From assembly GCA_000611775.1 (NCBI GenBank), contig KK106981.1, positions 5,458,927 through 5,522,926 of the forward strand: a DNA stretch of 64,000 nt. The letters run 5' to 3'. The position numbers and the translations under genes were made by a program. The notes beneath the pieces are model-generated. The model made no database searches and was not told where the DNA came from. It saw only the letters and a list, made by a program, of their open reading frames with translations. The first letter of the stretch is position 1; the number at the start of each line of letters is the position of its first letter. Shown in pieces: positions 1-64,000 of the stretch. Source of the DNA: Umbilicaria muhlenbergii (lineage: Eukaryota > Ascomycota > Lecanoromycetes > Umbilicariales > Umbilicariaceae).

Positions 1-444
1 AAAGATAAAAGTCGACTTACACAACCCGGCCCACTCCCCCAACTGTTTCCCATCCGGCACCTTGATCAACGGGATCTTATGCTCCGAGCACAACGCCACC
101 ACCAACTTCTTATACGCCTCCTCCTCGCACGCCTCGTTCAAGACGCACATGTGCGCTTGCCGGCGGTCGAGTGCTTTACTCGCCTCGCGCAAGCCGCGCG
201 CTAGGCCGTCGTGGATGAGGGCGAGTTTTAGAACGCCTTTGAGGGCGTCGAGGACGGACATTTGGCCCTTGCTGGCGGAGGCATCGGCGCTGATTTCGAC
301 TTCGTCGGCCGCGGGCACGTCGTCGGTGGCGGGGGGGGTGGTGGGCTCTTCTCCGTCCGACTGGGGGGTGTGTTAGTTGGGGGGGTGGTGAAGGGGGTTG
401 GATGGGGATGGGAATGGGGATGGTGATGGTGATGGGCTTACCAT
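1..444 (-). CDS. RPS12: 40S ribosomal protein S12 (eS12), 3' part outside window
   Basis: Structural protein of the small cytosolic ribosomal subunit. The coding exon 360-21 (minus) reads an acidic N-terminus followed by the eS12 core with [17 protein letters not shown] and [18 protein letters not shown], which match the family closely. The first coding exon is only the ATG at 444-442, immediately followed by a GTAAGC donor; the intron ends in CAG at 363-361. A second donor (GTAAGT) follows at 20-15, so the C-terminal exon lies left of the window. Intron 1 is purine-rich with short GGGAT/GGTGAT-like repeats on the plus strand. Splitting the start codon from the rest of the reading frame is common in fungal ribosomal protein genes. 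It is the conserved left flank of the accessory block. Confidence 0.93.
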
Positions 445-1335
445 GTTGATTGAGGTATCACGGGGTATGTCGGATGATCCTCAAAGAGTTGATTGATGGT
501 GGTGGAAGGTTGGGAGTTCGACGGGGGATTTTCGAGCATTGGTTGTGTGCCGTGCTTATGTAATGTGAAACTTTACGCGAGCCCTCTCGAGCAGTCGTAC
601 CTCGTACCCGTTGAGCCGTTGAGGCTCCGACGACATGAAGTCTATTTCCTTCGTGATTAATAGCATTATATATATTTTCTTTATCGTCTAGTTTGTATGT
701 ATACTGTTTGAATTCTATTACGATATTGTTTCACAAGTAGTACAGTCATCTGAGCATATGATAATTTATCTGTCAAGTGTTTGTGTCAGGCGCTCACCGT
801 GCGCGACGCCTGCCTTTGCTGACTAAGCAGCAGACCAAGCGCGCGACCGCTGCATCATATAGAGCAATATTGGAATGCCAGACCTCGGCAGGGCCTGTCA
901 TAGTGATCTTTTTGACTAGGCGGGGACGCCAGTCACTCAATAGGTGAGTGACTCACAAGAGTGAATCACATTAAAAGAGTGATCAGTGTGCTCAGCTCAT
1001 TTAAGCAACTGAACATATCAAACACGAAGATTCAGAATATATTATATAACAAGAATCAGACTTTGAGTCGTTAAAAGCTTCATGCCCGACTTGATATAAT
1101 CGTTCTTTATCAATACTATTAGTAATGATCAGTTGATGTCTGAAGTGTTTGTTGTTCAACTCAACCTCAACAGCTTTCATGACTATTCTGTCACAAAATC
1201 AGTCATTACAATTCCTGTAATCTGAACAAATGAAAACTCTAACTTTATCTATGTATATGAAATAGGGACTGAACCTTTCAAAGAAAGTATATGGGCATGA
1301 AATTGAGAGCATCATTTTATTCGTTAAACTCTGCT
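445..1335. other. Intergenic stretch: RPS12 upstream region, then AT-rich repeat-like DNA
   Basis: About 445-600 should hold the RPS12 promoter and 5' UTR. From about 650 to 1280 the sequence becomes strongly AT-rich and poor in CpG, rich in TGA/TCA words, and has no credible reading frame. It is interrupted at 786-933 by a CpG-rich inverted-repeat element. The pattern resembles old repeat DNA altered by C-to-T mutation. It separates the housekeeping ribosomal gene from the P450. Confidence 0.6.
786..933 (+). mobile_element. Short inverted-repeat element (MITE-like), copy 1, uninterrupted
   Basis: This segment is related, in opposite orientation, to the element at 19358-19910. Shared blocks include TCAGGCGCTC at one end, GCTGACTAAGC, a GCGCG(A/G)CCGC tract, GAGCAA-TA-TTGG, and GGCCTGTCATAGTG(A/G)TCTTTTTG near the other end. 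The terminal repeats are imperfect (AGGCGCTC... versus reverse-complement GGCGTCC...). There is no coding capacity. It sits as a CpG-rich island in CpG-poor, AT-rich DNA. Its TA at 868-869 is the empty version of the site used by the nested element in copy 2. Confidence 0.6.
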
Positions 1336-3135
1336 CTACATCTCCACCTTTGCTGCAGTTTCCGGCTTGGGCGCCGTGCCCTCGCGTACTTTGATCCTCA
1401 GCCTCACTGGGCCCTTCTGAACCATCATGATGACCGGGAACTTGTCAAAGTCCACCTTTTCATTGGCATCCTCCGTAAAGTCAAACGCCCAAAGAAGCCG
1501 GCAGAGCACGAGGCGCAGCTCAACCCATGCCAACGGCTGACCCAGACAGCTATGGAAACCGAGACTGAACGGACGGCTAGCAGTCAATCTATCCTGTGCA
1601 TAGGCTGCAGGCCGCTCATCCATGGGCAGCCAGCGCTCAGGGACGAAGGTGTCCGGGTTAGTGAAGTATTTGGCGGAGCGATTGACGGCGAAGGTACGGA
1701 CGCCAATGCGGGTCTGGAGGAGACGGTTAGCTTAGCCACGGACACGTTTGGTTTCCACGATTTTTCCACATGCGAGGTGAAAGGGAACTCACACCGCCTG
1801 GAAGATACACGCCACAGTAGGTATCGCCTCCTGGCGGAACGACCCGAGGCAGCCCGCTGGGAATGGGGTTACACATGCGCAAGCCTTCCTTCAGGACAGC
1901 TTCCAGGTATGGCTGACCCTTGCAGGTGTCAATGGTGATATCCTCTTCATGCTCAAAGGTGCCTCGGATCTCATTGCAGAGTCGCCGTGAGACAGCCTCA
2001 TTGCGGGAAAGATGATTGAAGATTCCTGTCAGTACAGTTGCGCTGGTCTCTGCCCCACCCACGATGATGAAGTTGAAGGTGGAGAGCATCTCAGCGCGGG
2101 ACATGTTCTCAAAGTTCACGTTGTTTCTCATAAACGGTGTCATGAAGTCTGGTCGGTTCGTCTTGGTGTTCAAGCGCTTGTTGATGCGTTCATTGGCGTA
2201 CTGCTGATGCCGGAGCTGCCCGTCGAGTATGCTCCGCGGCATCAGCTTCTTGAGCAAAAACTCCAACGAAGGATAGTATCGCGGCGCTGCGGCCAGCGAC
2301 ATTCCCTTTAAATAGCTGAACAGTGTCCGCACCCAGATATGGTACTCGCCGCGCGCGATACATCCAAAGGGCTCCCCGAAGGCCAGGTCGCCGATAACGT
2401 CCATAGTAAAAAAGTTCACCCAGTCTGTTATATTCACAAGGGTTCCCAATGTCGCACCCTCAGATGCGGTAGCGAGTTCACGAAGCTTGTAAACCAGGGT
2501 GTCAGCGTGATGCTGGATCAAGGGATGTTGTGTTCGAAGGGAGTCTTCGGTAAAGGAACTACTGAGTAGACCGCGCACGCGCATATGAAATTTGGGGTCG
2601 TTGGTAGTTATGATATTGTCCACCTCCTCATTGGGTGCTGAGAGGATCAGTACATGTCCTTTCCTAAATAGAGAATATATCGCCATCGAGCCGGCTTTCT
2701 GAGAGAATTACCGCTAGCAAAAACTTTATCCCTGAGGGCTCTTTTGTGCCCGCGGCGGAAGGTGTAGATATCATCCCAAGCTTGCTCATTTGCGAAAGAG
2801 ACCTCGTCAGGCGCGAGACGGACGACGTCGCCATACTTCTCGTGCAACTCGCGTTGCCGGCGAATCAGCTTTCCGGTCAAGAGACAGTAAACGAAAGGCA
2901 GTCGAGACGCAGCCCAAAGCTTGGGGCCTGGAAATTTGCGAGCAAGGGGATGGAAGAAGAGATTATAGACTGCGTTCGCGACAGGATACTTGAGAGAAGT
3001 CAGCTGAGCTCGAGGGCGCGGGGCCAAGAAGAATGAGCGGGGAGAACTTGCGGCCAACACAGCTAAGACAGCAAGAAAGACCTGAAGGGTCACGTCGTTG
3101 TGTACGGCATGCGTCAGCGTACTTAGAATCGCCAT
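1336..3135 (-). CDS. Cytochrome P450 monooxygenase (microsomal class)
   Basis: Haem-thiolate monooxygenase, likely tailoring enzyme of the adjacent diterpenoid cluster. Proposed exons on the minus strand: 3135-2712, 2637-1793, 1713-1336, giving 548 aa. Features: N-terminal membrane helix (about residues 15-35), proline-rich hinge FPGPK, I-helix GGAETS, K-helix ExxR (EGLR, about 392-395), PERW, and haem loop FSLGFHSCLG with the cysteine near 479. Intron 1 was placed by phase: donor GGTAATT at 2711 and acceptor CTCTCAG at 2640-2638 join to FASAPNEEV, the usual sequence in the isotrichodermin-15-hydroxylase-like fungal P450s; the nearer acceptor gives the wrong frame. No inactivating change seen. 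Substrate cannot be read from sequence; role in the cluster is inferred from location. Confidence 0.88.
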
Positions 3136-4777
3136 GATCGGCCGACTGGGCAAAAGTGAGGTGGAAACAGAAACAGCTAGCACAGCATGGCGCTCCACCG
3201 CGAGAAGAAACAGAAATCTAGACTAGGGCAAAGAGCGAGGAGGATGAGGAGTAGAGACAGTGCAGTGGATCGAAGACCCGTCCTAGAAGACCGATTGCCC
3301 ACGCGAACCAAAACACGGCCCAGTTCTGAACTCGGACATAAAAGACATGGAGAAGCTAGTCATTGGTCCGGAGACCCTGCTATTGCGTGCGATGGTTCCA
3401 GTGGATGCACATGTACACGCAGGTTGGCCATCACGGTTGCTTCGCCCCGGACCAATTCAAGGTGGCCCTCCGAGGTGGATGGCTGGCAGCGGGAGAAGCC
3501 GAGAAAGGGTGGGGGGTGAAGGAGAGCGTGTCGCCGTGTATTCCATATATTCCGTATATTACACGGGATTCCGTACGATACCGGACACTTACCTTAAGAC
3601 TCGTTGCGCACACCGGAGTCCGTGAGGACGCGTAGGGGCGAAGCTTGAGTCAGCAGGCCGGTGTAAGCCGGTTACGTAATCTCTTTAATTGAAATATCTC
3701 GCTGCTGTTAAAAATAGACACCAATGAACTGAAGAATTGAACCCCACAAGTTTGGTGAACACTGGAGGAGGAGAAGGCGGAAACAGCAAGGGGCTGGCTC
3801 GATGGGCCAATCAGGGCAAACGGAGCGGGGACGGGCGCGGCGGGGAGAGCATGGATGACAGAAGAGTAGGTTGTCAGTGCCCGCCACGCAGCAGATCGGA
3901 CGACTGAAGGATCAGGGAGCAACGTCGCGGCGTAGGCTGCGTCCGGCTGACGAGGCTTCAAGATCATAGGCCATGGACTCGGTGGTGTAGACACCTCCAG
4001 TAATGTAGCGCACGGCATGGAACGGACCAAGCGTTCTAGCTTGCCTGCTGGGTACCCGTCCCGTTCTGGCAATTGCGTGCCGTTGGTCGGCTTGCTTATC
4101 GTGGCACAGCCCCCGTGTATGCACAACACAATCCCACTGCTTGCGCACTGGCAATCGATCGCGGCTTGCGACTGCGGCTTTTCCGCACTCCGCGTTGGGG
4201 GACAAAAGTCGGTGCCCCCTGCCTCATACAGGGCTTGCCCTGCGCTTCTGGGACTGCGAGAAAATCACAACGTTCCGGGCACTGGGTCATATCGGATCAG
4301 TTCTCTCACAGACAAGGTGATGAGCGACCAGATTGACATCATCACTGCCCAAGACTATTAGAAAACGGTGTTGTTTTCACCCCTTTCAAGCCGTCTTCAT
4401 AAGCGAGATGGGGCCACTCCACAGCAGCAGTGTCTCCCTCTGCCGATCACGGTCTGAAGGGTGTTGGTGGTGGTAGACTGATAGGTCGTGTTCTCGGGAA
4501 TCTGTATTCGGCCACCTGCGCTCCCCCTTCTTGCGACTGGCTCCGGCCGTCCCAGACGGGACCTGCGACGTGATGAATGTCTAGTCGGTGCGGTGCCCAT
4601 GCAGGCACTCTGCTTGTTGGACTTATCTTTGCACGCTTCAAATGATTGTAAAGCCTCACTCAGTTCACGCCGCCCTTCCCCCCTCCTGACTTCTCTCCAT
4701 TGGCGTTCTGATACTCTCCCTCGGAAGCCAAAACATCTTCTCAACAGCGTTGGCTCTGCGCCTGCATCTCGCCAGAC
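3136..4777. other. Divergent intergenic region between P450 and rhodopsin-like gene
   Basis: Shared upstream region of two genes that point away from each other. It contains one copy of an interspersed repeat (3655-3755) and a stretch at 3970-4020 with the palindromic word GGTGTAGACACC. Several 60-115 codon open frames occur but overlap one another on both strands, lack family similarity that I recognise and have no splice logic, so I do not call genes here. The last 400 bases before 4778 are pyrimidine-rich, as expected for a fungal promoter or leader. Confidence 0.5.
3655..3755 (+). repeat. Interspersed repeat, copy R1
   Basis: Shares the ordered blocks TGTAAGCCGGTTA(C/T)GTAA, CGCTGCTG, TAGACACCAAT-AACTGAA-AATTGAAC and CCAC with 10146-10250, and the second half also with 9990-10120. 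The spacing between blocks varies, as in diverged copies. Noncoding; probably a small transposon remnant, but ends and target duplications could not be fixed. Confidence 0.5.
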
Positions 4778-6361
4778 ATGTGGGTTATTCCTGAGGACAA
4801 CGTGGAAGGCCGGGCTTTTATGATCGTCGTGATCGTCTTCCTCGTCCTCGCTACTTTCCTGTTTTCTTTGCGGATCTGGGCGCGGCGCATCTGTAGAGCG
4901 TCGCTTGATGCCAGCGACTATACTTGCTTTTTGGGCCTGGTCAGTATGCGCCGCACGGGATCAGCCTAGAAACTGGGCCACGGCAACTTTTCTGGTAATG
5001 TTGGCTTACTTCGTTCACAGGTCCTTGATGTGGGTTTGACTGTGATTTTATGGGGAAGTACGCCGGATTTCTCCCGAACCTTATTGCATCACTTCTTTTC
5101 CCTTTTCTTGCATCGCCCGAAGCCCACCAGTCATGATTCAAATACTGATCGGCTTGACACAGCTTTCTCGCACGGCTGGGGACAGGACATCTGGCTATTC
5201 ACCAAGGACGATGCTAATCTTTCCGCAACGGTAAGCAGATGGATTCCGCTTTCAAGCAATCGAGAGTATTTCGTCACCAACTCCTCTCTGTAGCTCTTTG
5301 TCGCTATTGATGTCGTTTGGAACGCCGCCGTCACTGCCGTGCGGGTCTCGATTCTTCTTTTCTATATCAGAGTCTTCGCTATCCCACGTTTCCGGAAGGT
5401 CTGCTGGGTAGTCATAGGGCTCAACCTGGCGTCTCTCGTGGCTGTGATATTCTCAACATGCCTTATCTGCAGTCCCATCGCTTATTCGTACGACCGCACC
5501 ATACCCGGTGGCCACTGCGGCAACTTGAATGCTTTTGAGCGCTACACGGCCATTTGGAACCTCCTGGCCGATGCGACAGTCGTTGCCCTGCCCATGCCTA
5601 TACTTTGGAACTTGCAGATGGAAACTAGGAAGAAGGTCGGGCTTAGCATCATCCTTGGCATGGGGACCATGTATGTTTCTTCCCGCCCTCATGGTTTTCA
5701 TTCGTCGACTTTCATAGTGTCTTTCATCTCCTCCCCAGAGATCCAACGGGCGACAAAATCCGCAGAACACTAACTTTCTGAGCGTAGTATCTGTATGCTT
5801 ACCGTGACTCGCGTCTTTATCTCTGCATACTACGATCTCGATAATAACACAAAGCAAAATGCGATCGTCGCTCTCATCACTGGCCTCGAGCCCATCATTG
5901 GCGTCATCAACGCCTGTCTTCCCTTCCTTCCTTCCGTCCTTCGGCGCATTAGCCATACGCAACTATATCTAACCGCGAGTCATCATTTCCGGTCAACAGC
6001 AGCTGGCACTCGGTACGGGCATGGTACCGCCGGCAGCGGCCACGGCGACAGCGGCGGCGGCAGTAGCCTCAACATGGGCAAGCAGGACATGAGCTCCGGA
6101 ACGCAGATCCTGCCACGCGTTGGCAAACGAAACAATGCCTTCAAGGAGCTGAGTGATAGGGATATGGAGATGAATCTGCTGCATCAAGCGTACCTGGGTG
6201 ATGGGCTTAGAAGAGACTGTACCATTTCCGGAGGAGCCTTGGGCAGTGCCAAGGAGGAGAACGAGGAGCAAATCCAGCAGCCGCCGCAGGGATGGAACAA
6301 AAGCTTGGCAGGCATTCAAGTGAGGAAGGACTTCTCCATCGACAGTGAAACGCGTGTCTAG
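4778..6361 (+). CDS. Rhodopsin-like (SAT4/Pth11-type) integral membrane protein
   Basis: Seven-helix plasma-membrane protein of the fungal rhodopsin-domain family; members are often annotated SAT4 or Pth11-like, and their ligands are mostly unknown. Proposed exons 4778-4939, 5021-5057, 5163-5230, 5294-5670 and 5788-6361 keep phase throughout and give 405 aa. Evidence: N-terminal helix followed by a short basic loop, the family's GWGQDIW-like loop, LLFYIRVF, a cysteine-containing loop (CGNLNAF), NLLADATVVALPMPILWNLQM, and the signature near the end of the domain, GLEPIIGVINACLP. A long Gly/Ser-rich cytoplasmic tail follows. Such genes often lie in secondary-metabolite clusters; whether this one has a sensing or transport role here is unknown. 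Confidence 0.82.
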
Positions 6362-6568
6362 ACATAGCCGTTGACAAGGTTGGTCAAGCTTTGCCTAGTC
6401 TGTTGGTGGATATTACGGATCTTGTGTGATTGCTGTAAAAAATCTTTACCTTGCATTCATAACGCCGTGAAAAAGACACGCCCCCCCAGGGGAAGATTCT
6501 GCTTGTGTACTACCTAGGACTTTCGAGGCAAAATTTATTTCAAAGAAGCTAAAGCAACTAGATCTAGA

Positions 6569-9500
6569 CTACCGAGCTTGCTTGGTCTCGTTTGTCACAT
6601 CTCTGACAAGGTACATGTCAGAGAACTGGTCCCCGCCCGCATAGTAGACCCCCAACAAATCTGCAATCTTCTTACCGTCTGCTCCTTCCGCTTTCAGCTC
6701 GTTGTACAACTCATCCAGCTCTTCGTTTGTGCGTCGTCGCTCGTACTCCGCGGCTGCGAGCAGTGTCTGTTTCGTCTGCATCAGCCTGAACTTTGCATCA
6801 AGCTCCCCTGCCGAACAATCTCTGGCCTCGTCGCCGTCGCCAAAGAACTCTGGAAAGTTTACACTGCTCAAATTGTCCTCTTCGGCATCACGCGCAACGG
6901 ATCCATAGTCGTTGTACATGCGCAGCTGTTTCGCGGCGTGTGTGTTGCAGTTCCATGCCATGAGTTTCTGCTGTACGCTGCTGAAACAGTCCTTTCCCTC
7001 CCCTCGCACTCGACTACCGACGACGCAAGTGAAGAACACCAAGCCAATTAGCGCACCAATATGGCCGCCGCCCACGGTGTGTAGCCACGCCGCATACCCC
7101 ATGCGAGGCGTAAGGAAGCGGAGGTGCGACGAGGAGTGGTGTTGCTTGGCAAGGCGTTGATTATCTTCGAGCTGATGAACGTGACAGAGAAGGTAATTTC
7201 TCGTCTCCATGCGCAAGTCGAGCAGGTCGATGGCAGAAGCAGATACGACGCTCTCGTAGGTCATATGATAGCGGGCCCAGGCGCCGAAAACGCCGAGAGC
7301 AGCTCGAACGCGGTCGCTGTGAACAGATGACGATTCTATCGGATGAATGAGTAATATCCTTTTCTTCATCCGGTCCGTCGCGGTTTCACTTGGTAGTCGC
7401 TGAGGTCTCGCTGCGTGGGTACCATCGATGCCCTCATGTTCGGTAGAGGCACCATGTGAACCTTCGATCAGTGAGATTCCATTAGGCTCTATGTCTGCTT
7501 GCAGGGAATCGTCCATCGTAAACATCTTTTCTATTCCCTTGCGAAAGGCAGAAAACTCTTCCGAGGTAAAACTTGCCACTTTGGATTCCATGTACTCGTC
7601 CACAAGAAATATGAACATTGATAGGACAGCAATGTCCCATATGAACTGTGGTGGCGTGTAGATGCCACGAACGATGCTATGAATCGACCACATTATTGGA
7701 ATATAATCAAGGTATTTATCCTTTTCCTTCGCCGCGGTCGGCGGAAATATATCGTTCCGCATAGCCTTAAGCATCGATACATAGAGAGCGCTTTCCAAAG
7801 CCCCCGCTTTGATCTTAAATATCGGCTCTTTAGCCAGATTATCGAGACCATGGAAGAACCTTGCGAGAGCGAGAACTTTTTGTGATTGCTTGTCCTTGGG
7901 CACTTCATTCTGCTCATTAGAGCCATGCAGCTTGAATGGCTTCTGCATGGCCGCGAGAGAGAATGCTTCCGAGAGCCGATCTGATCCGTAGGCTGTTTTC
8001 TCAATCCAGAGAGAATGGGATTTTGCCCAAGAATCAGGCATCATCGAGAGAGCCTGGCGGCCTCTTTCAACCGCATGTCTGATGTCCATGTTCAAAACAC
8101 GCACGTGCGGAAGTCTAGCCATAGCAATCAGTGCGAGAATAGCGTAGGCAGTGGTCTCCGAACATCCACGTGGGCCCCAGGATCCATCGTTGTTCTGAGA
8201 CGATAGTACATTGGCCAGCATCTGGACTATGATGATTGGAGCACGATTCTCAAGATCATCGGCAGTGACCAGGGTAGGGGACGTGTGGTGTGAAAGCTCG
8301 AAAATCTCCAGGTAACATTCAGCGAAGAGCATTATTGGGTAAAGCGGTGACCGGGACTGGCAATTTGAGTAAGCCTTCAGAGTGGCCAAACGTATTGGTA
8401 GATCCTACGTACCAAGGTGCTTTCTCTAGTCCCAATCCACCATGAAGCACAGATTGTTTTGAATATGCTTGAGATATGAACGTTGGACTTGTCCGCCCTA
8501 GGGCTACGTAGCAACGTTTTCAGTATGCGGCAATGCTCGTCAAAGCTCGTATTGCAAGTCTTGATACTGCTGAGGAGCTGAGTCTCAAGCTGATCACAGT
8601 GCTGAATCTCATTGGTGTGTGCAGATAGCTTGTACATGAGGAGTTGCGTAGATAGATCCAGACTTTCTATAGCTTCGCGAGGTTATTGGAAAAGGCTAAG
8701 TGACTAGCATAATAGACAAACTGACTTTTCAATTGACATACCATGCATTGAAGAAATACTGGGCTGACCGAGGCTTTTGCTATTGGTTATAAGTACAGTG
8801 TCATTGATGATAGTGGTTTCATACAGCCCACTCTCAACAAGTACTTCAATGGTCTTCACTACGATAAGCAGTTTCCCCAGCAAAACAAAAGTGCCTGAGA
8901 AATGATCAACTTACGTACGCAGCTTCAACAAGGCTGGGAGGAAAGACGTTGGGAACACCTCCGCGTGTTCCTGTCGCTTTGATGGCAGCTGACAGATACG
9001 CCTCGCATTCTTCATCACAGACCTTGGAAGTAAGCAAGAATGCCGCTGTTGATGAAGGTGAGCATGAGATCCCACGATATGATTTACTGTCTTCCAAGTG
9101 TTGAGATTCTACGGCGTCCATATAGGCTTCTAGGAAATATGGCATTGGGCTGAGCCCCTTGCTTTGTGGCGACGCAGACGCAGCTCTAGCAAGCCATTCC
9201 GCTCTTTGCTCCTCGACTTGCGCGCTGCCGCGATACTGGAAGTGGAAATTTTCTGCCTGCAACATTGACAGTAATACTGGCACCAGGACGATCGAGCCAA
9301 AATGTGCATCAGACTTCGAATCCCATTTGGCCAATTGCCCTCGCAGAAACTCAGTGGCTTTGCTGGCCCGTAGATCCAAAGCAGCAGCAGCATCCTCTGA
9401 CTTGCCAGAAAGGCTCTTCCGGCGCTTTGTTATTGCAAGCAGGCCGGCGAGTGAGTTAAGAATTGTGCCGAGCTTGAAGTCGCCCATCGCCCAGCCACCA

Positions 9501-9736
9501 TGGACTTGTTGGTGGTCGAGCAAGTACTGGAAGGAGTCAGGATAGACCAGCTCAGTGGGCTCATGATCTGTTGTTGTTGTTGTTGTTGTTCGGGATAGCA
9601 TCGCAACCCAAGCGGTGTCGTAGATGGTGGGCCGCAATCTGTGTGAACTGTTGTCGGCATCAAGCGGTCCGTAAAGCCCTTTAACCAGCGAGTAGGCCCG
9701 TGATTTGTATTCAGACTGAGCCATTGTTCGTTGCAT
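6569..9736 (-). CDS. Diterpene cyclase, class I-active (kaurene-synthase-like) with degenerate class II site
   Basis: Fungal CPS/KS-family enzyme. Exons on the minus strand 9736-8915, 8853-8742, 8666-8413, 8356-6569 give 991 aa, the size of a full bifunctional enzyme (about 950). N-terminal gamma/beta domains carry YDTAWVAM and QW-like repeats (DGSWG). The C-terminal alpha domain has the fungal metal-binding DEYME (about residue 649) and the NSE-type motif NDYGSVARD (about 878), both as in gibberellin-pathway CPS/KS. The position of the class II acid motif DxDD reads SLDL (residues 313-316), and the preceding stretch is shortened, so class II protonation should be lost. Expected role: convert a copalyl-type diphosphate, supplied by the cyclase at 13952, into a tricyclic or tetracyclic diterpene. 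A Thr run (CAA/ACA repeat) sits near residue 50. The ATG at 9724 is an alternative start. Confidence 0.9.
9569..9590. repeat. Trinucleotide microsatellite inside the cyclase gene
   Basis: A run of GTT on the plus strand encodes seven consecutive threonines near the N-terminus of the diterpene cyclase. It falls between the YDTAWVAM motif and the next conserved block, where length variation should be tolerated. Confidence 0.85.
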
Positions 9737-9989
9737 CTAGAGCAAGGGATGTATAAGTATTGCTCAGGGCAGAATTCGAATCGCTCAAAGGAAAGGACGA
9801 CTCTGCTTGAGAAAGGCGACTTCGCCGGTTTTAGCACATCAGATAACCCTCCAAACAATAATTGATCCGAAGCAGCAGAAGCAACAAGGCTGAACTAGGC
9901 GGTGTAGAGACGCCTACCACGATAGCATTAACGGCTCCTTAGGCCGATGTTCCGCCGCGAGTAATGTAGGGTGCGGTATAGGCCTGAGC

Positions 9990-10120
9990 ATCGAGGCAAT
10001 AAGGTAAGTAGTATAAGCTGATGCTGTAATCTTCTTAACTTTAAATGATTCACTGCTGACTTCCTTCATAAGAATAAACATCAATTAACTGAATAATTGA
10101 ACCCTACAAATTAATTTATA
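9990..10120 (+). repeat. Interspersed repeat, copy R2
   Basis: Diverged relative of R1 and R3: shares CTGCTGACTTCCTTC, AACATCAATTAACTGAATAATTGAACCCTAC and GTAA-type words in the same order. It is more AT-rich than R3, consistent with C-to-T decay, and lies nearly head-to-tail with R3. Confidence 0.45.
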
Positions 10121-10145
10121 GCAGTATCCCTGCAAATGATCTTTG

Positions 10146-10250
10146 CCCTGCTGTAAGCCGGTTATGTAAGCAGATTAGTTTCAGTAGTTCGCTGCTGGCT
10201 TCCTTCCTAAAATAAGGTAGACACCAATCAACTGAATAATTGAACGCCAC
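10146..10250 (+). repeat. Interspersed repeat, copy R3
   Basis: Best match to R1 at 3655-3755: TGTAAGCCGGTTATGTAA, CGCTGCTG, TAGACACCAATCAACTGAA and AATTGAACGCCAC in order. It directly follows R2. Confidence 0.5.
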
Positions 10251-10334
10251 GACAGCAGTCGAGCACGCTAAGCCGAGCATATACCTGGCTTCTTCGCTCA
10301 CCGAGCTTCTACTTCCTTAGCAGTTAGTGGTTCT

Positions 10335-10431
10335 AGCAACTATAGGTCTACGAGCGAATTCCGAGCCTAAGCCTCGTGAGTCGAGCACCTGTCGAGCACT
10401 CGGCGAGTGCTCGACTAGGCCTATAGTTGCT
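10335..10431. repeat. 97-bp hairpin (nested inverted repeats)
   Basis: Outer arms AGCAACTATAGG (10335-10346) and CCTATAGTTGCT (10420-10431) are perfect complements. Inside, 10391-10415 is a 25-base palindrome (arms of 12 around one G) built on TCGAGCACTCG. Several further TCGAGCA words lie nearby. The form suggests a foldback mini-element or a remnant; location is 190 bp beyond the 3' end of the exporter gene. Confidence 0.7.
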
Positions 10432-10622
10432 CGACGCCCCATGTTCCTGTCGCAGCACCCCCTTAGAACGCCGTCGCCGTCCGGGCAGCCGCTTACAGAA
10501 TGTTTGCACTTTTGACATCTTCTCATTAAGTCTGATATGCTTGCCTAACAACACGCACGTGGGGTTAGAATCTTGGAGGAGTATTTGGCTAGGCAACAAG
10601 GATGGCCGACCCAAAATGCAGT

Positions 10623-12757
10623 CTATGCCGGCATGCCATTCGTCGCCTCTTCACTTTTGGTCCTTGAACTCCCTGCTTCCTCGCCCACGCCGCTTTCTAC
10701 TCTGGCTTCGTTCTGCTTTTCCGCCCTTTTCTCCTCTTCTCTCTCTCTACTAATCTGTTTGATATTCAACCATTCCATCCCGCACGCCGTCGGTACCGAT
10801 ACGCAGATGACAACTAACAAAAAGACGTTGACACGCGAGACTGCCAGAGCCCATGCCTCTCTCAGACCTTGCAACACGCTTGCTGATGTCGTCAATGATG
10901 TCAGGTCCAATGGACCAGCGATCACAACAGTGTCAGCAGACACACTGGGCGCCAGCGCAGGCACATACGAGTGCAAAGACGCAATCAGAACAGCATTACC
11001 GATCGGAACTCCGAGAGAGCTGCGAAAAGTCAGTGTATGAAGGAAGAGCTAATGAACGTCAATAGAGGAAGAGCTTACCCGCCGAGCTGACCGAAGAAGC
11101 TTGCAATGCCTACCAAACATGAGCATATTATTGGGGATTGAACGGTAGGGCAGGGCTCACCATTCGCAATAAAGATGTCATTGTCGCTAGATGAGGAGAC
11201 ACCATTAGCCTTGTCGTGAAGAGCGACTGTGAAAGATGACTCACTTCTTCATAACAGCTTGAATTGCTATATGTGGCACGTTAACACCTAAACCAAGGCC
11301 AAGGCCGGTCAAAACCATAAAGGTCGCCCATAGTGCCGTGGAGGTATAAGTATGTAGTGTTGTCAAAAGCCCTGCTCCTACTCCGCATAAGACTTGAGCG
11401 AAAAGAATCACGGGCATCTGGCAGGTAAGTCATCAGTATATTCCTTGTCAGCATAGAATAACAAGCATACATAGTGGCCTGTTGTAGTTGTAATACCGCC
11501 ACCTGCGAGGAGACCAATCATCTGTGGCACTGCAAGAGACATGTAATTGACGCCGCTTTGAAGAGGAGTATCATTCAGTGCTGCTTGAAAATAGAACGGC
11601 ATATAGTATATCGTCTGTAGCGGAGTTAGTAGATCTCCAGTCAGTCTATGACAATACTCACAATGTAAGAAGCCATGTTATCCCAAAACAAATATAATGA
11701 TCCCCAGATAACAGTTCGATTTTTTAGATAATGCAACGGGACTGTAGCATTTTCTCCAGCCTTCCACTGCCAGACTCCAAAGACAATGAACAATAAGCCA
11801 AACCCAATAAACAGCCCGATAGGCTTAGATGAGGCCCACGGAACCTCCGCACTTCCCTCTTGAAGAGCCAGAAACAGGCACGAGACTGAAGCGATAAGTA
11901 GAACCACACCCGGTACATCTAGCCTTCGAAGCTTTGTGGCTAGTGAAATTTCCCGCGTTGACCGATCAACCCCGACGAGCGTTAGGAAAAGAAGAACGAG
12001 GCCGAACACGAGGCCACCTACGGGCAGGTTTCTGCCCCACAAACGTACTTAGCTCCTGGTCAGAATAGGCATTCAGCAAGCACTTACAGCCAAAAGCACC
12101 ATCTCCAAGTGGAGTCTTGAGTCAATACTCCGCCAATAACGGGTCCGATGCTTGCGAAAAGGCCGAAGAGACTGACAACACCTCCAAGAAAGAGTGGACG
12201 CATCTCAAGTGAGCAAACATATGTCAGAATGCCGAAAGCCCCTTGAAGGAGCCCGGCGGCACCAACACCAGCAATGGCGCGGCCGGTGATAAAGGCACGA
12301 GAGGTTGGCGCAGATGCGCAAACAACAGAACCCACTGGAACGGACTCAGTCTTTGACCGTCGAGAGAAGGGGAGATAGAAAGGCAAATGGCGCGTCGCTT
12401 GGAGGAGCACGCACCTTCGAAAATCATGATAAATACCATATAAACGTACTTTGGGTTGAAGTACTTGTAGAAATTCGCGGCGGTGGGCGTTGTCGCCGTC
12501 AACATCATGGAGTACGCAGCGCCGTACCAGCCGACATCGTTGAGCGCTCGGAACTCGGTCGCGATCTTTGGCGTGGCGACGGAGATAATGGTAGCGTCGA
12601 GAGCCATGAGCGTCGTGCCAAGCATGAGCGAGATCATGATGATGGCGAGCTTGATCCCTTTGGGATATTGCTCTTCGTCGTGTCTTTCCATGGCCACCTC
12701 TGCCGGCGACAAACTGATCAAGACAGAGTCTTGGTGTTCTGGCTTTGGTTCGGCCAT
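10623..12757 (-). CDS. MFS exporter, DHA2 family with 14 membrane helices
   Basis: Proton-coupled drug or metabolite exporter. Eight exons on the minus strand (12757-12415, 12334-12088, 12031-11662, 11614-11471, 11417-11245, 11186-11161, 11109-11079, 11019-10623) keep phase and give 576 aa. Evidence: family motif LDATIISVATPKIATEF in helix 1, GAAYSMMLTA, the motif-C-like region GPVIGGVLTQ, TWRWCFWLNLPVGG, and GNAVLIASL. The C-terminus is a charged cytoplasmic tail. It lies between the two cyclase genes and shares a 1.2-kb upstream region with the short cyclase, so a role in exporting the diterpenoid is likely, as the PbTP transporter does in the Phoma betae aphidicolin cluster. Unusually short exons of 26 and 31 bases were accepted because each restores phase and conserved residues. 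Confidence 0.88.
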
Positions 12758-13951
12758 CTGTTATGTTTGCGGCTTGAGAAAGGAGCGACACGTCGTGCAC
12801 TTGTTCAGGAGCTGAGATTCAGGAAAGATACCACGGTTGGGGTACGGGGGGAGGGGCTGCGGGTAGGCGGCAGCGGGCCGGCCTCCATGGTAGGAATCTG
12901 GGCCCCTCAGGCAGAGGACAAAGGCCAAAACTCAGGTAGTACGGAGCCGTACACCATAAAGGATGATTCGCGCCTCAGTACTGCATGTGTGACTGCATGC
13001 ATGTCATCACTCCTCATCCTCCGGCCCCACAAGGCAGGTGCCTTGCTGTTGCCGCCGCCCCGACCCCCGCTGCACCGGCGGGAAATTCACACCTCTGCTC
13101 TATCTCTGCTATATCTCTAAAAGCTCCTTCAGCCCAGCTACACGTGACGCATAAGGCGCGAGTCATCACTTATGGTGTACGGCTCCGTAGTACCATTGAG
13201 CTAGTACCATCAAGGTAGTACTATCAAGGTAGCGACAGTAAGGTAAGCACTTAGCGCCTGTCCTGCAAGACTTCTGGATCAGCGCTGCTGACATTGGTCA
13301 AAGTGGCAGGGGTGTTCGCGATCCCAGCATCAGCTGGTGGTGGGTTGCACTTTTAAGGTTCCTGTAACTCCGTACAGAACTACACCTCTGGACTTTGGTT
13401 TCGGGCGAGAAGATGCACGGCATCCAAGTAGCCACAAAGAACCCTTGGCCATCCTATATCATTCGGGAGTGTGGGACAACGATCGGCTTTGGATGGTGCG
13501 CCTTCCTCGCCTGGCTGGGGCTGCTCGGCCACCTACCTGTACCTGCCAGGCGGGCTCGCGCAGGGCGTCGCCGCAATAATTTACACGTTTCAAACGAAAT
13601 CAATTACAGACCCGGTACCATCTCCTCCCCTACCCGAGCTCATTTGAGGCGGAACATATGAAAGAACACTGTTATCGGTCTGGATGCCCCGGAAGCGGTG
13701 AAGCTCGAGATGTGTGGGTTAAAATCACCGAGTAAGTGGGTGGGGGCTTCCTGGACGGGTGTTTTGGGGCTACTTCTTAAGGCGACTGCCATCGATCTCC
13801 GTCGGTCTCAGCTTCTTCCTCCTTTCGAGTGTAGAGTTGGAGGCCGTTGATGTAAGGTCTAGGCTCTTTCGTAACACTATTGAATCTTTCGTCTTTGCCT
13901 CGGCTTGCCTATTCTGCATGCATTTCCAGTTGAAGCGAGAATACCAACGCC
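12758..13951. promoter_or_regulatory. Divergent promoter region of exporter and short cyclase
   Basis: The only upstream DNA for both the exporter (minus) and the 608-aa cyclase (plus), so co-regulation is plausible. It contains a 260-bp inverted-repeat element (12935-13194) followed by short direct repeats of AGTAC(C/T)ATCAAGGTAG at about 13190-13245. No clear TATA box was identified. There is no credible gene in it. Confidence 0.6.
12935..13194. mobile_element. 260-bp MITE-like element with 25-bp terminal inverted repeats
   Basis: Left end 12935-12959 begins GGTAGTACGGAGCCGTACAC and continues CATAA; the right end 13170-13194 is its reverse complement except for one base (G/C at position 5). 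The inner 210 bp show no reading frame and no internal repeats. No target duplication was clear. Each arm contains GTACGG-AG-CCGTAC, an inverted CGG pair. Confidence 0.8.
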
Positions 13952-15963
13952 ATGGCCGTTGACTCCCATCCACGCATCGACGCTCTGCTTGCCAGCTTGT
14001 TCGATGTCTACGATCATCGTTATGGCCTCGGCGCCATGACCTGCAGTGTTTACGACACCGCCTGGGTCGCAAACGTCACGAAGACTGTCGCCGGCATTCC
14101 ACAGTACCTATTTCCATCTTCATTCTTGTTTGTTCTAGATGCCCAGCTTCCGAATGGCTCTTGGAGCGCCCACTATTACCCCGAGGACGCTACCCAGATC
14201 TCCCATGCTTCATCAAATGCTTCATCTAACCTCTCGGATTCTATTTTGTCAACCATGGCCGCCCTGTATACCCTCAACCTTCATGCCGTGTCTCCGCATC
14301 AGATCCATCCAGCTCGCCTTCCTGCTCCATCCCTCTCTGCCCGCATCGTTCGGGCTGCCGCCAGCCTGGAAAGTATGTTACGCATATGGCGCACAGACAC
14401 TTGCAACGCTGTGGGCTTCGAGATTCTTGCCCCGGCATTGCTCGACCTCCTCGCTACGCAGGGCCATACCTTCGATTTCCCTGACTGCGCAACAGTGCTC
14501 AACATCCGCGCGGCTAAGATGCAGCACGTACGACCTGCGATGCTGTACGCAATAGCTCCGGCAGCACTACTGCACAGTCTGGAAGCGTTCCATGGATGGA
14601 CCGCTGAGGACTTCGACGTGAGGAAGGTGAAGCATCACATGGTCCGAGGAAGTATGATGGCAAGCCCAGCCGCAACAGCATCATACTTGATGAAGACGCC
14701 CGAGTGGGACGACGAGGCAGAGGCGTATCTTAGATTGGTCATCGAGTGTGGAGATGGAAAAGGAAGGGGAGGAGTACCCAGTGCATGGCCTTCAACTAAC
14801 TTTGAGATAATCTGGGTAAGGTGGGAACAATAGGCTTATTGTGGGCCAACTTGGCTAAAATGATTTCTAAGGTCGCATCAACGCTCTTGGAAGTCGGGTT
14901 GTGGGCGCAGAATGACAGTGGAGCCCGGCGCGAGCTTGTATCAGAAATCATCGACGACGCCAGAAAAACAAGTGGAGGACTTGTAGGATTTAGTAATGTT
15001 TTCAAGTTTCTAAGCATCGAACACGCGTTGACACAAACCAGCTCCGGGCATTGAGCCTGATCTCGATGACAGCGCCAAAGCATCAATCATTCTCAGTCTC
15101 TCCGGGAAGCAAGGATTCTCGAAGGCTATTGTCGAGAACTTTGATGCACCAAAATGCTTGAAAACATATCGTGCAGAAAGAGACCCGAGTATCAGTGCCA
15201 ATTGCAACGCGCTTCTCAGTATCATTCTCGATAAAGAAGATTATTCATCAAAAAGAGCGGCGATCGAGAAAATTACCAATTTCATCTGTGATAGCTGGAT
15301 AGATACCCAAGGTATCATCAATGATAAATGGGTAAGTCATTTCTGCTGAAGCTACTTCTTATGATCTGCTTTCATGTTCCGAAAGCTAACACTATGCCTC
15401 ATTGGCTAAAGAACCTATCACCTCTCTATCCCGCCATGCTAATGGCACGCTCTCTGACTGAGCTGCTACGTATATGTAATACAGGCAAACATCCCCAAAT
15501 AGCAAGAGGTTTGCTTGTCGAAAAGGTGGTACCTGTCCTGCTCAAAAGTTTGGTACGTACGCTGCAGTCTCAGCAATCCGATGGATCATGGGGCCGTGTA
15601 GGCCCACGTGAAGAGACAGCATATGCAATCCTTACACTAGCAAGCCTGCTTTCTCTACCATTGGCACAGGCCGTGCGTGGCGAAACAATACTTGCGCTGC
15701 AACGAGGCCGAAACACCCTTTCGAGTATGGAGGGTCGGAAGCCCGAATACTTATGGATTGAAAAGGTCACGTACGGATCGAGGTATCTAGCGGAAACCTA
15801 TGTCGCAGCAGCGATGTTTGTGAGCGTTGATAAGTCGGTCGAACATGGAATCAAGGAGTTCCGTCATGTCGAGGTGTGTAAAGAGGAGACATTAGCATCG
15901 CATTTTGATAAGTACAGGGTTGATGAACTCGCGGCGCTACAGAATGGTACGATGATCAGCTAA
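13952..15963 (+). CDS. Monofunctional class II diterpene cyclase (copalyl diphosphate synthase-like), lacking the class I domain
   Basis: Exons 13952-14815, 14872-14992, 15042-15331 and 15412-15963 give 608 aa. The N-terminal half matches fungal CPS/KS: YDTAWVANV, NGSWS, HSLEAFHGW, RGSMMASPAATASYL, WDDEAEAYLR. Exon 3 contains the class II acid motif PDLDDSAKA (DLDD at 335-338). The beta-domain repeat SDGSWG and EETAYAI follow, then YLWIEKVTYGSRYLAETY, and the protein stops where the class I alpha domain would begin; no DEYME-like or NSE motif is present in or downstream of it. All three introns match the long cyclase in position and phase. Expected reaction: GGPP to a bicyclic copalyl-type diphosphate. 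I judge it an intact gene because the frame is open and the class II site conserved, but decay of a longer gene is possible. Confidence 0.87.
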
Positions 15964-17866
15964 GAGCCGATGAGGATTCACAAAGCAATACCGGAACATT
16001 ATGGAGATGAGATAGCCGGCAGCGAGGCCTTCAGTACCATATAGCATGGAAAATTAGAATCACTTTAACTGTCTTCTCCTGCTTGGAAACAGTATTTGAG
16101 ATAAGGAGGGCAAGTTGCAAGAATTGGATTATCGTTGCCAAGTAAAATCCTCGATCCATCATAAATGTAACGGAGAATGTCTAAAGCAAAATTCAAAATT
16201 ACCCGAATAACCCCCAAAACTTCTAAAGTTCTCGTTTGACCCCTAATGTTCTATAGAGATGTTTTCACCGCGCATTTCGGGCCCAATTTCATGCGTTAAT
16301 TTTATGTTTCAGGTTGTTTAGAAAGCCCCCTGAATTGACTACAATTTACAGCCCACTCCTCGCCTCGCCGTGCTTGTTTCCTTCGTGGACTTTTGACTTA
16401 CCGTGTCATAGACTCAGCCCTTGGACGCCGCCTTGCTGTCTCTGCCCCCTCCGCTGCCCCTGCTGTCGCCCCCATGCCGCTCCGCCCCCCATCCTCAAGA
16501 CCTTGTCCCACAGCTGGGAGGTCTCCTGCATCTTCGATGCCTGAATCTGGGGCTTCGCCTTGGGCCGCCGCCGCCCTCACAGAGGGTCTCGTCACGCGGC
16601 CTGATCAAGTCATCGCTCGAGGGTGTTGAGGGGGAAGGTGAGAGGGTGAATTACTGTTGTCTGAGATGGAATTTGTGATCTTCTCAGCTCAGGGAGAGGT
16701 GCTGCCAGTCTGCAGAGAAGGCTGAGAGTAGTGAAGAATGCTGTATTAGAGGATGTTTTTGAACAGACTCTGATTTGCTGATAGAGGTGACTCAACTGAG
16801 TCATGACTTTGTCTTATGATCTTGTTGAACTGCTCCTCTGAGAGAAGGTTTTCTGTTAGCTCAGCACGAATTCTTCATCAACAAACTGCATCAGCAGCAG
16901 CTGTCTGAGGGTTGATAATCTTCTCTCCTTGATGAATTGTTTTTGCTGTGACTTATTTCTGACTGTGAGAAAAGTCTGTGATCTCCTTCATCATGAAAAG
17001 AAAATAAGCCTCATTAAAGTTCTTTTTTATGAATAACTGAGCAGATAGTTTCTTTGCCTCTTTATCTTTCTCATTGTCTTTTTTGTCATCAATTGCAACA
17101 GTAGAGAGTTATTTTAAACATTTACTGTAAAAGTAACTTGAGTGAATTTGAAGCTTGAATCATTATCACTTGTGACAATTATATGTTTTATTCTTTTCTG
17201 AGAATTACATCCAGTGTTACTGCGCTATAATCAAATATCTTAAATATTCCTGAGTCTGCTTATTGATATATATAAATGCCTGCGCACGGAGAGGCGTCTC
17301 CAAAGACTGAGAGTGAGAGAGTTCACCCTTTCAAGGCGTACGCCTGCCCAAATGCCTATGTGACCGGTGATGGGCTAATCCACGCGTGAGATTCCCGCGA
17401 CGATAAGGGCTGTGGATGTCAAAGCTCGTTGATCACTACAAGTTAAATATATTGCTGAGGCGTAATATCGAGAACATTTGCAGTGATATCATCACTGTTT
17501 AGTGCGGCTTGTAATTATTATTATTATTTTTACTATTATTTTTCTTGGGTTACTTGGGGTACTGATTCAGAGTTCGTCAAGAGGTTTGAGGCAGTGGTTA
17601 GGACGGTACATCCGTGTTCTAAAATGTGAGGAAATGAAGGAACAGATAGTTGTGGTAGAGGTAGCTTTCTGATACGTTGTTTCCAGTCCAAAGGCAGTGA
17701 GGACAGCGTCCAGGTATTTTGAGGCATTATGCGCTTCATGAGCGAAATATGATCAGTGCAGAACTTTCCACATCATGCTCTATGATAGTGTACAAATGTG
17801 AGGTGTTTTGTTTGATAAATTAATATCATGCCTCCCTGATTGTTTCTATCATTTGTCACGCAGCAT
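15964..17866. other. Long gene-poor stretch with decayed repeat DNA
   Basis: 15964-16330 includes short words repeated in many fungal repeats (AATAACCCCCAAAACTTC) and no gene. 16380-16620 is GC- and CpG-rich with an open frame of low-complexity Pro/Ser/Ala composition that I do not recognise. 16621-17280 is a CpG-depleted block described separately. 17280-17866 is AT-rich, with a (TTA)n-like run near 17515-17545 and no gene. Confidence 0.5.
16621..17280. repeat. CpG-depleted, mutation-scarred block (probable repeat remnant)
   Basis: Across these 660 bases I find only two CG dinucleotides (near 16867 and 17223), while TG and CA are abundant. The DNA directly to the left is dense in CG, so the boundary near 16620 is sharp. 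The minus strand has short open fragments broken by stops but I cannot name a family. Selective loss of CpG points to methylation-linked or repeat-induced C-to-T change of an element. Family unknown. Confidence 0.6.
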
Positions 17867-18652
17867 TCATCTCCACATCATGATAACTGCGACGACAGCA
17901 ACACTCCCGGCGATAATCTCAGCCCATCTAATTAGACCCCTTTGCACATGCTTCTTAGCAAAGGTATCAATTGCATCCCCATCATTGATCTGTGGGAACG
18001 GAACTCCGTCCGGTACCTCCTTGTCCAGCGCCTTGCATAACGGCTTCCAGCCATCTTTCACATTGAAGAAAACCAGCCGATCCTCGGGCACGGTTCTCTT
18101 CAGCCAGGCGATGTGTCGGTCATACGTCAGCGTGGTGAGCGGCTCCCTCTCGCCGTACAGCTCGATCCACGCGTCACGCAGCACATTGATGTAGTCGACA
18201 AAGTAACGCAGCGCCGGCAGCGGGAAGAGCACGAAGCGCAGGAACCACATAGTCGCGGCGTTACTGACGCCTCCAATGCTCTTCTCCCACGACTTGGAGT
18301 CGCGAACCGTGCAGACGACTTTGGCGTCGGGATACAGCTCCATCAGCTCCGGCACGAGTCCTGAGGCTGGCGCGTCGGTAGTGGCGGCGAAGCCGTCGAG
18401 TCGGCTCGCCATAAGATCGAGGATGAGGCGTTTGTCCGAGTCGTTCCTTGCCGGCCAGTGCGAGAGCACTTTGATCCACGATTTGATCTCGATTTCGGGG
18501 CCTAGCGTGGTTTGGGTGCCGCCGTGGTACACGGGGCCGTCGAGGAGGATCTCCAGCGCGCGGCTGAACGAGGCGGTTCCCGTGCGAGAGAGACCGGCGC
18601 CGATGACCTGAAGTTTGGTCCCGGGTTTCGGTACGGAGGCTTGTTGGCCCAT
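17867..18652 (-). CDS. P-loop sulfotransferase-like protein (Sulfotransfer_4 type)
   Basis: Single-exon 261-aa protein. The N-terminal P-loop GAGLSRTGTASFSRALEIL binds the 5'-phosphosulfate of PAPS in sulfotransferases, and CTVRDSKSWEKS fits the 3'-phosphate site. The C-terminal residues (about 238-258) form a hydrophobic helix, suggesting membrane anchoring. Fungal members are common and mostly uncharacterised; many are annotated as NAD-dependent epimerase/dehydratase by error. It is the last gene before the repeat-rich border of the accessory block, so it may or may not belong to the diterpenoid pathway. No defect seen; the start codon is well supported by the immediately following family N-terminus. 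Confidence 0.82.
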   Translation of the reverse strand: MGQQASVPKPGTKLQVIGAGLSRTGTASFSRALEILLDGPVYHGGTQTTLGPEIEIKSWIKVLSHWPARNDSDKRLILDLMASRLDGFAATTDAPASGLVPELMELYPDAKVVCTVRDSKSWEKSIGGVSNAATMWFLRFVLFPLPALRYFVDYINVLRDAWIELYGEREPLTTLTYDRHIAWLKRTVPEDRLVFFNVKDGWKPLCKALDKEVPDGVPFPQINDGDAIDTFAKKHVQRGLIRWAEIIAGSVAVVAVIMMWR

Positions 18653-19021
18653 GTTTGAGAACTATCCAACAGCACACGCCTTGAAAGATTACTTGGAGCT
18701 GGGAGGTGCGTTTCAGGCAAATGCAGTAGAATCGTGGTTGCTCAGTAATTAACTTCAGCGAGTGCTAGAAGCTGGCAATCACAATATCTGTGATCGATGA
18801 GTTTGATGTGAATAAGATATCTTCAGTTCGAACTCTGCACTAACTTAAAGATGTACTTAGAGTGAGGATTTTTATTCTGCAGTTGTGTTAATAATGCAAA
18901 ATTATAACACTTCTTACTATAAAGAAGTACGGTGCTGAATTTGTAATAATGTGAAATATATAATTTAGCTGATTTATAATTGATTTTACATTCAAAAAAG
19001 TTGGCTTTTTTTGTCATAATA

Positions 19022-19059
19022 CTGTCTCTTATACACCTCTAGATGTGTATAAGAGACAG
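19022..19059. other. Probable Nextera mate-pair junction adapter, copy 1 (artefact)
   Basis: The right half is exactly the Tn5 mosaic end AGATGTGTATAAGAGACAG, and the left half is its reverse complement with one mismatch (CACCTCT for CACATCT). Two mosaic ends back to back in this orientation form the 38-bp junction of the Illumina Nextera mate-pair kit. Not native sequence. Confidence 0.85.
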
Positions 19060-19152
19060 TGCATACTGTCTGCTTGAGCCAAAAAAGTTATTTCATTAGC
19101 TGATTTATAATTGATTTTACATTCAAAAAAGTTGGCTTTTTTTGTCATAATA

Positions 19153-19190
19153 CTGTCTCTTATACACCTCTAGATGTGTATAAGAGACAG
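19153..19190. other. Probable Nextera mate-pair junction adapter, copy 2 (artefact)
   Basis: Identical to the copy at 19022-19059, including the single mismatch, exactly 131 bases further on. Confidence 0.85.
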
Positions 19191-19424
19191 TGCATACTGT
19201 CTGCTTGAGCCAAAAAAGTTATTTCATTAGCTGATTTATAATTGATCTGACATTATTATTTCTTGTTTGTTATGCTTATCATTACTTAATACAGCCTTTA
19301 ATAATTTCACTTCATTTATATAACATATAATTCACTGTTTCACAAGCTGTTTATTATGAGGCGCTAGCGTATTGAGGCAAAAAGACCACTATGACAGGCC
19401 CCGCAGGGGTCTGGCATCCCAATA

Positions 19425-19827
19425 ACGTATCCCACGGGGCAACGCCGCACTATAGGCAACGCCGCACCCCCCCCCCCCCCAACTATTGAAATTACCCATT
19501 TCTCCACCATAATTGCATGCATTCAATGGAGAAAGAAGTGCGTATTCTGAAGGCCATTGAGGCCTATAATAACGCTCTTACAAATCCAGAAAGCAGCTAG
19601 AGACACAGGCTAGGAAGTCAAAACGGCTGCAGGATAAAGAGGAGAAGCAGACTGCGAAGACTGCAGTTGTCACAGCAAAAGCAGCCTTGGAGGTGCTGAA
19701 ATGCATAGANNNNNNNNNNNNNNNNNNNNNNNNNNNNNNNNNNNNNNNNNNNNNNNNNNNNNNNNNNNNNNNNNNNNNGGGGGGGTGCGGCGTTGCCTAT
19801 AGTGCGGCGTTACCCCGTGGACTACGT
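19425..19827 (+). mobile_element. pogo/Tc1-mariner-like DNA transposon, internally deleted, nested insertion with TA target duplication
   Basis: Terminal inverted repeats of at least 48 bp start ACGTA(T/G)(C/T)CCACGGGG and differ at three positions; they run into a C-tract on the left and a G-tract on the right. TA duplications flank it at 19423-19424 and 19828-19829. From ATG 19526 a frame starts MEKEVRILKAIEAYNNALTN, like the start of Fot1/pogo transposases. It then shifts frame into a lysine- and alanine-rich helix (KQLETQARKSKRLQDKEEK), like the end of such a protein, so the middle, with the DDE catalytic core, is missing. 69 N interrupt it at 19710-19778. It cannot move on its own. Confidence 0.75.
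19710..19778. other. Assembly gap (69 N)
   Basis: A run of N lies inside the nested transposon, just before its right-hand G-tract. Homopolymer tracts and the inverted repeats explain why assembly stopped here. Confidence 1.
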
Positions 19828-20214
19828 TATTGCTCATAAGGTATGGTGCGGCGGCCGCGCGCTTAGTCAGCGCCTCTCGGCGAAGGCAGGCCTCACTGGC
19901 GAGCGCCTGACTTTTACACTCTGTGAGCTTAGCTTGATGAAGGGATAACTCAATGAGATCATGATCATTATTACAAGTATTTCTGAGCTATGCAACTGCA
20001 AAATATGTGGTGAATATTGTCACAGATTATCAAGAGGCCTCAATGAGAGTTTAATAAAGAAGGATGTGATTTTGATACTGTTCTGAATGTAGTTAACATA
20101 ATATGAGTCGTATAGTACATTTTTCGCTTTGCAGAACACACACTTCATTTATAATAAAAACACCAACACAGAGCTTCCAATCCATGACTCAGTGCACGCA
20201 TTGCATTGCCTACC

Positions 20215-20808
20215 ATGGCCATCTCTATAGCCGGTGCTCCTACTTCATCCGCCCTCGCAAAATTCATCTCCTCCAACACCCAGCCTCCGACCGCTCTAAC
20301 TCATGCGCCCCATTACCACTACCTCGCACTCCAAATCTTGCACAACCTCCAATACCAACACGACTGGACCTCTCTCCGCATTCACACACACTCCCCCATC
20401 TCGAACACGTCCAAGCTCCTTCCCAGACCCCTGATCTCTGGCATCCCTCCCCACCGCATCTACGTGCACCCGGATGAGCAAGTGGAAATGCTAAAGGCCG
20501 GGGTGAAAGAGGAGGACGTAGAGGTGGAGAGGGAGTGGGTACTACCGACGCATTTGAGGGAGAAGTGGAGCTTGAGACGGTTCGCGGAGGTGTTCGATGC
20601 GGTGGGGAAGGTACCGGAGGCGCCAGAAGAGGCAGAAGTGAACACGGAGGTGCAAAGGAAGAAGGTAGAAGGAAGGCGCGATAATGGGGAGGGGGCTGCT
20701 AAGAAGAGAAGGGGTGGGAAGAGAGTGCTGTTGGCGACACTCAATGACGATAGCACGATTGTTTATTATATCGTACACGATGGTATCGTAAAGCCACGAC
20801 AGAATTGA
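20215..20808 (+). CDS. SEN15: tRNA-splicing endonuclease subunit Sen15
   Basis: Structural subunit of the heterotetrameric endonuclease that cuts introns from pre-tRNA (with Sen2, Sen34 and Sen54). Intronless, 197 aa. The ATG at 20215 lies in a good context (ACCATGG); the frame is open upstream only from a TTG. Family features: HYHYLALQILHNLQYQHDW at the start of the domain, GIPPHRIYVHPDEQVEML in the middle, REWVLPTHLREKWSL, and VLLATLNDDSTIVYYIVHDG near the C-terminus. A lysine/arginine-rich insertion (residues 145-175) separates the last strands. It is the first conserved gene on the right of the accessory block. Confidence 0.9.
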   Translation: MAISIAGAPTSSALAKFISSNTQPPTALTHAPHYHYLALQILHNLQYQHDWTSLRIHTHSPISNTSKLLPRPLISGIPPHRIYVHPDEQVEMLKAGVKEEDVEVEREWVLPTHLREKWSLRRFAEVFDAVGKVPEAPEEAEVNTEVQRKKVEGRRDNGEGAAKKRRGGKRVLLATLNDDSTIVYYIVHDGIVKPRQN

Positions 20809-21111
20809 TACCCGGGGATTTGGGAAGAGCGTGGTGGCTTGGTGTGGATCGACTTCAGCTGCTGAGCTTTGTGGGCGCACTCCGCGACACTGGCATTTTC
20901 TCCTCACGGATTACTGACCTGTTTGACATTATGACTGACTATATGATACAGCGACACTGCCAACGCAATGACCTAGACGACAGACTCCACAATGCCCTCC
21001 ATACTGCCCTCCATAGATTTTTTCAAGCGCCATAGCCTGCCCCCTCTCATATACGCCAAAAACAAGACCCTTTTGAACGCCCTACTTTACTAATAATACA
21101 GATGTCTCGAC
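20809..21111. other. Convergent 3' intergenic region, nothing seen
   Basis: 303 bases between the ends of two converging genes; presumably both 3' UTRs. No gene, repeat or structured element recognised. Confidence 0.6.
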
Positions 21112-22837
21112 TCACTTCTCTGCCTCCTTCGCCAACGCATCGACGGCCACCGTCCGCTCCTCCTTACCCTTAGCGTCCTGCACACTCAACTTGTAACTTC
21201 CACCTATCAAGTCTTTTGCCACAATCTCTCGGGTCCTTCCCAAGCTCTCAATCGCCGAAATTCTATCCAGCGTCGCCTGCAGATGTTCAGCGAAGCCCTC
21301 TTGGCTGCATATCTCCCTGAACGCATTCTGCATCGGTACCGAGTCCGCCCGCACCATGGCGCGCGAGTCGATGGTGAAGATGTTGATGTGATCGTAACTT
21401 TGGATGAAGTCTGCGCGGGTCATGATCTGGCGGGCCTCGTGAAGAGGTATTTCAGGCAAGATGTGGCCTTTTTCGGGGTCGTAGACATTGTCGCCATTTT
21501 TTTCTAATTGGACGAGATGGTTTGCTAGAACTAGAGCTGCGGACGAGAATTTTTGCTCATTCATCACGTCGTCGTCCATTTCCTCTCCGAGAATCCAGCA
21601 CTTGTTGAGGAACCAAGTTTTCTCTGTCTGGCAGATGTGAGAGCATGCCTTGAGCATGTCGTTAGATCTGGCGATTCGGTTGAGAAATGATAGTCTCCCT
21701 CCAATTTTGTCATATACTTGTTGCAGGATCTCAGGCTGGGTTACTTCTTTATAGTACCGGGCTCGGTAATGCTTGAGAGCGGCGATTGCCTGATCTTTGG
21801 GCAAGTCGCCCACAGGGAGAACTTCCATTCGGGTAGAGTACTGCTTCAAACGCTCATATACCCAGTAGTCGTCGCTATTAAATACAACAGTGACAAGGTT
21901 GCTAGCGGCCCATTGCTCGGCCCGTTGCTGAATGAGCTCCAACAAGTCACGGCCGTCGTCATCGTCTCGAAGTAAGTGCGTACTGTTGATGATCAACACC
22001 AGCGGCCGATTCACTGTTTTTCGCCGCTTCAGTGCTACCTTTTCCAGCTTGTTGAACGCTCTTTCGATATCCAATAGAGCTGTAGTGTCTCGCGGACCCC
22101 TTATGCTGAACAAGCTGCCGATGTAATCCTCATGGAACTCATAGTCCAATGCCTTCCCCAGCCTGATTCGGAATATCTCGAGATTGGCATGAGCTTCGAA
22201 CATGGATATGCCCTCACCATCAACTTTTTCCATCGCATCAAGCAACATAGAAGACTTCCCGGTGCCCTTTTCACCGATTAGGAGATGATAATGTCCTCGA
22301 TCGGTCCCGTTCAGTATGGCATCGATCTTCAACTGCTCGTGTCGAGGAATCCAATACTGGTCCTCTTCTTCCAAGATGTTATTTGGGGTCTCCTTGTCAT
22401 TGGCTGCCAGCTCAAGCACAGGGTCACCAGGTTTAAACGCGTTCTCCATTTTCTGCAGTACAAGGTATTTGTAGTAGCGATGATAACCGTATCCAGCCAG
22501 TCTACAACTTGCACATCAGGTTCTCCGAATAGTATTGGGGATGACGTTGCACATACCCAAGCACTATTATGGATGCAAACGTGGTAGCAGAACTCTCGAA
22601 CATCTTGTAGGCCGTATCGGCCCACTTTCTGGTTTGCTTTGATTCGTCTTGCGTCTGGTCTTGTGAAGAACCATCGTTTTGAGGATCTGCTTGGTCCAGA
22701 CCTGTAGGACCGCTATAGATTCCAGCCCATCGCCTCTGCTGAAGCCTCCCAATAATGGCAGGTGATCTGTGGAGAAGTTGCCACAAGAGTCTTCTGGACA
22801 CCAGATGCCGATGGACATGTATTACTGATTGGGGCAT
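21112..22837 (-). CDS. Mitochondrial membrane-anchored AAA ATPase-like protein
   Basis: Two exons on the minus strand (22837-22557, 22501-21112) give 556 aa. The N-terminus is rich in Arg/His/Leu without acids for about 40 residues, a typical mitochondrial presequence, then a short hydrophobic span (SATTFASIIVLGLAGYG, about 85-100), made continuous by the intron junction. A P-loop GEKGTGKS at about 170-177 is the Walker A. The Walker B-like strand reads LVLIIN, with Asn where Asp is usual. The C-terminal part (MTRADFIQSYDHINIFTID) fits the winged-helix domain seen in the fungal AAA C-terminal winged-helix family. Likely an inner-membrane protein of unknown task; weak Walker B leaves ATP hydrolysis in doubt. 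Confidence 0.8.
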
Positions 22838-23471
22838 ATTCGTTCACAGACGTGTTCCAGCGCACTGCGAAAGAGGCAAAAGCATATCCAAACAAACAAA
22901 TCTGCAAGCGCGTAACGAGTGTACATTTATCCATACAACAGAGAAAACGAGAGTGAAGATTTCAATTCACGCACTACTCTTCTGACTAGGACGCGTGTAA
23001 GATCGTCCCATGGCTCGACGTGTAGCGAAATCCTCTTACGGCCAAGAAAGCCAAGGGTGGCTTCCCGGTCGTGGGGCAATGTTGATGTCGTGTCACCGAT
23101 CTGTCCACGGAGAGTGTGTACTGGGAAGTCTTTCCAGGACAGTCCTGCCTAGAGAGCGATGAGCGATACATGGTATCTAGAAGCCGCCTCCAACACTTGA
23201 GCGGCCAGCCTGCAGTTGACCGTCTCGCAGCTTCCAAGCCCTCACACAAACGCTTGGCCAGATCAGGGAGGGCGTGGGGCCTTCTAGCATTGGCACGTCA
23301 TCCTCGCGAGCTCATTCCCCAGCCTCCTCCTCGCGCCTCACACCTCTTTTGTTTTCACACACGACAACGGCGCGCAAAGCCACAAGTCTCATCCTAACAT
23401 TTCGCACTTCGCACCACTCACCCTGATCTCCTCTCTCGCGCGATCGCGACTTTGTCACAGATTACTTCGCA
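22838..23471. promoter_or_regulatory. Divergent promoter of AAA protein and membrane protein genes
   Basis: 634 bases between two outward-facing genes. The final 150 bases before 23472 are C- and T-rich with ACA/CTC words typical of fungal leaders. No specific regulatory motif could be assigned. Confidence 0.5.
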
Positions 23472-24542
23472 ATGGTTTCGAGAAGTCAAATGGCCAATGG
23501 CCCTGTCGCGACTCCGATCTCCTCTGCGCCCATCTCTACCGCCATGATTCCAGCTACCCTGCGCTTCCCGCTCGTCGTGCTTTTCAGCTTGACATTGTCT
23601 TCTACCTTCTACTCACTCTCGTCTGCCTTCACCGCTGGCGACCTCTCCTCCGTGAGCCGCAGTTTGAACGAATGGTGGGAAGTAGCTGGCCTAGTGGGAT
23701 GGAAAACCACCGAGCTTGCCATCGGCTGGTGGGGAGAGTACGACGGTACGTGCTCTACACTATTCGAGATGGTCATACGATCTTGAAGCATACTAACTCA
23801 CCACCCCCCAGGCATCGACCTCGCCTCCCTAACCCTCCTATCCCACTACCCGCCCCTCTACCTCCTAACAACCTTCTACGGCATCCGCCCCACAACCATG
23901 CTCACCTCCCTCACAATCGACATTCTAACAACCTACATCCCCTTCCGCCTCCTGCGCCCCATGCACCCGACCCACGAGCCCTCCCCGCCCAAAGGCGCCA
24001 TCTCCAACCGCCCCATCATTAACGACTTGAGCATCCGCCTCCTAACCACCGCCCTCTCTGCCTCCATCTACGCCCTCGTAGTCTACACCTCCTTCCACAC
24101 CTTCCTCCCCCTCCACCTCGTCCTTCACTTCGACGGCCTCCGCGACATCAGCGCCGCCCACAGCGCCGCGTTGCCTTACCTGATCGCCTCCTCGTTCCCC
24201 ATCGGCTACGCGGCCCGCGAATTCATCTTCACGCCCGCGACGGGCGCCCGCCCGGATCTCGGGGATATTCGCGCCAAGGCGTTTAATCCTGAGACGGCAA
24301 GCCTGGCGGAGACGGTCAGGTATAATTTGTGGGGGTTTTCGAAGAGGACGCGGACCCTGGTGAAGAGGACGGCGACGCTGGTGGCGGTCGTGGCGGCGCA
24401 TACTTGGTTGCAGGTTTTTGTGACGGTTGAGGGGACGGAGGCTTATGGGGCGGCGGGGTGGGCGGGGGTTTGGGCCGTGGCTGCTGCGTTGACGGGTTGG
24501 TCGTATTGGTGGGTGGCTAATGTGGAGGGGGTTTCGAATTGA
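23472..24542 (+). CDS. Conserved fungal multi-pass membrane protein, function unknown
   Basis: Two exons (23472-23745, 23812-24542) give 334 aa. Predicted helices by hydrophobicity: about 28-50 (LRFPLVVLFSLTLSSTFYSL), 95-120 (LASLTLLSHYPPLYLLTTFYG), 175-195 (LLTTALSASIYALVVYT), 215-235 and two near the C-terminus (LVAVVAAHTWLQVFV and AGVWAVAAALTGWSYWWVA). The segment GYAAREFIFTP lies between. I recognise the architecture from many ascomycete genomes but know no function. No signal for secretion beyond the first helix. Confidence 0.78.
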
Positions 24543-24878
24543 GCGTGGCGGACGTGGAACAATTGGGGATGTTTCATTTTTCCTGCCTCTTGTTGTTGGG
24601 GAGTTCGGTGTCTGTAAAAGCTGATTTATCGTAGTATACCACGAGGCTGGATTTCTGAGCCAGGCCCGACGGGCAGATCTTACCTAAATACCTTGGTTTG
24701 TTAGCATGGGCAAGTTTCGACGAGTTAGAAAAGTATCTCCCTATGCGTCTGCAGCCAAGTAAATGACATGTCTACGTCTACGGTGTTGGTCGCATCTAGA
24801 GCTGCCGTGAGCGCAAAAATTGTCCTTAGATTAGAGACGAGGATAAGTATGAAGTTTTATTTCTTCTAATATAGTCTA
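24543..24878. other. Convergent 3' intergenic region, nothing seen
   Basis: 336 bases between two converging genes, AT-rich towards 24830-24880 as expected for 3' UTR and poly(A) signals. No other feature found. Confidence 0.6.
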
Positions 24879-27541
24879 TTAATTATATTCCTTAAAGCCC
24901 CTCAAGGTCCCCAACGTAAATCCCTCATCATCACCCCCCTCAGCGGCCTTCTTGCCCTTCCCCACTTGGGGCCCCTTTCCCGTACTCTTCTCCTCGCCAA
25001 AGAGATCCCCTCTCCCAGCATTCTGTCGTCTCTTCTCGGAAGGAAAAGGAGAAGCGGATACGAAGCTCGATTTACGCTGATCTTCTCCAAGCAGCCAGGA
25101 GAAGGACGATTGCGCGAGGGATGGCCGGGGATGGTGGAATGGTGATGGCCCGGGTCGTTCGTTTGTGACTTTGCGTTGCGGGCTGTCTAGGACGGGAATG
25201 CTTGGCTGAGCTTTTGGGCTAGTGGTCTGCTTTGGTGAGGACTTTGGTGGAGGCGCTGCGGTGGGAATGGGCTCAGGCGTCATTTCCGGGCCTGGCTCTG
25301 TCGAATCCCCAGCGGTGTCTTGAACTGGCTGCGAGATGAGAGCTGGTCTTATTTTCGGACTTGAAGCGGAGGGCTTTGGTGGGCTTGTAGGGTCTGCTCC
25401 TGTGATCAGAGCTTGCGTGGAAGAAGTGCTTGGTTCATCTGTAGCAGTTGAATTCGGACTCTCGGTTGGTAGAGATATTGTGGGGTCCTCCAGATAAACC
25501 TGCACGAACTGCACTTTGGCAATAGCCAGACTCAGCGCCTCTGCTGCGGCATCTGCTTTTTGTTCGGCAAAACCCTTCTGTTGGATCGAAAGTTCCTCCA
25601 TAGCTTTCCCTAGCATCTTGGCTAAAGCTATGTTCCGTTCTTCAAGAGCGTGGATACGAGCTGTGATCTGAGATGGGCTTGCCACAGTCTTGCCATCATC
25701 AAGCGACCAGCGCGGAACCTCTGCATGTCTTCTGGGAGAGCTGTTGCCAGATTGCAGGCCTTGAACGGCGCCTCGTATTGCTTTGTTGACGCCCCACTTT
25801 TCACCACGGCTATAGACGCCTTTAGCTGCTTCCTGTATGACGGCTTCGATTCCGCCTTGTCGTTGAAGCAATCTTGCTGGTGAGCCAAATGGAGATGAGT
25901 GCCTTTCGGGAATATCTTGACTCGCCGGGCTTCCATCTCTCGCTTTACGGAGACGCGTTCGGTTAGCTTGCTTCGGTCCAAGTTGGTTTTCTGAATGAGC
26001 ATTCGGCGCTTTTCCAGAGTACTTCGTGACAATATGCATGCCACCATCGAGCTGCAAATTCTTGCGAAGATATAGTGCATCTCCCACGAAAGAAGAAGGC
26101 CCACATGGAGACCCTGGCACTGGATAACGAAGGAGCAAATTCAAAGCAGTGGAGTAATTGGCCTGAATAACTTCGGTGGCTCTTAGCATCTATATGCACA
26201 TACAGGAACTCAAGATGAACCTACGCTGCCATCTGACCCGCAGTAGCATTGCCACACATATGAAGTCGACTAATTCCAGAGCAGGATCTTCGGCGAACAG
26301 TATATCCCAAAGTGCAAGTACATCTTCGAAGGGGAATTCACGGCCGAAGAGAAGACGAATCCATCTTCTGTGGCATCATAAAGTCAGCTTCCACTTGGAG
26401 CTCTCGAAGGGCTCCACTGGCCCTGAACCCGATCGCAACGCCCTCTCCTAGCGAATCACTCACTTATACATTATAGAACCTTGAGCTACATTGTGGCCGA
26501 AGGGTAGTGGTGAACACACTTACATCAGAAATATTTGTGGAAGCACATCGATTTCTGTCAGATGCTGGGCAAGCTCAGGATCTGCCTTGCCAAGGTACTC
26601 CTCATGAACTCGTTTACTGCGCTGTACAATCGGCGAGTTGCTCTGTGGGGTAGAGCCAGGTGGAATGTTATTGGTTGGTTGGTCGGTTTTGCCCACTTCG
26701 TAGAACGACTTGACCGTTTGCATTACAATGCCAAACAAGGTAAAAGCATCGTGTTCCAGGAATCTGGCGTCCAAGCTTTCAAGCATGAGATCGTCTGCAC
26801 GGGTGTCATGGCTTTCGACATCAATGGCGTCTCTCGACAGAACCCACAGAATAGGAGCTAGAACCTCGTGCATTCCCTGCCGATAACCAACGTCCTGGTT
26901 GAGCTTGCAGTATATGAATAGGATATCTAGCAGCATTGTCTGGGTAGAGGGTTCGCGGAAGTATAGATTGTCTGGCATGCAGCGCTCTACATCTTGAAAT
27001 ATTTCAGCTCTTAAAGCCTCATCTTGTCGTAGAGTATTCCATGGTGACTTTTAAGGACTTAGTCAGAGGTCAGACGGCTTCTTTGGTCGTCGCTGAACTC
27101 TTGAGAGGCCGGAGTGGTGAGGCTCACCTTCTCGTCGTCTGCTAGTGGATCCACGGCTGCCAAATCGTCGGGGTGGTCGATGTTCTTGAGAAAATGCTCT
27201 CTCAAGGACGTATAGGCACCACGTGAATCTGAGAGCGTCTTCGACCAGGTAGACCGATCAAGGTTCTCGAAAAGAAGGAATGCCTATATCCCATTAGCAC
27301 ACCAGCCACATGTGCCCTCTCCGTAGCCCTTCCAGAGAAGCTTGCCTTCCAGCATATTGATCTTAGCCCAAGGATGCTAGGACTTTGCCCTGTAGTGTCT
27401 TTCACCGCTACCTTCAGATCCGAAAGGCTCGTGCTGTTTGCAAATGTTGCTTCCCATCGTGTCCTGTGGCTGCCGTCAGTACTAAAACACGTAAGAAACA
27501 TGAGGTCCAGTGCCTTACTTGGACTCCATAAAAGACCTCAT
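24879..27541 (-). CDS. TBC-domain Rab GTPase-activating protein (TBC1D5-like)
   Basis: Accelerates GTP hydrolysis by Rab proteins. Six exons are proposed on the minus strand: 27541-27519, 27463-27346, 27283-27128, 27047-26524, 26367-26225 and about 26179-24879, giving about 754 aa. TBC features in order: RSICWKAFLLFENLDRSTW, DVERCMPDN, YRQGMHEVLAPILWVL (the catalytic Gln-finger region), IRWIRLLFGREFPFEDVLALWD and YSTALNLLLRYP. The long C-terminus is Pro/Ser-rich with a coiled-coil stretch (ALEERNIALAKMLGKAMEEL). The intron between exons 2 and 3 has a GC-AG donor (AAG/GCAAGC). The last junction is uncertain (acceptor at 26181-26180 or a nearby one). ATG 27544 is an alternative start. Likely role in endosome-to-Golgi or autophagy traffic. 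Confidence 0.83.
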
Positions 27542-27978
27542 CATTTGTGAAGCGTTGGCTGTAGCTGTATGTATCCCCCGACAATTTCGAGGCGATTATC
27601 TGGCTCATGTCAACGACTCGATATCTTGGTAAAGCGAGCATGCCGTAACCTTACAATTTTCAATACGAGTTCAATACGTTACCGTGACTCCGGCCTGTTC
27701 TATTTTAATGTCTAGCCTTGCCACGGCACTTCAGCATGTGGACACTTGCATAGGAACTCTCTTGCGTATCGAGCTTCTCCTTCTCTTATGATACTTGGGG
27801 ATCCGGGAATTCCGCTGTGGTTTCCAAAGCATCTCCCATTTGCGAGGTAATTTCTGTACGTTATGCGGCACATGTGCGTTGCGACGGATTTTAGCATTTT
27901 CACATAGCGTGTCTGCTCCACAAGGACCAGCGATTGTTTGATGCAGCTCTTTGGAATTATCAAGTGTGTCAGTCGATC
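27542..27978. promoter_or_regulatory. Divergent promoter of TBC and Ppk6-like genes
   Basis: 437 bases between outward-facing genes. It contains only small unlinked open frames. No specific site recognised. Confidence 0.45.
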
Positions 27979-29670
27979 ATGTCCTCAGATCTGTGGAAGG
28001 AGTTTGGAGGTGCCTCTCAGGATCCTTCCGAGAACCCTTGGACCCAGTCGGTATCTCGCAATGGAGTCTCATCTGCCCCAAAGGAACTATCTTACACAAT
28101 CCCTACAAACACCGGAACGAACAAGAGCGCGATGAAAGCTGGCGAAGTCGATCTCCGTCCAAACAACAATCCACAGAATGTTGCACGTTCAAATGTTGCT
28201 GGGCCTTTCGATGAAGGTAAAGATGTTTGGGGAGATCTAGGTTCCCTGGGTGAGCCAAAATCATTACTAACTTCCAGAAGAGGCGGTCGACCAGATGTGG
28301 ACAACTCTGTCGAGGTGCTCTTTGATGCCACAAAAGAGTTATCTATTCAGGAGGATGACGAATTCGGTGATTTCGAGGATCCGGAAAGCGAGCTATCTAA
28401 AGAGGCAGTAAATTTACCACTACATGCACCTGTACCCACTAAATTTTCCAAGGACTTTCTATCGGATCTGGAAAACCTTGGTCCTGGTCTAGCAGCAACC
28501 CCATATCCTAAGGCCCCTAAATCGCCTTCGTTTCAGGAACGGAACCCGTTCTCGGATCTAGCAATCTCAACGAAGCCAGCAAGGGAGCCGGCCAAAAAGG
28601 AAGCCTCTCCAATTACTGCGTGGCCATCATACGTGCAGCCGAAAGCGGCCCCATACATAGATTCTCCTTTGGATTTTTTAGCTGAAGAGAGCGATTGGGG
28701 TGAATTCATTGATGCTCCGGCGCCGAGTTCTACATCAGCAAACAAGGCCCGACATTACAGTACTTCGGAGGCTCTAGGCAAGACTACGCAAAAGTCTACA
28801 AGATCACTACCTTCGGTATCTAATTCTGAAACCCGTGAGCTCGATGTTAGCACAGTGGACCGTGCATCCTTGGTGATGCCGGATGATATCATGCTCAATC
28901 CTCCAAACGGTCATTTGCAAGAAGGAGCTACAGAGTCAGTGCCACAGCCTGCCAGCAAAGCGAAACCTACACCATTGGCAGCCATGCAGGCTCCAATGCA
29001 ATCAGGAACAGTGCCGCCATCAAACATACCACCTCCTTCTATTCTATTAACACTATTTCCATCCCTGTTTCTATCCTTACCAAACAAGATCAAAGGTTTA
29101 ATTTTAGATCCTGAGGACGGGTCGGAGTCTCGAAGCTACATCGATCATGCAAGGTTGAATGGGATGAAGGTGTGCTTGTCGGTTCCAACCGTCGCTACAC
29201 GCATCATAGGAGGACGTGCTCTCAGGTGGAAGCGAGATACGCACCTGTCTCAGAGTATGAGAGTCGGGCCAGCGCATGCCGGCAGAGCAGGTGGCATGAA
29301 GCTTGCTGGCCTTGATAAAACAGAGACGCTCCGGGAAAATAGAGAAGTGTTAGAAGTTGTGCATGTGTGGAAGCAGCAGGTGGGTAAGGTTCGGGCTGCT
29401 GTTACCCTCGCAAATTCCCAACTGGTGGGGTCCAATTTCAAAGTACCAGCACTCTCAGAGAACCCGCCTGTTCGAACTGCAAAGGCTGTCGATGGTGCAT
29501 TAAGCGCTGCCAACAACTGTGTCCTATGTGGTCTTAAGAGGGAAGAAAGGTTGGACAAAATCGATGTTGACGTGGAAGACAGCTTCGGCGAGTGGTGGAC
29601 CGACCACTGGGGTCATACGGAATGTCGGATCTTTTGGGAAGAACATAAAGGTTTGCTCCCAACACGTTGA
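27979..29670 (+). CDS. Ppk6-like protein with acidic phenylalanine motifs and C-terminal zinc-knuckle
   Basis: Intronless; start chosen at ATG 27979 (MSSDLWKEFGG), although the frame is open from 27934; 563 aa. Many fungal homologues are annotated serine/threonine-protein kinase ppk6, but I see no glycine loop, HRD or DFG motif, so kinase activity is unsupported. Visible instead: three short acidic aromatic motifs (DLWKEFGG, DEFGDFEDPE, DWGEFID) like those that bind the clathrin adaptor gamma-ear, long disordered Ser/Pro stretches, and a conserved C-terminal domain with LNGMKVCLSVPTVATRI, VVHVWKQQVGKVRAAV and a CVLCGL...HTEC pattern that could bind zinc. Probably an accessory factor in endosomal vesicle traffic. 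Confidence 0.75.
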   Translation: MSSDLWKEFGGASQDPSENPWTQSVSRNGVSSAPKELSYTIPTNTGTNKSAMKAGEVDLRPNNNPQNVARSNVAGPFDEGKDVWGDLGSLGEPKSLLTSRRGGRPDVDNSVEVLFDATKELSIQEDDEFGDFEDPESELSKEAVNLPLHAPVPTKFSKDFLSDLENLGPGLAATPYPKAPKSPSFQERNPFSDLAISTKPAREPAKKEASPITAWPSYVQPKAAPYIDSPLDFLAEESDWGEFIDAPAPSSTSANKARHYSTSEALGKTTQKSTRSLPSVSNSETRELDVSTVDRASLVMPDDIMLNPPNGHLQEGATESVPQPASKAKPTPLAAMQAPMQSGTVPPSNIPPPSILLTLFPSLFLSLPNKIKGLILDPEDGSESRSYIDHARLNGMKVCLSVPTVATRIIGGRALRWKRDTHLSQSMRVGPAHAGRAGGMKLAGLDKTETLRENREVLEVVHVWKQQVGKVRAAVTLANSQLVGSNFKVPALSENPPVRTAKAVDGALSAANNCVLCGLKREERLDKIDVDVEDSFGEWWTDHWGHTECRIFWEEHKGLLPTR

Positions 29671-31006
29671 ATGAAGTCGAAATAAAGAGGGCCACAAAAG
29701 CGCTCACAGAGTTGGCGTCACGATATCACCTGCCGGGGGTGTACGTGAAGGGCAGACGACATGGAATACCTAATCCGGATTTCCGTTGACACGGCCCATG
29801 GTCGTCTCTTGGTTTATCTAGACAGTTGATGCTCAGAAGTACTATTAGCGCATTTCCGACACCCAGGCACACGGCATTATCCCCGAATTGTTCTTGTTCG
29901 ATATCGAAGCGTATCATTGCATTTCGATTCTTGCCAAGTCCAAAGCTCCTCGGCAATGCCTCGAGAGTTTCTCGAACTATCAGTACAGAAGGGGATCTAA
30001 TGCTGGGCTCCTAGAAAGAAAGCTGGACTATTTCCGTGACTACCTTCTACCACTAGAAAGCACAGTGGCAGAATTGCAGAAATACTCCCTATGTATTCCT
30101 CCTGCCATAGGATGTGGCGTCCGCCGTAGTAGGGATAAGTTAAGGCATCGAAAAAACAAAGAAAGATCTTCGTGCAGCTTCACTTACAGCCGCCGCAACC
30201 AAGACCCTTGAACTTTGGAAATGCCGTTATGAGATGGCAACGATTGGTTAGAAGTAAATCGCTCTTTCACAGAGTGTGGGGATGTCTAGAGCTGTAACCC
30301 GTCGAACCCTGATGCGGCATCTTAGTGTCTACTCAAGAGGCCCTGCGTACGGGCCGTGTCGCCGTCGCCAACGAGAAGCAGAAAGCTTATCATGGCAACC
30401 CTATCTCCGCATTTTGCATCCCCACACTAGGGGTCCTGACGATCGTAATTGTAAGGACCTCATCTCACAAAGAGTCTGCTTCATCCATATGATAAGCAAG
30501 TATTTCTATCCCTGCAGTTTCCCTATTCTTTATGGCTGTCTTGGTCCTGGTCTTCGGGACTCTTTATGACGTCTCCATGCGTCTGCACTGCCATACTATT
30601 GGTTTTCTGATCTTCTCCATGGCGATGCTACCTTTTGGTGATTCCTGATTGAGCTGCAAATCGTCTTTTGCTTATCTACACTCCTCACCAGTGCGCTGAG
30701 TGTCTTCCGAATCGAGCAGCGATTCCCTTGTTGCAGCTTGGAGGCATCCTCTATGCCCCTTTCTGTCTGGTATCACCCTGATACGGCAGTAATGGTTCCA
30801 CGAAAACTGTCACTACTGCATCAAGAGATCGAGATGAGCAGACACAGACCCGTTTGGTGACATCATTGGGGAAAGTTGTTAATTTGGAATGTCCCAGCTG
30901 CACAGCATATAGAAAGCGAAGGCACAGCTATAATATCGACCAATATCAAGCCGAAGACTCAACTCTCCCTAACATTTCAGAGGCCCTACACCTCTAACGA
31001 ATCATC
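29671..31006. other. Long intergenic stretch, possible traces of a decayed membrane-protein gene
   Basis: No complete gene. At about 30390-30460 and 30515-30645 the plus strand contains short hydrophobic open pieces (FCIPTLGVLTIVIVRTS and AVSLFFMAVLVLVFGTLYDV) separated by stops, resembling consecutive membrane helices. About 29870-30100 has one longer open piece. They could be a dead gene or chance. The 3' part before 31007 should carry the nitrilase promoter. Confidence 0.35.
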
Positions 31007-32367
31007 ATGCCTAATCTCATCAAGAAATACAAAGCTGCAGCCGTTCAGGCTGAACCAGGCTGGTTCAATCTCGAGGAGTCTGTTCAGAAGACCATCCATT
31101 GGATCAATGAAGCCGGCGCCGCTGGCTGCAAACTTGTTGCCTTCCCCGAAGTCTGTACGTTATCTTCCTTCGATACACATGCATTTCATGTCAAGTCATC
31201 ATGAAGCTTTGCAAACCCCTTAGATACCTTCACTTTGCTGATATGCTCACAAAGGGGTACCCGGCTACCCTTATTGGATGTGGAAGATCAATTACCAGGA
31301 GTCACTTCCGTTTCTTAAAGCATATCGAGAGAACAGTCTGCCTTCTGACTCGGAGGAGATGCGGCGGATCCGCGAGGCCGCACGCGAGAACGGCATCTAT
31401 GTCTCCTTGGGCTATAGTGAGATCGATGTCGCCACTTTGCACTTAGCGCAAGTCCTGATCTCCCCCACCGGTGATATCATCAACCACAGACGAAAGATCA
31501 AGCCAACGCATGTTGAAAAACTGGTCTTTGGGGACGGAGCTGGAGATACATTCGAGCCTGTGACCCAAACAGACATCGGGAAAGTGGGTCATTACAATTG
31601 CTGGGAGAATATGAACCCATTCTTGAAAGCCTATGCTTGTTGCCAGGGGGAACAGGTATGGCTCGATCTTCTAATCAAAACGAAGAATACTCATTCTTAC
31701 GATTGCAGGTTCACGTGGCAGCCTGGCCCATCTACCCAGACAAGACGACCCTCAACTATCCAGACCCCTACACCAACGTGTCTGATCCTAACTCAGACAT
31801 CGTTTCACCAGCCTACGCCATTGAGACATGCACATTTGTTCTTGCGCCTTTCCAAAGGCTTTCCCAAGAGGGCGTCCTCAAGAACACCCCGCCCAGCAAA
31901 CACGAGGATGCAGAGACACCCGATCGCTACAATGGCCACACCAGAATTTACGGGCCTGATGGTACGCTGCTAGCAAAGCCCGACAAGGATTTCGAAGGCT
32001 TAGTTCTTGTGGATGTACGTATCAAAAAGCATGGAGCGACCCATGTGCTTTCTGGTGGTGCTGATTAAAATAGATTGATCTCGACGAATGCCATCTTCCC
32101 AAGGCTCTTGCAGACTTCGGTGGTCACTATATGCGGTCCGATCTGATCCGTCTCCTGGTAGATACGCGCCGCAAAGAACCGATTACCCACGCTGATCAGG
32201 ATGGGGCTCTGGGAACCTATAATACAAGAGATCGTGTTGGTTTATCGCAGCCGCTTGATGTCTCCAAGGAAGCAGTGAATGGCGTCAGTCGAAAAGTGCC
32301 TCCTGTCAAATCGGGATCCGAGAAGCAGAATGGATTCCAGACTTCGTTGAACGGCATGGTCAGTTGA
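31007..32367 (+). CDS. Cyanide hydratase / nitrilase
   Basis: Nitrilase-superfamily enzyme, cytosolic and acting in large spirals. Exons 31007-31154, 31255-31655, 31709-32014 and 32074-32367 give 382 aa. The catalytic triad is intact: Glu in [14 protein letters not shown] (codon for Trp split by intron 1), Lys in [12 protein letters not shown], and Cys in [16 protein letters not shown]. The [13 protein letters not shown] surroundings and length are those of fungal cyanide hydratases, which turn HCN into formamide, rather than generic plant-type nitrilases. The C-terminal tail (after about residue 320) is hydrophilic and variable. In plant-associated fungi the enzyme detoxifies cyanide released by the host; that role is inferred. 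Confidence 0.9.
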
Positions 32368-33290
32368 TCAAAGGACATGATGACTTTGATTCACAACGCA
32401 ACGTGGTGAGCAATGCCAGAGGGTCTGGTGTTTGAAAGCTCTCAATTTGGTTTGCCAGATCCAAGTAGTAGCAAAAACCGAAAATATCACACGCAGTGTA
32501 AAGAATTGACAGACGTTGGCCCTATAGAGATCTTAGTATACTATCAATATGTGATAATCTTAGTGATAATATTAGCTGTTATGTAATGACTTACTGTGGA
32601 TGTAATCGTAATGCAGTGCTCTCCCATGAACAGGAACAAGAAAGACGCCTATCTCAATACAAATGTAACCTTTCACTTAGCATGTCACGATCCCGGCACC
32701 AGTCATGTGGGAGGAGGATGGCACTTGCATGTCTAAGCCTACGGCCACGCTTTGGCCCCGGCCCCGCCCATTCAACGTCAGGAGGTACGCTCACCACTCT
32801 TCAGCAGCCACTGTCCATACATTCTACCCCTCAAATAGCTGGTCAGCCACAGTCTCTTTTTCTTGGGCTCTCCAGCCTTGCAGATCTTCCCCAGGCTACA
32901 TTCGCTACGACTGACACAAATTACCTCTGGTGACCGGCTGAAGCAAAGGCAACATTCTCGCCAAGTAAAACGGATTCGAGAAGCTCCAACTTCATTATTC
33001 GGGGCTGAGCCTGACGGAGCTGGAAGTTCAGAAAGCGATCTTGACCCTTCATTTATTTATTGAGCAGCCTGCCTCTGAGGACCGCTGACAGGTCCGAAAC
33101 ATCCACTACTGTCAGCAGATCTATCTGAACTACTCATCGGCTTCCAGTTCGTCCGACATAGAACTTCTGTCTCTCTACCCACCACAGCATTCGTAGACCT
33201 AGTTACCATTCTCACTTCTGCCAAGGTTGGCGAGTTGGCTACGCCTAAAAAGCAGGACACCAGCTACGTCTCGAGAGCAGGACAGCAACT
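32368..33290. other. Intergenic, nothing recognised
   Basis: About 920 bases between two plus-strand genes. The 3' flank of the nitrilase is AT-rich around 32530-32600; the rest is the presumed promoter of the Yippee gene. Small overlapping frames on both strands show no family likeness. Confidence 0.45.
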
Positions 33291-33725
33291 ATGGGGCTTA
33301 CCTACAACGTCTACCTAGACTCCGACCGTATATTCGGCTGCAAGCACTGCAGAACTCATCTCGCAAACCATGATGCCATCATCAGCAAAGTAAGCCTCTG
33401 ACTTTCTTCTCTGTACCCGCTTCTGTCACCGCTTCCCCACCCTATTTTCATCCACTTCACACAAACTAACACCCCTTTCTCTTAATCGTAGAACTTCCGC
33501 GGTCAACACGGCAAAGCCTACCTCTTCAACGCCGTCGTCAACATCACCCAAGCAGAAGCTGTCGAGCGCAACATGACGACTGGCAAACACCTGGTGCGGG
33601 ACATCAACTGCAGGCAATGCAAGGAGATTGTCGGGTGGAAGTATGATAAGGCGTTCGAGGCCAGCGAGAAGTACAAGGAGGGGAAATATATCCTGGAGGC
33701 GGATCTGCTCTGTGCGGTTTATTAG
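33291..33725 (+). CDS. Yippee-family zinc-binding protein
   Basis: Two exons (33291-33389 and 33492-33725) give 110 aa, the usual size. The Yippee fold binds one zinc through two CxxC pairs: CKHC in exon 1 (about residues 17-20) and CRQC in exon 2 (about residues 71-74). Also seen are FRGQHGKAYLFNAVVNI and GWKYDKAFEASEKYKEGKYILE, the core and the C-terminal helix typical of the family. The start MGLTYNVYLDSDRIFGC matches fungal members. The fold is shared with Mis18 and cereblon; function in fungi is not well defined. Confidence 0.9.
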
Positions 33726-34415
33726 GTGGGTGGCAGACGAGTCGGAGGAGATTTGAACGGCATGAGCTGGAGGGGTCATGTGAGGCATTCCATTCTTGGA
33801 GCGGCGGCGTTGGCGGACAGGCCATATGGTGTTGAGGGTGTCATTTAGAGATGTTGGTAGCTGAGGATATCGAAGCTATTTTTCGGTCTAGATCTACGGT
33901 CTGCAGCTGCAGTATCGGGGCCCACGCAGCAGTTTTCCAAAGATCCGCGTCCTAATCTACGCAGTGTTCTTGTTATGCTTACCGGCCTTGAAGAGCCCCA
34001 CGCTTACTCTGCCGTAGCTCACGAGCTGTGTTGAAAATTGCAGCTCGCGGCGATCATGAGCCCAAAACAGTATCCTTGACGGCCACATGGATTGCACATC
34101 CAAATGGCAAATGGCCCATTGATGGGTCCAGTAGCCGGGACTCGCCCATCCCACAACTGCGGAACTTAGCGCCCGGCTCCAGGCTCCGGGCACGCCGCGG
34201 TAAGTGAATGGCGGGGTAGCGGGGCAATTTCTGGAGTGGATTCGGAGAAAACCTTGGGCAATGACAACATCATGTAGAAGGCCCTCGGCCCTGAGGAGGA
34301 CCTCTCTTGCATTTCATCTTTCTTTCCCTTCCTCTTGACCACGGTGTACCCTACCAGCCTTGGGAGTAAAGAGCAACGTATTGAGCATTTTGCGTTATCA
34401 CATCTCTCAAACACT
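33726..34415. other. Intergenic, nothing recognised
   Basis: 690 bases containing the Yippee 3' flank and the alcohol dehydrogenase promoter. The last 100 bases are pyrimidine-rich. No repeat or gene found. Confidence 0.45.
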
Positions 34416-35866
34416 ATGGCGAAAGATACGATGCGCGCGGTGGTTTTCAAGGGGCCGCACAAGGTGGCATTGGAGGACAGGCCGATTCCAAAAATCAAGG
34501 ATGACGCGGATATCATTGTGAAAGTCATCTATTCTGCCTTGTGCGGCAGGTGAGTTGGGCAGCTGCCGAAAAATTGGCGATGCAGTGAAGCACAACTAAC
34601 ATTCTTTGAAAGTGAACTTCATGTCTTCCGCGTAAGAGCCCTGGAACGACAGACTGAAGATGGACGTATCGGGCAGAAATCCTTCTAACGATACTTGCAG
34701 GGCCACCAACCAAGTCCTGAGGGCTTCATTATGGGCCATGAGTTCACTGGCACAGTTGAAGAAATTGGCTCAGCAGTGAAGAACTTCAAGAAAGGGGACC
34801 AGATCGTTTCGCCCTTCACGGTTTCATGGTCAGCAGACAAGGCAGACTCGGTATGGTAATTGAAGGCTGATGGTTGATAGCTTGGAATGTTTCTACTGCA
34901 AGAATGGGTATTCATCGAGGTGTTCGAAAGGAGCTCTATTCGGTACTGCAGCGCTGGATGGAGCACAGGCAGAATATGTACGAACAGTCGCCCAGGGTGA
35001 GCGGAACATGGACTAACTAGCACGCAGGTTCGTGTGCCATTGGCCGACGGTACGGTGATGAAGGCTCCGGAAGAGATTCAAGATAATGCGCTTGTTCTGA
35101 TGGCTGACATATTCCCAACGGGTGTGTACTTAACGAAATTCAGATTACTATAGGTGCTGATTGAGACACAGGATACTTTGCTGCACATAACGCCTTCAAG
35201 GAATTGACAAAAGAACAAATCTCCGAGGCTACCGTTGTGGTGATTGGCTGCGGACCGGTTGGGCTTTGTGCACTCATCAACGCGGAGGAGTACAAGCCGA
35301 AACACCTACTTGCCGTCGACTCCATCCATTCACGACTAGACCTTGCAAAGTCCCTGGGCGCGGAACCATGGAACTTCCAAACAGACCGAGAGGGTCTGGA
35401 CAAGCGAGTAAAAGAGCTCACTGAAGGACGAGGCGCGGATGTAGTCATTGAAGTCGTTGGGTTGAGTCCGGCTCTCAAGATGGGCTTCGAACTTATAAGA
35501 CCATGGGGCATCATCAGTAGCGTCGGGGTGCATAATGGAGAGGTGAGTTAATGATACAGACTCCAAGATGTACGCTAAACCAGTCGTAGATACCATGGAC
35601 AGGCAACCAGGCATACGGCAAGAATTTACGGATCCAAATGGGGCGTTGTCCAGTTCGGTCCATCTTCCCACAAGCCTTGGACATGCTGAAAAAGAAGCAA
35701 CACCTGCTTGGGTATGATTTCATTTTCACTGGGCAGTCGGACTGTACTGATGCGCTGTCACAGGTTCATGTCAGATAAGATCATGCCGTTGAGCGAAGCT
35801 GTGGAAGGATATGATTTGTTCGACAAGATGAAAGTGCAAAAGGTGGTGTTCGAAGCTCAGAAGTAA
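34416..35866 (+). CDS. Zinc-dependent alcohol dehydrogenase (MDR family)
   Basis: Eight exons (34416-34549, 34613-34631, 34701-34828, 34881-34977, 35028-35121, 35172-35542, 35590-35711, 35764-35866) keep phase and give 355 aa. The catalytic zinc ligands are Cys in SALCGSELH and His-Glu in GHEFTG. The structural zinc loop is CLECFYCKNGYSSRC. The Rossmann site is VVVIGCGPVGLCA, and ADVVIEVVG lies in the second half. It most resembles the formaldehyde- or threonine-dehydrogenase-like MDR branch; the exact substrate cannot be assigned. Position beside the nitrilase and Yippee genes does not suggest a pathway. Exon 2 is only 19 bases but restores the conserved HVF-R-GHQ sequence. Confidence 0.88.
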
Positions 35867-36898
35867 ACAGAGGCAGATTTTGGCTGGCATCTTGGCCACA
35901 TGCACATGCAGGGACAGAATAGGTGGCAGTTTCCCGCTGGGTCTTGCCTGTCGAGGGGTCGAGGAGCCCCTGGGCTAAGGAGTACTACTTGTCGTCCCTG
36001 CACCTGCATGGTTACTCTTGTATATTTGTACATCAGGCGCACTATCAAATTGAGTGGCATTTCTCACTCTTCAAGCGGAAACCCCATCAATATTTCGGAC
36101 GCGGAACGAGACTGTGGGATCAAATTGGTGACATCAAATCTGCTGTTGCAATATGTTGCTGGGGGACCTATCAGTCTCTTTTCTTATCAATACTGACACT
36201 TGATCCGATAGTTCATCTGATATACAGAGGCGCTCTCTGTAGATACATGGGGTCGCGATATCTGTGTGCTCTGGAGTACAAGGGGTTGACAAATCAGAAG
36301 TCAAGACGATGATTATTCGGCTGTGCTCAAGATTGAATCGCATGTGGCAAGGGTCTTTAGCGACGCGTAAGGGTTATGAAGTATGGCAATCGTCTCGATG
36401 GTTGGGAGCTTGCCCGTTAGAACTTAAGGATGCGTGCGGGGCTAAAAATTCACAAGAAAAACACCAAACCCAAACTAACTGACCTCTTTCCACGACCCCC
36501 ACCGACCCTCCTCCTCCCACTGCTGAGAAAGCCTGATAACCAAGGCTCTTCCTTCTTCTCGCTCTAGAGAAGCTCACCTAACTCTTGAGCCTCAACCTCA
36601 GACCTGCAAACGCTGCCCTATCGGCCTTTCTGTTTGACCGCCAATTTCTTTGTGGTCACCTGGGCATCTTCCCCACTGTAAGTTTAGACTGCAAAAGCAA
36701 CTTTGTTTACACCTTCTAACACTGATGTTGGTTCCAAAGTAAACCCTTGGCACATCGGACATTCCACACGAGGAGCCAAATTCAATCCGTTCTGAACACC
36801 GTCCCCAACATCAAGTGACATCTATCATCCCTCAACAGCAGTAACTTTTTATTTCCGGACCGTGGGTATACTGCCGCGTTACAAGGCGAATATCCATC
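35867..36898. other. Intergenic with one MITE; long leader of the KH gene
   Basis: 36031-36222 is a MITE-like element. From about 36480 to 36898 the sequence is pyrimidine-rich with several CTC/CCC tracts and is probably promoter plus a long 5' UTR of the KH-domain gene, possibly with an intron. No coding gene found. Confidence 0.5.
36031..36222 (+). mobile_element. MITE-like element with TA flanks, family copy A
   Basis: Terminal inverted repeats about 29 bp: left CATCAGGCGCACTATCAAAT then TGAGTGGCA; right, reverse-complemented, TATCAGATGAACTATCGGAT then CAAGTGTCA. TA is present on both sides (36029-36030 and 36223-36224). The repeats match those of the element at 49289-49551. No coding capacity. 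Confidence 0.7.
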
Positions 36899-38128
36899 AT
36901 GGCTAGCACTGACGTCCGCAACGATGACCCAGCGAGCCTCGCCGAGTCCATGAACCGTGTCGGACTCAACGACGCTGGCGACGACAACCGTGTTGGTCCT
37001 GACGGCGAACCAGCTCCTAGGACCGACGAAGAGTATGCTCAGTCTCAGTTGACTCTGCGAGCTATCGTTTCCTCTAAAGAGGCTGGCGTGATCATTGGTA
37101 AGGCTGGGAAGAATGTGGCGGATCTACGTGATGAGACTGGTGTTAAGGCCGGTGTGAGCAAGGTGGTACAGGGAGTGCATGACCGAGTGTTGACCGTGAG
37201 CGGAGGCCTAGAGGGCATCTCCAAAGCATATGCTATTGTTGCCAGAGGCTTGTTGGAAGGAGCTCCGCAGATGGGCATGGGTGGAGTCATCTCCACGAAT
37301 GGAACACACCGTGAGCACATTTTTTAATTCTGTCCTCCATCATCCTCCCCAGACGTAATTGGGGATGCCCATCAAAGTATAGTTCTGGTCAGGGGTCCAA
37401 AAAGAAGCTAACTATCGCGAACTACAGCGATTCGGCTTCTTATCTCTCACAATCAGATGGGTACCATCATTGGCAGACAAGGCCTAAAGATCAAGCATAT
37501 TCAAGATGCCTCCGGTGTCCGCATGGTTGCCCAGAAAGAGATGCTCCCCCAGTCGACTGAGCGCATTGTCGAAGTGCAAGGAACCCCTGAAGGCATCCAG
37601 AAGGCAACCTGGGAAATCGGGAAGTGCCTTGTGGACGATTGGCAGCGCGGAACAGGCACTGTCCTGTACAACCCAGCCGTCAGAGCCGAAATCGGTCGTG
37701 GTGGCCCATTGAATAACGCCGCCGGAGGAGGCGGTGGCTATGGGGGGAATCGCTCATATAACCGAACTGGCAACGGCGCCGACTTCAGCGACAACACCGG
37801 CGGCTCCTTTAACCGTCGTTCAAATTCCGATGCAGCCAACCGCGGTCCCCCAACAACGACCGAGGATGGTGAAGAAATCCAGACTCAGAACATCAGCATC
37901 CCGTCCGACATGGTTGGATGCATCATCGGCCGTGGTGGCAGTAAAATCAGCGAAATTCGGAAGAGCTCTGGTGCTCGTATCTCCATCGCCAAAGCGCCTC
38001 ATGACGAGACAGGCGAGCGTATGTTCACCATCATGGGGAGTGCCAGCGCCAACGAGAAAGCACTTTACCTGCTCTACGAGAATCTTGAAGCCGAGAAGAT
38101 GCGGAGAAGCCAACAGCCGCAGGAGTAA
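36899..38128 (+). CDS. RNA-binding protein with three KH domains (Rnc1/Pbp2/Hek2-like)
   Basis: Exons 36899-37310 and 37428-38128 give 370 aa. Three KH domains each carry the GxxG RNA-binding loop: VIIGKAGKNV (about residue 65), TIIGRQGLKI (about 150) and CIIGRGGSKI (about 310). A Gly/Asn/Arg-rich linker separates domains 2 and 3. The architecture is that of the poly(C)-binding/hnRNP K group, which in yeasts includes Pbp2, Hek2 and S. pombe Rnc1. Those proteins regulate mRNA stability and localisation, including, in S. pombe, the mRNA of a MAP-kinase phosphatase. A phosphatase of that class is encoded at 45002-47734, but linkage alone proves nothing. Confidence 0.9.
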
Positions 38129-39623
38129 ATGTGGCTTAAAGCGTCGATCCACGTTTCCAAGGCAGCGTAACCAACAGCTCACGGATCGCAGCGACTCCAC
38201 CACGCCCTGTCAAACGTCGATGGACGGACGTCGTTGCCTCGGTCCCTAATTCTCATACGCCTCCCGTAACTACTTCTCCTTACACCCAAAAGCGCTGTCT
38301 CACTTCTATTCTCTACTTTGCTCGGATGGAGGTGGTCATTTGTCCTTGTCTTTCATGGCATTCCGCCTTACGACTTCACGAATCCGTCCCAGCCGGCGAC
38401 TCTTCGTGGCTCCGCACAACGTGCAACCACACCTTATGATCGCCCCAGCTCCACTTCGCTCACTCACTACACCCATATCTACGCTTTATCGAGGACACCA
38501 GCGCCCAGACGCCTTCCTGGAGGGATCATTGTTTGGGCGTTGAGTGCACCGACGTGGCCACGGTGACTGTCCGCCGAACTTCCCATCTGGTGCACCTTGA
38601 CCTGCTTACCCACATCAAGCTTCACGTCCTTCTCTCCCACGATCCAGATTCTCCACATCACTCTCTAGCGATTAGCTGAATCTACAAGTAGCCAGAGCTG
38701 TGTGTTAGATACCTTATGTTTAGAATTGAGAAGAGGATTCAGAAAATGCTCCGTGGCTGATTCAATAACCGTGACTGTCATGTGCACGGAAAACAAGAGG
38801 CGATATCCAGCTAAGGATGCTCGCGATGTTACAGTGTGAGAGCGATAATTAAAATCTTGGGGCATTGTAAAGACCACTGGCTTCTTTCATGTCTACATGG
38901 TTGTGTCTTAGAACCCGCCTTGGTTGTTTGGGCGAGGTAGTTTGAGGGGACCGCCAGCTGAGGACTGCCAGTCATTTTGTGCAGGCGATGAGGCGCCTGC
39001 TGTCGGTAGTGCGGTACTCCCTTACATTGCGTCTGCGGCGAGGTGGAACGACTCGGGATCTGGCATTGAAAGGGAAAAGGAGCAGATGTGCCGCCGCGGG
39101 CGGAGCAAGAATGGATTTCATGCCGCCCCGCTAGTGGAACGTTGAAGCGGGTGCCCCACGTTGACCAGCATTCCACGGTGAAAGCTGCAGTCATTCTTAC
39201 TCGTACAACAGCTGAAGCGCTTTTGATATTCGTGTCTGTCGTCACGCTCCGCTCCGCTGGCTCACATGGACGCGTGAAATCTTACGCTCTTTAATAGTCC
39301 TATTAAACTAGCTTGCTCTGTTCACACTGGCTTGACATATCGTCCGTCCTGTAGTGCCTCAACGCGGGCCTCCGGACCTCGTTACAAGGCGCCGACACCC
39401 TCTCTTTCCCACCGATCCCTCTTTTGGCCAGTGATCTCACTATAGGGACGGGTGTCATCATAGTTTGTGTCGACCACTCGTCTTCGAAAAAGATACTAAT
39501 TCATACACCACCTCCATGGATCTCTAAGGCGTGGAAGTGGTAGACTCTTGAGCGACGGCGGACGAATCCTGTGGCCACATCGCCCAGTCTTCGGCGGAGA
39601 GACCTTGGATCGGGCGCTCAAGT
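38129..39623. other. Intergenic, nothing recognised
   Basis: About 1.5 kb between two plus-strand genes. Overlapping open frames of 60-140 codons occur on both strands but none has a recognisable motif or clear splicing. It probably holds the 3' UTR of the KH gene and a long upstream region of the PAS kinase. Confidence 0.45.
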
Positions 39624-42600
39624 ATGCCTATGTCAAAGATACAGGATGATCGTAAGCCCACCTTCCTTTGAGCACCGGCAAAGACACAGCCTGCAGTCCG
39701 GGCCAAAAGCCACAGCATCGTTCGTGATGTAAGGTATTGGCATGGATGACAGACTGGCACTTTAAACGGGTCATTACTCCAATCACTGACTCACAACACT
39801 ACAGGCAATGCAGGACATTCACGCTCCGTATCCGGCCGGCGGATCTCTCCTATGCCAGGCAATGCCGTCTCACTTCCAAAGAATCGCAGCACTGGAAATC
39901 TGTTGTCAGATGCGGCAAGAGCGCTCTCAGACAATCGAAAGATACGGTTTTCTTTCGACGCAGGATCTGGTACGGAAAATGGTGGAATGGTCCGGCCGCC
40001 CATCATGCCAGAACATGAGCATGGCCTCGGCGTCTCTGGCTTGCGGCGGATACGACAGCAGCCACCTTACCGAAATCCAGCACAGCCTTCATCTCCCGAG
40101 CTGTCCTTCGTCTCACCCTCTAGATCTCCGCCTATGACAATAGCCATGCCGTCCGCACGTACTACTACGCCCATGGGACCCTTATCGCCTACGTTGAACT
40201 ATACCGAGGATCTATCTCGTTTCCCATCCGAATCATTACACTCGTTTTCATTCGCCCACCAATCCGAAGATGTCTTGCATAGCCGCCAAAACGTCCTGAA
40301 AAGGTCTATTGACTTCATGCGCGATCGGCTAGGATGGGCAGCCAATCACCCTGGGCTCATGCAGGCACAGGCTAAGGTCAGCGGCGATGCGGAACTTCAG
40401 AGTATGATGGACCTTCTAGCACGTGCGAACGTGCTCGGGAACGATACAGACAATGCTCAACATTCTGGCTACTTCAACGGCCCTCTTACAGGACCAGCGG
40501 ACGTTGACGGGGTCAATATCTTTGAGAAATCCTTCTTGCCACGCTCAGAAAGCCCTGATCTGTTGGACGAAAACTTCGCCACAGAAAACGTAGAGCAGAG
40601 AGCCACGACTCAAAGCGAAGTCACCACAGCATCGAGTCAACAGATGCCCTCACTTGACAGCAACGTGTCGCCAAATTCTAGTCTGAAACACCAGTCACCT
40701 CGCAATGGGATGCCAGGTCTTCAACCTACGAATGCGTCGGCTGAGCGAACAAGCTTAAAGAGGACCTATACCGATACGACACCGCTTTCGTTACAGACAA
40801 AACTCATGGAGACATTGGCACGCCCATTCCAGGTCGGCCAGGAAACCCCCAATGACAAGTTTCTCTCTCTAACATCAATTCCCGCGTTCGGCAAGCCGTC
40901 GAGCGTTTCCACACGCGCCCAATCAGTAGTACATACACATGGCCATGCTAACCGCTGGGCACCAGCTGCGCAGGCCATATTCACGACCGAAACACGTGCA
41001 CCTTGGACCATTTTAGCAGCGAATGACCTCGCTTGCTTGGTATTCGGTGTGACGAAAGCAGAGGTTAGGAAACTAGGCATCCTCGAGGTTGTTCGCGAAG
41101 ATCGGAGGGCGTGGCTCGAAGAGAAACTCAAATCGCCCGGGTCAGAAGCCACAGCAAAGTCACGATCTCCGTATAGTAAGATCCAGGGAACCAGCGCTAA
41201 TCAGACGACATCAATAGCATTCACTGGTGGGGGCGTAACTGCCCAGCTTCTCAGCAAGCCGCCATCACGCTACTCGGCGGCTTCCCGGAGGGCACAGACC
41301 GACGACGGCAGCGGTTCCAGTTTCACCGAAAAGAAAACCGCTAGATCCGGATCACACCATATGCCCAACAAGTCACGGGGAGTTCTTCTCTGTGGAGACG
41401 TTGTGCCCATACAGAAACGGAATGGTGCTACAGGCTCTGCAAGTCTTTGGGTAAAAGAGAAGCGCGGCGGTCTGATATGGGTACTCGAAGAGATTGTAGA
41501 GGACGTTTCTTACCTGAGCTTGGACGAAGAAGGGCATGTGATAGGTGTGAATGGGGCAAGCGAATCTATCTGGGGCATCTCAAGGATCGACATAGGAACG
41601 GACGTGCGCCAACTTGTCCCACAAATACCCGTTTCTGCCAAAGGCGGAGTCGATTTCGAACAGACGAGGAAACTGCAGCATTTCACCGCACGCAATATTG
41701 ACCGTGTCAATGTCCCGATCTCGATTACGGTGAAGCCCGACCTTGGAGACTTGCGTGTCTCGAGTTTTCCACACATTGCCGGAATCATGGTTCTCTCGGC
41801 GAGCACACTGAAGATCAACAGCTTCAACTCCGTATTTTCAGCCGCCCTGTTTGGGCAAAGGGACCCCGACGGCTTGGCAATCAACGAGTTGATCCCAGGG
41901 TTTGACAAGATCCTTGATCTTTTGACGGAAGAAGATAAGATCAGTCTCGTGGATGGGATTGTCATACCAGAGCATAGCTTCCGTAGAGCACGCGCAATCC
42001 TCGCGTTGCGCGAGGGCAACGCAGACGCAGCTGCTATTTTCTTACATCCTCCAGGCCTCATAGCTAAGCATCGAGACGGGACGGAGATGAATGTCGACGT
42101 TCAAATGAGAGTGGTCAAAAGCGAGACTTTCATTTGCACCGAGGCGGTGATTGAAGAGAAGAGCGAGGATGAAGACGATGAGGAAGGGAGCATCAAAGCT
42201 GGTTTAGCAGCATCTGAGGTTGTCTATGCTCTGTGGATCACTTACTCGCGCCACCTGCACTCGGCTGTCTATTCTCGGAGTCCGATCTCCTCGGTTATCT
42301 CGAGGCAACCATCGCCGCCTCGGCAACCTTCGCCCGGCCAGGCCAACCTCAACATCTCCCCACAGGCCATCGACACTGAAGACGTAAAGCCCGAATTGTC
42401 GCCGACCTCTTTACTGACTCTCCAAATTCAGGAGGCGGCTTCGCAACCAATATCGACGGGAAATGTAAAGGAAAATGCCAAATCAATTGTTCCCGTGACT
42501 AAGCCGACGGAAGCTCCAAAGAAGAGGATGATTTCCGATTTCGTGATCATCGAAGAAATGGGTCAAGGTGCTTACGGCCAGGTCAAGCTTGCACGGTACA

Positions 42601-43414
42601 AGAAGAACAGCGCCAAGAAAGTGGTGCTCAAATATGTGACCAAGCGCCGGATATTGGTCGACACGTGGACCCGGGACAGAAGGCTGGGAACTGTACCCTT
42701 GGAGATTCACGTGCTCGACTATCTGCGGCGTGACGGGCTCAAACACCCAAACATCGTAGAGATGACCGATTTCTTCGAAGACGACGTGAACTACTACATC
42801 GAAATGGTGCCGCACGGTCTGCCCGGCATGGATCTCTTCGACTACATCGAGATGCGCTCGACCATGGAGGAAGCCGAATGTCGCAACATCTTCCGCCAAG
42901 TCGTCGCCGCCCTCCACCACTTGCACACCAAAGCCCTGGTGGTGCATCGCGACATCAAAGACGAGAACATCGTGCTCGACGGCGAGAACAAGGTCAAGCT
43001 CATCGATTTCGGCAGCGCCGCCTATATCAAAAACGGCCCCTTTGATGTCTTCGTTGGCACGATTGGTAAGTCCCATCCCATCCATCTCTCTGTCCCTCCC
43101 GAATCAATTTCGTAATCGGCTGATATACTTTGCATTTAGATTACGCGGCGCCCGAAGTCCTGCAGGGCAAATCCTACCGCGGCAAGGAGCAAGACGTCTG
43201 GGCCCTGGGCATCCTGCTTTATACGCTCGTGTACAAGGAAAACCCGTTCTACAGTATCGACGAGATTATGGATCATGAACTCCGCATCCCGTGGATTATG
43301 AGCGAGTCGAGTATCGATCTTATTAAGGCCATGCTCAATCGGGATGTCGATCAGCGCTTGACGATTACCCAGGTGGTCGAGCATCCGTGGTGTTTGGTTG
43401 ATGATGGAGCGTGA
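39624..43414 (+). CDS. PSK1: PAS-domain serine/threonine kinase (Psk1/PASK-like)
   Basis: Nutrient-sensing kinase controlling sugar storage and translation in yeasts. Proposed exons 39624-39651 (MPMSKIQDD), 39805-43065 and 43140-43414 give 1187 aa; the short first exon is inferred because the frame upstream of ATG 39852 is coding-like (SRSVSGRRISP) back to an acceptor at 39802-39804. The N-terminal third is Ser-rich and disordered. Two PAS-like regions follow (about residues 380-430, IFTTETRAPWTILAANDLA, and about 565-740). The kinase domain starts near 905 with GQGAYGQVKLAR; it has VLKYV (Lys), HRDIKDEN, DFGSAAYI, and APEV. All catalytic residues are present. The reading-frame start could instead be ATG 39852. 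Confidence 0.9.
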
Positions 43415-45001
43415 GTGACGCCTAGGGAGAGAGGGAGGGGGTAGGCATCCCATCTTACGGGTTATTACATCCCGCCATTATCTCTTATGTGGCTTCTAAT
43501 TCCCAACTTCGAACGGGGATTAGATCATTAGCATTCAGTTGCGTATTCGGGCGGAGTGGGGGGTAAAATATTAATTAGAAGGACCCGAAGGGGCCGGATT
43601 TTTGCATCATACGGGAGAAAACGGCATCTTGTGGCAGAGAGCAGAGTCTGCAGAGTGTTTTTGGGTACGAGTTTACGATGGGGCCGCGGATGCATGATGT
43701 TGATGTTACGATACCCGGTGTCTTTTTTTGTTGTAGAGTATAGTAGAGTATAAGGTAGATGAGATGAAATGAGATGAGATAAGATGGAGCTGCGATAGGC
43801 CGCGGCTGATAGATGGGTGTGGTATTAGTTATTGGTATTAATTATGGAATTAAATTAAAGGTATATTTTTACCCATTATCTTGCAATATGCAGTAGTAGT
43901 AGGTTTACTTGGCAGGAGAACTGGTTAGAGCTGTTAGAGTACTGAGAGCTTTAGGAACTCTCGAAGGGTTCTAAGAGTTCTACGAACTCAAGTCAATACA
44001 AGAATTCTAAGAGATCTGAGAAGCTCCAGGAGTTTCAAGCGTAGCTTTTAAGACTCCTGTTGATAGGCTCTAACAGCTCTAGTCAACTCTTCACACGGCA
44101 TGGCATGGGCATCTATCTTTGGCAAGGCACAACGGAGTGATTGCAGTAAAAAGATCAATTCCTCTATCTCATAGCACACCATCAGCGCAAGCGCCTTCCA
44201 TTACGACTAAGTATCGTAACCTCATCCGATTCCATTGTCCCTTGCAAGCTAACAGCACCGCCACATGCGTGTAATAACATGCAATGGCCCAGTTGTACAA
44301 ACCTGTTTTCGTACCCCTCCGTCGTCCATGCTGGCAGCACTAGCGCCACAGACATTAGGAGTCCGTCCCGAAAAAGCACAGAACCATGGGTGCCGGACCG
44401 AAACATGATGACAGCAGCGCAAACAACAGGCCCAGTACTCTCGAACCACGAATGGGGCCGCTCCTGCCAGTATCTTGGGATACAGTACGCCCGCCTATGC
44501 GCCATTGAAAGCTCTCAAAGCCTCTTCTGCCGCAGATATCAGCCGCTGATGAAAATTGCTATGAACAAAAGAAAAAGATTGTGGGTTGCAAGAATGCACA
44601 GGTGTCTAAGTACGGCGCTGGAAAATGGACCTCGTGTTGGTAAACATCGATAATAATCCAGCCACTCTAGTCGGTATTCGAGAATGGTAAAGCGTCGCTG
44701 AAAGTATGCTTTTGATGACGAATAGACCTGTGCAACATCGAGAGACGACCAGAGACATAGATGCTGTAAATGTGGGCAATGACGACCGTGCGGAAGAAAA
44801 GTCTCGCGGTCCATATCCATATCGTATCCAGTTTCGTCCGGCTCGTTGAAGCTATGCCACGCAGAAAGTGCAATAGCCACGGCGAGACTTCGAGTCAAAG
44901 AAGTTCCGAGCTAGATCGATTAGGAACGTGAAGATCGCAATAACGCAAAAAGTCGTTGCCGGTACCGTAATTCATAATCCATGAAAACATGAAGGACCCG
45001 T
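43415..45001. other. Intergenic between convergent genes, with a MITE-like hairpin
   Basis: Contains the kinase 3' flank with degenerate GAGAT/GATGA repeats (43755-43790), the inverted-repeat element 43926-44081, and about 900 bases with overlapping small frames but no recognised gene. Confidence 0.45.
43926..44081. mobile_element. 156-bp MITE-like hairpin
   Basis: TAGAGCTGTTAGAG (43926-43939) is the exact reverse complement of CTCTAACAGCTCTA (44068-44081). The interior is made of degenerate words such as AACTCTCGAAGGGTTCTAAGAG and CTAAGAGATCTGAGAAGCTC, forming further weak foldbacks. Noncoding; target duplication unclear. Confidence 0.6.
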
Positions 45002-47734
45002 TCAAAGCAGATCATCGATGCTCCTCACAATAGGTGCCTCTCCCTTCGTAGCCGGGCTTCTTGGATCAACTCCTTTCTCCAGCTTCGAGGCTTGTTCGAA
45101 GACACTTGAGCCGGCCAGATCTCCCGCCACGGTCCGGTGGAAAGGACTGGCAGTGAATTCCGCCGCACGCGGTGAGAGAAGAGATGGAGTTTCAGGAACA
45201 TTACAATCGTCGCTCATCACATGATCGATGCTGGTATTGGCGTATTGCGCGCGGATGGCGGGATGCTCAGAAGGCGGCGAATGATCCCGGAGTGGAAGGA
45301 AACGAAGCCGGGGACGCTTGAGTGAAACGCTGCTGAGACTGCCAGGTAGCGGGAGATCTGTTGGACGCGGTACGGTGGGCTCGGATGGCTCGGTGGGTTT
45401 TGATGGCTGTGGAGCTTGAGTTTCCACGCCAGAGGGTGAGCCGATGAACGGTGCAGCTCCAGTATCCACAGTAAGTGCGGGCAACACTTCGGACTGGCTA
45501 AATTCAGCAGGAGCGTCAACCGAGGTGTGCATATCTTCCGGTTCTGCATTGATTGGATTCGATGTAAAGATACTCTGCACCGGTTGCTCTGTAGCCGGAT
45601 TCTCTGTTCCATTCGCCTCTGTTGGAAGGTCCAACGTCATTCCTGAGTACATGTCCGGCGGAGCAGAAGAGGGCCCGGGCGACACGCCACGGAGACCAAG
45701 AGACTCGACAAGATGTGCTGTCGTCGGAGGACTCAGCGAGTTTGCTCGTGCAGGTGCTGGGTCTTGATCGCAAGGTAAAGGTACCGAAAGAGGTTCGGAT
45801 TGGCCATTACTCAATGATGCTGATGGTAATGTAGACTTCGAATTCGGTGTCGACAAACTACTGGAAGGGGAGCGGTGGTGTCCGAACGGACGCCATGAGC
45901 GCCAAACCGAAGGAGAAAACGTGCGCGGCATATTTTGCTTGAACTCCGAAAGCTGATATATCAAGTTCATATTTGGTCCAATCCATCTACTTCGATTCTT
46001 GACAGCATCGTACGCCTGCTGGACCGTGAGCTCAGGCTTCTTGTAGAGACCATAGGCAACTATTAGGCTGGCCGATCGACTAACACCACACTGGCAGTGG
46101 ACGAGCACACGTTTTCCATCCTGAACACGATTATCGATGAGCTCGCAGAGTCGCGGGAAGTCATCTATCACGCTCGTGTTATGATCCCATTTAATATGGA
46201 TGTATTCTGGTTTTGATTTGGCTGCCTTTGGCGTCATAACAGCTGCATCAGTGGTAGCTTCGGAATCCATTTCCATTGCAGATTGGAATGATGTTCCTGA
46301 TACAGCTGTCAAGGGCTCAGAAATGGTTTGATCTGTGGACGCCATGGACGCATCTTCGTCTGAATGCAGCTGCACGGCTGAATCCTTCACTTGCGAGGCA
46401 TCTGTTTCACCAGAGCTAGAATCGAAGGGGTTCTTCACTTCTCGAGCAACGTTGATGACGACATCGAATTGTGAAGCTTCCCCAATATTGGGCTCCAAGT
46501 ACAAATAGACATATGGCTCATAGATGCAGACAGGCCCTTGGGGATACGCAGGCGATTGGACCTCTCGAGACAAAGGCGGGTCGTAATCGTCTTCCTCTTG
46601 CACATGGTCCAGAGTCTGTACTGCAAGTGGTGAAGAGTAAATAGAGCTGTAGCTATGCGAATGATTTTGGGATAGGCTGAGGGGCGGGCGTGGGTTCGCA
46701 AAATGACCGGTGGTGGATGTGTTTCCAAAGGGAGGTAATTGCATGCCGCCTTCGGGTGCAGCAGTGGGCGAAAACAGGGGTAGATTGGAGGCCAAGTGGA
46801 AATCCTTCAGCGTGCTCGGATGCGACCCGTATGGAGTCTGAGGGACTAAGCTCAATCCAGCCTGGGCTGCGAGACTCTGTGCGCTGGAATCCTTTGTCGA
46901 GAGACTTAACCCCATGTTGCTAGGCCTTCTTGCTGGCGGCTTTGGTGGCATGATGAAAGAAGGGGAGGTAGGCGCGTGGAGCGGTTGCGGGGTGTCAGTA
47001 GCTTGAATGTTAGACGGTGCTAGTCGTGGCGGTTGCATTGCTGGCTTGTGAGACGCGGAGGTATTCAGAGAAAGATTCTTGGTGTTGCGTTTTCTGCCAG
47101 GGGAATCGCCCCGATTGAAGCCTGGCAAATTGGGTAGCGGACTCAGTGGAGGATCCATGGTAACGTCTCGAGGTGAGTTCGAGCTAGTTTTGAGAGACTC
47201 AAAGGAGCCAAGGGGTATTACCGACGTCGGAGACTCTGGAGACGAACTTGGCGATGGCTCGGTGAGGGAGGAGTCTAACGTTGAGATTGTGGTAGTAGGA
47301 GAAGAGTCGGTGGAATCTGACTTGTATGTAGAGGCGGAACCGCGACGTGGTATTCGCGACAAGTAGTCGTGGTTATGGGCTAGTCGTTCGCTTTGGACGG
47401 TTGTAGTCCCGTTTGATGCGTTTGTTTCCGTGGCATCACCCCCCTTCCGCCCTCTGGTGTCAGAGCTGGCTCCAAAGACGGACATAAACGACGGTATCGA
47501 AGCAAGCAGCGACTGAGAACTTGTTTGCGACGGCATACTTGGGATTCGTGGATCTGTTTCAGAGGACCGTCGATATGAAGGTCTTGCTCGGCGAAATTGT
47601 GCTATCGCAGGCTTGTCCAGAACGTGTCCAGCGCGCTCTTCAGGGTCCGGCCGATATTCAGAAATCGCGATGGAGGTATACGATCTTTTGAGAGTCATAC
47701 TGTTAGCACCGTGCACGTTGATAGAGAGTGTCAT
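45002..47734 (-). CDS. Dual-specificity MAP-kinase phosphatase (Msg5-like)
   Basis: Dephosphorylates threonine and tyrosine in MAP kinases. Intronless; start taken at ATG 47734 because the longer frame to 47755 opens with GTG; 910 aa. The catalytic loop VLVHCQCGVSRSASL (about residue 545) has the HCxxGxxRS signature and is close to yeast Msg5. The domain begins near 405 (VYLYLEPNIGEASQFDVVINVA), and EYIHIKWDHN carries the expected Asp region. An acidic Ser-rich insert (about 440-510) interrupts the domain. Long disordered, Ser/Pro-rich N- and C-terminal extensions flank it. Expected targets are cell-wall or pheromone MAP kinases. No defect found. Confidence 0.88.
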   Translation of the reverse strand: MTLSINVHGANSMTLKRSYTSIAISEYRPDPEERAGHVLDKPAIAQFRRARPSYRRSSETDPRIPSMPSQTSSQSLLASIPSFMSVFGASSDTRGRKGGDATETNASNGTTTVQSERLAHNHDYLSRIPRRGSASTYKSDSTDSSPTTTISTLDSSLTEPSPSSSPESPTSVIPLGSFESLKTSSNSPRDVTMDPPLSPLPNLPGFNRGDSPGRKRNTKNLSLNTSASHKPAMQPPRLAPSNIQATDTPQPLHAPTSPSFIMPPKPPARRPSNMGLSLSTKDSSAQSLAAQAGLSLVPQTPYGSHPSTLKDFHLASNLPLFSPTAAPEGGMQLPPFGNTSTTGHFANPRPPLSLSQNHSHSYSSIYSSPLAVQTLDHVQEEDDYDPPLSREVQSPAYPQGPVCIYEPYVYLYLEPNIGEASQFDVVINVAREVKNPFDSSSGETDASQVKDSAVQLHSDEDASMASTDQTISEPLTAVSGTSFQSAMEMDSEATTDAAVMTPKAAKSKPEYIHIKWDHNTSVIDDFPRLCELIDNRVQDGKRVLVHCQCGVSRSASLIVAYGLYKKPELTVQQAYDAVKNRSRWIGPNMNLIYQLSEFKQNMPRTFSPSVWRSWRPFGHHRSPSSSLSTPNSKSTLPSASLSNGQSEPLSVPLPCDQDPAPARANSLSPPTTAHLVESLGLRGVSPGPSSAPPDMYSGMTLDLPTEANGTENPATEQPVQSIFTSNPINAEPEDMHTSVDAPAEFSQSEVLPALTVDTGAAPFIGSPSGVETQAPQPSKPTEPSEPTVPRPTDLPLPGSLSSVSLKRPRLRFLPLRDHSPPSEHPAIRAQYANTSIDHVMSDDCNVPETPSLLSPRAAEFTASPFHRTVAGDLAGSSVFEQASKLEKGVDPRSPATKGEAPIVRSIDDLL

Positions 47735-50705
47735 TGTGACGCTGGCAACCTCCACGCCTTTGATGGACCGATCAACAGGAGATGGCTGGCAGAAGGATTA
47801 TAGCAATCGACAGTTTTCTCAAAACATCATGGTTGCAGACTTCGGCAGGCAGGACGAACAAGCCAGCGACTGACGGGTAACAATTGGATCTGAGAGAACC
47901 ACTCACACTGCTGTCGGTCAAGCGCTCTGCCTTCACCTCTTCCCTTTTTAGCGCCGGTCCCGAAACGTTTGCTAGCATGCGCCTGCACCCTCCAATTTGG
48001 CCCTGTTGCTTGATCTCTATCGCTTTGGATTCCGGCCTTTGTCCTCTCTGTTCTCACGCTCCTGAGGCAATCGAACCGCGAAAGAGATGGAGGACTTGAC
48101 TGCTAAGGAGACGCCTGAGGCTCGCTGCGAAGGGACGGGATAGGATGACTGCAAGGGTCGTAGATGTTGGACGACGCGGCCAGTGAATGGCCCAGAAGAG
48201 TTTGGGTCCTCGAACGCTGGCGAAAGGAAGTCTCGAGGTTGGAAAGGACGAATGGCAAGGTAGACCTGTTAGAGGGGGAGCATGACCCAGTCAGCCTACA
48301 GCGCTTGGGATAACGACAGCCAATTGCATCGATTCTAAGATTAGCCGCCCAGCAAAAGCGTTGTTGGGTCATCCCTGAACTCGATGCACAGGAGTGTCTG
48401 GAGAGCGCCAGAGACGACAAATGAGGACCCTGACACAACCCATGTCCTAGGAAGAATGCTGGTACTTGCTGATGGGCATGACAAGTCGAAAGAGACATGC
48501 GGAGGGGTTGGCAAGCCACGTTGCGACGGGTTTATCCCAACAGATGACGAGCAGGCAGGGAGGATGAACGTACAGTATATTTAGGACCAGGCCTACGACG
48601 ACACCGACGGCACCGATTCTGGTGTCACTTGTGGGAGTCTAGCGACGGCGTTGGATCTGCTCGAAAGGCTTCCCGAAATCCGCCTCCAGGTCTCGGTTTA
48701 AGATAGTGGGGACTCGTACTGAGGCGTCGAGGCGAGACAAAGAACTCGGCAGTTCTGTGGGTGAGGGAGTCGCGCGCTAATCCAATGCTCTCCCTCTGTC
48801 TCTCTCTGTCCGTGTGTGTAGCCACTCTTTCGACCTCGCTGCTACGGCGACAAGCTCTCCACGCTCTCTCCAAGCCCTTGGATACGCCCGGTCAAGAGAT
48901 CTTGGTCTGTTGATGCAAGTGCTGGCAGCTGGGCCGACAGCTGGGGCTTTTAAGAAACAAAGACATGGGAGGCGAAAGTGACAAGCCGACGCCAATCGTG
49001 CCAAGACTCTCGCTACGCAGACGGTGAAACAGGGGCGAGAGGGGCCGGATAGCGTCCGGCTATTAATAACCCCCCGCCCTTTCGCGGTCTCGGAGTATGC
49101 TTTCATTCATTTCTCACCCTCACTCCCATCCTCCTTCTCATTCCCATCAACTTCATATTCTGATCAGACACCGACTGTTGGGAGATCGGTTTCCAACCGC
49201 CGGCAGACCAGTCGCCTTCTTACTTGCGTTCTATATATGGCCTTGTTCTATACCAGTTCTATACCAGTTCTGGGTCGGCTTCGAGGCGTGTTAGGCGAAC
49301 CATCGAAATAAGTGGCAGCTTTTTGACTAGGAGGGCTCCTCGATGTTATATTTATATATTTATATTAGCGATGATAATTTGAATAGGACCGAAAGCGCAA
49401 ATCCTGAAAGTCGAAGCCGTTGATTTCTAGCACTACGCTCCTGCCTCCCCTGAACGACAATATACTTTTCATCATTGTTTCGCTTGCGTGGAGGATTCCC
49501 GGGATTTTTCCTGCTGTAAAACTGCCACTTAATTTGATGGTTCGCCTGGTGTAAGAGCATGAAGACTGTATCGCTTTTGTGTACGATGGCGGTCGTGATG
49601 ACTTACACCAAGCGCAATTTAAATTCTTTTTTCCACTCCTTGGCACAATTTGAATCATCGAATGCGACGCATTAGAAAGTATCGAACTAAAACTTCATAT
49701 CGGAGTCGGCGTCAAGAATGCAAGACCGTCGAAGTGGTGGTGGTATGGAGGTACTGCTCGGGAAGTTTTATAGTACCCTCATATTTATGTCACGCATGCA
49801 ACTTCCTAGCGGTTACATTGTATGACAGACTGGGTACCCACTACACCATCTTTCTCTTCCGAGTGAGGATACGACCTATTACGTGGGTAGGCACTATTCA
49901 TTCTTTGAACTGGCCGGTCGATGAGGCTGCAGACTGCCGATCCCCCTTGAGTCATGTACCCGTGAGGGCAAACAAGGAAGTTGGTATTGGGTCAGCTATG
50001 CCCACACTATGCTTATCAGGTGCTTGCATTGGACAGTCTATACAGTATCGCGAGAATGGCTCCTTTGGCTCAGTACCTGCAAGGCCTCAAGGATACTTTT
50101 GCCCACATTTAGAGGTCATCTACCTTATTATTATGCCAACGGTACTCGTAGACAGATAAGGGTTCTTCGGCGGTCGGCCGTAGATAGGCTCGACCAAGAG
50201 CAGGCTTCATCCAGGCGTGCTAGGTAATACAATAATAATGGATGGTAGCAGGAGGAAGTGGAAGGGTTGCATTACAAGTAACTTACCATGCAGTGATGCT
50301 CCGATGCCCACTTATAATCTTCAACCTGATAAGAAGCCAGGGAGCCCCTCCACAAGGACCCTTCATCATCAAAGTCGTCCAAGCAGGGCAACAAATGAGA
50401 TGTTTGCTTAACAAGTGCCCTTGCAGCGACTTCCCGAACCCAGCCATTGGTGACCTGCATTAGGCCCATCGTGCCCCATCTCCAGCTAAGCATTAATACC
50501 ATCTAGTTCAGCGACCTCGCCGTTGTCGCGTTTACCCGTCACATAAACCTGTTGCACGGAACACGCCATCAAGTTCATACATGACCGAGAGGCCCTCAAA
50601 TCCTCCACATAGTGAACTGAGCCTGTCCTTGTCGCAAGGGGTGCTGAAATTGATGTATGCGACAAGTGTATCCAATCCAATGCAGGAGCTCTCCTCGTTT
50701 CCGCC
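47735..50705. other. Long divergent intergenic region (about 3 kb) with one MITE
   Basis: Lies between the phosphatase gene (minus) and the gene at 50706 (plus). 47735-49100 is probably a long promoter and 5' UTR. Around 49050-49260 a pyrimidine-rich stretch ends in two copies of TTCTATACCAG. 49289-49551 is a MITE-like element. 49560-50700 has scattered small frames without likeness to known proteins. Confidence 0.45.
49289..49551 (-). mobile_element. MITE-like element, family copy B
   Basis: Terminal inverted repeats: left GGCGAACCATCGAAATAAGT then GGCAG; right, reverse-complemented, CACCAGGCGAACCATCAAAT then TAAGTGGCAG. They match copy A at 36031-36222 (consensus CAYCAGGCGMACYATC-AAT-AGTGGCA). 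TA follows the right end (49552-49553); the left flank lacks it. The interiors of A and B are barely alike. Noncoding. Confidence 0.7.
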
Positions 50706-53432
50706 ATGCCTTCGCGTGTCCTAGAAAGCGTCACACGCGTAGATGAAGCATTAGGATCGCTGCGCCCTGGCAATCCCCGACGCTGGACTTCGATTGAACT
50801 AGGCCATGACCAGATTGTTGCGACACCACGCAAACGCGTCTCTGCGACTACTACGCCGCTAGCGAGTCCAGTGGATAATTCTCCAAGTGCACCTTTATCT
50901 TCAGGAAACCAACCTCGGAACGTCAACGGTCCCACGACTGAAAAACGCTCCGAAACCTCCGCTGCGTTGCGAAACCGAAGAGCAAGGCCCTCATCGACAT
51001 CGCGACCTTCCAGTGTACCGCTCTCATCGGGAGCGGGGTCGTACTTTCTGCCACAGCCAGGCGCATCGGGCATCGAAGCTCGCTCCCCAGCGAACAAGAG
51101 AGCACCGGCATCGCGAAGCAGCCACGGAATTGAGACCTCCAATGGGCCCCCTCCAGCGTTGAGCACACAGCGGTCGTATTCCACCGAGGACGCTTGGCGG
51201 TACCCGGCGCCAATCGACCAGCTGCCTTTGCGACCAAAGTTAACCCATCGAGCTCTGCAAGGCCTGGCTGCCGGCACCACTTCACGGACCAACAGCAGCA
51301 ATACTATAATTCGACTTGCGGATGTTTCGATAGACAAGGGTATTGGCCTCGAACCCTCAGACAACATCGTTAACACGCCACGAGATATATCGACAGGACG
51401 AAGCGATATGAGTGCGTCGACTCCACGTCCGAATGATCAATACCCTTCCGAGCCTGACCAGGATCGAACAATACGCATCTCAGAGAGCACAGCCGTTGCT
51501 GCCGGCGGTGAAGAAGGGAAAGGCATAAAGCAGCGGGGAAAGGCCCGGTTACCACAAGAGGACTTGTTTCTTGATCTTGCACATACGGATGTATCGATGC
51601 AAGATACGAGAGACCTATCCGGTCGAGTCGAAAGGCGACATCCTCGTGTGGCTGTCTCCGATCATCGCCAGCCATTGCAGCCACATGCCTACCAACCGTC
51701 ATCCACTCTGTCTGCACGGCCTCCATCTGGTGACAGATATGTTGCTAACCAAGAAGGTCCCCCAGTGGCTAATGGTCGATCTCCCCAATGGTATCAATTT
51801 GGCCAATCTGAGTACACGGACTCGCCCACCCCGAGCCACCAACAGTTATCAAGAGATCGCACCTACGCTGCTTCTGCGCATCCACTTGAACACCGGACGA
51901 GGTCCCGTGTAGTCAGCAATACTCCAAAAGGCACATTCAAGAGTGCTCACGAAGCCCTTCATGGTGAAATTTCACCTGAATCGGATCCAGCAGCGAATCG
52001 TCGTCGTAGACTATCAATTACTGATGACGTCCAAACTGCTCCTCGTACATATAAACAATCGAATCTATCCTATTCTACAACTGGAATCTATAACTCGTCG
52101 CCCCTTACCGGCCGTTCAGATTATGTCCATGGGCAGGAGTCCTCCCCAGAAACACCTCATGTCGAGGGGACAGAGTCCACTGCATCACTGACAGCCCCAT
52201 CGACCGTTTGGGACGAGCTGGACGATCTCAAATCAAGGATACGCAAACTCGAGCTCACCGGCAAGCTACCCTCATCATCAGGTGCTGCAATGACCAATGC
52301 CGCAATGGCGAACAACATCGGCGAAAGGCCGCACACTGCGACAACCACTGCGACAACAATATCATCATCCCCGAAGGGTGCCCGCCGCGGTAGCATATCA
52401 CCGGATAAATCTGTTGTCGAGGTACATGGCGTGCATCCGCTTCTGCGCACGGCTTTAGCGAAAGCCCAACCGTTCGTGAAACCTAGTATATATAAGGCTT
52501 TGGAAGCTACGGCATCCGATGCACTGACATTAGTGGCAATAACAGGCACCGATGGGTCTCAGGTGGGCTTGCGCGGTCCAGGATCCTTGGTTGCTGGCTC
52601 ATCGAGCACTATCGATCGGCAGCTCCGTAGGAAGGCGGACAGCATGTGCCGAAGTCTCACAGAGCTCTGCATAGCTCTATCGGAAGAACCCTCGCATACT
52701 GAAACTGTAACCGCGATTGGCAGACCCGGGAGCAGGGATTCTATCGTGAGTCGTCGACAACGCGAGAGAAGCGTAGACGAGCGAATCATCTCCCGAGAGA
52801 CCAGCCAAGAGCCCGAGATCAGATCCGGGTCGAGACTTATGAGCCGCCTTGAAGCTAGACGTACCAGCATGATGGGTCTCAGCAATCTCAATAATGCCAA
52901 CGATGGTCTACGAAGGTCGCCTGAAGATGTCGTAACCCCCACTCCAGCCGCTCCCGCCCCAATCGGCCGGCTTGATCGAACCTCGAGTATTATACCAAGC
53001 CGCGGAACGCACGACGAAGAAGACGACACCACCACCCGCGCGCCGTCAAGAGCCATGACCGAAATCCGCCCCTCGCACCGCAACCGCCACTCCCGCGAAT
53101 ACACATCCCAGCACCCTCTGCCCAATCCACACCAGCGCTCGCCGTCCGTGCAATCCTCTCTCCCCGCACGCAAAAGCTACTTCGCCGCCGCACCGTCTAC
53201 GCCGGTCGTGCAACCGGGCCATCGGAGATACTTGGACCGCTCGACTCCCTCGTCGGCGGATAGTGCAAGATTGGCCGAGGCGCGGCAGCTGAGGTTGGCT
53301 TCGCTGGAGCAGCATGGTACGGCGGGACGGCAGAGAGCGAGGAGTTTTGGTACGCTGGGGGCGATTACTGGACAGGCGCAGATTGAGGCGGATCCGGGGT
53401 CTCGAGCTCGAGAAGTCGATTTTGGGCAATGA
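50706..53432 (+). CDS. Conserved fungal serine-rich protein with a short coiled coil, function unknown
   Basis: Intronless frame of 908 aa. The composition is Ser/Thr/Pro/Arg-rich and disordered for most of the length. Recognisable conserved patches: LPQEDLFLDLAHTD (about 280), the coiled-coil start WDELDDLKSRIRKLELTGKLP (about 500), and a folded helical domain about 575-665 with HPLLRTALAKAQPF, IYKALEATASDALTL and RQLRRKADSMCRSLTELCIAL. I have seen this arrangement in many ascomycetes but know no established role; the basic, phosphorylation-rich tail suggests a cytoskeletal or cell-cycle scaffold, which is a guess. Confidence 0.75.
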   Translation: MPSRVLESVTRVDEALGSLRPGNPRRWTSIELGHDQIVATPRKRVSATTTPLASPVDNSPSAPLSSGNQPRNVNGPTTEKRSETSAALRNRRARPSSTSRPSSVPLSSGAGSYFLPQPGASGIEARSPANKRAPASRSSHGIETSNGPPPALSTQRSYSTEDAWRYPAPIDQLPLRPKLTHRALQGLAAGTTSRTNSSNTIIRLADVSIDKGIGLEPSDNIVNTPRDISTGRSDMSASTPRPNDQYPSEPDQDRTIRISESTAVAAGGEEGKGIKQRGKARLPQEDLFLDLAHTDVSMQDTRDLSGRVERRHPRVAVSDHRQPLQPHAYQPSSTLSARPPSGDRYVANQEGPPVANGRSPQWYQFGQSEYTDSPTPSHQQLSRDRTYAASAHPLEHRTRSRVVSNTPKGTFKSAHEALHGEISPESDPAANRRRRLSITDDVQTAPRTYKQSNLSYSTTGIYNSSPLTGRSDYVHGQESSPETPHVEGTESTASLTAPSTVWDELDDLKSRIRKLELTGKLPSSSGAAMTNAAMANNIGERPHTATTTATTISSSPKGARRGSISPDKSVVEVHGVHPLLRTALAKAQPFVKPSIYKALEATASDALTLVAITGTDGSQVGLRGPGSLVAGSSSTIDRQLRRKADSMCRSLTELCIALSEEPSHTETVTAIGRPGSRDSIVSRRQRERSVDERIISRETSQEPEIRSGSRLMSRLEARRTSMMGLSNLNNANDGLRRSPEDVVTPTPAAPAPIGRLDRTSSIIPSRGTHDEEDDTTTRAPSRAMTEIRPSHRNRHSREYTSQHPLPNPHQRSPSVQSSLPARKSYFAAAPSTPVVQPGHRRYLDRSTPSSADSARLAEARQLRLASLEQHGTAGRQRARSFGTLGAITGQAQIEADPGSRAREVDFGQ

Positions 53433-54172
53433 CTGGGGTTTTTTGTACGGTTTATATAGGGATTTTGGAACGGGTGGAGTGGAGTTAGGTCGGGGTTTGA
53501 GGGGTTCTTTGCGGGGTTTGATCTTGAAGAGATCTGCATTTGCATTTGGTTGTTCAGTCGTTACTCGGAGCCCTTTTGGGTGGCTCGCGGAAAGAGGCTG
53601 GAACGGGCATGGGGCGGGTGTGCTTCTGTAATTGGTAGATTGGGGCCGGATATCCGATATTAGATGCTTATGCTGGTAGCAATGATGCGGTATTGCTAGA
53701 ACGTGCACGTTATATACTCTTTCATGTGTAATCTTGGTCAAGTATTTCCACTGACAGTGCCGGAAGGTCCATCAGCTATGTATTCGGCGGAGGGGCCATC
53801 GTAGGGGCTGCCCTCCGTTTGGGGCTCTCTCGATGATTCAATAACAATCAAAGGAGTATCAGGTACACAGGGCCATCAAGTTATTGAGCCCTATTTCAAC
53901 ACATTGGGTATTTTCTAATCACTGTTCCCGTCGACTCATTGCTGACGGCGACCTCACTCTCTTACTTCGGAAAACGCCACTAATCTCAAACACGAACGCC
54001 GTCGTGCAGCATGGCATCCCCACCCCGCACCACCAACAGAAGCCTCAGAGTCCACAAGATCCATCCGCCCTCCCACGTCCCCTCGACACCATTCCACCCC
54101 AGCGTCCAATCTCGCATTCCGCTGTACATGCCCATAATCCAGCACCCCCACCCCCACCCGTCCCCGCTCCCT
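53433..54172. other. Convergent 3' intergenic region, nothing seen
   Basis: 740 bases between the ends of two converging genes. The right part (54050-54172) is an almost pure C/A/T tract on the plus strand that continues into the coding end of TPT1. No gene found. Confidence 0.5.
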
Positions 54173-55136
54173 TCAACCACCCACCCCCTCCCCCTCCGGC
54201 GGCATCCAAATCACCTCCCCATCCCCCCTCCTAACCACCCTGCTAAAAAACCTCACCCCCACCATCCCCTCCGCATCCCCCTCCGTCAACACAACCCCAT
54301 TCCCACTCCTCCACCACTGGATCCCCCCCTCCTCCATCGCGCGCCTCACATCCACCCACACGAGCACGCTGGCCGCTTTGCGCATGCCGCTTATAACGAC
54401 CTCTTCTTTATCCCCCTCCTTGCCGACCTCCTTGCCGTTCGTCTCGCCGTCTGCTGCGTCGTCTGATGTCTCTGCCGCCACGTTGTGATTGGGTAATTTG
54501 GCCGGCGCAGAGGGTAACCCCGTCGCGAAATGGATATGCGTCCGGCCCATGCGCTTCAACCCGCCGGACGCTAGGATTTGCGGCCAGCGCGAGGGAAAGG
54601 TGCCGTGCACGACTTCGGCGGGGAAGGAGGGCGAGGAGGGGAGGAGGGGGGTGAGGAGGTTGGCACTGGGGATGGGGAGGGAGTGGCCCTGGGAGGCGCG
54701 GATGAGGTAGTCGGAGGGGGAGGGGGACGCGGTGGGGGCGGTGGAGGTGGAAGCGGAGGAGATGCGGACGAGGGCGAAGCGCTGTTTATCGTTGTCGGCG
54801 ACGATTTGCTGCAGTTCGGGGAATGTGACGCGGAGGGATTTTAGTTTGGGCCATGCGAGCTAGTTTCCCGGCAAAGAGGGGTGGTGGTTAGTTTGGTGGT
54901 TCGGAGCGACTGGGATCGTCGGAGGATATATGCATGCAGGGCGGGTGGGTTGTAGGTAAGGTACGTACGAGATCCGCGACGTTGGCGTAGCCGTTCTCGT
55001 CTAGTTTTAGTCCTTCTCTTTCGGCGGCGTGGCGGAGGATGTAGCTCATGGCTTTGGAGACGGTCACTTGGCGGGAAGGAGGGGGCCGGGGTGGTCGGGT
55101 GCCGCCGCTGGGGGTGTGGGCGCCGCGGCGGGGCAT
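54173..55136 (-). CDS. TPT1: tRNA 2'-phosphotransferase
   Basis: Removes the 2'-phosphate left at the splice junction of tRNAs by ligation, transferring it to NAD. Two exons on the minus strand (55136-54969, 54859-54173) give 284 aa. Family features: VTVSKAMSYILRHAAEREGL (about residue 20), DENGYANVADLL at the exon joint, KQRFALV, IRASQGHS (substrate-binding Arg-Ala-Ser-Gln-Gly), VVHGTF, and SGGLKRMGRTHIHFA with SGMRKAASVLVWVDV after a Glu/Asp-rich insert. Start chosen at MPRRGAHTP; the frame is open further up to 55397, but that part looks like leader. Works in the same pathway as the SEN15 product, though not linked in an operon sense. Confidence 0.9.
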
Positions 55137-56200
55137 GGCGGTTGTGAAGGTGGAGAGAAGGCGGGGGAGATTGGATGGCGCAATTCTGGCTGACTGTGTT
55201 GTGGGTTGTGGGGATGGCTCGGTGTCAATTGTGTGCCTTTGTTGTTTGTTTGTGACTATTGTTAGGATGGGGTAGGTGCAGATGCAGGGTCGGTGCTGAG
55301 ACGATGAATCTGACTGGCTGGCTTGGAGATGGCAAGATGTCGCAGCAACACGATGACAGGGATGTGCTCTGTTTGTTTGACTCGATTGAGCAGTCAATAT
55401 ATATGCTACTAGAGTGTTCCGTTTGTATCTCAGATAGAATGTTCAGGTGTGTCTGACAATCTGACTCATGGCATCCGTAGCCCTACCCATGCTTCCCCAA
55501 GAGGGCTTTTAGGGTCTTCCCGATTTGCTCGCTTCCGACGACACCAGTCCCACCGCTCATGTCTCATTTGTTCGTGGTTGATATGGCGGGGTGACATCGG
55601 GATGCCTGCATCGAGAGTGGATATACTTTAAGGTACGAAGAGGATGGCAAGCTGACGTGGGATGATCAAGAACCATGGCTTACACCATGAAGGATCCTCG
55701 GTTGACCAGGCGTACTTCCATCGTGGCTGCTTGGTTGGCGGTGTAACGCTGCAACGGGCCTATAGCCTCACCGTATAAACGATTCACACCCGGATTTAGA
55801 CTGCGGTGATGGCATCATCCAGGATCGGGAAGGGTGAAGCATGCGTGGTGAACATTCCTAAGCCCCTTCGTCGTTTCCTTCGTTGTACCATCGGCGCGGC
55901 CTTCTCCTCGTATGCCGGGACCACTTTGAGCCCATCTCTTCTTCTAGATTCTATCGGGTAGTAACGATGCTGCATTGGATGGTATTCTATACGAAGGCAA
56001 ACGATTTCTGCATCCGTATCCCCAAGGTGTAACGCCTGCAGCCTCAATCGCGAGCTGAGCATAGCCCCAGAATCAACCTCTTGGCTTTCCTATAAAGCTG
56101 CTGTCTTGCCTGCCCGTATTGTTTTGTTCTCCATCCCATACTCTGACCTACAAGACTACCACACTTCGAACAATCCCAGATCATCATCTACCTCCTAAGA
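55137..56200. promoter_or_regulatory. Divergent upstream region of TPT1 and the secreted protein
   Basis: About 1.06 kb between outward-facing genes. 55360-55450 is AT-rich. No specific motif or repeat recognised. Confidence 0.45.
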
Positions 56201-56887
56201 ATGCATACCTCCGCCCTTTCAACCTTCGCTGTCATCGGCTCACTTTCTCTCCTCGCCACCTCCGCCCCTCTGCTTGCGCCTCGCACCTGCGGACTCCCCA
56301 CCACCATCCCCCTCGACGTCTACAGCTTCTCCCTTCGAGTTGACGGCTCCGCCGAGGGTGCTCCAGAACTCTACATTGCCTGGTCGACACCCGAGCAGCC
56401 AGAAAGCCCGGGGAAATTCGTCTTGAGCACCACGGCCATGACGCACCCACTCCTGAACTTCTACAACGGGAACGGTGGCGGTGACCTTTGCAACGAAGGG
56501 GATTTGTGCTCTGACTTGGACACCATCTCGGGTCCCAATGAGTTCCAGGGCTTCTCCTTCAACGGTGGAGACCAGAACCGTAAACCCGCCTTCCAGGTTG
56601 CAGCAATATGTGATTTAGAAGGTGAAGGGGTGTATGTGCTACAGCCGCGCTCGGATTCCGGTAGGTTTCTCCGCCTGTGCCCATGTTCTCCGATGTCTCT
56701 TTCTCTCGTGGCTTCTCGCGTTTGTTGTCCCATGCACGCATACAAATGCTGACTCTTCCTCGTCTAACCAGGTTATTCGTCTTTTGCTGTGACCAGTTTT
56801 GCGGAAGGCTCCGAGGTGATGCTTCGCAAGAATGGTCAGGTCGGTATCGGATCAAACATCGCGCTGAAGATCGTCCAGCCTTCCTGA
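56201..56887 (+). CDS. Small secreted protein, candidate effector or surface protein
   Basis: Exons 56201-56660 and 56772-56887 give 191 aa. Residues 1-21 are a clear signal peptide (MHTSALSTFAVIGSLSLLAT, then SAPLLAPR). The mature part holds four or five cysteines (TCGLPTT, GGDLCNEGDLCSD, AAICDLE), GFSFNGGDQNRKPAFQVAAIC, and a C-terminal beta-rich stretch (YSSFAVTSFAEGSEVMLRKN, IGSNIALKIV). I do not recognise a named domain. The intron was placed by phase; without it the frame runs into unrelated residues. Exported function unknown; placement among housekeeping genes gives no clue. Confidence 0.75.
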
Positions 56888-57252
56888 TAGGGAAGAAAGG
56901 CTGGGGGAGGATGGCGTTCGTGGTCGTGGTAGTGGAAGTTAAGTTTATAATAAGCATAGAAGGCGTTTTCCCCAGCTAGCCCCACCACTCATTGTCGGGC
57001 GTTTTTGTCGATCTTCACATTGGAGGTCAGCCGCATTTATTCAGTAATGTCTTTTCGACACGTGGGGTCCGCATGACTCGAGTCCTGAATGAAATGGCCC
57101 GGCAGGTCATTCATAAAGAAAATCCAAACCATTAATTCGATGGCGCGTTCATTTTTGCTGTTTGCTCAAGTTCCCCGTACCTTCTGAACGCCATGACGAG
57201 GCGTCCTCCATATACAATACAACGCAGGATCACTATCACAGTTCCTGTCCTG
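56888..57252. other. Convergent 3' intergenic region, nothing seen
   Basis: 365 bases between converging gene ends. No gene or repeat recognised. Confidence 0.55.
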
Positions 57253-60200
57253 TCAATGTCCTGCACTATCCAATGAAGCACACCTACACCGACACTCAGG
57301 TACCGGACAAACCTCATGCTTTCGAAACCACTCCTCCGCATGCTTTCCATGAAAAACATGATCACAAGTCTGGCAAACACTGATGAAACTGCCCATTGGA
57401 TCGGCTCGGGCAGATGCCGCCGCCACAGCACCGCGACTATATGGATTAGGCATACCCACCCACATCATGCAAATTGCACAGCGTGGCATATGGCGACCGC
57501 ATTTCGGGCAAACTGTGCCGGACTTGTCCCCGCCGAAGATGCGCTCTTCGTGGACTCCAGACCCGTTCGTAGGCGGCGCAGCTTCGCTCACGTTTCCTTT
57601 GTTCCGATCGAGAGCTTGGTCGCAGTGGTTGCAGCGAAGCGTAACTTGACGCGGTACAGGCTGGTTCAATGTTCTGCCATCCCAAGTCTTGGACATCTTG
57701 GTGGACTGAGAGTCAAATTGTGCGCGATTAAGAAAGAGCTTCCACGAGTTCATGAAGCTTCGATACGCCTCTCTCCAAAAGTCGAAGCGTACATCGGTGA
57801 CATAGCGAGGGACTGTGAACGACATTGCGAGTACAGCAGTCTGTAGGTCGTCGAATCTCTGAATATAGCGCTGGAATAGATCCATACCTTTCTCGGTCAG
57901 ACCAGTCAGGACAATACCCTCAATATCCCCATGCTTTATTGCCTCAGTAGTAGCATTTCTAACAAACCCTGTGAGTTCTTTGTCGTTGAGGTACATCAAG
58001 GCCACGCCAACCCGGTCCTTGAGTGGAAGTGATACCTCTTCAAGGACGTCATGCCAGTCTCCGTCACCAACCAAGGCAAGGATAGCCCTGGCATATGGAT
58101 CACGGAGCTCTTTTGCTATGTCTTTGACTGTCTCGTCCCAGGTCTCATCTGTTTCGCCTTTGACGAAGCCGGCAAGACCAAGTGACAGTAGCCTATGTGC
58201 TGCAGTTGCGCTACCGTTGCGAAGTGCTTGGAACGCAAGCTTTGTCTTATCGTGGATGATCGCCAAAGCAGCGGCTTTTGTGTGATGCCCATGGGAGATG
58301 AGATCTTTAACAGTCGCTTCCAGTTCGGAATAAGGCATGCCCAAGCCGCAGGTGTAGAGACACAGCTGACGTAGCTCTGGAAAATCGGTGTCTACGCCCT
58401 CGAATTCGGGAAGCTGTAGCTGCTTGCAGAGTTCCTTGATCGTGGAAGCTACATCAATATCAACCCCAGCATGAGTTCTTTGCCGAGTCACTTGTCCAGA
58501 ACCTATACTTGCATGAGTTTCCAGGGCGCTCTCCCCGCCATGGCGCTTGAGATGATAGCGCTTACCTAGATCCTCGTACCAAAGCCCGTAGACGCCAACA
58601 TAGGCCAAATCTAGCATTCCAGCAACCATGCCGTTGTCTGTTGCATGAGCCTTGGCCCCTGTTGCATTGTGAGTGACTAAAAGACGGAGGATAGAGATTT
58701 GATACTCACGGCCTATCCAAGTCCACATATCTTGAAGCCATCTATTATCCCCCACTATCTTCGCATTCTTATCGCAATCGAAAAGATATCCTTCCGCACA
58801 CCTACGACGAATGATGGTACTGGAGGCTAGAGCATCCTCCATGGTCAATCGAGAAGCCGAGGGGCCCAAGTCGTGTAGCTTTTCGTGAGCCTTGCGACTA
58901 GACATGTAATACTCCCTTGGGGAACCTCCAGCCATGTCACGTGCGTCACTGTGGGAGGCATGGAGCTGATTTCCGTCATCGGCTGCTGTTCTAGTTCGAA
59001 CAGAGTTCCTCGCCTCCCCGACATGGCTATTCTCTTTGGGTGTGATTAAGCTGAATGCCTTAGGAACACCGTATTCTTCACGCAGTTGCTTCCCAACTCC
59101 ATTAGTAGCTCTGGTTTCACCCAGAACGATACTGCCTTTCGACGAGACAGCAAAAGGAGGAGGGTGACCTCTTAGCTCGCAGATGCCGACTTCTTTGTCA
59201 CCACGGAGTATGATGGCACACGGTGTACCCTTTACCCCGGCGAGGTTTGTGAAGTCGAAAGAAACAATACGTTTGTTTTCTTCAGAGCCATAGCGACGGT
59301 GATAGTGGGGGTACGCGACATGTTGAATAGATTTGACATAAACTTGATCCATATGTTGTTCTGGCCCCCCTTCCTCCTGAAGAGTCTCTCTATTTTCATG
59401 TTCTTCGCCACTCATGTACTGTTTTGCAATGTCGAAGACCTTGTACTGACCTGTACTTGCAAGAATCCCAAGACAGCCCCTTGTGGACTTGGAGTAGCGT
59501 AAACTCCAAATGACTGACGGAATAGAACTAGTGGAGTCGATAACATTCTTGAGCTCCAGTACAGAGCCATCTTGCACATCACTCTTTACACCAGAGCCAA
59601 GACTTGCCGCTGTGAAGCGTGGCCCTGATCGACGGTCCCATACATTGACAGTAGCCTCGCCTTGGGGAGATGCAGAAGCGAAATAATTCTCGTCAAGAGG
59701 GTCAACGGCAAGGTTGTGAACGCAACGTGTTTGAAGCTGTAAAGAGGGGGATCCCATTGTTTCCCTCACATCATAAATTCTCAGGCATGACCCCTTAACC
59801 CCTGTCACTAGGGTATCGGGTTGATTCGTAAAGAACTTGATGCTAGTGATCACCTCAGAGCTCGCCAGCTTCCGCATGGGCTCAATTGGTTGTCTTTCTG
59901 AGCCAAAGCCCTTGGTCGAGTTAGTACCCAGACGCTGGTTGATGTCGAAAACATTCAAACAGAAATCGTTGCGGACTCTCTCCAGCCCGGTTGCCAGTAG
60001 GCCATTTGCACTAAATGCAACGGCATTGCAGACTCGCTGGTGCTTGATGGGTAATAAGAGTGTATCCTGGGAAGACTCGCTGATGCGGAGGATAGTAGCT
60101 TCGCCGGTCCATTGCCCGACAGCGACCAGGCTTTCGTCGAAGGGAGACCAATCGAAAGCACGAAATTGAGGAACCTTGTTATGCGTGGCGATTTTCTGAT

Positions 60201-60327
60201 ACTGAAGCTTTTTTCCATCATAGCTGTTCACCTTGCATAACTTGAAAGTGCGCCCAACGACGTCAGCGATCAAGAAGCGCTGCTCTGAGATGCTCGAGCT
60301 CGGGGACCAGCGAATTGCTGTCTCCAT
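57253..60327 (-). CDS. SEA4: SEA/GATOR2 complex subunit Sea4 (Mio homologue)
   Basis: Component of the vacuolar-membrane complex that relays amino-acid supply to TORC1. Intronless, 1024 aa, start METAIRWSPS. The N-terminal beta-propeller has WD-like blades (RAFDWSPFDESLVAVGQWTG, VCNAVAFSANGLLATG, LAVDPLDENYFASASPQGE with NVWDRRSG). An alpha-solenoid follows (about 480-870). The C-terminal zinc domain has CNHCDQAL, CPKCGRHMPRCAICMMWVG, and CQTCDHVFHGKHAEEWF with CPVPECRCRC, the RING-like pair characteristic of Mio/Sea4. All cysteine and histidine positions look intact. Shares a 323-bp divergent promoter with EFG1. Confidence 0.92.
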   Translation of the reverse strand: METAIRWSPSSSISEQRFLIADVVGRTFKLCKVNSYDGKKLQYQKIATHNKVPQFRAFDWSPFDESLVAVGQWTGEATILRISESSQDTLLLPIKHQRVCNAVAFSANGLLATGLERVRNDFCLNVFDINQRLGTNSTKGFGSERQPIEPMRKLASSEVITSIKFFTNQPDTLVTGVKGSCLRIYDVRETMGSPSLQLQTRCVHNLAVDPLDENYFASASPQGEATVNVWDRRSGPRFTAASLGSGVKSDVQDGSVLELKNVIDSTSSIPSVIWSLRYSKSTRGCLGILASTGQYKVFDIAKQYMSGEEHENRETLQEEGGPEQHMDQVYVKSIQHVAYPHYHRRYGSEENKRIVSFDFTNLAGVKGTPCAIILRGDKEVGICELRGHPPPFAVSSKGSIVLGETRATNGVGKQLREEYGVPKAFSLITPKENSHVGEARNSVRTRTAADDGNQLHASHSDARDMAGGSPREYYMSSRKAHEKLHDLGPSASRLTMEDALASSTIIRRRCAEGYLFDCDKNAKIVGDNRWLQDMWTWIGREYQISILRLLVTHNATGAKAHATDNGMVAGMLDLAYVGVYGLWYEDLGKRYHLKRHGGESALETHASIGSGQVTRQRTHAGVDIDVASTIKELCKQLQLPEFEGVDTDFPELRQLCLYTCGLGMPYSELEATVKDLISHGHHTKAAALAIIHDKTKLAFQALRNGSATAAHRLLSLGLAGFVKGETDETWDETVKDIAKELRDPYARAILALVGDGDWHDVLEEVSLPLKDRVGVALMYLNDKELTGFVRNATTEAIKHGDIEGIVLTGLTEKGMDLFQRYIQRFDDLQTAVLAMSFTVPRYVTDVRFDFWREAYRSFMNSWKLFLNRAQFDSQSTKMSKTWDGRTLNQPVPRQVTLRCNHCDQALDRNKGNVSEAAPPTNGSGVHEERIFGGDKSGTVCPKCGRHMPRCAICMMWVGMPNPYSRGAVAAASARADPMGSFISVCQTCDHVFHGKHAEEWFRKHEVCPVPECRCRCASLDSAGH

Positions 60328-60650
60328 GACTTTTCAACTGACGCCATCAATCACATCATCCCATGCTACCTCTTCACCCCACGAACAACTCTTCCCAGGA
60401 TCATTGGTCGTGTCTGGTAATTTCTCCTGTCAAGTAAGTAGAGGAACGAAACAGCGACCCTCTCGTTGATACCTAGTGGAGCAAGTGATAGCCAGTAATA
60501 GTTACCGTACGGTTAAAGCCACACGTTGTAAGATTACATGTACTTTACGGAGTTCACTAGCAGGGATCGCTCCTGCCCCACCTTGGCCGTACATTCGAGC
60601 ATCATCAAAAATATTCCATCATCAACAAGAACCTATCCAGACCAGCAGCT
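60328..60650. promoter_or_regulatory. Compact divergent promoter of SEA4 and EFG1
   Basis: 323 bases are the whole upstream space for two outward-facing growth-related genes. It contains AACTGAC/CATCATCC words but no motif I can name with certainty. Confidence 0.5.
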
Positions 60651-61738
60651 ATGGGTACCAAGCGCCCCCACGACGACCACTATGAAGGAGGTAGCAAACG
60701 CGCTCACTACGATCAGCAGTACGGAGTGCACCCTTCCCGACGATCTCGATTTTCCGATGCCCCAGAAGACCGAGACCGCGACTCTAACACATACAGACCA
60801 TACTACGAAAAACGAAGCGAACGAAAGCCAAGGCCAGACAAACGGAGCCGAACAGACGCCCTTCGTCGCCCCGATGACTCTTTCCGCAGGCCAGATACTT
60901 GGAGACCAGAGCCACGGAAGCCCAAAGGGCGGCCACTGGACACGTCCCAAGCAGCATCCACCGCAGTCAACGCCCTAAAAGAGAAGATCCGTGACCTAAC
61001 CCGCCTCCTCGAGCGTTCCGAGAACCTCCCCGCCGACGTGCGCATAGAGAAAGAGCGCGCCCTAGCCGGCTACAAGCAAGACCTCGACGCAGCCTACGAC
61101 GAAAAAGCCAAACAAGCCATGATCAAAAAATACCACATGGTCCGATTCTTCGGTGCGCTTAACCCCAATGCTCTCCTCAATCGCATTCTACTGTTAAGAT
61201 GCTAACATCAACTGTATATTCTACAGAACGTCAAAAAGCCACCCGCGCCCTCAACAAACTCACCAAACTCCTCCCCACCACCCCCGCCTCCCACCCCGCA
61301 TACCCCGACCTGCAAGCCCAAATCCACGAAGCCCAAGTCGATCTCAACTACACCCTCTACTACCCGCTGCATGAGAAATACACAAGCCTGTACCCGCGCA
61401 CGCCCGAGCAGGGGCCCGTGGAGACGTCCAACGAGATCGGCGGCAGGGGAGAGAGGAAAGTGGGGGGAGAGAAGCCGCCGCTTTGGGCGTTGGTGGAGAA
61501 GTGTATGCTGGATGGGACGTTGGAGGCGTTGAGGGATGGGAAGTTGGGGGGTGGGCGGTTGGTGGTTGGGAGGGGGAGACCGAAAACGGAGGGCGCGGTG
61601 AAGGGAGGGAAGCTGGAGGCGGGGGGGAGAAAGAAGATTGGTGGGGGAGGGCGAGGAGGGGTTAAACTTACTGGTGGGGCGGTGTCCGATGATGATGGGG
61701 ATGAGGATATGAGTGATGGGGGGTTCTTTGAGAAGTGA
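60651..61738 (+). CDS. EFG1: rRNA-processing protein Efg1
   Basis: Nucleolar factor for 18S rRNA maturation. Exons 60651-61152 and 61227-61738 give 337 aa. The N-terminus is Arg/Asp-rich with bipartite basic stretches (nuclear targeting). The conserved core begins NALKEKIRDLTRLLERS, then LPADVRIEKERALAGYKQDL, KKYHMVRFFERQKATRALNKL (the intron splits FF/E-R in the expected place), and a helical part ending LNYTLYYPLHEKY. The C-terminal third is Gly/Lys-rich with an acidic end (DDDGDEDMSDGG). Family assignment rests on the core. Confidence 0.9.
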
Positions 61739-62280
61739 ACTGCGCTGGCGCTGTTGGGATGTTGTGGTAAGTTTGCGGTTTTGCTCGGCATGATGACTTG
61801 GCGTTTGAGCTGTATGATACCCTGGGGGTTTACGCTGGCAATGGGTAAGGCAGCACGGTGTTTCATTAGTGGAAAGGCGAGGAACCCGACCCTTCGAGAG
61901 CATTATGAAACCATGCAGATCACACAGTCCGATCATGGACATCAGTCATATGTGAAGAGAGATTCCGATTTGGATAAATCTATATGCCGCCACCAGATGC
62001 TCAGTCGGTCCCAGAAATGCAATCTGACAACCTTCCCTCTCCAGATGAGCCCTGATCCAAACTCGTAATGGAGATAGCCAAAGAAAGCCCCAGAGCAACT
62101 CGAACGCCATACATACATCGAGCACCAAGCACCCAGCGCATCCGAAATGTCCCCCTAGCATCCATCCCATTCCATCCCATCGCTTCCAGTGGAATTGATT
62201 TAATCTCCTCCGTCAACTTGCACATCCCATAACCTACGCATTCCACCTCCCCGCGTCCCTCATAACCATAAATCACATAT
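61739..62280. other. Convergent 3' intergenic region, nothing seen
   Basis: 542 bases between converging gene ends, with no gene or repeat recognised. Confidence 0.55.
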
Positions 62281-64000
62281 TCACATAACGGCACACCCCC
62301 CACTCCTCGCCCTCCTCCTCCCCCCCCTCGCCAACCCATCCTCCTCATCCGCATGCAAAGCCGCCGCCTCCCTCGCCCTCCTCCTCCTCCTCCTCGCGCC
62401 GGCCCCCGTCCCCCCCGCCCCAGCCTCCTCATTCGCAATCATATACTCCGCCCACTTCCTCTCGAGGCGACTGGCGGCGAACAAGTCCCCGCGCAAGACG
62501 CGTTTGGTGTGCTCGTCGACGGTGGGCTGATAGCCGTAGAAGCACTTCATGGAGATGATGTCGGTGGGGTAGGTGGGATAGACGGCCGGGGAGGCGGCAG
62601 TCGAAGATGAGGGGGGCGGACGGCGGATCTCGGCGTTGCGGGAGAGGACTTCGCGGATGCCGGTCCAGGTGACGTTTTGGCAGTCGTAGACCACCATCCT
62701 CAGTCCGACCTTTGGTTTTCCGGATTCGTTGCCCGTGGCTGTGCGGTTGCGTTGGCGGACCTGGGCGGCGGCTTCGGTGAGGACTAGATCGGAGATGCGG
62801 GTGTTGTCCATGTCGACGTTTTTGAGTTTGGGGCAGTTCTTGAATACTTGCAGCATTCCGACGTCGCCCAAATTCTCGCAGTAGCTGATGCTGAGGTGTT
62901 CCAGGTTAGGAGCACACGGAGATTTGGCGAGGTTTTGAAGAGTAGTGTTCGAAAGCTCGTCAAGCTCCTCTAGATCCAGATGAGTAAGCTGAGGCGTAGA
63001 TTCAAGAATGCCGGATAGGGCATCGTCGGTAAGAGTGTGGCATAGGGAGAGTTGGAGGCCATTGAGATGTGGGACATTATAAGCAAGCGACTGTAGACTC
63101 TTATCGGTGAGGCTCCTGCACCGGCTGAAGTCAAGATGACGGAACTTTCGGGGGGGGACAACGGCTCTATTGGTCAGGGGGTCGACTTCGGGATCATTGC
63201 CCTGAACAAGTGTTTTCAGAGCCTCATCGTCGAAATCGGTGCAGTGCGGGAGTATCAAACTCTCAAGTGTGTTGCGGTTGAAAAGTTCAAGCATAAATGC
63301 TTGGTCATTGAATCCTTTGATTTCGCCAGCTCGGAGGTCCCTAAGCTTTGGGCACGCCTGCACAACCCGTTTCAGCCCATTGGTATCGATATGCTGACAA
63401 CATGACACGTTGAGATGCTCCAATTGCGCACAGGCTTGGGCTATGATTTTCATAGCTGAGTTGTTCAACGTTGATAGCCCCGAGAGATTGATTTGCACCA
63501 GCCTGGGATTTCGAAGCAGAAAGTAGTGGACTGAGCTGCGGTCGATCCGGCATCCCTCGATAGAGAAGTTCACAAGGTTGCGACAAGCATCTGTAATCTT
63601 CTGGCCATCGCTACCCCACTTGCCATTCATCTGTACGCATCCCCGGAGGTTCAGGTCTCTGACAAAGGGCCCTGCAGCTGTCATAATCTTCACCAGTGAT
63701 TCACTCGGGATATCTCGGTAGAACTCTGTAGTATCGAGATTTATCCACAGCTGTCCATCAAAGCACATCTTGTGCCATGACTTCGAGACTGCTGAACATC
63801 TGACAATCTCCTTTGGTCTCAGGAATCTGAAAATTTGCACTTTGATTTCGCTGGGCATTTGGCTCCAGAAATCGAAATTCACTCTCCTCTGACGTGCATT
63901 GACTTTCACGACGGTCTTTGAAAAATAGTCCTCCAGTGTCTCGAGAACCTCAGGGGTAGCTGGCAACTGGGCGCCTCCTGGCCCTTGGCGCAAGTCTGCG
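62281..64000 (-). CDS. F-box/leucine-rich-repeat protein with C-terminal CaaX box, 5' end outside window
   Basis: Substrate receptor of an SCF ubiquitin ligase. The frame is open from the window edge to the stop at 62281; the first in-frame ATG in view is well inside the F-box region, so the start lies beyond 64000. The F-box (FDFWSQMPSEIKVQIFRFL, then VSKSWHKMCFDGQLW) is followed by about ten cysteine-containing LRRs (LEHLNVSCCQHID, FRHLDFSRCRSLTD, LEHLSISYCENLGD). The tail is Arg-rich and ends GGCAVM-stop. Cys-aliphatic-aliphatic-Met is a farnesylation signal, and with the upstream basic cluster it predicts membrane attachment. Related to S. pombe Pof2, yeast Grr1 and animal FBXL2/20 in general layout. 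573 codons are visible. Confidence 0.87.
   Translation of the reverse strand, partial: ADLRQGPGGAQLPATPEVLETLEDYFSKTVVKVNARQRRVNFDFWSQMPSEIKVQIFRFLRPKEIVRCSAVSKSWHKMCFDGQLWINLDTTEFYRDIPSESLVKIMTAAGPFVRDLNLRGCVQMNGKWGSDGQKITDACRNLVNFSIEGCRIDRSSVHYFLLRNPRLVQINLSGLSTLNNSAMKIIAQACAQLEHLNVSCCQHIDTNGLKRVVQACPKLRDLRAGEIKGFNDQAFMLELFNRNTLESLILPHCTDFDDEALKTLVQGNDPEVDPLTNRAVVPPRKFRHLDFSRCRSLTDKSLQSLAYNVPHLNGLQLSLCHTLTDDALSGILESTPQLTHLDLEELDELSNTTLQNLAKSPCAPNLEHLSISYCENLGDVGMLQVFKNCPKLKNVDMDNTRISDLVLTEAAAQVRQRNRTATGNESGKPKVGLRMVVYDCQNVTWTGIREVLSRNAEIRRPPPSSSTAASPAVYPTYPTDIISMKCFYGYQPTVDEHTKRVLRGDLFAASRLERKWAEYMIANEEAGAGGTGAGARRRRRRAREAAALHADEEDGLARGGRRRARSGGCAVM

What the first reader, a model, noticed from the sequence alone, without database searches (positions are those of the whole stretch)
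6569..15963. A diterpene cyclase split into two single-activity genes (class I-only and class II-only) in one cluster
Most fungal labdane-related cyclases are bifunctional CPS/KS proteins. Here one gene (991 aa) keeps the class I motifs DEYME and NDYGSVARD but has SLDL at the DxDD site; the other (608 aa) keeps DLDD but has no class I domain at all. They are complementary, lie 4.2 kb apart around an MFS exporter, and a P450 is nearby. A division of labour between two paralogues is known from Phomopsis amygdali (PaDC1/PaDC2), but physical loss of the whole alpha domain from the class II partner is, as far as I know, unusual in fungi.
Basis: partly seen in the sequence, partly recalled or inferred. 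Interest (0 to 1): 0.88.

Follow-up and report, generated by a model that had tools for sequence, protein, structure and literature searches.

The report
Conserved split diterpene cyclase pair
Two neighbouring fungal genes each carry one half of a diterpene-making enzyme that in most fungi is a single protein, and matched pairs of the same kind appear to sit together in other moulds and lichens, which suggests that an old fused enzyme was divided into two cooperating ones.

Summary
Gene A (minus, 9736-6569, 991 aa) keeps the class I motifs and has no DxDD. Gene B (plus, 13952-15963, 608 aa) keeps EPDLDD and ends after the beta-gamma part; no alpha remnant was found downstream. B is not a local truncation: 16 EPDLDD proteins without class I motifs form a clade (100/98), in which 8 alpha-less ones, B included, form a subclade (100/100). 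9 of 15 non-window clade members, including 7 of 7 of the alpha-less subclade, have an A-type protein on a contig of identical length; in Villophora MFS, A and B are neighbours too. A-type proteins form one clade (100/100); of 42 checked none has DxDD at the class II site, though only 11 reach it. Best explanation, not assayed: B makes copalyl (or a related) diphosphate and A finishes the skeleton. The kind is known: Arthrinium AsCPS/AsPS (PMC10999977, 2024). New here: complete alpha loss, recurrence and linkage of the pair, and a surviving intermediate stage. The PaDC1/PaDC2 precedent is not supported by what I read.

The parts
6569..9736 (-). Gene A: class I-only diterpene synthase, 991 aa, gamma-beta-alpha length with a dead class II site; exons 9736-8915, 8853-8742, 8666-8413, 8356-6569
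8653..8664 (-). SLDL (residues 313-316 of A), the likely place of the lost DxDD motif, just after intron 2; the alignment here is uncertain
   Evidence: no D.DD anywhere in A
13952..15963 (+). Gene B: class II-only diterpene cyclase, 608 aa, beta-gamma only; exons 13952-14815, 14872-14992, 15042-15331, 15412-15963
15042..15331 (+). Exon 3 of B, which carries the EPDLDD motif
10638..12757 (-). MFS transporter gene (low end approximate), same strand as A and upstream of it, divergent from B; matched in 6 pieces (60-93% identity) by the MFS part of the Villophora model that is fused to its A-like protein
1336..2707 (-). Cytochrome P450 ORFs (PF00067), probable tailoring gene; exon structure not modelled
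5294..5773 (+). ORF of a fungal rhodopsin-domain membrane protein (PF20684); membership of the cluster uncertain
17867..18661 (-). Sulfotransferase_4 (PF17784) ORF downstream of B; possible tailoring gene, membership uncertain

Best explanation
A and B are the two halves of one two-enzyme pathway to a labdane-related diterpene. B, a beta-gamma protein with the DLDD general acid, would cyclise geranylgeranyl diphosphate by protonation to copalyl diphosphate or a related bicyclic diphosphate. A, whose alpha domain keeps both metal-binding motifs but whose class II site is gone, would ionise that product and complete the polycyclic skeleton; a P450 and possibly a sulfotransferase would decorate it and the MFS protein would export it. 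Evolutionary model: an ancestral bifunctional gamma-beta-alpha enzyme was present in two copies; one lost its class I site (alpha first degenerated, then was deleted in one lineage: B), the other lost its class II site (A). Shown here: gene structures, motif states, clades, and co-occurrence on contigs of identical length. Inferred: all catalytic activities, the intermediate and product, GGPP supply from elsewhere in the genome, and cooperation of A with B.
For: B keeps 25 of 25 invariant and 51 of 53 nearly invariant columns of a 30-sequence alignment; A keeps 18 of 25 and 31 of 53, with changes at D312, D314, E351 and N359 among others. B aligns to solved fungal copalyl diphosphate synthases over residues 12-565 of 608. 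In 15000-20000 the significant alpha-query matches lie in B's own exon 4. Tree of the beta-gamma region (64 rows): 16 EPDLDD proteins form a clade (100/98); the 7 of them that still have an alpha region lack both class I motifs; 8 alpha-less ones form a subclade (100/100). A-type proteins form one clade (30 rows of 46, 100/100). 9 of 15 non-window B-clade members, including 7 of 7 of the alpha-less subclade, have an A-clade protein on a contig of identical length; none of 44 other hits that I compared does. Adjacent or near locus tags in three: Villophora Q9218_006544/006545, Seirophora villosa LQ345_001436/001435, Hymenoscyphus HYFRA_00010091/00010094. Distances of 10 A/B pairs correlate, r = 0.83, 0 of 10,000 permutations as high. 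Window against Villophora, A is 42% identical in residues 12-390 and 68% in 395-678. The one further locus found in the genome with A or B, C4:354.9-357.2 kb, has in-frame stops and no match to the N-terminal part. Experimental precedent in a fungus: AsCPS/AsPS.
Against: No activity, transcript or product was measured. No GGPP synthase match lies in the window: polyprenyl synthase loci were found on C6 (two) and at C1:9.82 Mb, unlike Arthrinium. 6 of 15 B-clade members had no same-length A contig (P0006, P0007, P0009, P0012, P0013, P0014), two of them on contigs over 100 kb, though one search listed 120 of 152 hits and took only proteins of about 545 aa or more. Contig identity is inferred from equal length. 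Only 11 of 42 A-type proteins reach the class II site. The distance correlation is also expected from shared species history. The Villophora models are imperfect near the class II site, which may lower the 42%. Structure prediction was not obtained.
Confidence: 0.81

Rival explanations
1. A and B belong to two separate pathways that merely share a locus: B feeds another class I enzyme or a phosphatase (bicyclic labdane products), and A acts directly on GGPP or another prenyl diphosphate.
For: Neither activity has been measured; class I enzymes acting directly on GGPP are known in fungi (PMC10175467 passages); in Corynespora a motif-complete synthase P0069 shares the contig length of the pair.
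Against: 9 of 15 B-clade members, 7 of 7 in the alpha-less subclade, have an A-type protein on a contig of identical length; MFS, A and B are neighbours in Villophora; no other intact synthase locus was found in this genome with A or B as query.
Confidence: 0.09
2. B is a broken or wrongly modelled gene: an ordinary bifunctional synthase whose alpha domain was lost recently, or lies beyond a missed exon.
For: B stops just before the alpha domain would start; another synthase copy in this genome is clearly decaying.
Against: No alpha match in 15000-20000 beyond B's exon 4; seven relatives with the same architecture in other genera form a 100/100 subclade with B; 25 of 25 invariant columns intact.
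Confidence: 0.03
3. Same two-enzyme pathway, but A and B act as one physical complex: the catalytically dead gamma-beta part of A is kept as a docking surface for B, so that the bicyclic diphosphate is channelled. (A sub-case of the best explanation, so the odds overlap.)
For: In the window and in several partners A keeps 824-991 aa (Sporormia, Aaosphaeria, Clohesyomyces, Corynespora, window) although its class II site is gone; recurrent pairing and correlated divergence.
Against: The gamma-beta half of A changes faster than the next part (42% against 68%); some A models are much shorter (Hymenoscyphus 690, cf. Caloplaca 574, Seirophora villosa 562 aa), though some may be incomplete; AsCPS and AsPS worked as separately purified proteins mixed in vitro, which does not exclude a complex.
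Confidence: 0.2

Closest known systems
AsCPS / AsPS of Arthrinium sacchari (PMC10999977)
   Same: Fungal two-enzyme route: one protein with class II activity only, one with class I activity only, genes clustered near oxidoreductases.
   Different: AsCPS keeps a truncated alpha domain and AsPS has no gamma domain; a GGPP synthase is in the cluster; the authors found similar clusters only with one bifunctional enzyme. Here B has no alpha, the window's A is full length, no GGPP synthase match is in the window, and the pair recurs in several genera. The one Apiospora protein among the hits (P0068) lies outside the B clade, so the two splits may be independent; AsCPS itself was not available to place, and one search scored a capped set of candidates.
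Bacterial class II diterpene cyclases with beta-gamma architecture (for example PDB 5bp8, 6vpt)
   Same: Beta-gamma only, partnered in bacteria by a separate class I enzyme (architecture as stated in PMC10999977).
   Different: B is 24-30% identical to the bacterial hits and nests inside the fungal synthases; the bacterial class I partner is a single alpha domain, whereas A keeps beta and gamma.
Fungal bifunctional CPS/KS-type synthases (aphidicolanol, ent-kaurene and similar)
   Same: Same family; A and B each resemble it in one half.
   Different: Those carry DxDD and DExxE in one protein; A and B carry one each.
PaDC1 / PaDC2 of Phomopsis amygdali
   Different: Both sequences show DxDD and DExxE in Table 1 of PMC4617483.

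Membership tests
Fungal bifunctional CPS/KS-type diterpene synthase | DxDD and DExxE/NSE motifs in the same polypeptide | tested here: not met
   A: no D.DD, class I motifs present; B: DLDD, no alpha
Class II-only diterpene cyclase (B) | DxDD and the surrounding conserved class II columns | tested here: met
   25 of 25 invariant columns
Class II-only diterpene cyclase (B) | No class I domain | tested here: met
   Protein ends after the beta-gamma part; no alpha match downstream
Class II-only diterpene cyclase (B) | Makes a bicyclic prenyl diphosphate from GGPP | not testable with these tools
   needs an enzyme assay
Class I-only diterpene synthase (A) | Asp-rich and NSE-type metal-binding motifs intact | tested here: met
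   VDEYME and NDYGSVARDAEE in A; Asp-rich motif in 42 of 42 A-type proteins, NSE-type motif in 41 of 42, absent only from the cut-off Villophora model
Class I-only diterpene synthase (A) | Class II acid motif lost | tested here: met
   No D.DD in A or in 39 of the other 41 A-type proteins; the 2 matches (P0149, P0162) lie C-terminal to the class I motif; 11 of 42, A included, reach the class II site
Arthrinium-type fungal two-enzyme pathway | Separate class II and class I synthases clustered together | tested here: met
   for the window; by sequence only
Arthrinium-type fungal two-enzyme pathway | GGPP synthase in the cluster | tested here: not met
   no PF00348 match in the window
Arthrinium-type fungal two-enzyme pathway | Common descent with AsCPS/AsPS | not tested
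   their sequences were not in hand; the one Apiospora hit (P0068) is outside the B clade

The most novel reading that the evidence does not exclude
An old lineage of ascomycetes (lichen formers, Pleosporales, Hymenoscyphus) divided the fused diterpene synthase into an obligate, genetically linked pair, with the loss preserved in steps (alpha active, alpha dead, alpha gone), independently of the Arthrinium case, and the dead gamma-beta part of A survives as a docking platform so that A and B work as one complex. This would reverse the fusion that is thought to have created eukaryotic diterpene synthases.
Probability: 0.2. Interest if true: 0.78.

Novelty: new variant of a known kind. Interest (0 to 1): 0.62.

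Why it matters
A review assigns the labdane- and kaurene-type diterpenes of fungi to bifunctional class I/class II enzymes (PMC10175467 passages), a research paper says that most fungal diterpene synthases have fused both activities (PMC10512213 passages), and one published exception was found (PMC10999977). Here the split type recurs as a pair in ten genomes (the window and nine others inferred from equal contig lengths), and the intermediate stage (dead alpha domain still attached) survives in relatives, so domain loss can be followed step by step. Surveys that discard short proteins miss the class II half: PMC4617483 set aside as too small a Rhytidhysteron gene of 855 + 942 nt, and PMC10512213 left out sequences under 600 aa. 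Two separable fungal halves would also be useful for combinatorial diterpene synthesis.

Tried and rejected
Considered and rejected: B as a local truncation (seven relatives with the same architecture; no downstream alpha). Two independent alpha losses for Peltigera P0006 and the main subclade: one common loss is not rejected (p-AU 0.165), so no claim is made. The PaDC1/PaDC2 precedent: not supported by the texts seen. A GGPP synthase in the cluster: no match. Pfam gave no family at E 0.01 for B, for A's last exon (A was not scanned whole) or for P0003 and P0131, so family scans were uninformative. Organism: not identified; the nearest named relative of both genes is the lichen Villophora, which suggests but does not show a lichen-forming fungus; the rRNA search did not complete. 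The first search with A drew its words from the decayed half and found 11 proteins; the second, on residues 395-991, found the partners. Rows dropped: one search aligned 71 rows (proteins of 500 aa or more, bacterial and plant hits left out); rows with under 380 residues of beta-gamma were dropped, 60 of 71 kept, and 4 bacterial rows added. Seven partial or near-duplicate rows were dropped before (73 rows), and 46 rows were chosen. One literature search held a badly formed term.
Full report
What is there. The window (C1:5458927-5522926 of an unnamed fungal genome of 34.8 Mb in 7 contigs) carries gene A on the minus strand (9736-6569) and gene B on the plus strand (13952-15963), with an MFS transporter between them. 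I rebuilt both genes from the DNA. A has four exons and 991 codons; B has four exons and 608 codons. All six introns are GT-AG. B's three junctions fall in blocks that align without gaps right at the junction to seven relatives. A has the class I motifs VDEYME and NDYGSVARD and no DxDD anywhere; B has EPDLDD.

B is a complete class II unit by sequence. Of 25 columns invariant in a 30-sequence alignment B keeps 25, and of 53 nearly invariant ones 51. A keeps 18 and 31; its changes include D312, D314, E351 and N359 of the reference. B matches the solved fungal copalyl diphosphate synthases 8v0f and 9q3i from residue 10-12 to 565-566, after which those proteins continue for about 400 residues and B for about 42. 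B's tail is not shared by its relatives. tblastn with the C-terminal parts of ten proteins found nothing convincing downstream of B; the significant matches in 15000-20000 lie in B's exon 4.

B is one of a family. Among the hits are short EPDLDD proteins of 518-639 aa in Villophora, Aaosphaeria, Clohesyomyces, Sporormia, Corynespora, Peltigera, Periconia and Amniculicola, and seven longer ones (788-953 aa) in Variospora, Dirinaria, Hymenoscyphus, Seirophora and Heterodermia whose alpha region lacks both class I motifs. In the tree of the beta-gamma region these 15 and B form a clade of 16 (100/98). Its sister is a pair from Dirinaria and Coniocarpon with both sets of motifs (99/98 for the 18 together). 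Inside the clade, eight alpha-less proteins including B form a subclade (100/100). Peltigera's short protein falls elsewhere with weak support (87/57), and a single common loss is not rejected (p-AU 0.165). The simplest reading is a series: bifunctional, then alpha dead, then alpha gone.

B's relatives come with a partner. A search with residues 395-991 of A (best 120 of 152 hits listed) returned a clade of A-type proteins (30 of 46 rows, 100/100; 36 of 73 rows, SH-aLRT 100). Of 42 such proteins all keep the Asp-rich motif and 41 the NSE-type motif (the exception is the cut-off Villophora model); none has DxDD at the class II position, but only 11, A included, extend far enough upstream to show it; two have a D.DD string C-terminal to the class I motif. 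Three of the nine have adjacent or near locus tags (Villophora, Seirophora villosa, Hymenoscyphus). Six had no match (P0006, P0007, P0009, P0012, P0013, P0014). Against an exclusive pairing, a motif-complete Corynespora synthase, P0069, also has the contig length 716,862 of P0005 and P0131. A metagenome pair, P0095 (a partial protein resembling the alpha-degenerate B type) and P0138 (A type), also shares a length, 25,615, and is not counted above. In Villophora the annotated model fuses an MFS protein to the A-like protein; its MFS part matches the window's MFS gene in six pieces at 60-93% identity. The window's MFS gene lies upstream of A on the same strand, and in Villophora the B-like gene has the neighbouring tag. 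So the neighbourhood MFS-A-B is conserved there; the strand of the Villophora B gene was not seen.

Constraint agrees with the division of labour. Between the window and Villophora, A is 42% identical in residues 12-390 and 68% in 395-678, while B is about 61% identical; the Villophora models are imperfect near the class II site, so the first figure may be low. Pairwise distances of ten A/B pairs correlate (r = 0.83, none of 10,000 permutations as high); shared species history contributes and was not removed.

Nothing else found in the genome can obviously stand in. Searches with A and B found one further locus, C4:354.9-357.2 kb, which retains DADD, VDEYME and NDYGS but has in-frame stops and no match to the N-terminal part. 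The PF13249 match on C5 reads like an oxidosqualene cyclase such as lanosterol synthase (recognised from recalled motifs, not scanned). Polyprenyl synthase loci were found on C6 and at C1:9.82 Mb, none in the window. These searches score only the best candidates.

How it probably works. B cyclises GGPP to copalyl diphosphate or a relative; A ionises that product and finishes the skeleton; a P450 (1336-2707) and possibly a Sulfotransferase_4 protein (17867-18661) modify it. Motifs, clades and co-occurrence are shown; activities are inferred from homology and precedent.

What is known. PMC10999977 (whole text) reports a fungal two-enzyme pathway, AsCPS and AsPS of Arthrinium sacchari, both needed to make (-)-sandaracopimaradiene, and calls it unprecedented for fungal labdane-related diterpenoids. 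AsCPS keeps a truncated alpha and AsPS lacks gamma; the authors found similar clusters with one bifunctional enzyme but none with separate ones. In the listings of my ten literature searches (open-licence PubMed Central only, several listings capped) I noticed no other fungal case. PMC4617483 (section 5 and the first part of section 6) set aside as too small a Rhytidhysteron rufulum gene of 855 + 942 nt, about 599 codons, and lists another gene of that species without DxDD; this may be a further such pair, untested.

Verdict. A well-supported split diterpene synthase pair: a new variant of a kind described in 2024, with complete loss of the alpha domain, a surviving intermediate stage, and recurrent linkage in several ascomycete genera, which I place in different classes from general knowledge, not from a call. 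On checking, the report's confidence was lowered slightly (0.82 to 0.81, and the first rival raised to 0.09) because of P0069.

Noticed in passing
[quoted passage not shown] a decaying bifunctional-type copy.
   Followed up: partly
window 12935-12975 and 13154-13194: A 41-nt inverted repeat, 90% complementary, between the divergent MFS and B genes; possibly a small mobile element or a regulatory palindrome.
   Followed up: no
P0049 and P0155 (Aspergillus heteromorphus, contig length 1,232,053): An A-type class I-only protein (624 aa) shares a contig length with a 505-aa class II protein (marked partial) of a different clade from B; perhaps an A-type enzyme with another class II partner.
   Followed up: partly
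Possibly an independent loss of class I activity.
   Followed up: partly
PMC4617483, sections 5 and 6: Rhytidhysteron rufulum has a discarded short gene of about 599 codons and another gene without DxDD: a candidate further split pair.
   Followed up: no
window 19710-19778 and L023 about 490-830: Stretches that read N, with similar flanks on both contigs; probably a dispersed repeat of this genome.
   Followed up: no
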